Positions 1 through 37,662 of a stretch of 37,662 nt of DNA are shown here, piece after piece. Under the pieces are notes generated by a model. It saw nothing but the letters and a program-made list of their open reading frames with translations. It was not told the DNA's origin and did no database searches. Source of the stretch: a virus. Positions within the stretch are counted from its first letter, which is position 1; each line of letters opens with the position of its first letter. The stretch is taken from the IMG/VR virus record IMGVR_UViG_3300042390_000108, positions 1 to 37,662 of that record; one strand, written 5' to 3'. The position numbers were made by a program, and so were the translations under genes.

Positions 1-2
1 CG

Positions 3-305
3 TATCAAGCCTACCTGCAAGGCGCGACTGGCCTAGAGGCTTTGGGCCAAGACGCATTGAACATGGGCTCGGCTTTGGGTGGGCGCAACGTCAACACCAC
101 GGGGGCCAACGCGCTGTATGGCGGCGGTATGGCAGCAGCGCAGTCGATGGGTGCGGCCAACGCCTACAACCCGTTTGCCACGGCCCTGACGGGTCTGAGC
201 CAGAACAGGGCGTTCACGTCTGGTTTGGCAAACCAGTTTGGCGGCGGCGGTACTTTCCGAGCAGACCCTGGTGCGTATGCGTTCGGCTCGCAATCTTGGG
301 ACTAA
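3..305 (+). CDS. C-terminal fragment of Ala/Gln/Gly-rich virion (ejection-type) protein, alternative allele
   Basis: The reading frame is open from the window edge and stops at 303-305, so the N-terminus is missing. The fragment aligns with the C-terminal part of the 349-aa protein at 35990-37039: both share YLQGATGLEALGQ, GGRNVNTTGANALY and AYNPFATALT. The last 40 or so residues diverge (this copy ends in GSQSWD, the other in ADIYGR). It sits 10 bases before the next virion gene, as the full copy does at the other end. I read it as a second allele of that gene from a related strain, joined in by assembly, not as a truncated gene. The protein is low-complexity and has no enzyme motif. Confidence 0.75.
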   Translation, partial: YQAYLQGATGLEALGQDALNMGSALGGRNVNTTGANALYGGGMAAAQSMGAANAYNPFATALTGLSQNRAFTSGLANQFGGGGTFRADPGAYAFGSQSWD

Positions 306-315
306 GGAGTAAGAC

Positions 316-1713
316 ATGGCAGAAATTGTGCAATCCTTGTTCGGCGTTTCGCCGGAGTCTTACCAGCAGCAGCAGCAAGACCGGGCTGACGCTCAGGCGT
401 TGCAATACGCCAAGCTGGACCCGTTCCAACGGGCGAACTACGCCATTGGCCGTGGGGCCAACATGCTGGGCGGCGCTATCGGCGGTGCTCTTGGTGGCCA
501 AGACCCTGAGTTGCAGCGCATCACGCTGCGCCAGCAGATCGCAAGCCAGATTGACTTTACAGACCCTGCGTCTATCCAGCGGGGTATGAACGCTCTGGGC
601 GATGACGTGATGGGCAAACAGCAGTTGGCGCAGATATACCGTCAGCAGCGAGAAAGCGGTGCCCTGATCGCACAGCGTACGGCTGCGGCCACGCGGGAGC
701 GCGCGCCTACGGGCGATGTCGCAAAAGGAATGCGCGTAAACGAGATAACCCGAGCCCTTCAAACACCTGAGATAAGCGATCTTGAGCGTATCGGCTTGGA
801 AGCAGAATTAAAATCACTGAGCCCGGCCAAAGCTAAAGAGCCTACGACTAACGAGATAACTAACGCTGCTGCTTTTGCCGCTACCAAGGGTGAGCCCGGC
901 ACACCGGCGTACACAGCCGCGTTCCAATCTAAACATTCCGAATTGATTGCTAAAGCGCCCCCCGCACCCAACATTAAAACAGTTGGTGTGGCAAAAGGCA
1001 CGAATCAACCTGTCTATTTTGATCAAAACACCAACGAGCAGTTTACGGTCGCCGCAGGCCCTGACGGCAAACCAGCCCGCAAGCTTTACGTTGGCGGCGT
1101 TGATCGCACAACTGCTAAGACCGAAGTGGGTGTAAAGTTACCCGCGCAAGAAAGCGAATTTGAAAAAGGACTGGGCGGCGGTCAATCAAAACTTGTTCTG
1201 GAAAATAAAGCAGCAGCGCAAGATGCTGCCGAAATTCTGCGTACCAACCAAGTGGGTCGCGAGCTTCTCAAGGCAGGCGCAATCACGGGTACTGGCGCTG
1301 ACTTTTTTATCGGCCTAAACAACGCACTAGCACAAGCTGGGATTGATTTTGGGTACGCCGACGCTGCCGCTAACTCACAAGCCTACGCGGCTGCGATGGG
1401 CGCTAACGTGGGCAGGATTATCAAGCAGTTCGGTGCTGGCACGGGCTTGTCTGACGCCGACCGCGAGTTTGCAGAAAAAATGGCGGGTGGTAAGATTGCG
1501 CTTACTAAGACTGCGCTGCAAAGAATTCTTAGCATCAACGATCGGGCGGCAAATCGTGTAATTGACTTGCACAACCGCAACGTCAAAAACATTAAAACTA
1601 ACATTCCGCTTACGGTGGAAAAACCAGTTTTTGATAAACCTGAGCCTTCTGCCGCTACGCAAAACGCTGCGCCTGCCGGAAACATTGATGCGCTCTTACG
1701 AAAGTACCCATAA
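316..1713 (+). CDS. putative internal virion / DNA-ejection protein (465 aa)
   Basis: The start ATG follows a good AAGGAG ribosome site at 304-309. The protein opens with a Gln run (YQQQQQDRADAQ), then a glycine-rich hydrophobic stretch at about residues 45-60 (NMLGGAIGGALGG) that could touch membrane. The rest is Ala/Lys/Gln-rich and probably helical. It lies between the 349-aa and 718-aa proteins, after the adaptor, nozzle and fibre genes, where podoviruses usually encode the proteins ejected with the DNA. No lysozyme or transglycosylase motif is visible. The 5' half has a diverged second copy at 37050-37662. When the circle is closed, that copy runs in frame into base 908 and gives a 472-aa version. 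Function is inferred from position and composition. Confidence 0.7.
   Translation: MAEIVQSLFGVSPESYQQQQQDRADAQALQYAKLDPFQRANYAIGRGANMLGGAIGGALGGQDPELQRITLRQQIASQIDFTDPASIQRGMNALGDDVMGKQQLAQIYRQQRESGALIAQRTAAATRERAPTGDVAKGMRVNEITRALQTPEISDLERIGLEAELKSLSPAKAKEPTTNEITNAAAFAATKGEPGTPAYTAAFQSKHSELIAKAPPAPNIKTVGVAKGTNQPVYFDQNTNEQFTVAAGPDGKPARKLYVGGVDRTTAKTEVGVKLPAQESEFEKGLGGGQSKLVLENKAAAQDAAEILRTNQVGRELLKAGAITGTGADFFIGLNNALAQAGIDFGYADAAANSQAYAAAMGANVGRIIKQFGAGTGLSDADREFAEKMAGGKIALTKTALQRILSINDRAANRVIDLHNRNVKNIKTNIPLTVEKPVFDKPEPSAATQNAAPAGNIDALLRKYP
781..907 (+). repeat. exact 127-base overlap with the window's 3' end
   Basis: Bases 781-907 equal 37536-37662 without mismatch, and the bases just before (780 and 37535) differ. 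The wider block 706-907 matches 37461-37662 except for six mismatches within one 9-base patch (772-780). Further upstream the copies diverge and differ by indels. This marks the place where the circle closes. Confidence 0.93.
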
Positions 1714-1715
1714 AC

Positions 1716-3872
1716 ATGGCAACCATCGAGCAACTCAGCGCAGCACTGATCAAAGCCGATGCTGCAGGTAACACAGCGGACGCTAAGGCATTTGCAGATG
1801 AAATTCGGCGTATGCAAGTCGCGCCTCAAGAGTTTATTGTTCAAACACCTGAAGGCCGCAACGTGGGGGTGGACGTTCAGTTTCCTGCCGCACCAGCACC
1901 CCAAGCCGAAGTCAGTACGATGGAGCGCATGTTTGGGGCTGGCAGCCCGATTGCTCGCACAGTCAAGGGCGCAATAGTTGACCCTGCGTTGGCGGTCAAT
2001 CAACTGCTTGCCAGCTCGGGCCTGTTTGGGCAGGATGTAAAGCAAGGCGCAACGCAGCTTGTCCGTGACGTTGAGTCAGCAACGCAGCAAGGCCGCGCTC
2101 GCGTAGGCAGCGAAGGGTTTGACCCGTTCCAACTGGTCGGCAACGTCATCAGCCCGGTTAACCGTCTAGTCGGCGGAGCACAGGCACTGCAAGCGCCCGG
2201 CCTCTTAGGCGCAGCGACACGTTCGGCTGGCACGGGCGCTGCGCTGGGCGCGTTAGCCCCCGTAAACGCGCCAGTGGAGCAGTTTGGTGAAAAGAAGTTG
2301 GAGCAGATGGCGCTAGGCGCGGTGCTTGGCCCTATTCTTGAGGGCGGCGTTAACGCGCTGGGCGCTTTTGCTGGCTTGTTCAAAGGGCTTACCAAACAAG
2401 GCAGAGAAGACGTGATGCGTCAACAGCTTAATACGTTGGCCGGGCCTGACAGTAGCCGCGTCATTGACGCGCTCCGCGACGTCAAAGAGCTTGTCACAGG
2501 CTCACGCCCTACCGCAGCAGACGCAATAGCCGACATCCCTTCGGCAGTCGAGTTGGCCGCCGCGCAGCGCAAGCTGGCTTCTCAATCCGGTGTTGCGGGG
2601 AAGTTTGCTGAACGCACCGTAGAGCGCCAAGCAGCGCGGGTTCGCGCTGTTGACAATATCGCGGGTACTGAAGCGCAGCGAGCCGCCGTAGAAGCAAAGC
2701 GAGGTGCTGTGACCGGGCCAATGCGCGAGACAGCGCTTGACCTTAACGAGATCGTGGGCACTACGCTGGGAAATATTGACCGGCAAGCCAACCAGACTGT
2801 CAACCGCTTAATCCAACAGGTTAAAGAAAACCTACCTCCGTTGCAGCAAACCTCTGCCGGGTTCAAACTCACTACTGAAGAATTGCGCGCAGCATCAAAA
2901 GATGCGGCAAACAATTTAAAAAAGGCGCAGATTGACAGTTTGGAGCAGAACGGCGTGTTTCCGTTGCTTGCCACGGACATTACACGCCAGCTTGACAAGG
3001 CGATTAAAGGCACCGTGTCTGACCAGAGCCGGGCCGTGCTGCAAGCCGTGCGCGACCGTGTGCTGTCCAAGACGGACGAAAACGGCATCATTGGCAGCCG
3101 TGACCTGTACGAAAACGTGCGCAAAATTTCAAACCAAGACATTGCAAAACTGCTTGGCCTGGGTGATCAGTACGCGTCAGGCGGCATACCTCAGCAAGCG
3201 GCCAGCGCGTTGAGCAACGCCAAAAAGTTGGTTGACGCTTCGCTCAACAAGTCCTCTGACGGGCTTTGGTCTAAGTACCTCAACTCATTTGCTGCGTACA
3301 GCAAAAAACTTGACCGCATGGAAGTTGGCGACTACTTGTCTAAAAAGCTGCAAACGCCGTTGGACAAAGAGCGTGCTGGCGCGTTTGCGACCGCCGTTGA
3401 AAACGCCGCAGGCACGATCAAAAGATCAACTGGCATACCTCGGTTTGATAAGCTGTCTGACGTGTTGACACCCAAGGAAGTCGGCACGGTCAACAACGTG
3501 TTGGCGGACCTAAGCCGAACATCTAAGGCTGACGAGTTGGCGCGTATGGTGCGTAATGTCGAAACAGGTCTGCCAGACGCCGCCCGATCGTCGCCCGACT
3601 TTTTAAACCGGTACGTGACTTTAGGTAAGGCAGCGTTTGGCTACTTGCAGCGCGGCAACGCCGAGGCCTTTAACAAACAAATGGCCGAGATGATGTTAGA
3701 CCCTCCCGCAATGGCGCAGTTTATGACCCTTGCGATCCCAAAGAGCCGGGTGAATGAAACAACAGCCGCTATGATGAAGCTGATGGATGATCCAACCCGC
3801 GCAGCGTTTACGCAAGTGTTTGTGATACCTGCTGCTGCTGCTCGCGGCGCTGTGCAAGAGCCGCAAGAATAA
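1716..3872 (+). CDS. putative large internal virion / DNA-ejection protein (718 aa)
   Basis: This is the last gene of the late plus-strand operon. It starts two bases after the previous stop, with no clear Shine-Dalgarno, so translation may be coupled. The N-terminus (about residues 1-35) has an Ala-rich helical segment of a kind I recall from phage internal proteins, followed by a short beta-like part (FIVQTPEGRNVGVDVQF). Residues of about 150-230 are Gly/Ala-rich and moderately hydrophobic (ALGALAPVNAPVEQFG; ALGAVLGPILEGGVNALGAF). The remainder is long, charged and helical. The gene ends three bases before the stop of the facing minus-strand operon, and I see no terminator between them. A role in ejecting DNA or forming the cell-envelope channel is inferred from position and composition. 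Confidence 0.65.
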   Translation: MATIEQLSAALIKADAAGNTADAKAFADEIRRMQVAPQEFIVQTPEGRNVGVDVQFPAAPAPQAEVSTMERMFGAGSPIARTVKGAIVDPALAVNQLLASSGLFGQDVKQGATQLVRDVESATQQGRARVGSEGFDPFQLVGNVISPVNRLVGGAQALQAPGLLGAATRSAGTGAALGALAPVNAPVEQFGEKKLEQMALGAVLGPILEGGVNALGAFAGLFKGLTKQGREDVMRQQLNTLAGPDSSRVIDALRDVKELVTGSRPTAADAIADIPSAVELAAAQRKLASQSGVAGKFAERTVERQAARVRAVDNIAGTEAQRAAVEAKRGAVTGPMRETALDLNEIVGTTLGNIDRQANQTVNRLIQQVKENLPPLQQTSAGFKLTTEELRAASKDAANNLKKAQIDSLEQNGVFPLLATDITRQLDKAIKGTVSDQSRAVLQAVRDRVLSKTDENGIIGSRDLYENVRKISNQDIAKLLGLGDQYASGGIPQQAASALSNAKKLVDASLNKSSDGLWSKYLNSFAAYSKKLDRMEVGDYLSKKLQTPLDKERAGAFATAVENAAGTIKRSTGIPRFDKLSDVLTPKEVGTVNNVLADLSRTSKADELARMVRNVETGLPDAARSSPDFLNRYVTLGKAAFGYLQRGNAEAFNKQMAEMMLDPPAMAQFMTLAIPKSRVNETTAAMMKLMDDPTRAAFTQVFVIPAAAARGAVQEPQE

Positions 3873-3875
3873 GCC

Positions 3876-4055
3876 TCAAAGCCGTCCCTTGGGCAGTTCA
3901 TGCTTATTGAGCTGCGGCTTGACGCTGGGCTTGGCCCGACTGAAGATGCCAAACGCCTTGTAGTCGGTCGTGGCGGGTACGCCTTTGGCGCGGTAAGAAA
4001 CATCTTTCATAAAGATGCTCGGGCGCGGGTCTTTCTTCCATTCAAACGGGTTCAT
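3876..4055 (-). CDS. small protein of unknown function (59 aa)
   Basis: This is the last gene of the leftward early operon. A longer frame exists, but I chose the ATG at 4055: TTGGAG lies about 10 bases upstream and the ATG overlaps the previous gene's TGA as ATGA. The protein is basic and hydrophilic, starts MNPFEWKKDPRPSIF and contains a KGVPATTDYKAFGIF segment. No known domain was recognised. Confidence 0.6.
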   Translation of the reverse strand: MNPFEWKKDPRPSIFMKDVSYRAKGVPATTDYKAFGIFSRAKPSVKPQLNKHELPKGRL

Positions 4056-4267
4056 TTGGTTACGCTCCAAAACAGCAACAACAAAAAAGCTATCCACAAC
4101 ACGCCGACAAGGCTAAGTAGCACCCATTCGGCCAAGTAGCGAAGCTGCTGACGCCAGATGCTTGGCGGCAGCGGGTCAGCGGCCCGCATCACGGGCTTGT
4201 ACTTAGCCACACGCACCGGACAGTTGCGGCCTTGATTGCAGTCTCCAAAATCGTCACAGCAGTTCAT
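4052..4267 (-). CDS. small membrane protein (71 aa)
   Basis: One strong hydrophobic segment lies near the C-terminus (about residues 47-67, WVLLSLVGVLWIAFLLLLFW) with a short charged tail. The N-terminal part carries three cysteines (MNCCDDFGDCNQG) and basic residues, so a single-pass topology is likely. GGGAG lies 6-7 bases before the ATG. Both ends overlap neighbours as ATGA. It may act at the host inner membrane early in infection, for example in exclusion or takeover, but this is inference from class and operon only. Confidence 0.65.
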   Translation of the reverse strand: MNCCDDFGDCNQGRNCPVRVAKYKPVMRAADPLPPSIWRQQLRYLAEWVLLSLVGVLWIAFLLLLFWSVTK

Positions 4268-4506
4268 TGGAACTCCCTCAGTTTGTGTTTCAGTTCTCTG
4301 ATCTCGCCCTGGGCTTTGAGTGCCAAGGTACGGGTGCGTTGGTAGTCAGCAGCAGCTTCCTTTGCCGCTGCGAGCGCCTTGTCCAGCTTCCTAGCCTCAC
4401 GCTTTAGGATGCGCTCATGCTCTTTGCGTAGGCCCGCAAGCGCAGGCTCTGTGATTGCTGCGACTTGGGCCTCGGTCAGTGCCAGCTTCAATGCTTCGTC
4501 TTTCAT
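4264..4506 (-). CDS. small coiled-coil protein (80 aa)
   Basis: The frame extends upstream to 4695, but the start at 4506 is preferred. It has GAGGATT upstream and forms ATGA with the stop of the 30-aa gene. The protein is almost entirely predicted helix, rich in Ala, Lys, Glu and Arg (KEHERILKREARKLDKAL; KAQGEIRELKHKLREFQ), with heptad-like Leu spacing. It may oligomerise or bind a partner. No family was recognised. Confidence 0.65.
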   Translation of the reverse strand: MKDEALKLALTEAQVAAITEPALAGLRKEHERILKREARKLDKALAAAKEAAADYQRTRTLALKAQGEIRELKHKLREFQ

Positions 4507-4595
4507 TTGATAATCCTCAGAAAAGCGCCGCATCGGGCGCAGTGGTACATTCCCGGCACAGGGATGGGCTTCCAGTCGTGGGGGCAGTTGTTCAT
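4503..4595 (-). CDS. 30-aa Cys/His micro-protein
   Basis: This tiny frame is supported by a GGAGAAGAA ribosome site and by ATGA overlaps with the genes on both sides (4592-4595 and 4503-4506). It encodes MNNCPHDWKPIPVPGMYHC followed by ARCGAFLRIIK. The C-P-H and C-x2-C pattern could bind one zinc ion as a minimal ribbon. The tight fit between two coupled genes makes it more likely real than chance. Confidence 0.6.
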   Translation of the reverse strand: MNNCPHDWKPIPVPGMYHCARCGAFLRIIK

Positions 4596-4732
4596 TTCTT
4601 CTCCGGCAAAATAAGTTCAAGTGTCGTAAACCTGTGCATGTTGGCGCACATGTAACGGCGGCGGCGGGTGCCGTCAGAGCGCATACGGCTGTCAATGACC
4701 TCGGTATAAGTTCCGCACACGGGGCACTTCAT
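4592..4732 (-). CDS. stand-alone NrdR-type zinc-ribbon protein (46 aa)
   Basis: The start at 4732 has a strong GGAGG four bases upstream and forms ATGA with the previous gene; a longer frame to 4810 lacks this. The sequence MKCPVCGTYTEVIDSR, then DGTRRRR and RFTTLE, follows the N-terminal zinc ribbon of NrdR, the bacterial repressor of ribonucleotide reductase genes (CPxC, T-x-VIDSR, RRRR, RFTTxE). The ATP-cone half of NrdR is absent. The second metal pair is altered: a single Cys and then His (CANMHRF) replace the usual Cys-x2-Cys. It may bind DNA, possibly NrdR-box-like sites, or simply be a phage zinc-finger regulator. The resemblance is seen; the target is inferred. Confidence 0.7.
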   Translation of the reverse strand: MKCPVCGTYTEVIDSRMRSDGTRRRRYMCANMHRFTTLELILPEKK

Positions 4733-4887
4733 TTGTACCTCCGCAGCGGCTCGACCTTCTTCTCTGGCGGTGGCGGCAGCATCTTCTCGGACGGTGGGGT
4801 CCACCCCCACTTGCGCCAGGTGGCCTGCACGTCAGCCCCGCTGCTCCACTTGAATTCTTTGTTCGGTACGGATGGATAGACTGTCAT
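4729..4887 (-). CDS. small protein of unknown function (52 aa)
   Basis: The frame starts at ATG 4887 after GAAGGAAC and ends as ATGA with the zinc-ribbon gene. It has a Trp-rich centre (KWSSGADVQATWRKWGWTPP) and a proline-rich, basic tail (PPPPEKKVEPLRRYK). I recall similar Trp-rich short proteins in other phages, but no function. It overlaps the upstream gene by 56 bases. Confidence 0.65.
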   Translation of the reverse strand: MTVYPSVPNKEFKWSSGADVQATWRKWGWTPPSEKMLPPPPEKKVEPLRRYK

Positions 4888-5047
4888 TTTTTGTTCCTTC
4901 GATTACTAAGTGCCTGTAGGCACGGATTGCTGCTTTCAAGTCTGCTTGCAGACTCTCGATCAGCTCGTCTTGCTCAATCAGCCGGGCTGTGGCTTCTTGT
5001 GCAAACTTGGCCAGGTTGCGCGCTTCCCACGCCTCAAACCTGTTCAT
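4832..5047 (-). CDS. small helical protein of unknown function (71 aa)
   Basis: The ATG at 5047 overlaps the TGA of the preceding gene as ATGA. Residues 1-50 look like one long amphipathic helix (LIEQDELIESLQADLKAAIR). The 3' end runs 56 bases into the next gene in another frame, so those bases carry two reading frames. No family was recognised. Confidence 0.6.
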   Translation of the reverse strand: MNRFEAWEARNLAKFAQEATARLIEQDELIESLQADLKAAIRAYRHLVIEGTKNDSLSIRTEQRIQVEQRG

Positions 5048-5232
5048 CGGGCAGTGGCCAGCGTTAGCAGCTCGGCCCTCTCTCTGGCCACACGCAGCGT
5101 GTTGTACCGCTGGTGCAGGCGCTCGATGATCTTAACGCGGCGAGCGCCCTTCATCTCAGCATCCAGCAGCGCCTTGACATCCACCTCTGGCAGCGAGGCC
5201 AGCACGTCGTTAAGACTTCGCCATGTGTACAT
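5044..5232 (-). CDS. small helical protein of unknown function (62 aa)
   Basis: AAGGA lies about 9 bases before the ATG. The protein starts MYTWRSLNDVLASLPEVDVK and then becomes a basic helix (RRVKIIERLHQRYNTLRVAR). It overlaps the upstream 53-aa gene by 23 bases and the downstream gene by ATGA. Its charge pattern suits a nucleic-acid- or protein-binding role, which is not demonstrated. Confidence 0.6.
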   Translation of the reverse strand: MYTWRSLNDVLASLPEVDVKALLDAEMKGARRVKIIERLHQRYNTLRVARERAELLTLATAR

Positions 5233-5371
5233 TTATTTTTCCTTCAAGTTGTTCAATCAGTTTGGTCGTGCGGTCGTGCGAGCGTTGGGCCGCGTTCAGT
5301 TGCCGCGTCTTGTGCCGCAGCTCAGACTTGGCCGCCCGCAGCTTGGCTTTCCATTGGTCGATTCGTTTCAT
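5210..5371 (-). CDS. small basic coiled-coil protein (53 aa)
   Basis: The start ATG at 5371 forms ATGA with the stop of the helicase gene, indicating translational coupling. The protein is very basic (MKRIDQWKAKLRAAKSELRH) and helical throughout. The ribosome site of the next gene lies inside its 3' end. No known domain. Confidence 0.55.
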   Translation of the reverse strand: MKRIDQWKAKLRAAKSELRHKTRQLNAAQRSHDRTTKLIEQLEGKINVHMAKS

Positions 5372-6660
5372 TTGAGTGCCTCCAAGGCGATTTGAGAAAG
5401 GGATAGCTTGTCGTGCAGCGCGGTCCAGATTTTATGATCGACAGTACCGTCGGTCAGAAATACGTAGCACCACACGTCATGCCGCTGGCCGCTACGATGC
5501 AAGCGCCCGATGGTCTGCTCGTACAGTTCGAGCGACCAGGGCAGGGACAAGAAGACGATGTGGCGTCCTCCATGCTGAAGGTTAAGGCCGTGGCCAGCCG
5601 ACTTGGGGTGGACGGCGAGAAGCGCGACCTCACCTCGGTTCCATCGTTCGATGGCGTCGTCGTCGTCGAGCGTCGTGAGGTGCTTGAACCTGCGCTTGAG
5701 TTCAGCGAGTTCTTCTTGGTATTGGTAAACCAGTAGGGTGTTGGCATGTTGATTCTCATCAAGCAGTTCTTCAAGGCGGTCAAACTTGTGTGACGACAGC
5801 CAAACCGGGCCGTTATCGGAATACAGGAAACCAGACGACATCTGCTGGAGCTTCTGCGTGACCACGGCAGCGTTGACCGCCACCACGTCGTCCAGCACGA
5901 AGTCCTTCTTCATCTTGTTGTAGCCCGTCATGTCCATCTTGCAGGCCACCTCAACCGTGTGCAGCGGCGGCAGCTTGTCCTTGTACTCGCCAGGCTCCAG
6001 CACGAACGTCGCGGGCTTGATGCGCTGCATGACCAGCTCTAGCGATCCCCGGCGCGGCTGCCAGTCGCCAAAGTCCTTGTTGACCAGCGTGAAGTACTGC
6101 TGCATAAACGCGCCCTTGGCCCGGCCCAGCAGCGTCTGGTCCACGATCTTGCACTGGCCGAACACGTCCTCAAGGCCGTTGCTGGTAAAGCTGCCCGTCA
6201 GACCCCACCGGATGCCGACATCGCCGATGACTTTGTTCAGGGCTTTGAAGCGTGCGCCGGACGGGTTCTTCAGCTTGGTCAGCTCGTCAAACACGATGGC
6301 GTTGATGTGCGCCAGGTTCTGCTCGGCGAGCCATTGGATGTTGTCGTAATTGCTGACGATGATCTGAGCGCCACTGTACAGGGCTGCCTTGCGCTGCGCT
6401 GGTGTGCCCACGGCCACGGCCAGCGTGCAGCCGGGTGCCCACTTGGGTTGCTCTACTGGCCACACGTCGGTGCAGACGCGCTTGGGTGCCAGCACAAGGA
6501 AGCGCATGGCGTAGCCGTCTTTGAGAATGGCCTGCATGGCCGTCAGCGTGATGGCAGTCTTGCCAGCGCCCACCGGGGCCAAGATCATGGCGCGGTCGTG
6601 CTCAAACAAGAAGTCAGCCGCCGTGTCTTGATAGTCACGCAGTTTCACGCAGCCACCCAT
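5368..6660 (-). CDS. SNF2-family DEAD-like helicase/ATPase (430 aa)
   Basis: Helicase superfamily 2 motifs appear in order: a Q-like region (LRDYQ, residues 7-11), Walker A APVGAGKT (28-35), Walker B FDEL (123-126), motif III LTGS (153-156), motif V AGHGLNLQ (about 345) and motif VI QTIGRLHRSGQR (about 376-387). The LHRSGQ form of motif VI is typical of SNF2 ATPases, which translocate on double-stranded DNA. At 430 residues it is a minimal two-domain core without added domains. It is second in the leftward operon after the VRR-NUC nuclease, a pairing often seen in phage replication modules, where it may serve DNA remodelling, fork restart or recombination. The ATG at 6660 lies inside the end of the nuclease gene and has only a weak ribosome site. 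Confidence 0.93.
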   Translation of the reverse strand: MGGCVKLRDYQDTAADFLFEHDRAMILAPVGAGKTAITLTAMQAILKDGYAMRFLVLAPKRVCTDVWPVEQPKWAPGCTLAVAVGTPAQRKAALYSGAQIIVSNYDNIQWLAEQNLAHINAIVFDELTKLKNPSGARFKALNKVIGDVGIRWGLTGSFTSNGLEDVFGQCKIVDQTLLGRAKGAFMQQYFTLVNKDFGDWQPRRGSLELVMQRIKPATFVLEPGEYKDKLPPLHTVEVACKMDMTGYNKMKKDFVLDDVVAVNAAVVTQKLQQMSSGFLYSDNGPVWLSSHKFDRLEELLDENQHANTLLVYQYQEELAELKRRFKHLTTLDDDDAIERWNRGEVALLAVHPKSAGHGLNLQHGGRHIVFLSLPWSLELYEQTIGRLHRSGQRHDVWCYVFLTDGTVDHKIWTALHDKLSLSQIALEALK

Positions 6661-6910
6661 CTATTTGATCTTTGTTCCACAGGCACACATACCTTTGGTT
6701 CATCAGCGCCATGTCACTGGCAAAGACTTTCTGCAACTCAGACAGCCTGCCACCTTCGGTCTTGACCTCGACGAACCATGTCTGGCCGTTGGGCAGGCAC
6801 ACGATCCGGTCGGCCACGCCCCGATGCGCGGGGCTGGTGAACTTGTACGCCCGCCCGCCACGCTCTTTGACGCGCTTGACGAGGTAGGCTTCGACTTGTT
6901 TTTCTAACAT
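6635..6910 (-). CDS. VRR-NUC domain nuclease (91 aa)
   Basis: This is a small PD-(D/E)XK nuclease. Residues GVADRIV (Asp34), FVEVKT (Glu48 and Lys50) and LSELQ (Gln60) match the VRR-NUC active site, and 91 aa is normal for free-standing phage members. These enzymes are thought to cut branched or flap DNA. It is the first gene of the leftward operon and overlaps the SNF2 gene by 26 bases. I chose MLEKQVEAYL as the start. A longer in-frame start at 6943 would lie inside the promoter region. The chosen ATG has no clear Shine-Dalgarno and lies only seven bases from a -10-like TATTAT, so a very short or absent leader is possible. Confidence 0.9.
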   Translation of the reverse strand: MLEKQVEAYLVKRVKERGGRAYKFTSPAHRGVADRIVCLPNGQTWFVEVKTEGGRLSELQKVFASDMALMNQRYVCLWNKDQIDGWLRETA

Positions 6911-6917
6911 GACACGA

Positions 6918-6945
6918 ATAATACATGAAAAAAAGATTTGCACAA
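6918..6945 (-). promoter_or_regulatory. candidate promoter of the leftward early operon
   Basis: Read on the minus strand: TTGTGC, 16 bases, TATTAT. The -10 element ends seven bases before the ATG of the VRR-NUC gene. It shares the divergent region with the rightward candidate. Motif match only. Confidence 0.45.
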
Positions 6946-6967
6946 CAAATATTTTGTGTGGTACACT
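6938..6967 (+). promoter_or_regulatory. candidate sigma70-type promoter of the rightward replication operon
   Basis: TTGCAC, an 18-base spacer and TACACT stand about 30 bases before the ATG at 6997. The spacer holds the small inverted repeat ACAAA-TAT-TTTGT (6945-6957), which overlaps both divergent promoters and could be an operator. The region is clearly more AT-rich than its surroundings. Confidence 0.55.
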
Positions 6968-6996
6968 GAACGCCTCATCAACTAAAGGACAGTCAA

Positions 6997-7182
6997 ATGG
7001 AATATCACATCCCCGCTGCCGATTACAGCAGCATCAACGTCAGCGCCTACGAAAAGGGCGTCTGGATCAGCCTCAATCGCCACTGCGCTTACACATCCAC
7101 CCATCTTTCAAAAGAGCAGGCCGAGCAATTGCGTGACGCCCTTATCGCTTTGACTCAGGAGACAACAGATGCAGCACAGTAA
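6997..7182 (+). CDS. small protein of unknown function (61 aa)
   Basis: This is the first gene of the rightward replication operon. AAAGGACA lies about 7 bases before the ATG. The N-terminal half looks beta-rich (SSINVSAYEKGVWISLN), and the C-terminal half is helical (SKEQAEQLRDALIALTQE). It ends 14 bases inside the next gene. No family recognised; it could be an early regulator or a partner of the DUF2800 nuclease. Confidence 0.65.
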   Translation: MEYHIPAADYSSINVSAYEKGVWISLNRHCAYTSTHLSKEQAEQLRDALIALTQETTDAAQ

Positions 7183-8278
7183 CATCGTCGGCGGCTCGAC
7201 CGCCAAGCGCGTCATCAACTGCCCTGGCAGTGTGGCGCTGGTGCAGAAGATGCCGCCAAAGCCCAGCAGCGAACACGCCGACCGTGGCACCCTGCTGCAC
7301 GACGCAATCGCTTTCATCTTGGAAGACCAAAGCGTAGACGTAATCGGGCGCACATACGAGGGCCAAGTCCTCACGCAAGACTTGTACGACGAAAAGATCA
7401 TGGTGGCGCTGGCGCTGCTTGATGAAGTAGACCCCGATAAGGAGATGCTCTATGAAGTTGAAACACGTGTGGGATTTGGCGATCTCTTACCTAATGTTTT
7501 CGGTAGCACGGATTTGGTTGGCCGTATTGGCAGCCGTGCTATTGTTTTGGATTGGAAGTTTGGCGACGGTGTGGTGGTTGATGCAGTAGAGAACGAGCAG
7601 CTCATGTTCTACGCAGCCGCCGCAATGCACACCGATGCGCTGAAGTGGGCCTTCGAGGGCGCAACCGAGATCGAGTGCGTGATCGTGCAGCCGCCTATGA
7701 TTCGCCGCTGGACGACAACGCCCGAGCGCATCGCTAAGTTCGAGCAAGAGCTGGTGCAGGCCGTCAAGGCCGCGCAGCAACCGGATGCTGCGCTCAAGTC
7801 CGGCGACCATTGCCGCTGGTGCGCAGCCAAGCCCGTGTGCCCGCTTATGACGGGTGCTGTTGACCGCGCGCTGCAAGTGCAGTTGAAAGAGATCGACGCC
7901 GACATGCTCGGCCAGTATCTGGCCAAGGCCGACGTGCTGGAGAGCTGGATCACCGACCTGCGGGCGCTGGCGTTCCAGTTGCTTGAGAAAAATGTGCCCG
8001 TGCCGGGGTATAAACTTGTACAGAAGCAAGCGCGGCGTCAGTGGACGGACGAAGCAAAGGCCGCAACCATGCTGGTCGACGCAGGCATCCCAGCCTACAA
8101 ACAAGAGCTGATTTCTCCAGCAGTCGCTGAGAAGTTGCTCAAAAAGAGCAAGTTGACACTGCCTGACGAACTCGTCAAGTCGGTGTCATCAGGCACAACA
8201 CTGGCAAGCGAGGATGACTCCCGCCCAGCAGTGTTGCAACTCGGCGACCTTCGGGCCGCTATTTCTAAACTCCAGTGA
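7169..8278 (+). CDS. DUF2800 family nuclease, Cas4/AddB-like PD-(D/E)XK (369 aa)
   Basis: The features are those of phage DUF2800 proteins: an N-terminal Cys18 in INCPGS, GTLLHDAIAF near residue 40, the catalytic-type LDWKFGDG near 130, then QLMFYAAA, and a Cys cluster CRWCAAKPVCP (Cys215, Cys218, Cys224). One N-terminal and three C-terminal cysteines are the arrangement that holds an iron-sulphur cluster in Cas4 and AddB nucleases, so an Fe-S exonuclease is a fair inference. It is followed by a presumed ssDNA-binding protein, a family A polymerase and a primase-helicase, a recurring phage replication and recombination set. The ATG lies within the preceding gene. Confidence 0.88.
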   Translation: MQHSNIVGGSTAKRVINCPGSVALVQKMPPKPSSEHADRGTLLHDAIAFILEDQSVDVIGRTYEGQVLTQDLYDEKIMVALALLDEVDPDKEMLYEVETRVGFGDLLPNVFGSTDLVGRIGSRAIVLDWKFGDGVVVDAVENEQLMFYAAAAMHTDALKWAFEGATEIECVIVQPPMIRRWTTTPERIAKFEQELVQAVKAAQQPDAALKSGDHCRWCAAKPVCPLMTGAVDRALQVQLKEIDADMLGQYLAKADVLESWITDLRALAFQLLEKNVPVPGYKLVQKQARRQWTDEAKAATMLVDAGIPAYKQELISPAVAEKLLKKSKLTLPDELVKSVSSGTTLASEDDSRPAVLQLGDLRAAISKLQ

Positions 8279-8287
8279 AAGTAGACT

Positions 8288-8905
8288 ATGGAACTCGCAA
8301 CATTCTCTAAAGCAAACCTCCCCGCCCTGACCAACGCTCTGCGTAACCTCCAACCCGTTGGTGGTGACGTTGGCGTGGCCATCATCAAGATGGACAAGGG
8401 TGGCCATTGGGTCTTCGGTGCAGACCAGACCGAGATCGAAGAAGGCTCGACTTGGGCCGTCAATCCTTTGTCGTTCGTCCACGGCTTTATCGCCTGGGGT
8501 GACGGTGAGGTGCTCGGCGAAAAGATGGTGGGCATCGCCAACCCTCTGCCAGAACTCGACGAAGCGCCTCCCGGTGCTAAGAAGGGCTGGGAGTCGCAGG
8601 TCGGCATGTCAATGAAGTGCGTCTCTGGCGACGACAAGGGCATGGAAGCGCGCTACACCGTGACATCCGTCGGCGGTAAGCGTGCGGTTCAGACCTTGGC
8701 CGTGGCCCTGGCTGATCAGGTGGACAAGGACCAGACCAAACCAGTGGCCATCGTGCGCCTGAAGAAGGACCATTACCAGCACAAGTCCTACGGCAAAATC
8801 TACACCCCGGTCTTTGAGATCGTGGAGTGGATGAGCATGGACGGCGAAGCGCCTGAAGCTGCGCCTACTGAAGAAGCACCAGCTCGCCGCCGCCGCGCAG
8901 CGTAA
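8288..8905 (+). CDS. putative ssDNA-binding protein, DUF2815-like position (205 aa)
   Basis: The gene sits between the DUF2800 nuclease and DNA polymerase, the place usually occupied by DUF2815/Enc34-type ssDNA-binding proteins. The sequence is compatible with an OB-like beta fold (VGVAIIKMDKGGHWVFGAD; KPVAIVRLKKDHYQHKSYG). The C-terminus is unusual: an acidic Pro/Ala/Glu linker followed by ARRRRAA, a basic tail where many SSBs have an acidic one. The assignment rests mainly on gene order. The ribosome site is weak (GAAAGTAG). Confidence 0.6.
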   Translation: MELATFSKANLPALTNALRNLQPVGGDVGVAIIKMDKGGHWVFGADQTEIEEGSTWAVNPLSFVHGFIAWGDGEVLGEKMVGIANPLPELDEAPPGAKKGWESQVGMSMKCVSGDDKGMEARYTVTSVGGKRAVQTLAVALADQVDKDQTKPVAIVRLKKDHYQHKSYGKIYTPVFEIVEWMSMDGEAPEAAPTEEAPARRRRAA

Positions 8906-8921
8906 ATAGTAGAGGCCGAAA

Positions 8922-9013
8922 GCGGAGGTTGTGAAAGCGTTTATACGCAACGGTTGGCGCCGTTACTGACTAAGAGCCACATTAATGTGTAGGTCAGGAT
9001 TCACAACCTCCGT
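8922..9013 (+). ncRNA. structured RNA element with a four-way (cloverleaf-like) junction
   Basis: The segment lies in the 163-base gap before the polymerase gene. Bases 8922-8935 pair with 9000-9013 in a 14-bp stem (one G-U); its core is GGAGGTTGTGAA against TTCACAACCTCC. Inside are three hairpins in close succession: 8937-8948 (GCGT/ACGC, loop TTAT), 8949-8964 (AACGG/CCGTT) and 8966-8997 (CTGAC/GTCAG, with an inner CACAT/ATGTG). Only one base is unpaired before the first hairpin, none between the first two, one before the third and two after it. It is not a canonical tRNA: the closing stem is too long, the middle loop has six bases and no T-loop is present. It could be a leader regulating the polymerase, a free small RNA, or a DNA cruciform used in replication. 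Confidence 0.65.
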
Positions 9014-9031
9014 CAGTAGGTCTTTTTTCTG

Positions 9032-9052
9032 ATGCCCAGTGACAGTGGGCAT
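9032..9052 (+). promoter_or_regulatory. hairpin in the polymerase leader
   Basis: ATGCCCA, a 7-base loop and TGGGCAT form a perfect 7-bp stem. It ends five bases before the AAAGGAA ribosome site of the polymerase gene. It follows a T6 run at about 9023-9028, so it is not a terminator in this direction. A role in ribosome access or mRNA stability is possible. Confidence 0.5.
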
Positions 9053-9068
9053 TGGAAAAGGAACGACT

Positions 9069-10997
9069 ATGCTGTGGATAGATTTCGAGACAAGATCGCG
9101 CTGTGACCTGAAGGCCAAGGGCGTCTACAACTACGCGCAGGATGCGAGCACCGATGTGCTGTGCATGTCCTACGCCTTTGGCGACGACGAAGTGCAGACG
9201 TGGCTGCCGGGTCAGCCCTTCCCTCAAGAAGTCCGTGAGTGGCGAGACCTGATCTACGCCCACAACGCCGCCTTCGAGCGCCTGATCTTCTGGTATGTCC
9301 TCCAGATCGACTTCAAACTAGAGCAGTTCGTCTGCACCGCAGCTCAGGCCCGCGCCAACTGTGCGCCTGGCTCGCTGGAGGACGTGGGCCGCTTTGCTGG
9401 CGCTGACATGCGCAAGGACCACCGTGGTGCCCAATTAATCCGGCTGCTGTCCGTGCCTCAGCCTAACGGCCAGTTCCGCGAGGACGCCGCCCTGATGGCC
9501 GAGATGGTGCGCTACTGCGAGCAGGACGTCCGCGTGATGCGTGTCGTCAGCAAGTCGCTGCGCCCGCTGTCCGATGACGAGCTGACCGACTACCACACCA
9601 ACGAACAGATCAACGACCGTGGCGTGCTGGTGGACGTGCCGCTGTGCCACGCCGCCGTGAAGTATTCCGCTGACGAGACCGTCGAGATTCAGCAGATCGT
9701 CACCGAGGTAACCGATGGCGCGATCACCAGCGTGCGCTCGCCCAAGATGCGCGAGTGGGTGCTGGAGCGTGTCGGGCCTGAAGCCAAGAAACTGATGTGG
9801 AACGGCGAGAAGTATTCGATTGACAAGACTGTGCGAGCCAACCTGCTCGCGATGGAAGACCCCGATGAAATTCCGCCCCATGTTGCAGACGTTATTCAAT
9901 GCGCAGACGACCTCTGGGCGTCTTCGGTTGCGAAGTTCAACCGCCTCTCGAATCTCGCCGATGAAGAAGATCAGCGAGTCCGAGGCGCTTTCGTTTTTGC
10001 TGGAGGGGCTGCCACCGGACGAGCGTCGAGCTATGGCGCACAGGTTCACAACTTTACCCGCAAGTGCGCCAAAGAGCCTGATGAAGTACGCCACGCTATG
10101 GTGCGTGGCCACGCAATCACACCAAGATTTGGAAAACGCATTACAGATGTGCTCAAGGGGATGCTCCGGCCCGCGCTGATTGCCAAGCCCGGCCACGTCC
10201 TGATCGCCTACGACTGGTCGGCCATCGAGGGCCGTGTGCATCCGTGGCTGTCCAACTGCCCGGCAGGTGAGGCCAAGCTGGATGTGTTCCGGTCAGGTCT
10301 TGACCCGTACAAGGTCAACGCGGCCGCAACGTTCGGCGTGTCCTACGCCGATGTCACTTCGGAGCAGCGCCAAGTGGGCAAGGTGCAGGAGCTGGCCCTC
10401 GGGTTCTTGGGCGGCGCGGGCGCGTTTGAGGTGTTTGGCCGGGCCTACGGCATCCGGCTGACCGCTTCGGAGGTCAACAAGGCCGTCGAGGGCTGGCGCA
10501 GGGCGAATCCTTGGGCGCAGGCCCACGGCCAGCAGCTCGAAGCCGCCTACCTTCGGGCGATGCGAAACAAAGGTTTTGAGTTTGCCGCAGGTCGCATTGT
10601 GTACTTGTTCGACGGTCAGACCCTCTGGTACAGTCTGCCCTCTGGCCGGGTTCTGTGCTACCCCAACGCCAAATTTGACGCCGAAGGCAACGTGACATAC
10701 ACCAAAGCAGCATGGAAACCCGCCGCCGACGCCAAGGAGTGGCCCCGCGCCCGTCTGTGGCGTGGCCTGGCTTGCGAGAATGTCACGCAGGCGACAGCAC
10801 ACGACATCCTGCGCCACTCACTGCGCCAGCTTGATGGCGTGGTCTTACACGTTCACGACGAGATCGTTGTCGAGTGCCCGGCTCACGAGGCCGAGGCAGT
10901 CGCCGCCCACATGCACCAGATCATGTGCAGCCCGCCCGCATGGGCCGAGGGCTTGCCCTTAGCCGCCGAGGGCGTCACCACCACCCGGTATTCGTAA
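9069..10997 (+). CDS. family A DNA polymerase with 3'-5' exonuclease domain (642 aa)
   Basis: The exonuclease motifs are DFETRS (residues 5-10), AHNAAFER (64-71) and YCEQD (149-153). The polymerase motifs are A, AYDWSAIEGR (about 379-388); B, QVGKVQELALGFLGGAGAF (about 436-455); and C, VHDEIV (about 594-599). Phage polymerases of this DUF2800-linked group have the same short form without the 5'-3' exonuclease domain of bacterial Pol I. The frame is open upstream to a GTG at 9039. I chose ATG 9069 because AAAGGAA lies directly upstream and MLWIDFETRS puts the first exonuclease motif at the usual place. It replicates the phage genome together with the primase-helicase downstream. Confidence 0.95.
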   Translation: MLWIDFETRSRCDLKAKGVYNYAQDASTDVLCMSYAFGDDEVQTWLPGQPFPQEVREWRDLIYAHNAAFERLIFWYVLQIDFKLEQFVCTAAQARANCAPGSLEDVGRFAGADMRKDHRGAQLIRLLSVPQPNGQFREDAALMAEMVRYCEQDVRVMRVVSKSLRPLSDDELTDYHTNEQINDRGVLVDVPLCHAAVKYSADETVEIQQIVTEVTDGAITSVRSPKMREWVLERVGPEAKKLMWNGEKYSIDKTVRANLLAMEDPDEIPPHVADVIQCADDLWASSVAKFNRLSNLADEEDQRVRGAFVFAGGAATGRASSYGAQVHNFTRKCAKEPDEVRHAMVRGHAITPRFGKRITDVLKGMLRPALIAKPGHVLIAYDWSAIEGRVHPWLSNCPAGEAKLDVFRSGLDPYKVNAAATFGVSYADVTSEQRQVGKVQELALGFLGGAGAFEVFGRAYGIRLTASEVNKAVEGWRRANPWAQAHGQQLEAAYLRAMRNKGFEFAAGRIVYLFDGQTLWYSLPSGRVLCYPNAKFDAEGNVTYTKAAWKPAADAKEWPRARLWRGLACENVTQATAHDILRHSLRQLDGVVLHVHDEIVVECPAHEAEAVAAHMHQIMCSPPAWAEGLPLAAEGVTTTRYS

Positions 10998-11005
10998 ATA
11001 AAAAA

Positions 11006-11028
11006 GCCCCGGCGAGTTAGGCCGGGGC
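11006..11028 (-). terminator. intrinsic terminator oriented leftward, inside the rightward operon
   Basis: GCCCCGGC, a 7-base loop and GCCGGGGC form a perfect 8-bp stem. On the minus strand it is followed by TTTTTTATTT. On the plus strand no T-run follows, so it should stop leftward antisense transcription and not the operon itself. Confidence 0.65.
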
Positions 11029-11052
11029 GAAGTTCCCAACAGGAGAAACCGC

Positions 11053-13311
11053 ATGGATTTTATCGAATTTATCACTAGCTGCGCGCCGCAGGGTGAAACA
11101 ATTTTGTTCGTGCGCCAAAAGCCTATCGGCGATGGTTTGCAATTTCACGCCGACGGCGCGATCAAGGCCACTTGGCCAGCGTTCCTGCCCTCGCATAAGC
11201 GCAAGGCTGGGCAAGCGTGGTACGTCAATACGGCCAGCTTCATCATCGAACGGTTTAAGGACGGTCACCCGAGCGCCAGCGCAGCAAACTGCGAATACGT
11301 TTGGGCGATGGTGCTGGACGACGTGGGCACGGACAAGGTGCCGAACACCTGCCCACTGCCCCCGACTTGGATCATGGAGACCTCGCCCGGCTGTTTTCAA
11401 TGGGTTCTTGTCTTTAAAGAGCAGCCAACTAAGGGCGAATACAGCGCCGCAATCAAGGCGCTTGCTGCTGCTGGTTATACAGACCCCGGCGCGATCAACG
11501 CCGTGCGCAATTTCCGCATCCCCGGCTCAATCAACCTGAAACCGGGGCGCGACAACTTTGAATCCTTGTTGGTTGAGTTTGACCACACACGCGAGTACAC
11601 CTTAGAGGAGCTGTGCAAGGCGATGAACGTCACGCCCGGCCCGGTCGAGTCGGTCTACGCCCCGGTGCGGGTGCAGGACGACGGCGGCGACGATGTGATG
11701 GCGTGGCTGTCGGATAACGGACTCGTGCTCTCTAACCCGAACCAAGAAGGCTGGGCTGGCGTGGCCTGCCCTAACGCTGCCGAGCACACCGACGGCAACC
11801 CCGAGGGCCGCTACATGCCCGCAAACCGGGCGTACTGCTGCCTGCACTCGCACTGCCTAGAGCTGGACTCCACCCGGTTCCTCAAGTGGGTGGCCGACAG
11901 TGGCGGCCCGGTCCACACCCCCGGCCTGCGCGACGAGCTGCTGGTCAGCGCCATGGAGTCGGCGCTGTCCAAACTGACGCCTACGCCTGAGTTCCCCAAC
12001 GTGGCCGCCGCAGTGGTGGCCGAAACTCAGCGCAAGGAAATGGCGCGGGTCGAGAAGGCTGACTGGTGGGACCGCTTCGCCTACCTGCAAGACGACGACG
12101 CCTACTTTGACCTGCAAGACAGGCGCGAGCTGTCGCGCAGCACGTTTAACGCTATGTTCCGGCACATCGGCTGCAAGTCCGTTCACAATGGCCGCAAGGT
12201 CGAGGCGTCCTATTCGTTCGATGAGCAGCGCCAAGACAAGGGCGCACAGTCGCTGGTCAGCGTGACCTACGCCGCAGGCGCGGGCACCATCGTCAACCGC
12301 GACGGCTTAACCTACGGTAACCGCTGGGTCAACAGCCGCCCTCAACCCGTGGCGGGTGACGTGTCCCCGTGGCTGCGCCATGTCGAGCGGCTGATCCCTG
12401 AGAAGTTCGAGCGTGAGCACCTCTTAAACGCGCTGGCGCATAAGGTCCAGTTCCCAGGCCATAAGATCAATCACGCGATCCTGATGGGCGGCACGCACGG
12501 GTGCGGCAAAGATACCATGTTCGCGCCGTTCTTTTGGGCCATTGGTGGCGATGCCAAACGTAACTGTTCGCTGGTCAAGAATGAAGACCTCACCTCACAA
12601 TGGGGTTACGCCCTCGAATGCGAAGTGATGGAAATCTCTGAGCTGCGCCAGGCTGACGCTAAGGACCGCCGCGCACTAGAGAACACCCTCAAGCCCATCA
12701 TCGCTGCGCCCCCTGAGCTGTTGACCGTCAACCGCAAGGGTCTGCACCCGTACTACGCCCTTAACCGGCTTTTCGTAATCGCGTTCTCAAACGAGCGCGT
12801 GGCCATCTCGCTGCCCTCTGAGGATCGCCGTTGGTTTGTGATCTGGTGTGAGGCTGCGCGCCTAACTGAGCGCGAGGCACTGGCGCTGTGGAACTGGTAC
12901 AAGAATCAAAACGGGTTCCAGGCAGTCGCCCATTACCTGCATACCCGTGACGTGTCAGCGTGGAACCCGTCCGCGCCCCCGCCAGTAACTGAGGCTAAGC
13001 AGATCATGATCGAGCACGGCATGAGCACTGCCGAAGCCTTCATTGTGGACATGCTGCGCCGCCGTACGGGTGAATTTTCTCGGGGTGTCATCGGTTCGCC
13101 CTTTCATGCGCTGTGTGACCGTTTGCAGGGTCTCGCGCCCCAAGGCGTGAAGGTCGTCCAGGGCGCGTTACTCCATGCGATCAAAGAGGCGGGCTGGGTT
13201 GACTGTGGGCGGCTTATGTCGCGTGACCTGACCACCAAGAAACACGTTTTCTGCGCGCCTGACATGGTGGGCACTGCTAAATCAGATCTTAGGCGAATGG
13301 CCGAGACATAA
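11053..13311 (+). CDS. primase-helicase: RepB-like primase, zinc motif and DUF5906/P4-type helicase (752 aa)
   Basis: AGGAGA precedes the ATG. The N-terminal part carries motifs of archaeo-eukaryotic-type plasmid primases: AMVLDDVGTDK (about 85-95) with metal-binding acidic residues, ETSPGCFQWVLVF (about 113-125), and NFRIPGSINLKPG (about 155-167). A Cys/His cluster follows (CPNAAEH then YCCLHSHC, about 239-268) that may bind zinc. The C-terminal half has a Walker A, GGTHGCGKDT (about 479-488), and then MEISELRQADAKDRRALENT, typical of DUF5906/phage P4-type superfamily 3 helicases. One protein would thus unwind and prime DNA for the family A polymerase encoded just upstream. A terminator follows the stop at once. 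Confidence 0.9.
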   Translation: MDFIEFITSCAPQGETILFVRQKPIGDGLQFHADGAIKATWPAFLPSHKRKAGQAWYVNTASFIIERFKDGHPSASAANCEYVWAMVLDDVGTDKVPNTCPLPPTWIMETSPGCFQWVLVFKEQPTKGEYSAAIKALAAAGYTDPGAINAVRNFRIPGSINLKPGRDNFESLLVEFDHTREYTLEELCKAMNVTPGPVESVYAPVRVQDDGGDDVMAWLSDNGLVLSNPNQEGWAGVACPNAAEHTDGNPEGRYMPANRAYCCLHSHCLELDSTRFLKWVADSGGPVHTPGLRDELLVSAMESALSKLTPTPEFPNVAAAVVAETQRKEMARVEKADWWDRFAYLQDDDAYFDLQDRRELSRSTFNAMFRHIGCKSVHNGRKVEASYSFDEQRQDKGAQSLVSVTYAAGAGTIVNRDGLTYGNRWVNSRPQPVAGDVSPWLRHVERLIPEKFEREHLLNALAHKVQFPGHKINHAILMGGTHGCGKDTMFAPFFWAIGGDAKRNCSLVKNEDLTSQWGYALECEVMEISELRQADAKDRRALENTLKPIIAAPPELLTVNRKGLHPYYALNRLFVIAFSNERVAISLPSEDRRWFVIWCEAARLTEREALALWNWYKNQNGFQAVAHYLHTRDVSAWNPSAPPPVTEAKQIMIEHGMSTAEAFIVDMLRRRTGEFSRGVIGSPFHALCDRLQGLAPQGVKVVQGALLHAIKEAGWVDCGRLMSRDLTTKKHVFCAPDMVGTAKSDLRRMAET

Positions 13312-13315
13312 AAAA

Positions 13316-13331
13316 GGGGCCGTGAGGCCCC
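13316..13331. terminator. bidirectional terminator between convergent operons
   Basis: GGGGCC-gtga-GGCCCC lies between the primase stop (13311) and the last leftward micro-ORF (13332). On the minus strand it is followed by TTTTTT, a good intrinsic terminator. On the plus strand the tail is TTATCGTTT, which is weaker. Confidence 0.8.
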
Positions 13332-13382
13332 TTATCGTTTGGTTAGTATGCGCAGTAGTAGCGCCAGGCAGGCGTAGATCAT
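13332..13382 (-). CDS. 16-aa hydrophobic micro-ORF
   Basis: The ATG at 13382 forms ATGA with the stop of the 111-aa gene. GAGGA lies about 8 bases upstream. The frame encodes MIYACLALLLRILTKR, a possible membrane-inserting peptide, and its TAA directly abuts the terminator stem. It is far below usual gene size, so it is supported only by start context and packing. Confidence 0.4.
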   Translation of the reverse strand: MIYACLALLLRILTKR

Positions 13383-13714
13383 GCGTCGATTTCCTCAACA
13401 CAAACCGGAAACTGAGGGTCATAGCCCGCAGGCGTGCGATTAGTGGCGGGTTCGAATGCGCAGGGCGCCAGGTGCAGGCGCGCGCGGTTTAACGCTGTGT
13501 AGGCGGTCACATAATCGCTTGTAAGCATCACGCGCGGGTTGAATTGGGGATAGTCCCGCTTCGCGCTGTGGTGCTTATCGATGCCTTTTGGCCGGTCCAG
13601 CTTCGCGCCCCGTTTGCCCTTCGATTTATCGATTATGGCCAGTAGATCATGGATCGCTGGCGCGTTTTCGGGTTTGACCGTGAATGTCGCGCGGCCGTGA
13701 GTGATTGTGATCAT
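13379..13714 (-). CDS. protein of unknown function (111 aa)
   Basis: GGAG lies upstream and the ATG overlaps the previous TGA as ATGA. The N-terminus looks like a small alpha-beta unit (MITITHGRATFTVKPENAPA), followed by a very basic stretch (DKSKGKRGAKLDRPKGIDKH) that could contact nucleic acid, and an acidic C-terminus. No known family was recognised. Confidence 0.65.
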   Translation of the reverse strand: MITITHGRATFTVKPENAPAIHDLLAIIDKSKGKRGAKLDRPKGIDKHHSAKRDYPQFNPRVMLTSDYVTAYTALNRARLHLAPCAFEPATNRTPAGYDPQFPVCVEEIDA

Positions 13715-13890
13715 TGCTTTTTCTCCAGTTGGTTAATTTGAAATTCCAGGTTTTGCCGTTGTCGGTGCAACTGGTCCCGATATTCACTGTCGCTGATGCA
13801 ATTGTTCACCTGGCCAGGCTTAGGCGCATAACGCGCGCAGGCTTCATTGGCTTTTTGAAGGTCAATTCGAAGTTGTTCAAAAGTTTTCAT
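13711..13890 (-). CDS. small helical protein of unknown function (59 aa)
   Basis: I chose ATG 13890 (MKTFEQLRIDLQKANEACAR) because it overlaps the upstream stop as ATGA. The longer frame to 13917 has no such support. The C-terminal half is a likely coiled coil (DQLHRQRQNLEFQINQLEKK). Confidence 0.6.
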   Translation of the reverse strand: MKTFEQLRIDLQKANEACARYAPKPGQVNNCISDSEYRDQLHRQRQNLEFQINQLEKKQ

Positions 13891-14096
13891 GCTTGGACCC
13901 CCAGCATGCGCGCGCATGCATTTTCATAAATTTCAAGCCCGTTATCGGTAAGGGTTTCCACCGATAGCATGCGAGAGGGCGTGAAGTATTTCATTAAACG
14001 GCAAAGCCGCGCGTATTCCCTGGACCATTGGCCCCCATGGCAATGCGACAGCGCCAGGTAATAAGCTTCGCAGATATCGAATCGATCAAAATACAT
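13887..14096 (-). CDS. small conserved phage-type protein (69 aa)
   Basis: AAGGGGAT precedes the ATG at 14096, which lies two bases after the GP88 stop. The sequence is rich in Tyr, Cys and His (MYFDRFDICEAYYLALSHC; HGGQWSREYARLCRLMKYF). I recall similar short proteins in other phages, with no known function. Its place directly behind GP88 suggests a shared role. Confidence 0.65.
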   Translation of the reverse strand: MYFDRFDICEAYYLALSHCHGGQWSREYARLCRLMKYFTPSRMLSVETLTDNGLEIYENACARMLGVQA

Positions 14097-14098
14097 TT

Positions 14099-14782
14099 TT
14101 ATCCCCTTTTCATCATGATGACTTTTGCCATTTTGCGGCCGTGGGCTGGGTAGCAGATAAGGTCAATCGACTTATCCCAGCACGCGCGACAGCCGGAGCA
14201 TTTGCCTTCATGCTCATACGCCCGGCACAGTGACGCGCCAGCGTGCTCTTGAAACGTCTCAGCGCTGGGTCCAATGACGGATCCATGCAGTCCAGGGATA
14301 TATTCGCCGTTGATCGAATCAGCGGAAAATCGGACCGACACATTAGCCAGCGCTTTCATTTGGTCTAGGACCATGCGGAATTTCGGAAATTTATGCATGC
14401 GCGTGGGGAGCCAGTGCTTCACCCAGGGCGTGCGCTGCATAACTTCAAGCACCTTTTCCGCTAGGGCCAGGGAATAAAGATCTCCGCTGTCGAGCCAGCG
14501 GAAATATTCGTCGCGCTGCAGTTCCTGGACCATGTTATCGGTCCAGTCCAGGCGAGTCCAATCGGTGCGATTGAATTCCCGTGGTGCTTTCACGTTGGCG
14601 AAGACATAATTCCCCGTTGTCGCATAGCAACCCTTGCAGGCATCGACCAGCACGCCTGGTGATTCTAGCGAGCCAGGGCAGGTGTCCAGCGCTTGCAGAG
14701 ACCACGACCGGATCCCGTCCAGCTTAGATGTCACGCTGATCCGTGGCCAGGCCTGCGCGATCGCTTGAGATAATTTATTCAT
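14099..14782 (-). CDS. GP88 family protein, cysteine-rich (227 aa)
   Basis: The N-terminal motif DTCPGSLE (Cys35), DACKGCYATTGNYVFANV (Cys49, Cys52), and the C-terminal cluster GKCSGCRACWDK fit the phage GP88 family, named after a mycobacteriophage gene product. The conserved cysteines suggest a metal or iron-sulphur site, but I know of no proven function. Between the clusters lies a Trp/Asp-rich segment (RTDWTRLDWTDNMVQEL) and a conserved SGDLYSL. AAGGA stands before the ATG. It is the only sizeable gene of the second leftward operon. Confidence 0.75.
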   Translation of the reverse strand: MNKLSQAIAQAWPRISVTSKLDGIRSWSLQALDTCPGSLESPGVLVDACKGCYATTGNYVFANVKAPREFNRTDWTRLDWTDNMVQELQRDEYFRWLDSGDLYSLALAEKVLEVMQRTPWVKHWLPTRMHKFPKFRMVLDQMKALANVSVRFSADSINGEYIPGLHGSVIGPSAETFQEHAGASLCRAYEHEGKCSGCRACWDKSIDLICYPAHGRKMAKVIMMKRG

Positions 14783-14794
14783 GATGTCCGGTCC

Positions 14795-14890
14795 TTATTT
14801 TGTGAGCACGTCAAAGTAAGCCAGCGCCAGCGCGGCCAGCGCCAGGCCAATAAGCACGGCCGCCAAAATGTCTAAGAGAGTATTTTTCAT
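14795..14890 (-). CDS. 31-aa single-pass membrane micro-protein
   Basis: This is the first gene of the second leftward operon. AGGA lies about 9 bases before the ATG at 14890, and the stop is 12 bases before the GP88 start. After MKNTLLD the protein is a continuous hydrophobic helix, ILAAVLIGLALAALALAYF, with a short polar end. The clean architecture and ribosome site support it despite its size. Confidence 0.65.
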   Translation of the reverse strand: MKNTLLDILAAVLIGLALAALALAYFDVLTK

Positions 14891-14971
14891 GGTTTCGGTC
14901 CTAGTTGGTTGTTGATGTATCTAGTGTAAACGATTTCCGCCCACTATTTTCTAGGTGTTTACCCTTAGTGT

Positions 14972-14993
14972 TAGTAGCGTGATAGTAGCGTGA
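14972..14993 (+). repeat. tandem 11-bp repeat in the control region
   Basis: TAGTAGCGTGA occurs twice head to tail (14972-14982 and 14983-14993). A third, partial unit (TAGT) leads straight into the palindrome at 14994. Confidence 0.85.
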
Positions 14994-15011
14994 TAGTCAT
15001 GGGCATGACTA
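14994..15011. repeat. perfect palindrome TAGTCATG-GG-CATGACTA
   Basis: It has two 8-bp arms with a 2-base centre. It combines one reverse and one forward copy of the ATGACTA motif that recurs in this control region, so it is a likely dimer-binding site. Confidence 0.85.
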
Positions 15012-15048
15012 CGCGGCGAGCGCCTATCCATGCGGGTTTCGGGGCATG

Positions 15049-15191
15049 TTAGTCATGTAGTCATTATTTTAAAAATTCTATGTAATAGATATATATGTAT
15101 AGGTGAAACGGCCAAGACCACCCGCACGCCTAAAATACGCTGCGGTGGTTTGACGGCTAAAATTTGCATGACTACATGACTACATGACTAA
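15049..15191. promoter_or_regulatory. ATGACTA repeat array flanking an AT-rich stretch: candidate origin or operator
   Basis: Two reverse copies (15050-15056 and 15058-15064, within TTAGTCATGTAGTCAT) and three forward copies (15168-15174, 15176-15182, 15184-15190, spaced exactly 8 bases) form a long inverted arrangement around an AT-rich segment at about 15061-15108 that includes ATAGATATATATGTATAG. With the palindrome at 14994-15011 this makes seven copies in about 200 bases. The whole 14891-15195 gap holds no other convincing gene. Iteron-like spacing next to AT-rich DNA suggests an origin. The divergent genes and the copies that overlap a promoter suggest an operator. Both could be true. 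Confidence 0.6.
15150..15178 (+). promoter_or_regulatory. candidate rightward promoter overlapped by ATGACTAC repeats
   Basis: TTGACG and, after 17 bases, TACATG stand about 20 bases before the ATG at 15196. The -10 element lies inside the triple repeat, so a protein bound there would block it. The -10 match is weak. Confidence 0.4.
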
Positions 15192-15195
15192 CACC

Positions 15196-15408
15196 ATGGC
15201 CAGACCCTGCAAAGACGACACCCGGTATTTTTCGCGGCCACTTTCGGACGCTGACAGGGCCATCCTGATGGCCGCTGGCCGTGGTGATATTTCCGTTGGT
15301 TTTCGGGAAGTGCTCGCGGTCTATGCTGACTTGTGGCACGCAGGGTTTCGCCCTGGCGACAATCCCATATTATTTCTGAATGCGAATCATTCTCATTTAG
15401 ATTCATGA
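15196..15408 (+). CDS. small putative regulator (70 aa)
   Basis: It starts MARPCKDDTRYFSRPLSD and continues ADRAILMAAGRGDISVGFRE, a short helical, mixed-charge protein. The SVGFREVLAVYADLWHAGF part resembles the helical half of small ribbon-helix or helix-turn-helix proteins, but no family is certain. No Shine-Dalgarno is visible before ATG 15196 or the in-frame ATG 15184. The latter is itself within the third ATGACTA repeat. Position at the control region and lack of a leader fit a self-regulating protein. Chance frame is the alternative. Confidence 0.5.
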   Translation: MARPCKDDTRYFSRPLSDADRAILMAAGRGDISVGFREVLAVYADLWHAGFRPGDNPILFLNANHSHLDS

Positions 15409-15493
15409 TGGCCGCCAAGTCCCCCAAATAAGGGCCCACGTGCTCCCCCGCTTTTTTCTTCGACGTTATGTTAAGTGCTCCAAGCCGCCAAGC

Positions 15494-15544
15494 CTGATAG
15501 CCTTTTGCTATGGGCACGCGTGGCTGGTAGCCATTTGCTATGGG
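15494..15544 (+). repeat. pair of 21-bp imperfect repeats, each able to form a small hairpin
   Basis: CTGATAGCCTTTTGCTATGGG (15494-15514, written here in outline) and its copy at 15524-15544 differ at two positions and are 30 bases apart. Each holds an inverted repeat (ATAGC/GCTAT and TAGC/GCTA). They lie in the 250-base leader before the terminase genes. The leader also has a G-run at 15542-15548, an eighth ATGACTA copy at 15609-15615, and no clear promoter that I can see. Confidence 0.7.
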
Positions 15545-15658
15545 GGGGAGGGGTCTGGCTGTTAGACAAAAAGTTACAGGTGCCCCCAACCCTCTGAAAA
15601 AACGAAAAATGACTATTTGACCTACAATTCGGCTGCCAACTTCCAAAAAGGACAAAAG

Positions 15659-15997
15659 ATGGAACAGAAAAAACGCGGGCGACCGATCAAGATGACGATC
15701 CAGCGGTACGCAGAGAACCCGCCTGCGATCCTGCCGAAGACGGATCACCAACGCATCAAAGAGCTGAAAGAGCTGATGATCAGGTCTGGCGGCAAGGATG
15801 TCGCGGAGAAAGTGATCCAGATTGCGCTCAACGATGAGCACCCCGGTCAGATGGCGGCGTTAAAGATGTGCATGGACAGGACGCTGCCGATCGGTATGTT
15901 CGAGAAGGACAAGAACCAGCGCAGCGCCATCACGATCAACATCACGGGCCTGGGCGAACCAACGGTCATTGAGCCCGAGGACATCACAGATGTCTGA
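15659..15997 (+). CDS. terS: terminase small subunit (112 aa)
   Basis: This is the first gene of the late operon. AAGGA lies about 8 bases before ATG 15659; an upstream in-frame TTG was rejected. The N-terminus is basic (MEQKKRGRPIKMTIQRYAEN) with an AT-hook-like RGRP. A helical middle follows, and the C-terminus is acidic (EPEDITDV). It overlaps the large terminase by 8 bases. It would recognise phage DNA and recruit the large subunit for packaging. The call rests on position, size and DNA-binding character, since small subunits are poorly conserved. Confidence 0.8.
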   Translation: MEQKKRGRPIKMTIQRYAENPPAILPKTDHQRIKELKELMIRSGGKDVAEKVIQIALNDEHPGQMAALKMCMDRTLPIGMFEKDKNQRSAITINITGLGEPTVIEPEDITDV

Positions 15998-17249
15998 CCT
16001 GAACTTCTCCCTACTGCCATGGCAACAGCAGGTCTACTCTGACCAGACCCGGTTCAAAGTGATCGCCGCCGGGCGGCGCTGTGGGAAGTCGAGACTCGCC
16101 GCGACGACACTGATCATTGAGGCGCTCAAGTGCCCACCGGGCTCAGCCGTGCTGTACGTCAGCCCAACGATGGGGCAGTCGCGGCAGATCATCTGGGACT
16201 TGCTGCTGGACCTTGGACGGGAGGTGATCCAGTCGAGCCACGTCAATAATCTGGACATTACGATGGTCAACGGTGCGCGTATCTACGTCAGGGGCGCAGA
16301 CCGTCCGGACACGCTGCGCGGGGTGAGCTTGACGTATGCAGTTCTGGACGAAGTGGCCGACATCAAGCCAGAGGCTTGGGAGCAAGTTATCAGGGCCAGC
16401 TTGTCGGACAGGAAGGGCCGAGGGATGTTCATCGGCACGCCCAAAGGGCGCAACTGGTTTCACGACCTGTGGAAGCTGGGGCAGGATAACCAAGACAGCG
16501 ACTGGAAAAGCTGGCACTTCACCACGCAGGACAACCCGCTGATTGACCCCACCGAGATTGAGTCAGCGAAGAAGACCTTGAGCACGTTTGCGTTCAAACA
16601 GGAATACCTGGCCAGCTTCAGCAACGCGGGCGCGGATGTGTTCAAAGAGGAGTGGATCAAGTACGGCGAGGAGCCGGACTACGGTAGCTACTTCGTGGCG
16701 GTGGACTTGGCCGGGTTTGAAGAAGTGGCCAAGCAGGCTGCTAATAGTAAAAAGCGGCTGGATGAGTCGGCGATTGCGGTGGTCAAGGTGACGGACGACG
16801 GCAAGTGGTTTGTCAAAGAGATCGAGCACGGACGCTGGGATATCCGCGAGACAGCCGCCAAGATACTGATGAAGATGCGGGATTACAGGCCGCTGTCCAT
16901 CGGGATCGAACGAGGGGCGCTGAAAAACGCGGTTCTGCCGTATTTGAGCGATCTGATGCGAAAAAACAACGTATACAGCCACATCGTGGATTTGACGCAC
17001 GGCAACCGGAAGAAAACCGACCGGGTGATTTGGTCTTTGCAGGGGCGGTTTGAACACGGTAGAATCGTCCTGAACAGTGATGAGAACTGGGACACGTTTG
17101 TGGACCAGCTTTTGATGTTTCCGTCGCAGGGCGTTCACGACGACCTGCCGGATGCGCTGTCGTACATCGACCAGTTGGCCGTCACCAGCTACTTTGAAGA
17201 CGCTGACGACGAGGACTGGCAGCCGATGGATGTAATATCGGGGGTATAG
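15990..17249 (+). CDS. terL: terminase large subunit (419 aa)
   Basis: The ATPase domain has Walker A AAGRRCGKS (residues 26-34), Walker B AVLDE (117-121) and a coupling-type FIGTPKGRNWF near 150. The nuclease domain shows VAVDLAG (about 231), IGIERGALKN (about 306) and HDDLPDAL near residue 385, supplying the acidic metal-binding residues. It drives genome packaging through the portal and cuts concatemers. I chose ATG 15990 (GAGGAC upstream) instead of 15969. The genome's circularity fits headful or other packaging without fixed ends in the assembly, but the mode cannot be read from this alone. Confidence 0.96.
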   Translation: MSDLNFSLLPWQQQVYSDQTRFKVIAAGRRCGKSRLAATTLIIEALKCPPGSAVLYVSPTMGQSRQIIWDLLLDLGREVIQSSHVNNLDITMVNGARIYVRGADRPDTLRGVSLTYAVLDEVADIKPEAWEQVIRASLSDRKGRGMFIGTPKGRNWFHDLWKLGQDNQDSDWKSWHFTTQDNPLIDPTEIESAKKTLSTFAFKQEYLASFSNAGADVFKEEWIKYGEEPDYGSYFVAVDLAGFEEVAKQAANSKKRLDESAIAVVKVTDDGKWFVKEIEHGRWDIRETAAKILMKMRDYRPLSIGIERGALKNAVLPYLSDLMRKNNVYSHIVDLTHGNRKKTDRVIWSLQGRFEHGRIVLNSDENWDTFVDQLLMFPSQGVHDDLPDALSYIDQLAVTSYFEDADDEDWQPMDVISGV

Positions 17250-17269
17250 CCACCGACATAGGGGTCAAA

Positions 17270-19279
17270 ATGGATCAAAACGAATTCGATGAGCCGACAG
17301 AGAACGACAAAGAGCTGACGGCTTTTGTGGTTGACCATTGCGACCGCTGGCGCGACTACCGCAACACCAACTTTCTGGACGATTACCTCGAATATGAGCG
17401 TATTTTCCGTGGTGAGTGGGCGGCTGAAGACAAAACACGCGACTCTGAGCGATCAAGAATCGTGACGCCTGCGACTCAGCAGGCAGTTGAGACCCGGCAC
17501 GCGGAGATCATGGAAGCGATCTTCGGGCAAGGCGACTTTTTCGACATTGAAGACGACCTCAAAGACATCAACGGCAACCCGTTGGACGTTGAAGTGCTCA
17601 AATCGCAGCTCACAGAGGACTTCAAGCAAGACAAGATCAGAAAAGCGATTGATCAAATCGAGCTGATGGCTGAAATCTACGGTACGGGCATTGGCGAGAT
17701 CGTCGTGAAGACGGAAAAGGTGTTCGAGCCTTCCACGCAGCCGATTCCTGGGCAAACGAGTCAAGCGGCCATCGGTGTGGTGGAAAAAAGCCGGATTGCG
17801 GTCAAGATCATGCCCGTCAACCCGAAAAACTTCCTGTTTGACCCCAACGGCACGTCTGTAGACGACTGCATGGGCGTGGCGATTGAGAAATATGTGGGCA
17901 TCCACAAGATCGTCGAGGGCATCGAGAAGGGCATTTACCGTAAGGTAAACATCACCCCAACGTATGAGGACACCGATCTGGAGCCGACGCAGGAGATGAG
18001 CCAGTACCGCGACGAAAAGGTGCGTCTGCTGACGTACTACGGCCTGGTGCCCCGCGAATACCTGACGGACAAGGACGAAGAAGTCGAGGAGCTGTTCCCC
18101 GAAGACAGCGCAGCCGACGACTATTCGGACATGGTGGAGGCGATTGTCGTGATCGCCAACGACGGTTTGCTGCTCAAAGCAGAAGAAAACCCGTACATGA
18201 TGAAGGACCGTCCGGTCATCAGCTACCAAGACGACACGGTGCCCAACCGGCTGCTGGGCCGTGGCACGGTGGAGAAGTCCTACAACATGCAAAAGGCGAT
18301 TGACGCCCAAGTGCGCAGTCATTTGGACTCGCTGGCGCTGACGACCAGCCCTATGATGGGCATGGACGCCACCCGTCTGCCACGCGGCGCTCGGTTCGAG
18401 GTCAAGCCAGGCAAGGCGTTTATGGTCAACGGCAACCCTGCCGAGATTCTCTACCCGTTCAAGTTCGGCGAAACCAGTCTGAACAACCTGAACACGGCAA
18501 AAGAGTTCGAGCGCATGTTGTTGCAAGCCACTGGCACGCTGGACAGCCAAGGCATGGTGAGCCAAGGCAACCGCGACGGCGCGGGCATGAGCATGGCGGT
18601 CGCCACGATCATCAAGAAGTACAAGCGCACGCTGGTCAACTTCCAAGAAGACTTCCTGATCCCGTTCATCCAAAAGGCGGCGTTCAGGTACATGCAGTTT
18701 GACCCCGAGCGTTACCCAAGCGTGGACATGAAGTTCTTGCCAACGGCAACTCTGGGCATCATCGCCCGCGAGTACGAGCAGCAGCAGTTCATTGGCCTTT
18801 TGCAGACACTGGGTCCAAACACCCCGGTGCTGCCGCTGATCTTGAAGGGCATCTTGAACAACTCCAGCCTGACCAACCGCTACGAGCTGATGGCCGCGCT
18901 CGACCAGATGAGCCAGCCGGACCCACAAGCGGCGCAAATGCAGCAGGCTCAGCAAGAGTTGGCCATGCAAGCGGCGCAAGCTCAGATCGCGGTCAACACG
19001 ACGCAGGCCGAGCAGAACCGGGCAGAGGCGGCCAAGCTGATGACTGAGGCGCAACTGATGCCGCAAGAAGTGCAGGCCAAGGTGATCTCGGCGACTACGA
19101 AGAACCTGCCAACGGGCAACGAGTCGGCTGAGTTCGACAAGCGGGTGAAGATCGCTGAGTTGATGCTTAAAGAGGAAGACATCAAGAACAAAGGCAAGAT
19201 CGTCCAAATGCAGATGGCCGAGAAGGCCAATCAAAGCAAAAAGGACGAGGACTTCCTTAAAAGCATCATAGGCGACTGA
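17270..19279 (+). CDS. portal protein (669 aa)
   Basis: AGGGGT precedes the ATG. Size, position after the large terminase and sequence style (MDQNEFDEPTENDKE; ILYPFKFGETSLNNLN; LLQATGTLDSQGM) fit podovirus portals of the P22-like group. The portal forms the dodecameric ring through which DNA enters and leaves the head. Residues of about 545-620 are Gln/Ala-rich and helical (QAAQMQQAQQELAMQAAQAQ), consistent with the barrel or crown region. The stop overlaps the next start as TGATG. A long open frame on the opposite strand is a shadow of codon bias. Confidence 0.93.
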   Translation: MDQNEFDEPTENDKELTAFVVDHCDRWRDYRNTNFLDDYLEYERIFRGEWAAEDKTRDSERSRIVTPATQQAVETRHAEIMEAIFGQGDFFDIEDDLKDINGNPLDVEVLKSQLTEDFKQDKIRKAIDQIELMAEIYGTGIGEIVVKTEKVFEPSTQPIPGQTSQAAIGVVEKSRIAVKIMPVNPKNFLFDPNGTSVDDCMGVAIEKYVGIHKIVEGIEKGIYRKVNITPTYEDTDLEPTQEMSQYRDEKVRLLTYYGLVPREYLTDKDEEVEELFPEDSAADDYSDMVEAIVVIANDGLLLKAEENPYMMKDRPVISYQDDTVPNRLLGRGTVEKSYNMQKAIDAQVRSHLDSLALTTSPMMGMDATRLPRGARFEVKPGKAFMVNGNPAEILYPFKFGETSLNNLNTAKEFERMLLQATGTLDSQGMVSQGNRDGAGMSMAVATIIKKYKRTLVNFQEDFLIPFIQKAAFRYMQFDPERYPSVDMKFLPTATLGIIAREYEQQQFIGLLQTLGPNTPVLPLILKGILNNSSLTNRYELMAALDQMSQPDPQAAQMQQAQQELAMQAAQAQIAVNTTQAEQNRAEAAKLMTEAQLMPQEVQAKVISATTKNLPTGNESAEFDKRVKIAELMLKEEDIKNKGKIVQMQMAEKANQSKKDEDFLKSIIGD

Positions 19280-19761
19280 TGGACGCCAAGAAAATCCTGC
19301 TGTCTGGCGCGTCTACCGAAGCAAAACTGGCGGCTATCGCTATTTTGCTTGGTAAAGAGCTGCCTGAAATTCGCGCCAAAGTCTACGAAGTCAAGAAGCT
19401 GCAAGGCCCACAGGGTGAGCCTGGCAAAGATGGCAAAGACGGCATTGTGGGTAAGGACGGGGCTGATGGCAAAGATGGGGCTGCTGGCCGTGACGGCAAG
19501 GACGGCGTTGACGGCGACGATGGAGACAGAGGCGTCTCTATCGTAGGCGCAAAGATCGACTTTGACGGCTCCTTGATCCTGACGTTTTCTGATGGCACTG
19601 TCACCAACGTCGGTGAAGTCGTTGGTGAGCGCGGTGCGGCTGGCTTGTCGGGACCTGCGGGTCCGGCAGGGCCTCCAGGTGAAGGTTTGCTTAACCTTGA
19701 TGGTGGTTTTCCGAACAGCGTGTACGGCGGCGTTAACCCAATAGATGCAGGTGGTGTGTAA
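19279..19761 (+). CDS. collagen-like virion protein (160 aa)
   Basis: After a helical N-terminus (about residues 1-40, [20 protein letters not shown]) come two Gly-X-Y blocks. The first (about 43-85) is charged: [13 protein letters not shown] and [16 protein letters not shown]. The second (about 122-136) is [16 protein letters not shown] short beta segment ([19 protein letters not shown]) lies between them. Such proteins form trimeric collagen rods in phage fibres. The alternation of charged triplets can set register in a triple helix. It is coupled at both ends (TGATG with the portal gene, TAATG with the fibre gene), so it may be a fibre stalk or adaptor made in step with them. Confidence 0.8.
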
Positions 19762-21608
19762 TGACAGTTCAAATTCAAATTCGCAGAGGGGAAGCCGCAA
19801 CATGGACTTCAGTTAACCCGTTGCTAGCCGAGGGTGAGCTTGGGGTTGAGCTTGACACTGACAAATTCAAGATCGGCAACGGCACGGACAACTGGAATAC
19901 GCTGCCCTACGCTACAGGGCCTACTGGCCCAACAGGAGCCACAGGCCCAACAGGTCCTACCGGCGCTGCCTCTACAGTTGCAGGCCCAACCGGGCCTACG
20001 GGATTGACTGGACCGACAGGCCCAACAGGACCCACAGGAGCTGCCTCCACCGTCGCGGGGCCAACAGGACCAACAGGGGCCACAGGCTTAACCGGCCCAA
20101 CTGGCGCTACAGGCGCTGCTTCTACAGTGGTCGGTCCAACTGGTCCTACGGGTGCTACTGGACCTACTGGAGCCGCATCTACAGTAATTGGTCCGACAGG
20201 CCCAACGGGTGCGGCTTCGACTGTTGCCGGACCTACTGGTCCAACTGGTGCTACAGGCGCTGCTTCTACCGTTGCCGGACCTACTGGCCCAACTGGTGCT
20301 ACGGGTGCTGCTTCGACTGTTGCTGGCCCTACTGGCCCAACTGGACCCACTGGACCGACAGGTGCAGCTTCTACCGTTGCTGGTCCAACTGGCCCAACTG
20401 GCCCTACTGGCCCTACTGGAGCCGCTTCTACTGTTGCTGGTCCAACTGGCCCGACCGGACCTACAGGACCGAGCATTACGGTTCAGGACGAAGGTTCAAC
20501 TCTGACAACAGCGTTGACCAGCTTGAACTTTACAGGCGCTGGTGTTACAGCCACAAACACAGGCGGCGCTGTTACAGTTGCTGTTACTGGCGGTGGACTA
20601 ACAGGCTTTACTGCTGCTGAATCTACTGCTGCGCCTAATGATACTGTCTACGTTGATTCGCTTACAGCATCTGCTGCTTCTACCAATGCTGACGTTGCGT
20701 TTGTTGCCAAGGGTACTGGCGCAACTCTGGCTCAAGTGCCTGATTCCACGGCTACTGGCGGGAATAAGCGCGGTACTCACGCAACTGATTGGCAGAAATC
20801 AAGAACTGCCGCTACTCAAGTTGCATCTGGTAATTATTCTGTTATTGCTGGCGGTCAAAACAACACAGCAAGCGGCTTTGCTTCTGCTGTTGTTAATGGA
20901 TTAGGTAACTTAGCAACAGGTAGTTATGCGGCTGTACTTGGTGGAAATGGTGGATTTGCAACTGATAATGGAGCAGTTGTTTTAGGCGGTGCTAATAACA
21001 TAGCCAGTGGCTCTCGCTCTGCTTGTATTGCTGGTGATAGCCATAGCGCAAGCCAAACCAGTGCTGTTGTTCTTGGCGGTTCAGGCAACACAGCAAACGC
21101 AATTAATTCTGCTGTTGTTGGCGGCGCACAAGGAACAGCAAGAAGCATTGTTGGCAATTTTGTTAGCCCTGCAAGTAACAGTCCAATTACTTCTTCTGCT
21201 GGAAGACAACAACTTGCAACATTGTTGCTTGGGCGACAAACCACAAATGCTACCGCAACAGTTTTAACAAGCGATTCAAACGCCGCATCCACAACCAACC
21301 AAGTAATCCTACCCAACAACAGCGCCTACTATGTCAAGGGTAGCGTTATTGCCACGGTAACAGGCGGCGGCAACACAAAGTCTTGGGATTTCATTGCTAC
21401 CATTAAACGTGGTGCTAACGCAGCAGCTACTTCTATTGTTGGTGCAGTCATACTTAATACCATTGCTCAAGATGCTGGAGCAGCTACATGGGTTGTTGCC
21501 GTTACCGCTGACACAACAAACGGCGGTTTGGCGGTTACAGTAACCGGACAAGCAGCAACCACAATTCGATGGGTTGCAAAACTTGAATCAACTGAGGTGA
21601 CTTACTAA
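19761..21608 (+). CDS. tail fibre: Mtd-like N-domain, collagen stalk, YadA-head-like repeats (615 aa)
   Basis: Residues 1-52 ([35 protein letters not shown]) match the N-terminal domain of the major tropism determinant family found in many phage fibres. A collagen-like stalk follows (about 53-238) built of GPT triplets with nine GAASTV interruptions. Residues of about 355-475 carry short repeats such as [13 protein letters not shown] and [13 protein letters not shown], like the beta-roll repeats of YadA heads. The C-terminal 115 residues are paralogous to those of the 470-aa fibre downstream. It probably binds host surface receptors. From about 20780 the DNA becomes more AT-rich than the neighbouring genes. 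Confidence 0.9.
19916..20474 (+). repeat. in-frame repetitive DNA encoding the collagen stalk
   Basis: About 560 bases of GGNCCNACNGG-type repeats encode nine units of GAASTV followed by three to seven Gly-X-Y triplets. Later units settle to 48 or 57 bases. Third codon positions vary, so selection or age has broken up exact DNA repeats. Confidence 0.85.
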
Positions 21609-21871
21609 TGGCTCTAAAAATCTCTATCCCCACAAGCAACGTAGGCGTTCCATTCACAGACGCTTATGCCCGTATCACCAACATCTTTGGCAACAAAGAT
21701 CAGGTGCAATACCAAGTGTCAGTGTCTGCCAATGCCGATGCTCGTCAAGCAAACGCACAGGAAGTGGCACAACACGCTTTCTACTGCGCTACCCCACAAG
21801 GCAACCTGATGGACGGTCTGTATGCCGACCTGAAGCTGCAAGTTGGTTTTGAAAATGCGGAGGACTGCTAA
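21608..21871 (+). CDS. small fibre-associated protein, paralogue of the 99-aa protein (87 aa)
   Basis: It starts in the TAATG overlap with the fibre gene. The N-terminus [20 protein letters not shown] matches the pattern of the gene at 23295 (MAIQLDLSTSHYGIPFAGAY), and each follows a YadA-like fibre gene. A mixed beta protein is likely. Candidate roles are fibre tip, assembly chaperone or adaptor; no family was recognised with certainty. Confidence 0.7.
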   Translation: MALKISIPTSNVGVPFTDAYARITNIFGNKDQVQYQVSVSANADARQANAQEVAQHAFYCATPQGNLMDGLYADLKLQVGFENAEDC

Positions 21872-23284
21872 ATGCCCATTCCATTAAATCATGTAGGCGC
21901 AGGGGTTGTAACCCTTGCAGCGCCCACCAGCGGTAACGTGACACTGACGCTACCCGTTGCAGACGGTACAAACGGTCAGGCGCTGACAACAAACGGGTCG
22001 GGCCAATTGGCGTTCACCACTGTCGGTGGTGGTGGTGGTGGTTCATTAACCATTAGTAATAAAACTAGTGCTTATACCGTTGTTGCAGGTGATTTAAATA
22101 CAGTTATCAATTGCACTAGTAATACATTTACAGTTGCGCTAACAGCAGCGGCTACATTAGGTGCTGGATTTAATGTTACCGTTTGGAATACTTCTTTCAA
22201 TGCAGGTGACACAATTACAATTGATCCATCTGGTGCTGAAACTATTGATGGCGCAACAACTTTAATCCTTCGCCGTGGTGAAGGTATGCAGATAGTATGT
22301 AATGGCACAAATTGGGAAACTGGTAATAAAAAAGTGATGCGTGTTTATGCTGAAAATATAAGTATAAACGAAACAAGACCAATTGCATCTGGAGATAACT
22401 CAATTGCTATCGGCCGAGGTACTGTAGCTTCCGGAATTGCGGGTCACGCTATTGGAAGAAATGCAACAGCATCAGGAACGGTGTCTTTGGCAATGATGGG
22501 TGCTACTGCATCATCTACTAGGTCTGTAGCTATTGGTGAAAATTCAGGTGGCGCAGGCGCCCAAACAGTTACTGGCTCTGGGGCAATGTCGCTTGGTGGT
22601 TCATATGCTAGTGGTACAGATAGCTTTGCTGCTGCAATAACAAATAATACAAACACTTATGGCGCAACTGCATCTAATGCTGTTGCAATAGGATACCAAA
22701 CAAAAGCAAGTGGAATTTTTTCCCTTGCATTGGGCAGAACATCTATTGCAAGTGGTACTGATTCTCTAGCAATAGGTTTGGATGCTCTTGCTTCTGGCAT
22801 AAATAGCACTGCAATTGGCCATGGTGCAATAGCCCAACAGTATGGCAAATTTGCATTTGCTAGTGGTTATTTTTCTTTTCAAGATGCACAAAATGGAATG
22901 CTTGTTATTCGGGCATCAACTACAAATGCAACAGCAACTGCATTAAGCTCTAACGGATTGATTGCTAGTAATGCCAACCAAGTAATCCTTCCCAACAATA
23001 GCGCCTACGCTTTTTCAGGAATTATTGTTGCCCGCAGACAATCTTCTGGTGGCACTGAGTCAGCAGCATGGAAAGTTGAAGGCTTGATCCGCAGAGAAGC
23101 TAACGCAGCCAGCACAACACTTGTCTTTTCAATGGTGACAGCTATTAGCAATTTGCCTTTGTGGACATTAACACTGTCAGCAGACACTACTAACGGTGGT
23201 TTAAAAGTAGAAGCTACTGGCGCAGCAGCTACAAACATTCGTTGGGTCGCTACGATCCAGACTTCGGAAGTAACATACGCTTAA
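21872..23284 (+). CDS. tail fibre with YadA-head-like repeats (470 aa)
   Basis: It starts directly after the previous stop. Residues 1-60 (VTLAAPTSGNVTLTLPVADG, then a Gly-rich linker GGGGGG) form an N-terminal beta segment typical of phage fibre proteins. Residues of about 165-330 contain many repeats of the form SGxxSxAIG (IASGDNSIAIGRG; ASGIFSLALGRTS; ASGTDSLAIGLDA), the left-handed beta-roll seen in YadA and other trimeric adhesins. The C-terminus, from about 360 ([15 protein letters not shown] to RWVATIQTSEVTY), repeats the C-terminus of the 615-aa fibre. The middle of the gene is clearly AT-richer than the portal or polymerase genes, suggesting exchange from another source. Confidence 0.85.
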   Translation: MPIPLNHVGAGVVTLAAPTSGNVTLTLPVADGTNGQALTTNGSGQLAFTTVGGGGGGSLTISNKTSAYTVVAGDLNTVINCTSNTFTVALTAAATLGAGFNVTVWNTSFNAGDTITIDPSGAETIDGATTLILRRGEGMQIVCNGTNWETGNKKVMRVYAENISINETRPIASGDNSIAIGRGTVASGIAGHAIGRNATASGTVSLAMMGATASSTRSVAIGENSGGAGAQTVTGSGAMSLGGSYASGTDSFAAAITNNTNTYGATASNAVAIGYQTKASGIFSLALGRTSIASGTDSLAIGLDALASGINSTAIGHGAIAQQYGKFAFASGYFSFQDAQNGMLVIRASTTNATATALSSNGLIASNANQVILPNNSAYAFSGIIVARRQSSGGTESAAWKVEGLIRREANAASTTLVFSMVTAISNLPLWTLTLSADTTNGGLKVEATGAAATNIRWVATIQTSEVTYA

Positions 23285-23294
23285 GGAACACATC

Positions 23295-23594
23295 ATGGCA
23301 ATTCAACTTGACCTTTCCACCTCTCATTATGGCATTCCTTTTGCGGGGGCTTACTTTCGTGTAGTAACTGCGGCAGTCAGTCGCACCCGCGATGCAGACA
23401 ACCGCCACAGCGTCATGCTCGATATAGTGGGTTACGCTACAAAACCTCAAGACGATGACACCCGTGATGTGGAGTTTCGCCGTTACCACTGCCTATTAAG
23501 CGAAGTGGAAGCAATGACAGGTGAAGGCTTTCTTGCTAAGTGCTACGCATGGGTGATGGCGCAGGGTGACATGGTTGGATCACAAGCTGTTTAA
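23295..23594 (+). CDS. small fibre-associated protein, paralogue of the 87-aa protein (99 aa)
   Basis: TAAGGAAC lies before the ATG. Shared positions with the 87-aa protein include the MA start, TS-x2-G-x-PF-x2-AY-x-R, and a Cys followed by a Gly-Met/Gly-Phe region. It is the second half of a duplicated fibre-plus-partner unit. Its role is unknown. Confidence 0.7.
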   Translation: MAIQLDLSTSHYGIPFAGAYFRVVTAAVSRTRDADNRHSVMLDIVGYATKPQDDDTRDVEFRRYHCLLSEVEAMTGEGFLAKCYAWVMAQGDMVGSQAV

Positions 23595-23596
23595 GC

Positions 23597-24643
23597 ATGA
23601 AAATAGCTGTCTACGCCATCAGCAAAAACGAAGCGCATTTCGTCAAAAGATTCTGTGCTTCAGCCAAAGATGCTGACCTGATTGTCATTGCTGACACAGG
23701 GTCAACTGATGACACGATTCAGTTGGCAATGAATGCTGGCGCTAGAGTGTTTGAGATATGCGTAAAGCCTTGGCGGTTTGACAAAGCCAGAGATGCTGCC
23801 CTTGCTTTGCTTCCACCTGACATTGACATCTGCATCTCGCTAGACCTAGATGAAGTGTTAGAACCGGGATGGCGAAAAGAAGTCGAGCGTGTGTGGGCAA
23901 CCGACACAACCAGACTGCGCTACAAGTTTGATTGGAGCAACGGGGTCGTGTTTTACAGCGAGAAGATTCACCATCGCTACGGCTACCACTGGCATCACCC
24001 AATCCATGAGTACATCCGTGCTGACAACAGAATCCCCGAGGTTTACGCACACACAGATATGCTGCTTGTCAGTCACCATCCTGACGAAACAAAGTCACGC
24101 AGCCAATATCTGCCATTGCTTGAGTTGGCGGTCAAAGAAGACCCGTACTGTCACCGAAATGCTTTCTACTACGCCAGAGAATTGACGTTCTATTCTCAGT
24201 GGAGAGAAGCAATCCCTGCGCTTAAGAAGTACCTGACAATGCCACAAGCAAGCTGGAGCCATGAGCGATGCTATGCCATGAGGCTGTTGGGTAAGTCACA
24301 CGAAAGCCTAGGCGAAATTAAAGAGGCTGAAAAGTGGTATCAGGGCGCTTGCCTTGAGGAGCCGAACACCCGTGAGCCTTGGGTAGATTACGCAATGTTT
24401 TGCTACAACACCCATGATTGGGAGACTTGCTACTTTGCGGCGACCAGGGCGCTGAAGATCAAAGAAAAGCTGGAGGTCTACACAATGGACCCTGCTGCAT
24501 GGTCTGACAAGCCACACGACCTTTGCAGCATTGCTGCGTGGCATCTAGGCCATAAAGACAAGGCAAGACAAGAACTGGACGAGGCTTTACAATTCAAGCC
24601 CGAAGACCCCAGACTACTCGCCAATAAGGAATGGATGCAATGA
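23597..24643 (+). CDS. glycosyltransferase family 2-like protein with TPR-like C-terminus (348 aa)
   Basis: The N-terminal domain has the GT-A opening IAVYAISKNEAHFVKRFC, IADTGSTDDT (about 32-41), and the metal-binding acidic motif LDLDEVLEP (about 79-87). The C-terminal 150 residues look like tetratricopeptide helices (AMRLLGKSHESLGEIKEAEK; HLGHKDKARQELDEALQFKP). Such enzymes transfer a sugar from a nucleotide donor. In a phage fibre operon the target could be a virion fibre, the host surface or host LPS. It starts two bases after the previous stop and ends in an ATGA overlap, so it is expressed with the fibres. Confidence 0.88.
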   Translation: MKIAVYAISKNEAHFVKRFCASAKDADLIVIADTGSTDDTIQLAMNAGARVFEICVKPWRFDKARDAALALLPPDIDICISLDLDEVLEPGWRKEVERVWATDTTRLRYKFDWSNGVVFYSEKIHHRYGYHWHHPIHEYIRADNRIPEVYAHTDMLLVSHHPDETKSRSQYLPLLELAVKEDPYCHRNAFYYARELTFYSQWREAIPALKKYLTMPQASWSHERCYAMRLLGKSHESLGEIKEAEKWYQGACLEEPNTREPWVDYAMFCYNTHDWETCYFAATRALKIKEKLEVYTMDPAAWSDKPHDLCSIAAWHLGHKDKARQELDEALQFKPEDPRLLANKEWMQ

Positions 24644-25020
24644 TTCCACATACATTTATAAGCGTCACGCAGGGGGGCAAGGCCGCGATGGTGGTCTATA
24701 TACTACCCTCCATTGCGGGCCTTCAAGCCTGGATTGACTACATTCCCGTCAAAGGTGTGCAGATCGAAAGCGATGTTTTGTCGAACACCTACGCCAATGA
24801 CGGCTACCAATTGGTGACAAAATTGGAGTCAGTCTCGGGCCTTCAGGCATGGCTTAACTACATTCCGGTCTATGAGGACTTGGCTTTCAATAAGCCTTGG
24901 TCAACAGACAGCGGTGGCTTCATACCCGTCAACCGAGATGAAATAAGATACGACCTGGAAGACGAGGCTGGTTTTAACATGCTGTTGGAAGACGGCGATT
25001 TTCTTTTACAGGAGTTCTAA
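24640..25020 (+). CDS. virion-associated protein with internal duplication (126 aa)
   Basis: I chose ATG 24640 because it overlaps the glycosyltransferase stop as ATGA and follows AAGGA; an in-frame ATG nine bases upstream is less well placed. The block GLQAWIDYIPV recurs as GLQAWLNYIPV about 45 residues later, pointing to two copies of a small fold. The C-terminus is acidic (DEIRYDLEDEAGFNMLLEDG). It abuts the next fibre gene. Probably a fibre component or adaptor. Confidence 0.6.
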   Translation: MIPHTFISVTQGGKAAMVVYILPSIAGLQAWIDYIPVKGVQIESDVLSNTYANDGYQLVTKLESVSGLQAWLNYIPVYEDLAFNKPWSTDSGGFIPVNRDEIRYDLEDEAGFNMLLEDGDFLLQEF

Positions 25021-26151
25021 ATGTCAGACAAGAAAATAACCCAACTCACCGCCTTAACAGGCGCGAACGCGGTAGCGGGTGACCAGTTGGCAATTGTGGA
25101 TGTGTCAGACACCACGATGTCAGCGTCAGGCACGACAAAGAAGATCGCTCTGAGCGAGTTGCAAGCAGCGCCCCTCTCCGCTGGCACAGCCAACGGCGTG
25201 GCCTTCCTAAATGCCTCCAAAGTCCTGACCACTGGGTCTGCGCTGGTGTTTGATGGGACAACACTCGCGCTTAAAAACACCGCCAATCTGGCTGATAACT
25301 ACAACACCGTTGCATTTTCTTCGGACTTTACACCGTCTTTGGCTGTTGATTCAAACATTAGTGGCCAGATTAATTTTTACAATAAATCAAATAACGGCAC
25401 GCAGCAGCTTGGGGTAAGCATTCAGGCAGGCGCAACTACAACTAGTACTTCGCCAACAGCCCTTATTGGATTTCTAGGACTTTACGCTCATTTCAGTGCG
25501 GCTGGAGTAATTCAAGATACAAGCTATCTTGAGTTGTATGCAAACACCACATCTACACTGCAAGGTAATGCAGGCCTTGAACTTAGATCTGGCAGCACTG
25601 CCAGTTCCGGAAAGTCTTTGTTCTTTTACACTGATGACGGCAACACAGAGGCGTACAGAATCTTATCTACTGGAACCAGTATTTGGAAAGTTGGCGGCTC
25701 CGAACAAATGCGCCTTACCAGCACAGGTCTGGGGATTGGGACGAGTTCGCCTTCTGCAAAACTTGCGGTATCTAACGCAGGTGCAGCAGGTTTGGAAATT
25801 AGTCCTACTAGTGGTTACCTTGGGGGTGCGTATCTTCAAGGTTACAACCGAAGCACATCCGCTTTTATTCCTGTTGAAGTTATTGCCTCAAGTTTTGCCG
25901 TGGTGCTTGCCTCTACCCAAGCTTTGACCCTCGACTCCTCCGGCAACCTGGGTATTGGGACGAGTTCGCCTTCAGCCTCAGCCATCCTAGACGCTCAAAG
26001 CACCACCAAGGGCGTGAGGATGCCCAACATGACCACGACACAGAAGAACGCTATTGCCTCTCCTGCTGCTGGTCTGATGGTGTTTGACACAACACTTGCA
26101 AAGCTCTGTGTTTACACTGGCGCTGCTTGGCAGACCATCACCTCAGTCTAA
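25021..26151 (+). CDS. tail fibre protein (376 aa)
   Basis: The N-terminus (MSDKKITQLTALTGANAVAG; DQLAIVDVSD) is a common attachment segment of phage fibres. The motif GIGTSSPSA occurs twice (about residues 240 and 313), with the same 20 bases ATTGGGACGAGTTCGCCTTC underneath, and is typical of fibre shafts close to an intramolecular-chaperone-like end. The C-terminal block (KGVRMPNMTTTQKNAIASPA; GLMVFDTTLAKLCVYTGAAW) is also a widespread fibre ending. The middle (25300-25700) is AT-richer than the ends. It is a third receptor-binding candidate. Confidence 0.85.
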   Translation: MSDKKITQLTALTGANAVAGDQLAIVDVSDTTMSASGTTKKIALSELQAAPLSAGTANGVAFLNASKVLTTGSALVFDGTTLALKNTANLADNYNTVAFSSDFTPSLAVDSNISGQINFYNKSNNGTQQLGVSIQAGATTTSTSPTALIGFLGLYAHFSAAGVIQDTSYLELYANTTSTLQGNAGLELRSGSTASSGKSLFFYTDDGNTEAYRILSTGTSIWKVGGSEQMRLTSTGLGIGTSSPSAKLAVSNAGAAGLEISPTSGYLGGAYLQGYNRSTSAFIPVEVIASSFAVVLASTQALTLDSSGNLGIGTSSPSASAILDAQSTTKGVRMPNMTTTQKNAIASPAAGLMVFDTTLAKLCVYTGAAWQTITSV

Positions 26152-26164
26152 CTAAGGACTCATC

Positions 26165-26470
26165 ATGACCATCGCATACAACTGGACGATCTCAACCACA
26201 AACTACGATGTGGCAACAGGCTTCATAACAACCGGGCATTGGCAATGCAATGCCACTGACGGCGACTACACAGCCTCCATCTATTCAACCTGCTCATGGG
26301 CTGATGGCAGTCCTACGATCCCGTATGCTGACGTTACAGAAACGGAAGTTTTGCAATGGGTCTGGGACAGCGGTGTGTCAAAAGATGCTACCGAAGCTGC
26401 TCTGGCTCAGAACATTGAGTTGCAGAAGAACCCTGTGACTGCCACTGGAACTCCGTGGGGTCAAGCATGA
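26165..26470 (+). CDS. conserved phage tail-region protein, DUF7936-like (101 aa)
   Basis: AAGGAC precedes the ATG. The pattern TIAYNWTISTTNYDV, HWQCNATDGDYTASIYST and WVWDSGVSKDATEAALAQNI is that of a small protein often found next to phage fibres and lysis genes. The family name is from memory. Function unknown; a beta-rich virion component is likely. Confidence 0.7.
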   Translation: MTIAYNWTISTTNYDVATGFITTGHWQCNATDGDYTASIYSTCSWADGSPTIPYADVTETEVLQWVWDSGVSKDATEAALAQNIELQKNPVTATGTPWGQA

Positions 26471-26601
26471 ACTTGAACCTTGAACCAAACGAAGTGCAAT
26501 TCATTTTGCAGGTCTTGGGTGAGATGCCAGCGAAATCTGGCGTGTGGCCTTTGATCGTCAAGATTCAAGAGCAAGCCAAGCCCCCTGAACCTGCGGAGTA
26601 A
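26467..26601 (+). CDS. small protein of unknown function (44 aa)
   Basis: The frame starts in an ATGA overlap with the previous stop. It encodes MNLNLEPNEVQFILQVLGEM and ends in a proline-rich tail, and looks like one amphipathic helix. I recall similar short proteins in tail-to-lysis junctions of other phages. Confidence 0.6.
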   Translation: MNLNLEPNEVQFILQVLGEMPAKSGVWPLIVKIQEQAKPPEPAE

Positions 26602-26603
26602 GC

Positions 26604-26831
26604 ATGATCCCCGACATCTCCCACCGTGAAATCTACGACCGCTTGCTTGCTGTCGAAACCAAAGTAGACCGCATCGAACAAAATACGGAAGGCGTGGTCA
26701 AGGCGTTTGAGGCTGCTCAAGGCGCGTTCACGGTACTGGAGTGGTTTGGTAAACTTGCCAAGCCTATTTTGTGGATCGGTGGTCTTGTAGCCGCTGCTGG
26801 CATCATCTGGCAAAACGTGAAACTCAAATGA
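26604..26831 (+). CDS. single-pass membrane protein, holin-like candidate (75 aa)
   Basis: Its N-terminal helix (IYDRLLAVETKVDRIEQNTE) looks coiled-coil, and residues of about 53-70 (KPILWIGGLVAAAGIIWQNV) form one membrane segment with a short basic tail. It begins a run of membrane proteins before the lysozyme. A small single-pass holin or a holin regulator is possible. Confidence 0.65.
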   Translation: MIPDISHREIYDRLLAVETKVDRIEQNTEGVVKAFEAAQGAFTVLEWFGKLAKPILWIGGLVAAAGIIWQNVKLK

Positions 26832-26920
26832 AAGATTGGGCCGTTAGCTTCATCGCTGCGGCCCTTCTTTGTGGGCTGGTGGTCTGGTGCGCCAAAGTGT
26901 TTGTTGAGGTGCTGCGATGA
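26828..26920 (+). CDS. 30-aa membrane micro-protein
   Basis: ATGA overlaps join it to the genes before (26828) and after (26917). MKDWAVSFIAAALLCGLVVW and then CAKVFVEVLR make a single hydrophobic helix with two cysteines. The size and the chain of overlaps suggest a small lysis accessory peptide. Confidence 0.6.
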   Translation: MKDWAVSFIAAALLCGLVVWCAKVFVEVLR

Positions 26921-27363
26921 TTGCCGAACTTGCTGCTGCTAACGCTGCTTTTGCAGTCATCAAAGGCGCTCTAGCCAACGGCAAAGAACTGTCTGCGCTC
27001 GGGTCACGGGTGTTCGATTACTTCGACAACAAGGCAGTGATTCAAGAAAGAGCCACCAAGAAGGGCGGCGGCAGCGACATGGAAGAATTCATGGCGTTGG
27101 AGCAACTGAACGCGCAAGAAGTGGAACTGCGTGAACGGATGGTCTACGAAGGCAGACCCGGCATGTGGGGGGACTGGCAGAAGTTCCAAGCCGCTGCTGC
27201 CCGTAGGCGCAGGGAGGCCAAGGAAGAAGCCGCTAGAGAAGCAAAGAGGCGGCAGCGGCAGCTTGAAGACATGGTGGAATACATCGCCATCGGTGTGGGG
27301 GTCGTTATCCTGACTGCCCTGCTGGTGGGCGGCATCGTTCTTTACATGAAGCATCTGAGATGA
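26917..27363 (+). CDS. coiled-coil membrane-anchored protein (148 aa)
   Basis: The N-terminal 45 residues are Ala-rich and helical. The middle is strongly charged (RRRREAKEEAAREAKRRQRQ, about 92-115) and probably coiled coil. One membrane segment lies at about 121-143 (YIAIGVGVVILTALLVGGIV), giving a tail-anchored layout. It overlaps both neighbours by four bases. It belongs to the lysis cassette by position. Its exact role is unknown. Confidence 0.65.
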   Translation: MIAELAAANAAFAVIKGALANGKELSALGSRVFDYFDNKAVIQERATKKGGGSDMEEFMALEQLNAQEVELRERMVYEGRPGMWGDWQKFQAAAARRRREAKEEAAREAKRRQRQLEDMVEYIAIGVGVVILTALLVGGIVLYMKHLR

Positions 27364-27968
27364 GTGAAAAGCCTGAGTCCATCATTGACAAGGTGCTGAC
27401 CTATGTGGACAGCCCGTTCAAGCTGTTTGCCATCCTCATCATGGGCGTGGTGGCCTTTGCTGGGTACTTCCTTTGGCAGAACCAATCCTTCATGATGGAC
27501 GCCTACAAGGAATCGAAAAAGCTGCCGGAGATCAACGCTGCAAGGGCCGATGATGCCAGTTCCATGCTGCTCAAAAAGACAGGGGCCACGGTCGTTGCGG
27601 TGTTCAAGGTCAACCCGCTGTTCAACAGCCGGGTGCTGTACAAAGCGTACACAAAAGACGGGCGCGACAAGACGATTGAAGACATTGATGTGGGGCTGTT
27701 TAGCCAGAACTCTGCCAACAACGCTGATGTGGTCAAGCTGATGACCAACGAGATACCGTGCGGCGACTACCGCTACGCACAGTCTGAAGTGGGCCTGTGG
27801 TACTTGGAGAAGGGCGTGACGTTTACTTGCCGGGTCAGCGTACCACCAGACAGCCACCGCTTTGTTGGACAGGTCACGGTCGGGTGGGCAGAGCCACCAA
27901 CAGACATTCAACAGGTAAAATTCATGCTGGAGATTGCCAGCGCCATGCTAACCAAAAGGGGTAATTGA
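27360..27968 (+). CDS. N-terminally anchored membrane protein, possible lysis accessory or spanin-like (202 aa)
   Basis: One membrane segment lies at about residues 21-41 (LFAILIMGVVAFAGYFLW), followed by a soluble domain of about 160 residues with two cysteines (NEIPCGDYRYAQ; TFTCRVSVPP) that could form a disulphide outside the cytoplasm. The lysozyme gene follows with a TGATG overlap. It is longer than usual inner-membrane spanins and I see no lipoprotein partner, so the spanin idea is weak. Confidence 0.55.
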   Translation: MSEKPESIIDKVLTYVDSPFKLFAILIMGVVAFAGYFLWQNQSFMMDAYKESKKLPEINAARADDASSMLLKKTGATVVAVFKVNPLFNSRVLYKAYTKDGRDKTIEDIDVGLFSQNSANNADVVKLMTNEIPCGDYRYAQSEVGLWYLEKGVTFTCRVSVPPDSHRFVGQVTVGWAEPPTDIQQVKFMLEIASAMLTKRGN

Positions 27969-28480
27969 TGGCACAGTTTGAACCCGCCTTTGAGCTGATG
28001 ATGCAAGACGAGGGCGGCTACGTCCTCCACGACGTTCCCGGCGACACTGGGGGCATGACCTACGCTGGCATTGCCCGGAACAAGAACCCGCAGTGGCCCG
28101 GATGGGTGCTGGTGGACAAGAATGAACTTGGAGCCGCTACCCCTATGGTGCGTGATTTCTACCGCGCCGAGTTCTGGGACAAGATGCGCGGCAACGAGAT
28201 CAACAACCAAGATGTGGCCAACACCATCTTCAACTTTGGCGTGAACGCTGGCATGGGTATGGCCGTCAAGCTGGCGCAGCTTGTGGTGGGAGCCACACCT
28301 GACGGCGGTATTGGCGCCAAGACCGTGGAGAAGCTGAACCAGATACCTGATGGCCAGCGGTTCAAAGAGCAGTATGCTTTGGCCAAGATTGCCCGGTACG
28401 TTGAGATTTGCAACAAGAACCCCGTGCAGGTCAAGTTCCTCAAGGGCTGGCTGAACCGCACACTGAAAGGTCTGAAATGA
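27968..28480 (+). CDS. endolysin: GH108-type N-acetylmuramidase (170 aa)
   Basis: Residues FELMMQDEGGYV (8-19) with Glu15, followed by GDTGGMTYAGIAR (about 25-37), fit the glycosyl hydrolase 108 / secretion-activator family. The Glu-Gly-Gly-Tyr glutamate is catalytic in these enzymes. The later FNFGVNAGMGMAVKLAQ and the putative C-terminal peptidoglycan-binding part (VGATPDGGIGAKTVEKLN) are also typical. It cuts the sugar backbone of peptidoglycan. No signal peptide is seen, so export should depend on a holin, and the 3-TM-type holin gene follows at once (ATGA). Confidence 0.92.
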   Translation: MAQFEPAFELMMQDEGGYVLHDVPGDTGGMTYAGIARNKNPQWPGWVLVDKNELGAATPMVRDFYRAEFWDKMRGNEINNQDVANTIFNFGVNAGMGMAVKLAQLVVGATPDGGIGAKTVEKLNQIPDGQRFKEQYALAKIARYVEICNKNPVQVKFLKGWLNRTLKGLK

Positions 28481-28914
28481 GCTTACTCGGCGTTGGATCA
28501 ATTATTGAGGCGGTTGGTAAAGTTGCCGGAGACCTCATCACCACCGACAAAGAACGGCTGGAGATGGAGGTCGAGCAGCGCAAGCTGGACCTTGAGGAAA
28601 AGCGCATTGACCAAGCCACTGACCTTGCCCAGATTGAGGTCAACAAGATTGAGGCTGCAAGCTCCAGCGTCTTTGTTTCTGGCTGGCGTCCTGCGATTGG
28701 CTGGATTGGCGTTGCGGCTATGGGCTACCAGTTTCTGGCCTATCCATTGTTTCAGTGGGGCTGGAAGTGGGCGCAGGCAGGGGGCTGGATTCCCACGGGT
28801 CTGGAGCCGCCACCTGTGCTGGACGCCGACCAGCTATGGGTTATCTTGTCGGGTATCCTTGGCATCGCCGGAATGCGGTCGTTTGAGAAGACCAAAGGCG
28901 TTGCCACCAAATAA
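28477..28914 (+). CDS. holin, 3-TM type (145 aa)
   Basis: ATG 28477 overlaps the lysozyme stop as ATGA; an upstream in-frame start inside the lysozyme gene was rejected. An amphipathic, charged helix (EMEVEQRKLDLEEKRIDQAT) precedes the hallmark GWRPAIGWIGVAAMGYQF (about 68-85) and a further hydrophobic stretch (LWVILSGILGIAGM). The W-R-P-x2-GW signature is that of the phage 3-TM holin family. It would open the inner membrane to the endolysin. Confidence 0.88.
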   Translation: MSLLGVGSIIEAVGKVAGDLITTDKERLEMEVEQRKLDLEEKRIDQATDLAQIEVNKIEAASSSVFVSGWRPAIGWIGVAAMGYQFLAYPLFQWGWKWAQAGGWIPTGLEPPPVLDADQLWVILSGILGIAGMRSFEKTKGVATK

Positions 28915-28923
28915 AGGTTACAC

Positions 28924-29163
28924 ATGAGCCCTGAACTGCAAAAGTACTACGAAGCCAGATTTGACCTGTTCTCCCAGGATGGCTGGCTTGACCTGATGGA
29001 AGACGTAGAGACAATGTTAGACGCGATGAACAACGTCTCTACCATTGCGGATGAAAAAAGTCTACAATTTCGCAAAGGCGAGATTTCTATCCTGACTTGG
29101 CTGAAAACCCTGAAAGGGGTCAGCGAACGAGCATACGAGGATTTGAATGAAAAGAATGTTTGA
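28924..29163 (+). CDS. small helical protein of unknown function (79 aa)
   Basis: AAAGGTT precedes the ATG. The protein is acidic and helical (LFSQDGWLDLMEDVETMLDA), with ends overlapping the next gene by 17 bases. Its position between lysis and head genes gives no function. I recall similar proteins in podoviruses of this type. Confidence 0.6.
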   Translation: MSPELQKYYEARFDLFSQDGWLDLMEDVETMLDAMNNVSTIADEKSLQFRKGEISILTWLKTLKGVSERAYEDLNEKNV

Positions 29164-29374
29164 ATTTGCCTGCGATTGCGGGCAGCGCACTGAGGCACTG
29201 GTGGATTATGAGACCACCAGCGTGCAGTGTGGGTGTGGGGGGCTTGCCCACCGCATCATAAGCGCACCGAAGTTCAACCTTGAAGGTTGGTCTGGTCACT
29301 TTCCCTCCGCTTACGGGCGGTTTGAGAGCAGACACACCGAGAAGTTGAGCGCCGAGCGCAAAGCCAACTCATAA
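29147..29374 (+). CDS. FmdB-like zinc-ribbon protein (75 aa)
   Basis: The start MKRMFEFACDCGQRTEALVD and the second pair VQCGCGG form two C-x-C knuckles, like the short zinc ribbons annotated as FmdB-type regulators. The C-terminal half (KFNLEGWSGHFPSAYGRFES) contains the GWSGHFPSAYGRF-type segment common in phage members. It stands just upstream of the scaffold gene. It could regulate late transcription or be a minor head factor. Not resolved. Confidence 0.7.
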   Translation: MKRMFEFACDCGQRTEALVDYETTSVQCGCGGLAHRIISAPKFNLEGWSGHFPSAYGRFESRHTEKLSAERKANS

Positions 29375-29426
29375 GCGCCCAGCGCCGAGTTGATTATCCT
29401 ACAACCATTTTGGCAGGAACATAAAT

Positions 29427-30167
29427 ATGTTGATTGACAATGAATCTGAGCCGCTAGGCGAACTCGAAATTGAAGAAGCTAAGATTGACACACCTGAACT
29501 TCCTGAGAAATACAGGGCCAAAAGTTTGGAAGAAGTTGTACGGATGCACCAAGAGGCTGAAAAGCTGATTGGCAAGCAGGCCCAAGAGGTCGGCGAAGTC
29601 CGTAAATTGGCAGACGAGTTGCTCAAGCAAAACCTCGGTTCTAAGCAGCAGCGTATTCAGGAGGAAGAACCTGAAGTTGACTTTTTTGAGAACCCTCAAA
29701 AAGCAGTTCAATCGACCATTGATAGACATCCCGATGTTGTTGCGGCCCGCCAAGCTGGCCAAGATTTCAAACGGATGCAGATTCAGCAAAAGCTGGTGCA
29801 GGATCACCCCGACTACTCCCAAGTGGTCAATGATTCTGAGTTCCAAAACTGGGTGAAGTCTTCACCCGTGCGCCTGGGACTCTACGCAAAAGCCGACGGT
29901 GAGTTTGACTATGATTCGGCCAATGAATTGTTGTCCACCTTCAAGCAACTTCGTGGCGTCAAGGCTAAGGAATCCGATCAGGCGAGTACCGCTGCACGGA
30001 CCAAGAGCATGAAAGCCGCGCAAGTCGATGTAGGTGGCTCTGGCGAGAGTTCAAAACGAGTCTATCGAAGGGCCGACCTCATTCGTCTCAAGATGACAGA
30101 CCCGTCAAGGTACGAAACACTGAGTGATGAAATCATGCAGGCGTACTCTGAAGGGCGTGTTCGATAA
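29427..30167 (+). CDS. scaffolding protein (246 aa)
   Basis: AGGA lies about 9 bases upstream of the ATG. The protein is acidic and helical with long charged coils (AKSLEEVVRMHQEAEKLIGK), and a C-terminal basic helix-rich end (RVYRRADLIRLKMTDPSRYE) that resembles coat-binding ends of scaffolds. It lies directly before the coat gene. It would guide procapsid assembly and then leave. No protease gene is present nearby. Confidence 0.85.
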   Translation: MLIDNESEPLGELEIEEAKIDTPELPEKYRAKSLEEVVRMHQEAEKLIGKQAQEVGEVRKLADELLKQNLGSKQQRIQEEEPEVDFFENPQKAVQSTIDRHPDVVAARQAGQDFKRMQIQQKLVQDHPDYSQVVNDSEFQNWVKSSPVRLGLYAKADGEFDYDSANELLSTFKQLRGVKAKESDQASTAARTKSMKAAQVDVGGSGESSKRVYRRADLIRLKMTDPSRYETLSDEIMQAYSEGRVR

Positions 30168-30188
30168 TTTAACTTTGGAGCTTTTAAC

Positions 30189-31163
30189 ATGGCAAACACC
30201 GCTTTTTCCCCCACCAATTCGGTAACCACCACCTCCGCAGCGAACTTCATCCCAGAAATTTGGTCTGATGAAATCGTGGCTTCTTACAAGAAAAACCTCG
30301 TCTTGGCCAACCTGGTCAAGAAGATGTCTTTCAAAGGCAAGAAGGGTGATACCGTCAACATCCCTAGCCCAGCCCGTGGCAACGCCTCGGCCAAAGCCGC
30401 TACTGATGCCGTGACTCTGATCGCAGAGAGCGACACCATGATTCAGGTGCTCATCAACAAGCACTTTGAATACAGCCGCTTGATCGAAGACATTGTTGAA
30501 GTGCAATCCCTGACATCGCTGCGTTCTTTCTACACAGAAGACGCTGGCTATGCCTTGGCCCGCCGCCTCGACACTGACTTGGTTCAGTTGGGCCGCGCTT
30601 TCAACGGCGCTACCATCGGCACTGACGACTACGCAACCAGCGCCAGCTCCACAAAGGCTTTTGTTGGTTCGGACGGCACCACTGCCTACAACAGCACCAG
30701 CTCCAACGCTGCTGCTTTGACTGATGCTGCTATCCGCCGCACCATCCAGCGCCTGGACGACAACGATGTTCCTATGGACGGTCGTTTCTTCCTGATCCCT
30801 CCTTCGAGCCGCAACACCCTGATGGGTCTGGCCCGTTACACCGAGCAAGCGTTCATCGGCAACGGCGACGCTATCCGCAACGGTGAAATCGGTCAGTTGT
30901 ACGGTATGGCTGTGTTCGCTTCTTCCAACGCCGATACCGGCGCTGGTAACACTGCGACTGACCGTATCTGCCTGATGGGTCACAAGGACTCGATGGTGTT
31001 GGTTGAGCAGATCGGCATCCGTTCGCAGACTCAGTACAAGCAGGAATACCTCGGTACCCTGTTCACTGCTGACACTCTGTACGGCGTGAAGGCTCTGCGC
31101 ACTGCCGCGTCTCCATCGGCTGCTAACGCATCCGGCGCTTACGCTTTGGCTGTACCAGCCTAA
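30189..31163 (+). CDS. major capsid protein (324 aa)
   Basis: TTGGAGC precedes the ATG. The start MANTAFSPTNSVTTTSAANF, then PEIWSDEIVASYKKNLVLAN (about 21-40), is typical of HK97-fold coats of aquatic podoviruses. FKGKKGDTVNIP and LINKHFEYSRLIEDIVEVQS fit E-loop and spine regions. Ala/Thr/Ser-rich loops follow. Codon use is strongly biased and uniform, as expected for a highly expressed gene. It is bounded downstream by a strong terminator at 31170. Confidence 0.92.
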   Translation: MANTAFSPTNSVTTTSAANFIPEIWSDEIVASYKKNLVLANLVKKMSFKGKKGDTVNIPSPARGNASAKAATDAVTLIAESDTMIQVLINKHFEYSRLIEDIVEVQSLTSLRSFYTEDAGYALARRLDTDLVQLGRAFNGATIGTDDYATSASSTKAFVGSDGTTAYNSTSSNAAALTDAAIRRTIQRLDDNDVPMDGRFFLIPPSSRNTLMGLARYTEQAFIGNGDAIRNGEIGQLYGMAVFASSNADTGAGNTATDRICLMGHKDSMVLVEQIGIRSQTQYKQEYLGTLFTADTLYGVKALRTAASPSAANASGAYALAVPA

Positions 31164-31169
31164 TGAATA

Positions 31170-31200
31170 GCCCCCGGCCACAAGCTGGGGGCATCTTTTT
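31170..31200 (+). terminator. intrinsic terminator after the coat gene
   Basis: GCCCCC (31170-31175) pairs with GGGGGC (31187-31192), extended by two further G-C pairs after one mismatch, and is followed by ATCTTTTTC. It lies seven bases after the coat stop. Partial read-through must feed the downstream head genes. Confidence 0.85.
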
Positions 31201-31213
31201 CTAGGAGATTCAA

Positions 31214-31537
31214 ATGGCAACCGCATCAGCAGTAACATCCCGCAGAGGCAACGATCAGTTCCGGGGCATTTTCAGCGACACATGGGTGGTCACAGCCACT
31301 TTGAACGCTGGCTCCTTGGTCGACGCCGCTGGCGAGACTGACGACATCACAATCCCCGGCGTTGCCTTGGGTGATATGGTTATCGGCGCGTCTTTGGGCG
31401 TGGATTTGGTTGGCTTGACCGTTACCGGCTACGTGTCGGCAGCAGATACCGTCAAATTCCGTGTTCAAAACGAGTCTGGCTCGACCGTTGACTTGGCTTC
31501 TTCAACGCTGCGCGTTGTAGTGGCTCGCATGGTCTAA
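31214..31537 (+). CDS. putative head decoration / minor capsid protein (107 aa)
   Basis: AGGAG stands seven bases before the ATG. It is a beta-rich, Thr/Val/Gly-rich protein (NAGSLVDAAGETDDITIPGV; LGDMVIGASLGVDLVGLTV) that follows the coat gene and has its own terminator. Size, composition and place suit a capsid decoration or stabilising protein. Confidence 0.65.
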   Translation: MATASAVTSRRGNDQFRGIFSDTWVVTATLNAGSLVDAAGETDDITIPGVALGDMVIGASLGVDLVGLTVTGYVSAADTVKFRVQNESGSTVDLASSTLRVVVARMV

Positions 31538-31543
31538 ATGATA

Positions 31544-31564
31544 GGGGGGCTTCGGTCCCCCTTT
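31544..31564 (+). terminator. intrinsic terminator with UUCG tetraloop
   Basis: GGGGGGC-TTCG-GTCCCCC forms a 7-bp stem including one G-U, closed by a very stable UUCG loop and followed by TTTCT. It lies six bases after the decoration gene stop. Confidence 0.85.
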
Positions 31565-31580
31565 CTACAGAAAGAAAATC

Positions 31581-31790
31581 ATGGCTACATATCGTTGTTT
31601 GGCAAGTGGTAATACGGTGACGTTCACTTTGCAACACGACATTGACTCAATGCGCGGCCACGGCGGCTACGTTTTGGTTGATGAGCAAGGTGAACTGGTG
31701 AAGGTCCAAGAGGCCAGCAAAGAACTACCGATGACGCCCGCTGTGCCCGTAAAGCGCATGGGCAGACCCCGCAAGGCAGTAACCATCTAA
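31581..31790 (+). CDS. small protein of unknown function (69 aa)
   Basis: AAAGAAAA is the only ribosome site visible. It encodes a beta-rich start (MATYRCLASGNTVTFTLQHD), YVLVDEQGEL, and a basic GRPRKAV tail that looks like an AT-hook. It may be a head-completion or DNA-associated virion protein. Confidence 0.65.
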   Translation: MATYRCLASGNTVTFTLQHDIDSMRGHGGYVLVDEQGELVKVQEASKELPMTPAVPVKRMGRPRKAVTI

Positions 31791-31800
31791 GGAGCACATC

Positions 31801-31950
31801 ATGCCAATGGTCGGAACAAAGAAGTTTGCCTACACACCCAAGGGCAAAAAAGAAGCCAAAGACATGTCGATGAAGACGGGCAAGCCTGTCAAGTCCATGC
31901 CTGTTCGCGGCTCACGCACGGCAACCAACAAAGCCAAAAAAGGCTACTGA
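31801..31950 (+). CDS. lysine-rich mini-protein (49 aa)
   Basis: AAGGAG precedes the ATG. MPMVGTKKFAYTPKGKKEAK and a basic remainder (KTGKPVKSMPVRGSRTATNK) make a very basic, probably disordered protein of a type I recall between coat and adaptor genes in many phages. It may bind packaged DNA. It ends in a TGATG overlap with the next gene. Confidence 0.7.
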   Translation: MPMVGTKKFAYTPKGKKEAKDMSMKTGKPVKSMPVRGSRTATNKAKKGY

Positions 31951-32096
31951 TGAAGCCCGGCCTCTATGCCAACATTGCAGCCAAGAAAGAACGCATCAAA
32001 GCGGGTTCTGGCGAGAAGATGCGCAAGCCCGGCACCAAGGGCGCTCCAACCGCTGCTGCCTTCAAGGCTGCGGCCAAGACGGCCAAAAAGAAATGA
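31950..32096 (+). CDS. lysine/alanine-rich mini-protein (48 aa)
   Basis: The frame starts in a TGATG overlap and ends in ATGA. MKPGLYANIAAKKERIKAGS and an Ala/Lys tail ending KKK give a strongly basic, short protein. MKPGLYANI-type starts recur in phage head regions. A DNA-binding or head role is inferred from charge and place. Confidence 0.7.
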   Translation: MKPGLYANIAAKKERIKAGSGEKMRKPGTKGAPTAAAFKAAAKTAKKK

Positions 32097-32386
32097 AAAC
32101 CCCCGCCTGGCAGCGCAAAGAAGGACAGTCCAAGACCGGAGGCTTGAACGCCAAGGGTCGGGCGTCTTATAATGCGTCAACCGGGGGTGATCTCAAAGCT
32201 CCCGTGAAGTCGGGCGACAACCCAAGACGGGCCTCCTTCTTAGCACGCATGGGCAATATGCCTGGGCCTGAGATGAAAGACGGTAAGCCCACCCGGCTAC
32301 TCTTGTCTCTAAAGGCTTGGGGCGCATCGTCCAAAGAGGATGCTAAGTCCAAAGCCAAGGCGATCTCCGCAAGGAACAAGAAATGA
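32093..32386 (+). CDS. DUF6321-type basic protein (97 aa)
   Basis: The motif EGQSKTGGLNAKGRASYN and then RRASFLARMGNMPGPEMKDG is characteristic of a conserved basic phage protein (DUF6321, from memory). A basic C-terminal helix follows (EDAKSKAKAISARNKK). It is coupled by ATGA on both sides, as third of three basic proteins in a row. Function unknown. Confidence 0.75.
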   Translation: MKTPAWQRKEGQSKTGGLNAKGRASYNASTGGDLKAPVKSGDNPRRASFLARMGNMPGPEMKDGKPTRLLLSLKAWGASSKEDAKSKAKAISARNKK

Positions 32387-32715
32387 GACCCATATCTGTC
32401 GGCATCAACCCCACCGCTGGGGCGACCACCACGGTCTACACCGTGCCGACGGGTTATTACGCGCTGTTCAATCTGCTGTACGTCCACAACACGGGGAGTG
32501 GGTCCAAGACTTTGACCGTCCAGTGGTACGACGCAAGCGCAGCCACTAGCATTGACATCCTGACTGCGGTGACCTACACCAGCAAGACGTACACACAGTT
32601 TGACAACGCCTATGTGGTTTTTGAAGAGGGTGACCAACTGCGCGTCACACCAGAATCAGGCAGCGCGTTTTCGATCATCGCAACCTTTGACCAAATCGGA
32701 TTGACACGCCAATGA
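32383..32715 (+). CDS. small beta-rich virion protein (110 aa)
   Basis: The sequence (AGATTTVYTVPTGYYALFNL; TLTVQWYDASAATSIDILTA; VVFEEGDQLRVTPESGSAFS) is a compact beta sandwich typical of phage head or connector accessory proteins. It overlaps both neighbours by ATGA. Confidence 0.65.
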   Translation: MRPISVGINPTAGATTTVYTVPTGYYALFNLLYVHNTGSGSKTLTVQWYDASAATSIDILTAVTYTSKTYTQFDNAYVVFEEGDQLRVTPESGSAFSIIATFDQIGLTRQ

Positions 32716-33359
32716 CCTACCTTCAACTCATCAACGACGTGTTGGTCCGGCTGCGCGAGACGCAGGTGTCGTCCAACAGCGAGACCGCCTACTCCACCCT
32801 GATCGGGCGGTTCGTCAACGACGCCAAGCGCCAGATCGAGGATGCCTTTAGTTGGAACGTGCTCGGGCAGACGGTGACGATCACCACCACACCCGGCACC
32901 TACATTTATTCGCTGACTGGCTCTGGCCAGAAGTTCCAGGTGATGGACGCGCTGAACACGACCGCCAACGTCGGTATGCAGAACATCAGCTTTGTGCAGA
33001 TGAACCGCTTCCAGAATCTGGTGCCCGCGATCAGCGGCATCCCAGAATACTACGCATTTGACGGTGTGGACGGCAACGGCGACACCAAGGTGGTGCTGTA
33101 CGCCCGTCCTGATGGGGTCTACGTCCTCCCATTTGCACTGACCGTGCCCCAAGCGCCCTTGTCGGCTGACAACACACTGGTGCTGGTGTCTGACGCGCTG
33201 GTGGTGCAAAACGCCTACGCTCGTGCTCTGGTCGAGCGCGGCGAGGACGGCGGCTTGAACTCGTCCGAGGCGTACCAACTGTATCGCGGGATGCTGGCTG
33301 ATCAGATTGCGCTGGAGGGCACCCGCTATCCAGAGAACCAAGAGTTTGTCGCCATATGA
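32712..33359 (+). CDS. head-tail adaptor protein (215 aa)
   Basis: MTYLQLINDVLVRLRETQVS and the following RFVNDAKRQIEDAFSWNVLG are the usual start of podovirus adaptor proteins (T7 gp11 / P22 gp4-like group). The C-terminal half has helices (VVQNAYARALVERGEDGG; AYQLYRGMLADQIALEG) expected to contact the portal. It joins the portal ring to the tail nozzle encoded next (ATGA overlap). Confidence 0.85.
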   Translation: MTYLQLINDVLVRLRETQVSSNSETAYSTLIGRFVNDAKRQIEDAFSWNVLGQTVTITTTPGTYIYSLTGSGQKFQVMDALNTTANVGMQNISFVQMNRFQNLVPAISGIPEYYAFDGVDGNGDTKVVLYARPDGVYVLPFALTVPQAPLSADNTLVLVSDALVVQNAYARALVERGEDGGLNSSEAYQLYRGMLADQIALEGTRYPENQEFVAI

Positions 33360-34900
33360 GCCAAGCCCTCCAGACCGCAAGCATCTCAGCGCCCGGTTTT
33401 TTCGGGTTGAACACGCAGGACAGCCCTCTGGACTTGGCGCAGGGTTTTGCCTTGGTCGCAACGAACTGCATCATTGACCAGTACGGTCGCATCGGCTCGC
33501 GCAAGGGCTGGGCACGGGTCAACTCATCGTCTGGCAACTTGGGGGCCAACGATGTAGGTGTCATCCATGAGCTGGTGCAGGCTGACGGCACGCTGACTGT
33601 GCTGTTCGCAGGCAACAACAAGCTGTTCAAGCTGGACGGCTCCAACGCTGTGGTCGAGCTGACTTACGGGGGTGGGGGTACTGCGCCGACGATCACGGCC
33701 AGCAACTGGTCGGTGGCTTCGCTCAACGGCATCACCTACTTCTTCCAGACGGGCCACGACCCGCTGATCTTCGACCCGACCATCAGCACCACAACGTATC
33801 GCCGCGTCAGCGAGAAGTCAGGCTACGTCGGCACTGTGCCCTCGGGCAACATTGTGCTGTCTGCCTTTGGCCGCTTGTGGGTTGCGGATACCGCCACCGA
33901 CAACGTGACGGTGTTCTTCTCTGACCTGCTGTCCGGCCATATTTGGAGCACAGGCACAGCGGGCACGCTGAACATCGACCGGGTGTGGCCAAACGGCTCA
34001 GACGAGGTGACTGGTCTCGCGGCCCATAACGGCTTTTTGATCATCTTTGGCAAGCGCCAGATTCTGGTGTACGCCAACGCCACGACGCCCGCCACGATGA
34101 GCCTGAGCGACACGGTGGGCGGCATTGGCTGCATCGCCCGTGACTCCATTCAGAGCACTGGTAAGGACATCTTGTTCTTGTCCAACTCAGGCATCCGGTC
34201 GTTCGCCAGGACGATTGTTGAGAAGTCAGCGCCCTTGGGTGACCTGTCCAAGAACATCCGCAGCGACTTCATGTCGATTGTGGCTGGCGAGACGCTGGCC
34301 AACATCAAGTCGGTGTACTCAGAGGCAGAGGCGTTCTATCTGGTGACGCTGCCATCGGTCAAAGAGGTGTACTGCTTTGACACCCGCGTGCAGTTGCAAG
34401 ACGGGTCGTTCCGCGTCACCAACTGGAACTCGATTGAGCCAACGGCGCTGCTTTCGCGGCGCAACGGTGACGTGCTGATTGGCAAGAACGGCTACATCGG
34501 TAAGTACAGCACCTACCAAGATTACACATCGGCCTACCGGATGCAGTACTTCACCAACCACGCCGACCTGGGCAACCAGAACGTAACGTCGCTGCTCAAG
34601 CGGCTAAAGGTTGTGGTGATCGGCGGCACGAATCAGTTTGTGACGATGAAGTGGGGTTTCGACTTTGCCACGAACTACTTGTCGGCCAACGCGCTGATTC
34701 CAACGCAAGGGATTTCAGAGTACGGCATTGGTGAGTACGACATCGCTCAGTATTCTGAGGGTGTGGCCTTGCAAACCTTATCGACCAGCGCAAGCGGCAG
34801 CGGTAAAATCGTGCAAACCGGATACGAAACCAACATCAACGGCTCGCCGCTGTCGATTCAACGGATTGAGATTCAGTCTAAAGACGGCAAGATGTCGTAA
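33356..34900 (+). CDS. tail nozzle / stabilisation protein (514 aa)
   Basis: It follows the adaptor with a four-base overlap. The N-terminus (APGFFGLNTQDSPLDLAQGF, then NCIIDQYGRIGSRKGW) is characteristic of podovirus tail tubular protein B / P22 gp10-like proteins. A likely propeller of repeated beta blades follows (GNIVLSAFGRLWVADT; AHNGFLIIFGKRQILVYA; DILFLSNSGIRSF). It would form the tail tube end. Length is moderate for the group. Confidence 0.85.
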   Translation: MSQALQTASISAPGFFGLNTQDSPLDLAQGFALVATNCIIDQYGRIGSRKGWARVNSSSGNLGANDVGVIHELVQADGTLTVLFAGNNKLFKLDGSNAVVELTYGGGGTAPTITASNWSVASLNGITYFFQTGHDPLIFDPTISTTTYRRVSEKSGYVGTVPSGNIVLSAFGRLWVADTATDNVTVFFSDLLSGHIWSTGTAGTLNIDRVWPNGSDEVTGLAAHNGFLIIFGKRQILVYANATTPATMSLSDTVGGIGCIARDSIQSTGKDILFLSNSGIRSFARTIVEKSAPLGDLSKNIRSDFMSIVAGETLANIKSVYSEAEAFYLVTLPSVKEVYCFDTRVQLQDGSFRVTNWNSIEPTALLSRRNGDVLIGKNGYIGKYSTYQDYTSAYRMQYFTNHADLGNQNVTSLLKRLKVVVIGGTNQFVTMKWGFDFATNYLSANALIPTQGISEYGIGEYDIAQYSEGVALQTLSTSASGSGKIVQTGYETNINGSPLSIQRIEIQSKDGKMS

Positions 34901-34916
34901 GCAACAGGAGATCATT

Positions 34917-35693
34917 TTGTCTAATTACACACAGAGCACCAACTTCGCCACGAAAGATGCGCTGCCGTCTGGCGATCCGCTGAAGATCGTCAAGGGCACC
35001 GAGATCAACACGGAGTTCAACAACATCGCTGTGGCCGTGGCGACCAAAGCTGATCTGGCGTCACCTACGTTTACGGGCACGCCAGCAGCGCCCACGGCTT
35101 CGGCAGGTACTAACAGCACGCAGCTTGCGACCACGGCTTACGCTGACGCTGCAATCGTGGCAGAGCGCACGGCTACCGCTACACTCACCAACAAGTCGCT
35201 AACTAGCCCTACGCTGACGGGCACACCTGTGGCCCCAACAGCGGCGGTGAACACCAACGATACGCAAGTGGCGACCACGGCGTATGTTGTTGCTCAAATC
35301 GCCGACGATGCGCCGACCAAAACTGGTACCGGGGCTTCTGGCAATTGGGGCATCAACGTCACAGGAAATTCAGCAACTGTTACAAACGGCGTTTACACCA
35401 CCAATTTCACAGGCGGCAACCAAAGTCTCGGTACTAGCGGCTACCAAAAGCTCCCCGGTGGTTTGATTATGCAATGGGGAAATACAGGGGCATTGTCTGG
35501 AGGGCAAAACCTTACGGTTACATACCCCATTGCTTTCCCCAACGCTGTTTTTAATGTGCAGACCACTGTTATTGTGAGTACTGACACGAATGAGATTGCT
35601 CATGTGTACAGCGTAGGCACATCAACTTTTGTTGTGGCTAACTCCAACCCCGGAAGTGTAGACGGCGTCTATTGGCTGGCTTTTGGTTACTGA
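34917..35693 (+). CDS. tail fibre protein with TTG start (258 aa)
   Basis: A longer frame begins inside the nozzle gene, but AGGAG at about 34906-34910 points to TTG 34917, giving M-S-N-Y-T-Q. The segment DPLKIVKGTEINTEFNNIAV is an attachment domain common in podovirus fibres. The repeats SPTFTGTPAAPTASAGTNST and SPTLTGTPVAPTAAVNTNDT (each followed by Q-L/V-ATTAY) are classic fibre shaft units. The C-terminal domain is beta-rich (LPGGLIMQWGNTGALSGG), a tip fold widespread in fibres. A further receptor-binding candidate, lying apart from the main fibre cluster. Confidence 0.88.
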   Translation: MSNYTQSTNFATKDALPSGDPLKIVKGTEINTEFNNIAVAVATKADLASPTFTGTPAAPTASAGTNSTQLATTAYADAAIVAERTATATLTNKSLTSPTLTGTPVAPTAAVNTNDTQVATTAYVVAQIADDAPTKTGTGASGNWGINVTGNSATVTNGVYTTNFTGGNQSLGTSGYQKLPGGLIMQWGNTGALSGGQNLTVTYPIAFPNAVFNVQTTVIVSTDTNEIAHVYSVGTSTFVVANSNPGSVDGVYWLAFGY

Positions 35694-35694
35694 C

Positions 35695-35988
35695 ATGATC
35701 TCCCACCACTTCAGCGATGGGCTGTACGCCAAGCAAGCGGTTATCCCCGCAGGCACAGCCATCCTGAAGCACACGCATGAGTTCAGCCACCTGTCGATTC
35801 TTGCCAGTGGCAAGGTGGCGGTGATGAAGGGTGAAGATATAGAAGTCATCGAAGCGCCAGCTTGCATTGAGATCAAGGCTGGTTTGACGCATGGCGTCAA
35901 GGCGATCACGGATTGCGTTTGGTTTTGTATTCACGCCACCGACGAGAAAGACCCGTCAAAGGTGGACGACGTTTTGATTGGAGTTTGA
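35695..35988 (+). CDS. small cupin-fold protein (97 aa)
   Basis: I chose ATG 35695, the first after the fibre stop. The beta-barrel pattern GTAILKHTHEFSHLSILASG (His-x-His, then Ser/Leu and Gly) and GLTHGVKAITDCVWFCIH fits a single-domain cupin with metal-binding histidines. Cupins isomerise or epimerise sugars or bind small ligands. Its neighbours are fibre and ejection genes. It may modify a surface sugar or simply be a structural barrel. Confidence 0.75.
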   Translation: MISHHFSDGLYAKQAVIPAGTAILKHTHEFSHLSILASGKVAVMKGEDIEVIEAPACIEIKAGLTHGVKAITDCVWFCIHATDEKDPSKVDDVLIGV

Positions 35989-35989
35989 T

Positions 35990-37039
35990 ATGCCTATTTA
36001 TGCAGCTGGTATCGGCCTTGTAGGGGGTTTGCTCGGGGGAAGGTCAGCCAAGAAAGCCGCGCAAGCCCAAGCAGCAGCGCAAGAACGCGCAGCGCAATTA
36101 GCGGCTGAAGAATCGCGGTTCCGTCCGGTCGGCATCACGACACGCTTTGGCCAGTCGCAGTTCCAGACCGACCCCCAAGGCCGCGTCTCTGGGGCCAGCT
36201 ACACGCTCGACCCCCAACTGGCGGCCATGCAAGACCGCTTCTTGGGTCTGGCAGGTGGTGGGCTGACGCAAGCCGAGGGAGCGCAGCAGCAGTTTGCGCC
36301 TCTTGGCCAAGCGGCTCAAGGTCTGTTTGGCCTCGGCCAGCAGTACCTGGCGCAGTCGCCTGAGCAGGCCGCGCAGCAGTACATGGCCGGGCAGCAGAAC
36401 TTGCTGGCCCCAAGCCGTGAGCGTCAGTTTGCGCAGCTCCAGAACCAACTGTTCCAAACTGGCCGTGGTGGTCTGTCCGTTGGGGCCACAGGCGAGCGCC
36501 CAAGCGGTGCGGCTGGCCTTGGTGCTGCCAGTCCTGAGATGGAGGCGTACTACAACGCCATCGCCCAACAAGACGCTGGTTTGGCCGCGCAGGCCATGCA
36601 AGCCGGGCAGCAGCAGACAGCCTTCGGTGCTGGTCTGTTCGGCACGGGCGGCAACCTGCTGACGCAAGGCTACGGCGGTCAGGCTGCGGCTCTGGGTCCG
36701 TACCAGGCTTACCTGCAAGGCGCGACTGGCCTAGAGGCTTTGGGTCAGCAGCCGCTGGACATGGGTTCGGCGCTTGGTGGGCGCAACGTCAACACCACGG
36801 GGGCAAACGCGCTGTACCAAGGCGGTATGGCTGCGGCTGGCTCTCAATTTAAAGCAGACGCATACAACCCGTTTGCAACAGCGCTGACGCAAGGCAGTCA
36901 GAATAAGACTCTGATGGACGCATTTGGTAGGATGTTTGGCAGCGGTAGCGGTGCCACTGTTGACCCGTTGAGCACATCTGCATACGGGTTTGGTTTGCCG
37001 GGTTTTGAAGCAGCTCAGGCTGACATTTACGGTCGCTAA
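35990..37039 (+). CDS. Ala/Gln/Gly-rich internal virion protein (349 aa)
   Basis: ATG 35990 follows GGAG. The N-terminus has a short glycine-rich hydrophobic run (GIGLVGGLLGG, residues 7-17) and then an Ala/Gln helix (AQAQAAAQERAAQLAAEESR). The body is low-complexity, with long Ala/Gln/Gly stretches (QAAQGLFGLGQQYLAQSPEQ; AAQAMQAGQQQTAFGAG). I recall this style in ejection or internal proteins of aquatic podoviruses. A partial second allele covers 3-305. Confidence 0.7.
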   Translation: MPIYAAGIGLVGGLLGGRSAKKAAQAQAAAQERAAQLAAEESRFRPVGITTRFGQSQFQTDPQGRVSGASYTLDPQLAAMQDRFLGLAGGGLTQAEGAQQQFAPLGQAAQGLFGLGQQYLAQSPEQAAQQYMAGQQNLLAPSRERQFAQLQNQLFQTGRGGLSVGATGERPSGAAGLGAASPEMEAYYNAIAQQDAGLAAQAMQAGQQQTAFGAGLFGTGGNLLTQGYGGQAAALGPYQAYLQGATGLEALGQQPLDMGSALGGRNVNTTGANALYQGGMAAAGSQFKADAYNPFATALTQGSQNKTLMDAFGRMFGSGSGATVDPLSTSAYGFGLPGFEAAQADIYGR

Positions 37040-37049
37040 GGAGTAAGAC

Positions 37050-37662
37050 ATGGCAGATATTGTTCCATCCCTGTTCGGCTTTTCACCTCAGATGTACCAA
37101 CAGCAGCAGCAAGACCGGGCCGATGCCCAGGCGCTGCAATACGCCAAACTGGACCCGTTCCAGCAGGCGAACTACGCCATTGGCCGTGGGGCCAACATGC
37201 TGGGCGGCGCTATCGGCGGTGCTCTTGGCGGTCAAGACCCTGAGTTGCAGCGCATCACCCGCGCTCAACAAATCGCAAGCCAGATTGACTTTACCGACCC
37301 GCAGTCTTTTAAACAAGGTATGGCTGCGCTGGGTGATGACACGCAAAGCAAATTGCAGTTGGCGCAGATATTCCGTCAGCAGCAGGAAAGCGGCGCTTTG
37401 ATCGGCCAGCGTAACGCGGCTGCGCAGGCGTCCATAGCCCAAGCAACACGCGAGCGCGGCCCTACGGGCGATGTCGCAAAAGGAATGCGCGTAAACGAGA
37501 TAACCCGAGCCCTTCAAACACCTGAGTTGAACCCGCTTGAGCGTATCGGCTTGGAAGCAGAATTAAAATCACTGAGCCCGGCCAAAGCTAAAGAGCCTAC
37601 GACTAACGAGATAACTAACGCTGCTGCTTTTGCCGCTACCAAGGGTGAGCCCGGCACACCGG
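37050..37662 (+). CDS. internal virion protein, second allele, truncated by the window end (204 codons)
   Basis: AAGGAG precedes the ATG. The sequence MADIVPSLFGFSPQMYQQQQ aligns with the gene at 316 throughout, with scattered changes, one 5-residue insertion (ASIAQ) and an LNP for ISD exchange. No stop occurs before the edge. If base 37662 is joined to 908, the frame continues exactly to the stop at 1713 and yields 472 aa. It is therefore the gene's true upstream half in the circular genome, and 316-780 is the alternative allele. Confidence 0.85.
   Translation, partial: MADIVPSLFGFSPQMYQQQQQDRADAQALQYAKLDPFQQANYAIGRGANMLGGAIGGALGGQDPELQRITRAQQIASQIDFTDPQSFKQGMAALGDDTQSKLQLAQIFRQQQESGALIGQRNAAAQASIAQATRERGPTGDVAKGMRVNEITRALQTPELNPLERIGLEAELKSLSPAKAKEPTTNEITNAAAFAATKGEPGTP
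37536..37662 (+). repeat. exact 127-base overlap with bases 781-907
   Basis: This is the partner of the copy at 781-907. It reaches the last base of the window, as expected for an assembly that ended at a branching point of its graph. Confidence 0.93.

Follow-up and report, generated by a model that had tools for sequence, protein, structure and literature searches.

Does the densely structured gap that precedes the DNA polymerase gene of a phage contig serve that gene, yield an RNA in its own right, or function as DNA? The window analysed here, a whole stretch of 37,662 nucleotides (IMG/VR record IMGVR_UViG_3300042390_000108), carries such a gap, in which an initial annotation had placed a compact four-way junction at positions 8922-9013 and had considered all three roles. 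We find that the segment 8911-9025 belongs, as a single unit, to a widespread modular family of phage RNAs, in which a constant frame surrounds a variable inner part, or head, that takes the form of a four-way junction at this locus.

Structure of the unit in the window

The fold proved to be exactly as annotated. A 14-bp stem (8922-8935 paired with 9000-9013) with hairpins at 8937-8948, 8949-8964, and 8966-8997 is both the minimum free energy (MFE) and the centroid structure of the segment (92 nt, -41.8 kcal/mol), and with a z score of -5.5 and none of 200 shuffles more stable, this nesting of helices is indeed improbable by chance. The entire gap, 8905-9068, reaches -69.6 kcal/mol (z score, -6.7). 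The extent, however, had been drawn too narrowly: 8922-9013 represents only the variable inner part, and the conserved parts, an outer stem P1 of 7 bp (8911-8917/9019-9025) and an asymmetric internal loop of GAAA opposite CAGUA between P1 and the 14-bp stem, enclose it. The complete unit at 8911-9025 comprises P1, the loop-E-like internal loop, and the 14-bp stem with its three hairpins; folded as 8908-9025, it has a z score of -5.7. It lies among the following features.

8288..8905, + strand: upstream gene, 205 aa, probable OB-fold single-stranded DNA (ssDNA)-binding protein; 5 nt separate the stop codon from P1
8911..8917, + strand: P1 5' strand, AGAGGCC (folding, shuffle test; P1 covaries across the family)
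8918..8921, + strand: GAAA, 5' half of the loop-E-like internal loop (shared by all collected units, in part because the search patterns required it)
8922..8935, + strand: P2 5' strand, 14-bp stem; first pair G.U, like subclass II (fold)
8937..8948, + strand: head hairpin 1 (fold)
8949..8964, + strand: head hairpin 2 (fold)
8966..8997, + strand: head hairpin 3, with an internal loop (fold)
9000..9013, + strand: P2 3' strand (fold)
9014..9018, + strand: CAGUA, 3' half of the internal loop; most relatives have GAGUA or AAGUA (motif, shuffle test)
9019..9025, + strand: P1 3' strand, GGUCUUU; enters a U tract at 9023-9028, usual 3' ACC absent
9025..9059, + strand: separate conserved hairpin, CUGAUGCC...GGCAUUGG; likely polymerase Shine-Dalgarno sequence in its 3' arm
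9069..10997, + strand: family A DNA polymerase gene (Pfam DNA_pol_A, 2.6e-19)

An internal loop of GAA opposite AGUA is the signature of the sarcin-ricin or loop E motif. Dinucleotide shuffling of the window gap, repeated 60,000 times, never produced the nested frame (P1 >=5, GAAAG...[CU]NAGUA, P2 >=5). Unlike most members, the unit in the window has CAGUA and no 3' ACC, and in its G...U-CAGUA it resembles the second subclass. Both of our family covariance models miss it, R1 being too strict and R2 being limited by head length; R2 also misses, or matches only in part, other members whose heads are long, such as L029 and L021, so that neither model is informative on membership here. When the head pattern of the window was sought elsewhere, we recovered only near-identical relatives and one chance match (L240). 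Compared with the near relative L016, the unit differs by six substitutions that break no pair (3.1 expected) and include two one-sided, pair-preserving changes.

The annotated cloverleaf outline without tRNA signature is in agreement with the absence of any tRNA call in the window, at this locus by either ARAGORN or Rfam. An intrinsic terminator (GC stem, loop of 3 to 8 nt, T run) was not called in 8200-9200, but a closing stem that carries a long head lies outside this definition.

The 205-aa product of the upstream gene belongs to PHROG 9528, labelled nucleotidyltransferase, and has no Pfam match above cut-off. Its AlphaFold model (pLDDT, 78) gave a weak Foldseek list that consists mostly of SSBs, the best of them with an E value of 0.06 and none significant. 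Hence, from the predicted structure, we infer that it is probably an OB-fold ssDNA-binding protein.

A constant frame in many phages

The window RNA belongs to a large and apparently undescribed phage RNA family with a constant frame and many exchangeable heads. Pattern scans recovered the frame, P1-GAAAGC...GAGUA-P1'-ACC, in more than 200 viral-contig records, which is a lower bound. The first pattern, GAAAGCGGATGC...GCAGCGAGTA, gave at least 120 viral-contig matches, most of the listed ones with different interiors, and a second subclass, in which GAAAGC...GUGAGUA is combined with a P1 held to GGGG/CCCC, also gave at least 120; by our own estimate, about one match would be expected by chance. 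Among the matches listed, ACC follows P1 in 85 of 138 class I and 46 of 94 class II units and is neither universal nor defining. In bacterial genomes, the first pattern occurred in 20 contigs, mainly of beta-proteobacteria, a few of these being chance matches; three genome matches without a convincing P1 (L225, L230, and L233) were dropped as such. The remaining matches of pattern B likewise resembled chance. The frame is thus frequent in environmental phage contigs and nearly absent from the 50,697 phage records searched, where only MW202879, an environmental genome, carries the pattern; the plasmids scanned had none.

The suggestion that this might be a new class of phage RNA is supported, in that the RNA is structured, its frame is conserved in many phages, and the Rfam scan that had been proposed returned no family at the window locus. 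In the Rfam searches as a whole, with the gathering cut-off or a relaxed one, no relevant family emerged, including the DUF-named motifs, STAXI, and abiF, and only tRNA was called, at other loci. The suggested link to RNA motifs named after DUF2800 accordingly found no support; DUF2800 simply marks the gene two positions upstream of the unit. A literature search for the core sequence returned unrelated texts only, and a search for such RNAs found no description, the 2017 list of 224 motifs being compared only through Rfam. Because the heads share no common sequence, such a family is easily overlooked.

Covariation supports P1 as a helix. In a set of 80 frames with heads trimmed, 89% of the P1 cells were paired and all five pairs had changed on both sides, with 120 both-side cells against 39 in shuffles (0 of 500) and at most 41 in slid registers. 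The core nucleotides do not vary in this set because the search pattern fixed them; units that were found through an unrelated motif have the same core, with occasional changes. In subclass II, the inner stems are longer than they are with exchanged tails. The expectation of compensatory changes in related phages therefore held for P1 across the family; the window head itself offers no instance of double-sided compensation.

Units often lie 5 to 17 nt past the stop codon of the upstream gene, on the same strand, and in many loci the next start codon is close downstream. The upstream proteins include the non-homologous DUF669, SSB, Enc34-type, gp2.5, RecT, Gam, and exonuclease families, which function in ssDNA binding or recombination, while the downstream proteins are diverse (polymerases, MazG, exonucleases, and others) and do not have SSB families among the commonest. 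The upstream gene, often encoding an ssDNA-binding protein, is the more constant neighbour. Several units were present in 6 of the 44 records with a model match, and some loci have tandem arrays of two to four different units. Loci found via an unrelated downstream motif have one to four tandem units, mostly after the stop codon of an SSB-like gene.

The same gap in related phages

For comparison, 80 related loci were found via the polymerase protein, the gap being taken from the upstream gene to the polymerase or an inserted gene. The window-type RNA recurred in L016, L035, and L208, and an RNA of a second kind was present in L021, L022, L025, L026, L029, L031, L036, L051, L056, and L060. At L039, flanks and frame are nearly identical to those of L016, L035, and the window (GTAGAGGCCGAAAGCGG ... 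AGTAGGCCC), with a class I unit at the same position and matching frame bases, and the head is of the second kind. This locus shows that the constant frame holds different heads. L010 has no such RNA, although the adjacent 300 nt of its upstream gene are 94% identical.

In many relatives, the gap holds just the short CUGAUGCC...GGCAUUGG hairpin without the junction RNA; in others it holds a plain GC hairpin, and simple hairpin-plus-T sequences occupy the site of the unit in, for example, L066, L072, and L067. The short hairpin, at 9025-9059 in the window, is kept with a covarying stem in relatives devoid of the junction RNA (equivalents in L002-L062), its loop-proximal pairs varying between C-G, A-U, and U-A, and it may couple translation of the polymerase to the upstream gene. 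Eight further loci (L014, L015, L018, L024, L028, L050, L064, and L068) have other structured inserts in the gap, closed by GGGG/CCCC and without the E-loop signature. Accessory genes were seen downstream of the RNA or hairpin site and ahead of the polymerase in L007, L008, L009, L022 (PAPS reductase), L025, L063, and others. This interval is a gene-exchange hot spot.

Diversity of the heads

Among the matches listed, we counted 139 distinct heads in 114 clusters. One and the same head can occur in different frames and in different phages, and the loops of recurring heads are conserved. When MFE pairs were transferred between 174 pairs of related units, comparisons that are mutually dependent and include the frame, we observed 54 double changes against 12.8 expected by random substitution and 232 broken pairs against 443 expected. 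Some heads are tRNA-like: L176 was called by both Rfam and ARAGORN and L238 by ARAGORN, and tRNA-like arms can be recognized by eye in L125 and L070.

Possible roles of the family

The best explanation, which we put forward tentatively, is that the heads are interchangeable recognition domains that act in trans on a rigid, stabilising frame transcribed with the upstream gene. The RNA would be made as part of the upstream transcript, the frame would form a rigid platform of the loop-E type, which lends the RNA stability and presents the head, and the head would most likely bind or mimic a host target, possibly related to defence or tRNA. Such a target would explain the rapid replacement of heads as well as the tRNA-like examples. 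A decoy or recognition role is suggested by the fast exchange of heads with the frame kept, by heads that reappear in unrelated phages, and by the tRNA-like heads. In its broadest form, a phage-wide system of presented RNAs with a recombining repertoire of heads, single or arrayed, each of which opposes or exploits a host factor of its own, the idea is somewhat unlikely. If true, it would be the RNA counterpart of the variable gene cassettes with which phages resist host defence, and heads that act on host factors would yield an inventory of contacts between phage and host at the RNA level, together with natural binding RNAs already mounted on a scaffold.

The strongest rival, though rather unlikely in our judgement, is a cis-acting 3'-end element that stabilises or processes the SSB-like message upstream, separates it from downstream expression, and replaces plain GC-rich hairpins. 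The location of many units directly past the upstream stop codon on the same strand, the hairpin-plus-T sequences at this site in relatives, and the continuation of the window P1 into a U tract would all fit such an element. However, most units have no U tract, no terminator-like site was called around the window unit, tandem arrays of different units would be superfluous, and a mere stabiliser has no need of heads that keep their pairs and recur with conserved loops. Regulation in cis of the downstream gene, here the DNA polymerase, by an attenuator or riboswitch-like element is improbable: the next start codon is near in many loci and the second hairpin of the window is predicted to sequester a likely ribosome-binding site, but the frame precedes many unrelated genes, and the same polymerase gene is preceded by different heads in close relatives and by none in several. 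The control of the polymerase that had been envisaged is therefore not specifically supported.

Equally, the proposed DNA structure for starting replication is disfavoured. A cruciform, or a hairpin of single-stranded DNA, that takes part in replication or recombination and is bound by the neighbouring ssDNA-binding protein would suit the adjoining replication and recombination genes, and the STAXI motif, which occurs near SSB genes, has in the past been considered in this light (PMC2864571). Yet near relatives lack the element, and it is the sense strand that folds better. The opposite strand of the window unit is the weaker (-40.6 versus -50.6), and the sense strand is the more stable in 193 of 225 whole units; this is partly an effect of the invariant core, which limits the evidence to heads alone, where the sense strand prevails in 143 units against 77 (p 1e-5). 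This bias among the heads points to RNA rather than DNA, and the excess of G.U over A.C among P1 cells (14 versus 6) is a weak hint in the same direction. We consider a DNA role very unlikely.

Comparison with known systems

An architecture in which a constant frame surrounds a head that is both hypervariable and covarying matched no Rfam family. Racr RNA-based anti-CRISPRs (PMC10651486) are likewise small phage non-coding RNAs that vary between phages, and they mimic a host RNA, as the heads described here may do. What they mimic is the CRISPR repeat, however, a resemblance that did not come to notice here, and descriptions of them include no constant E-loop frame. The ToxI RNAs of type III toxin-antitoxin systems and abiF RNA (RF03085) are also small, structured, and sometimes phage-borne (PMC12373285); these protein-binding RNAs are repeats of one motif with a toxin gene adjacent, whereas heads differ between the units described here, which have no Rfam match and beside which no toxin gene came to notice. 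STAXI (PMC2864571) is again a structured, repeated element near SSB genes, but it consists of pseudoknot repeats, whereas the present frame is a closed hairpin that contains a loop-E-like internal loop. The sarcin-ricin or loop E signature, found for instance in the lysine riboswitch (PMC2258182), is a common structural module and does not define a family. Likeness to tRNA is seen in the arms of some heads, such as those mentioned, and in the ACC that often follows P1; most heads, including that of the window, are not tRNA-like.

Accompanying motifs and proteins

A second structured RNA motif, GGGGCTAGA..TCTAGTGACC, apparently undescribed and with a possible pseudoknot before it (L086, L100, L124, and L373-L402), was met in 33 viral loci, 27 of which have E-loop units at most 1.5 kb away; it had no Rfam match in L086 and L100. 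A third motif, AGTGGCATANCGCACACGG within a long closing stem, occurs in 25 viral loci (L100, L118, and L403-L421). In L100, L384, L388, L390, and L392, a small cysteine-rich protein with a signal-like N terminus (MKYLIALWLA...) is encoded between the RNA units and the GGGGCTAGA..TCTAGTGACC motif. In the window itself, the DUF2800 protein (7169-8278) also matches the PD-(D/E)XK nuclease family PF12705, and a protein with a collagen-like repeat (19279-19761) adjoins the portal gene.
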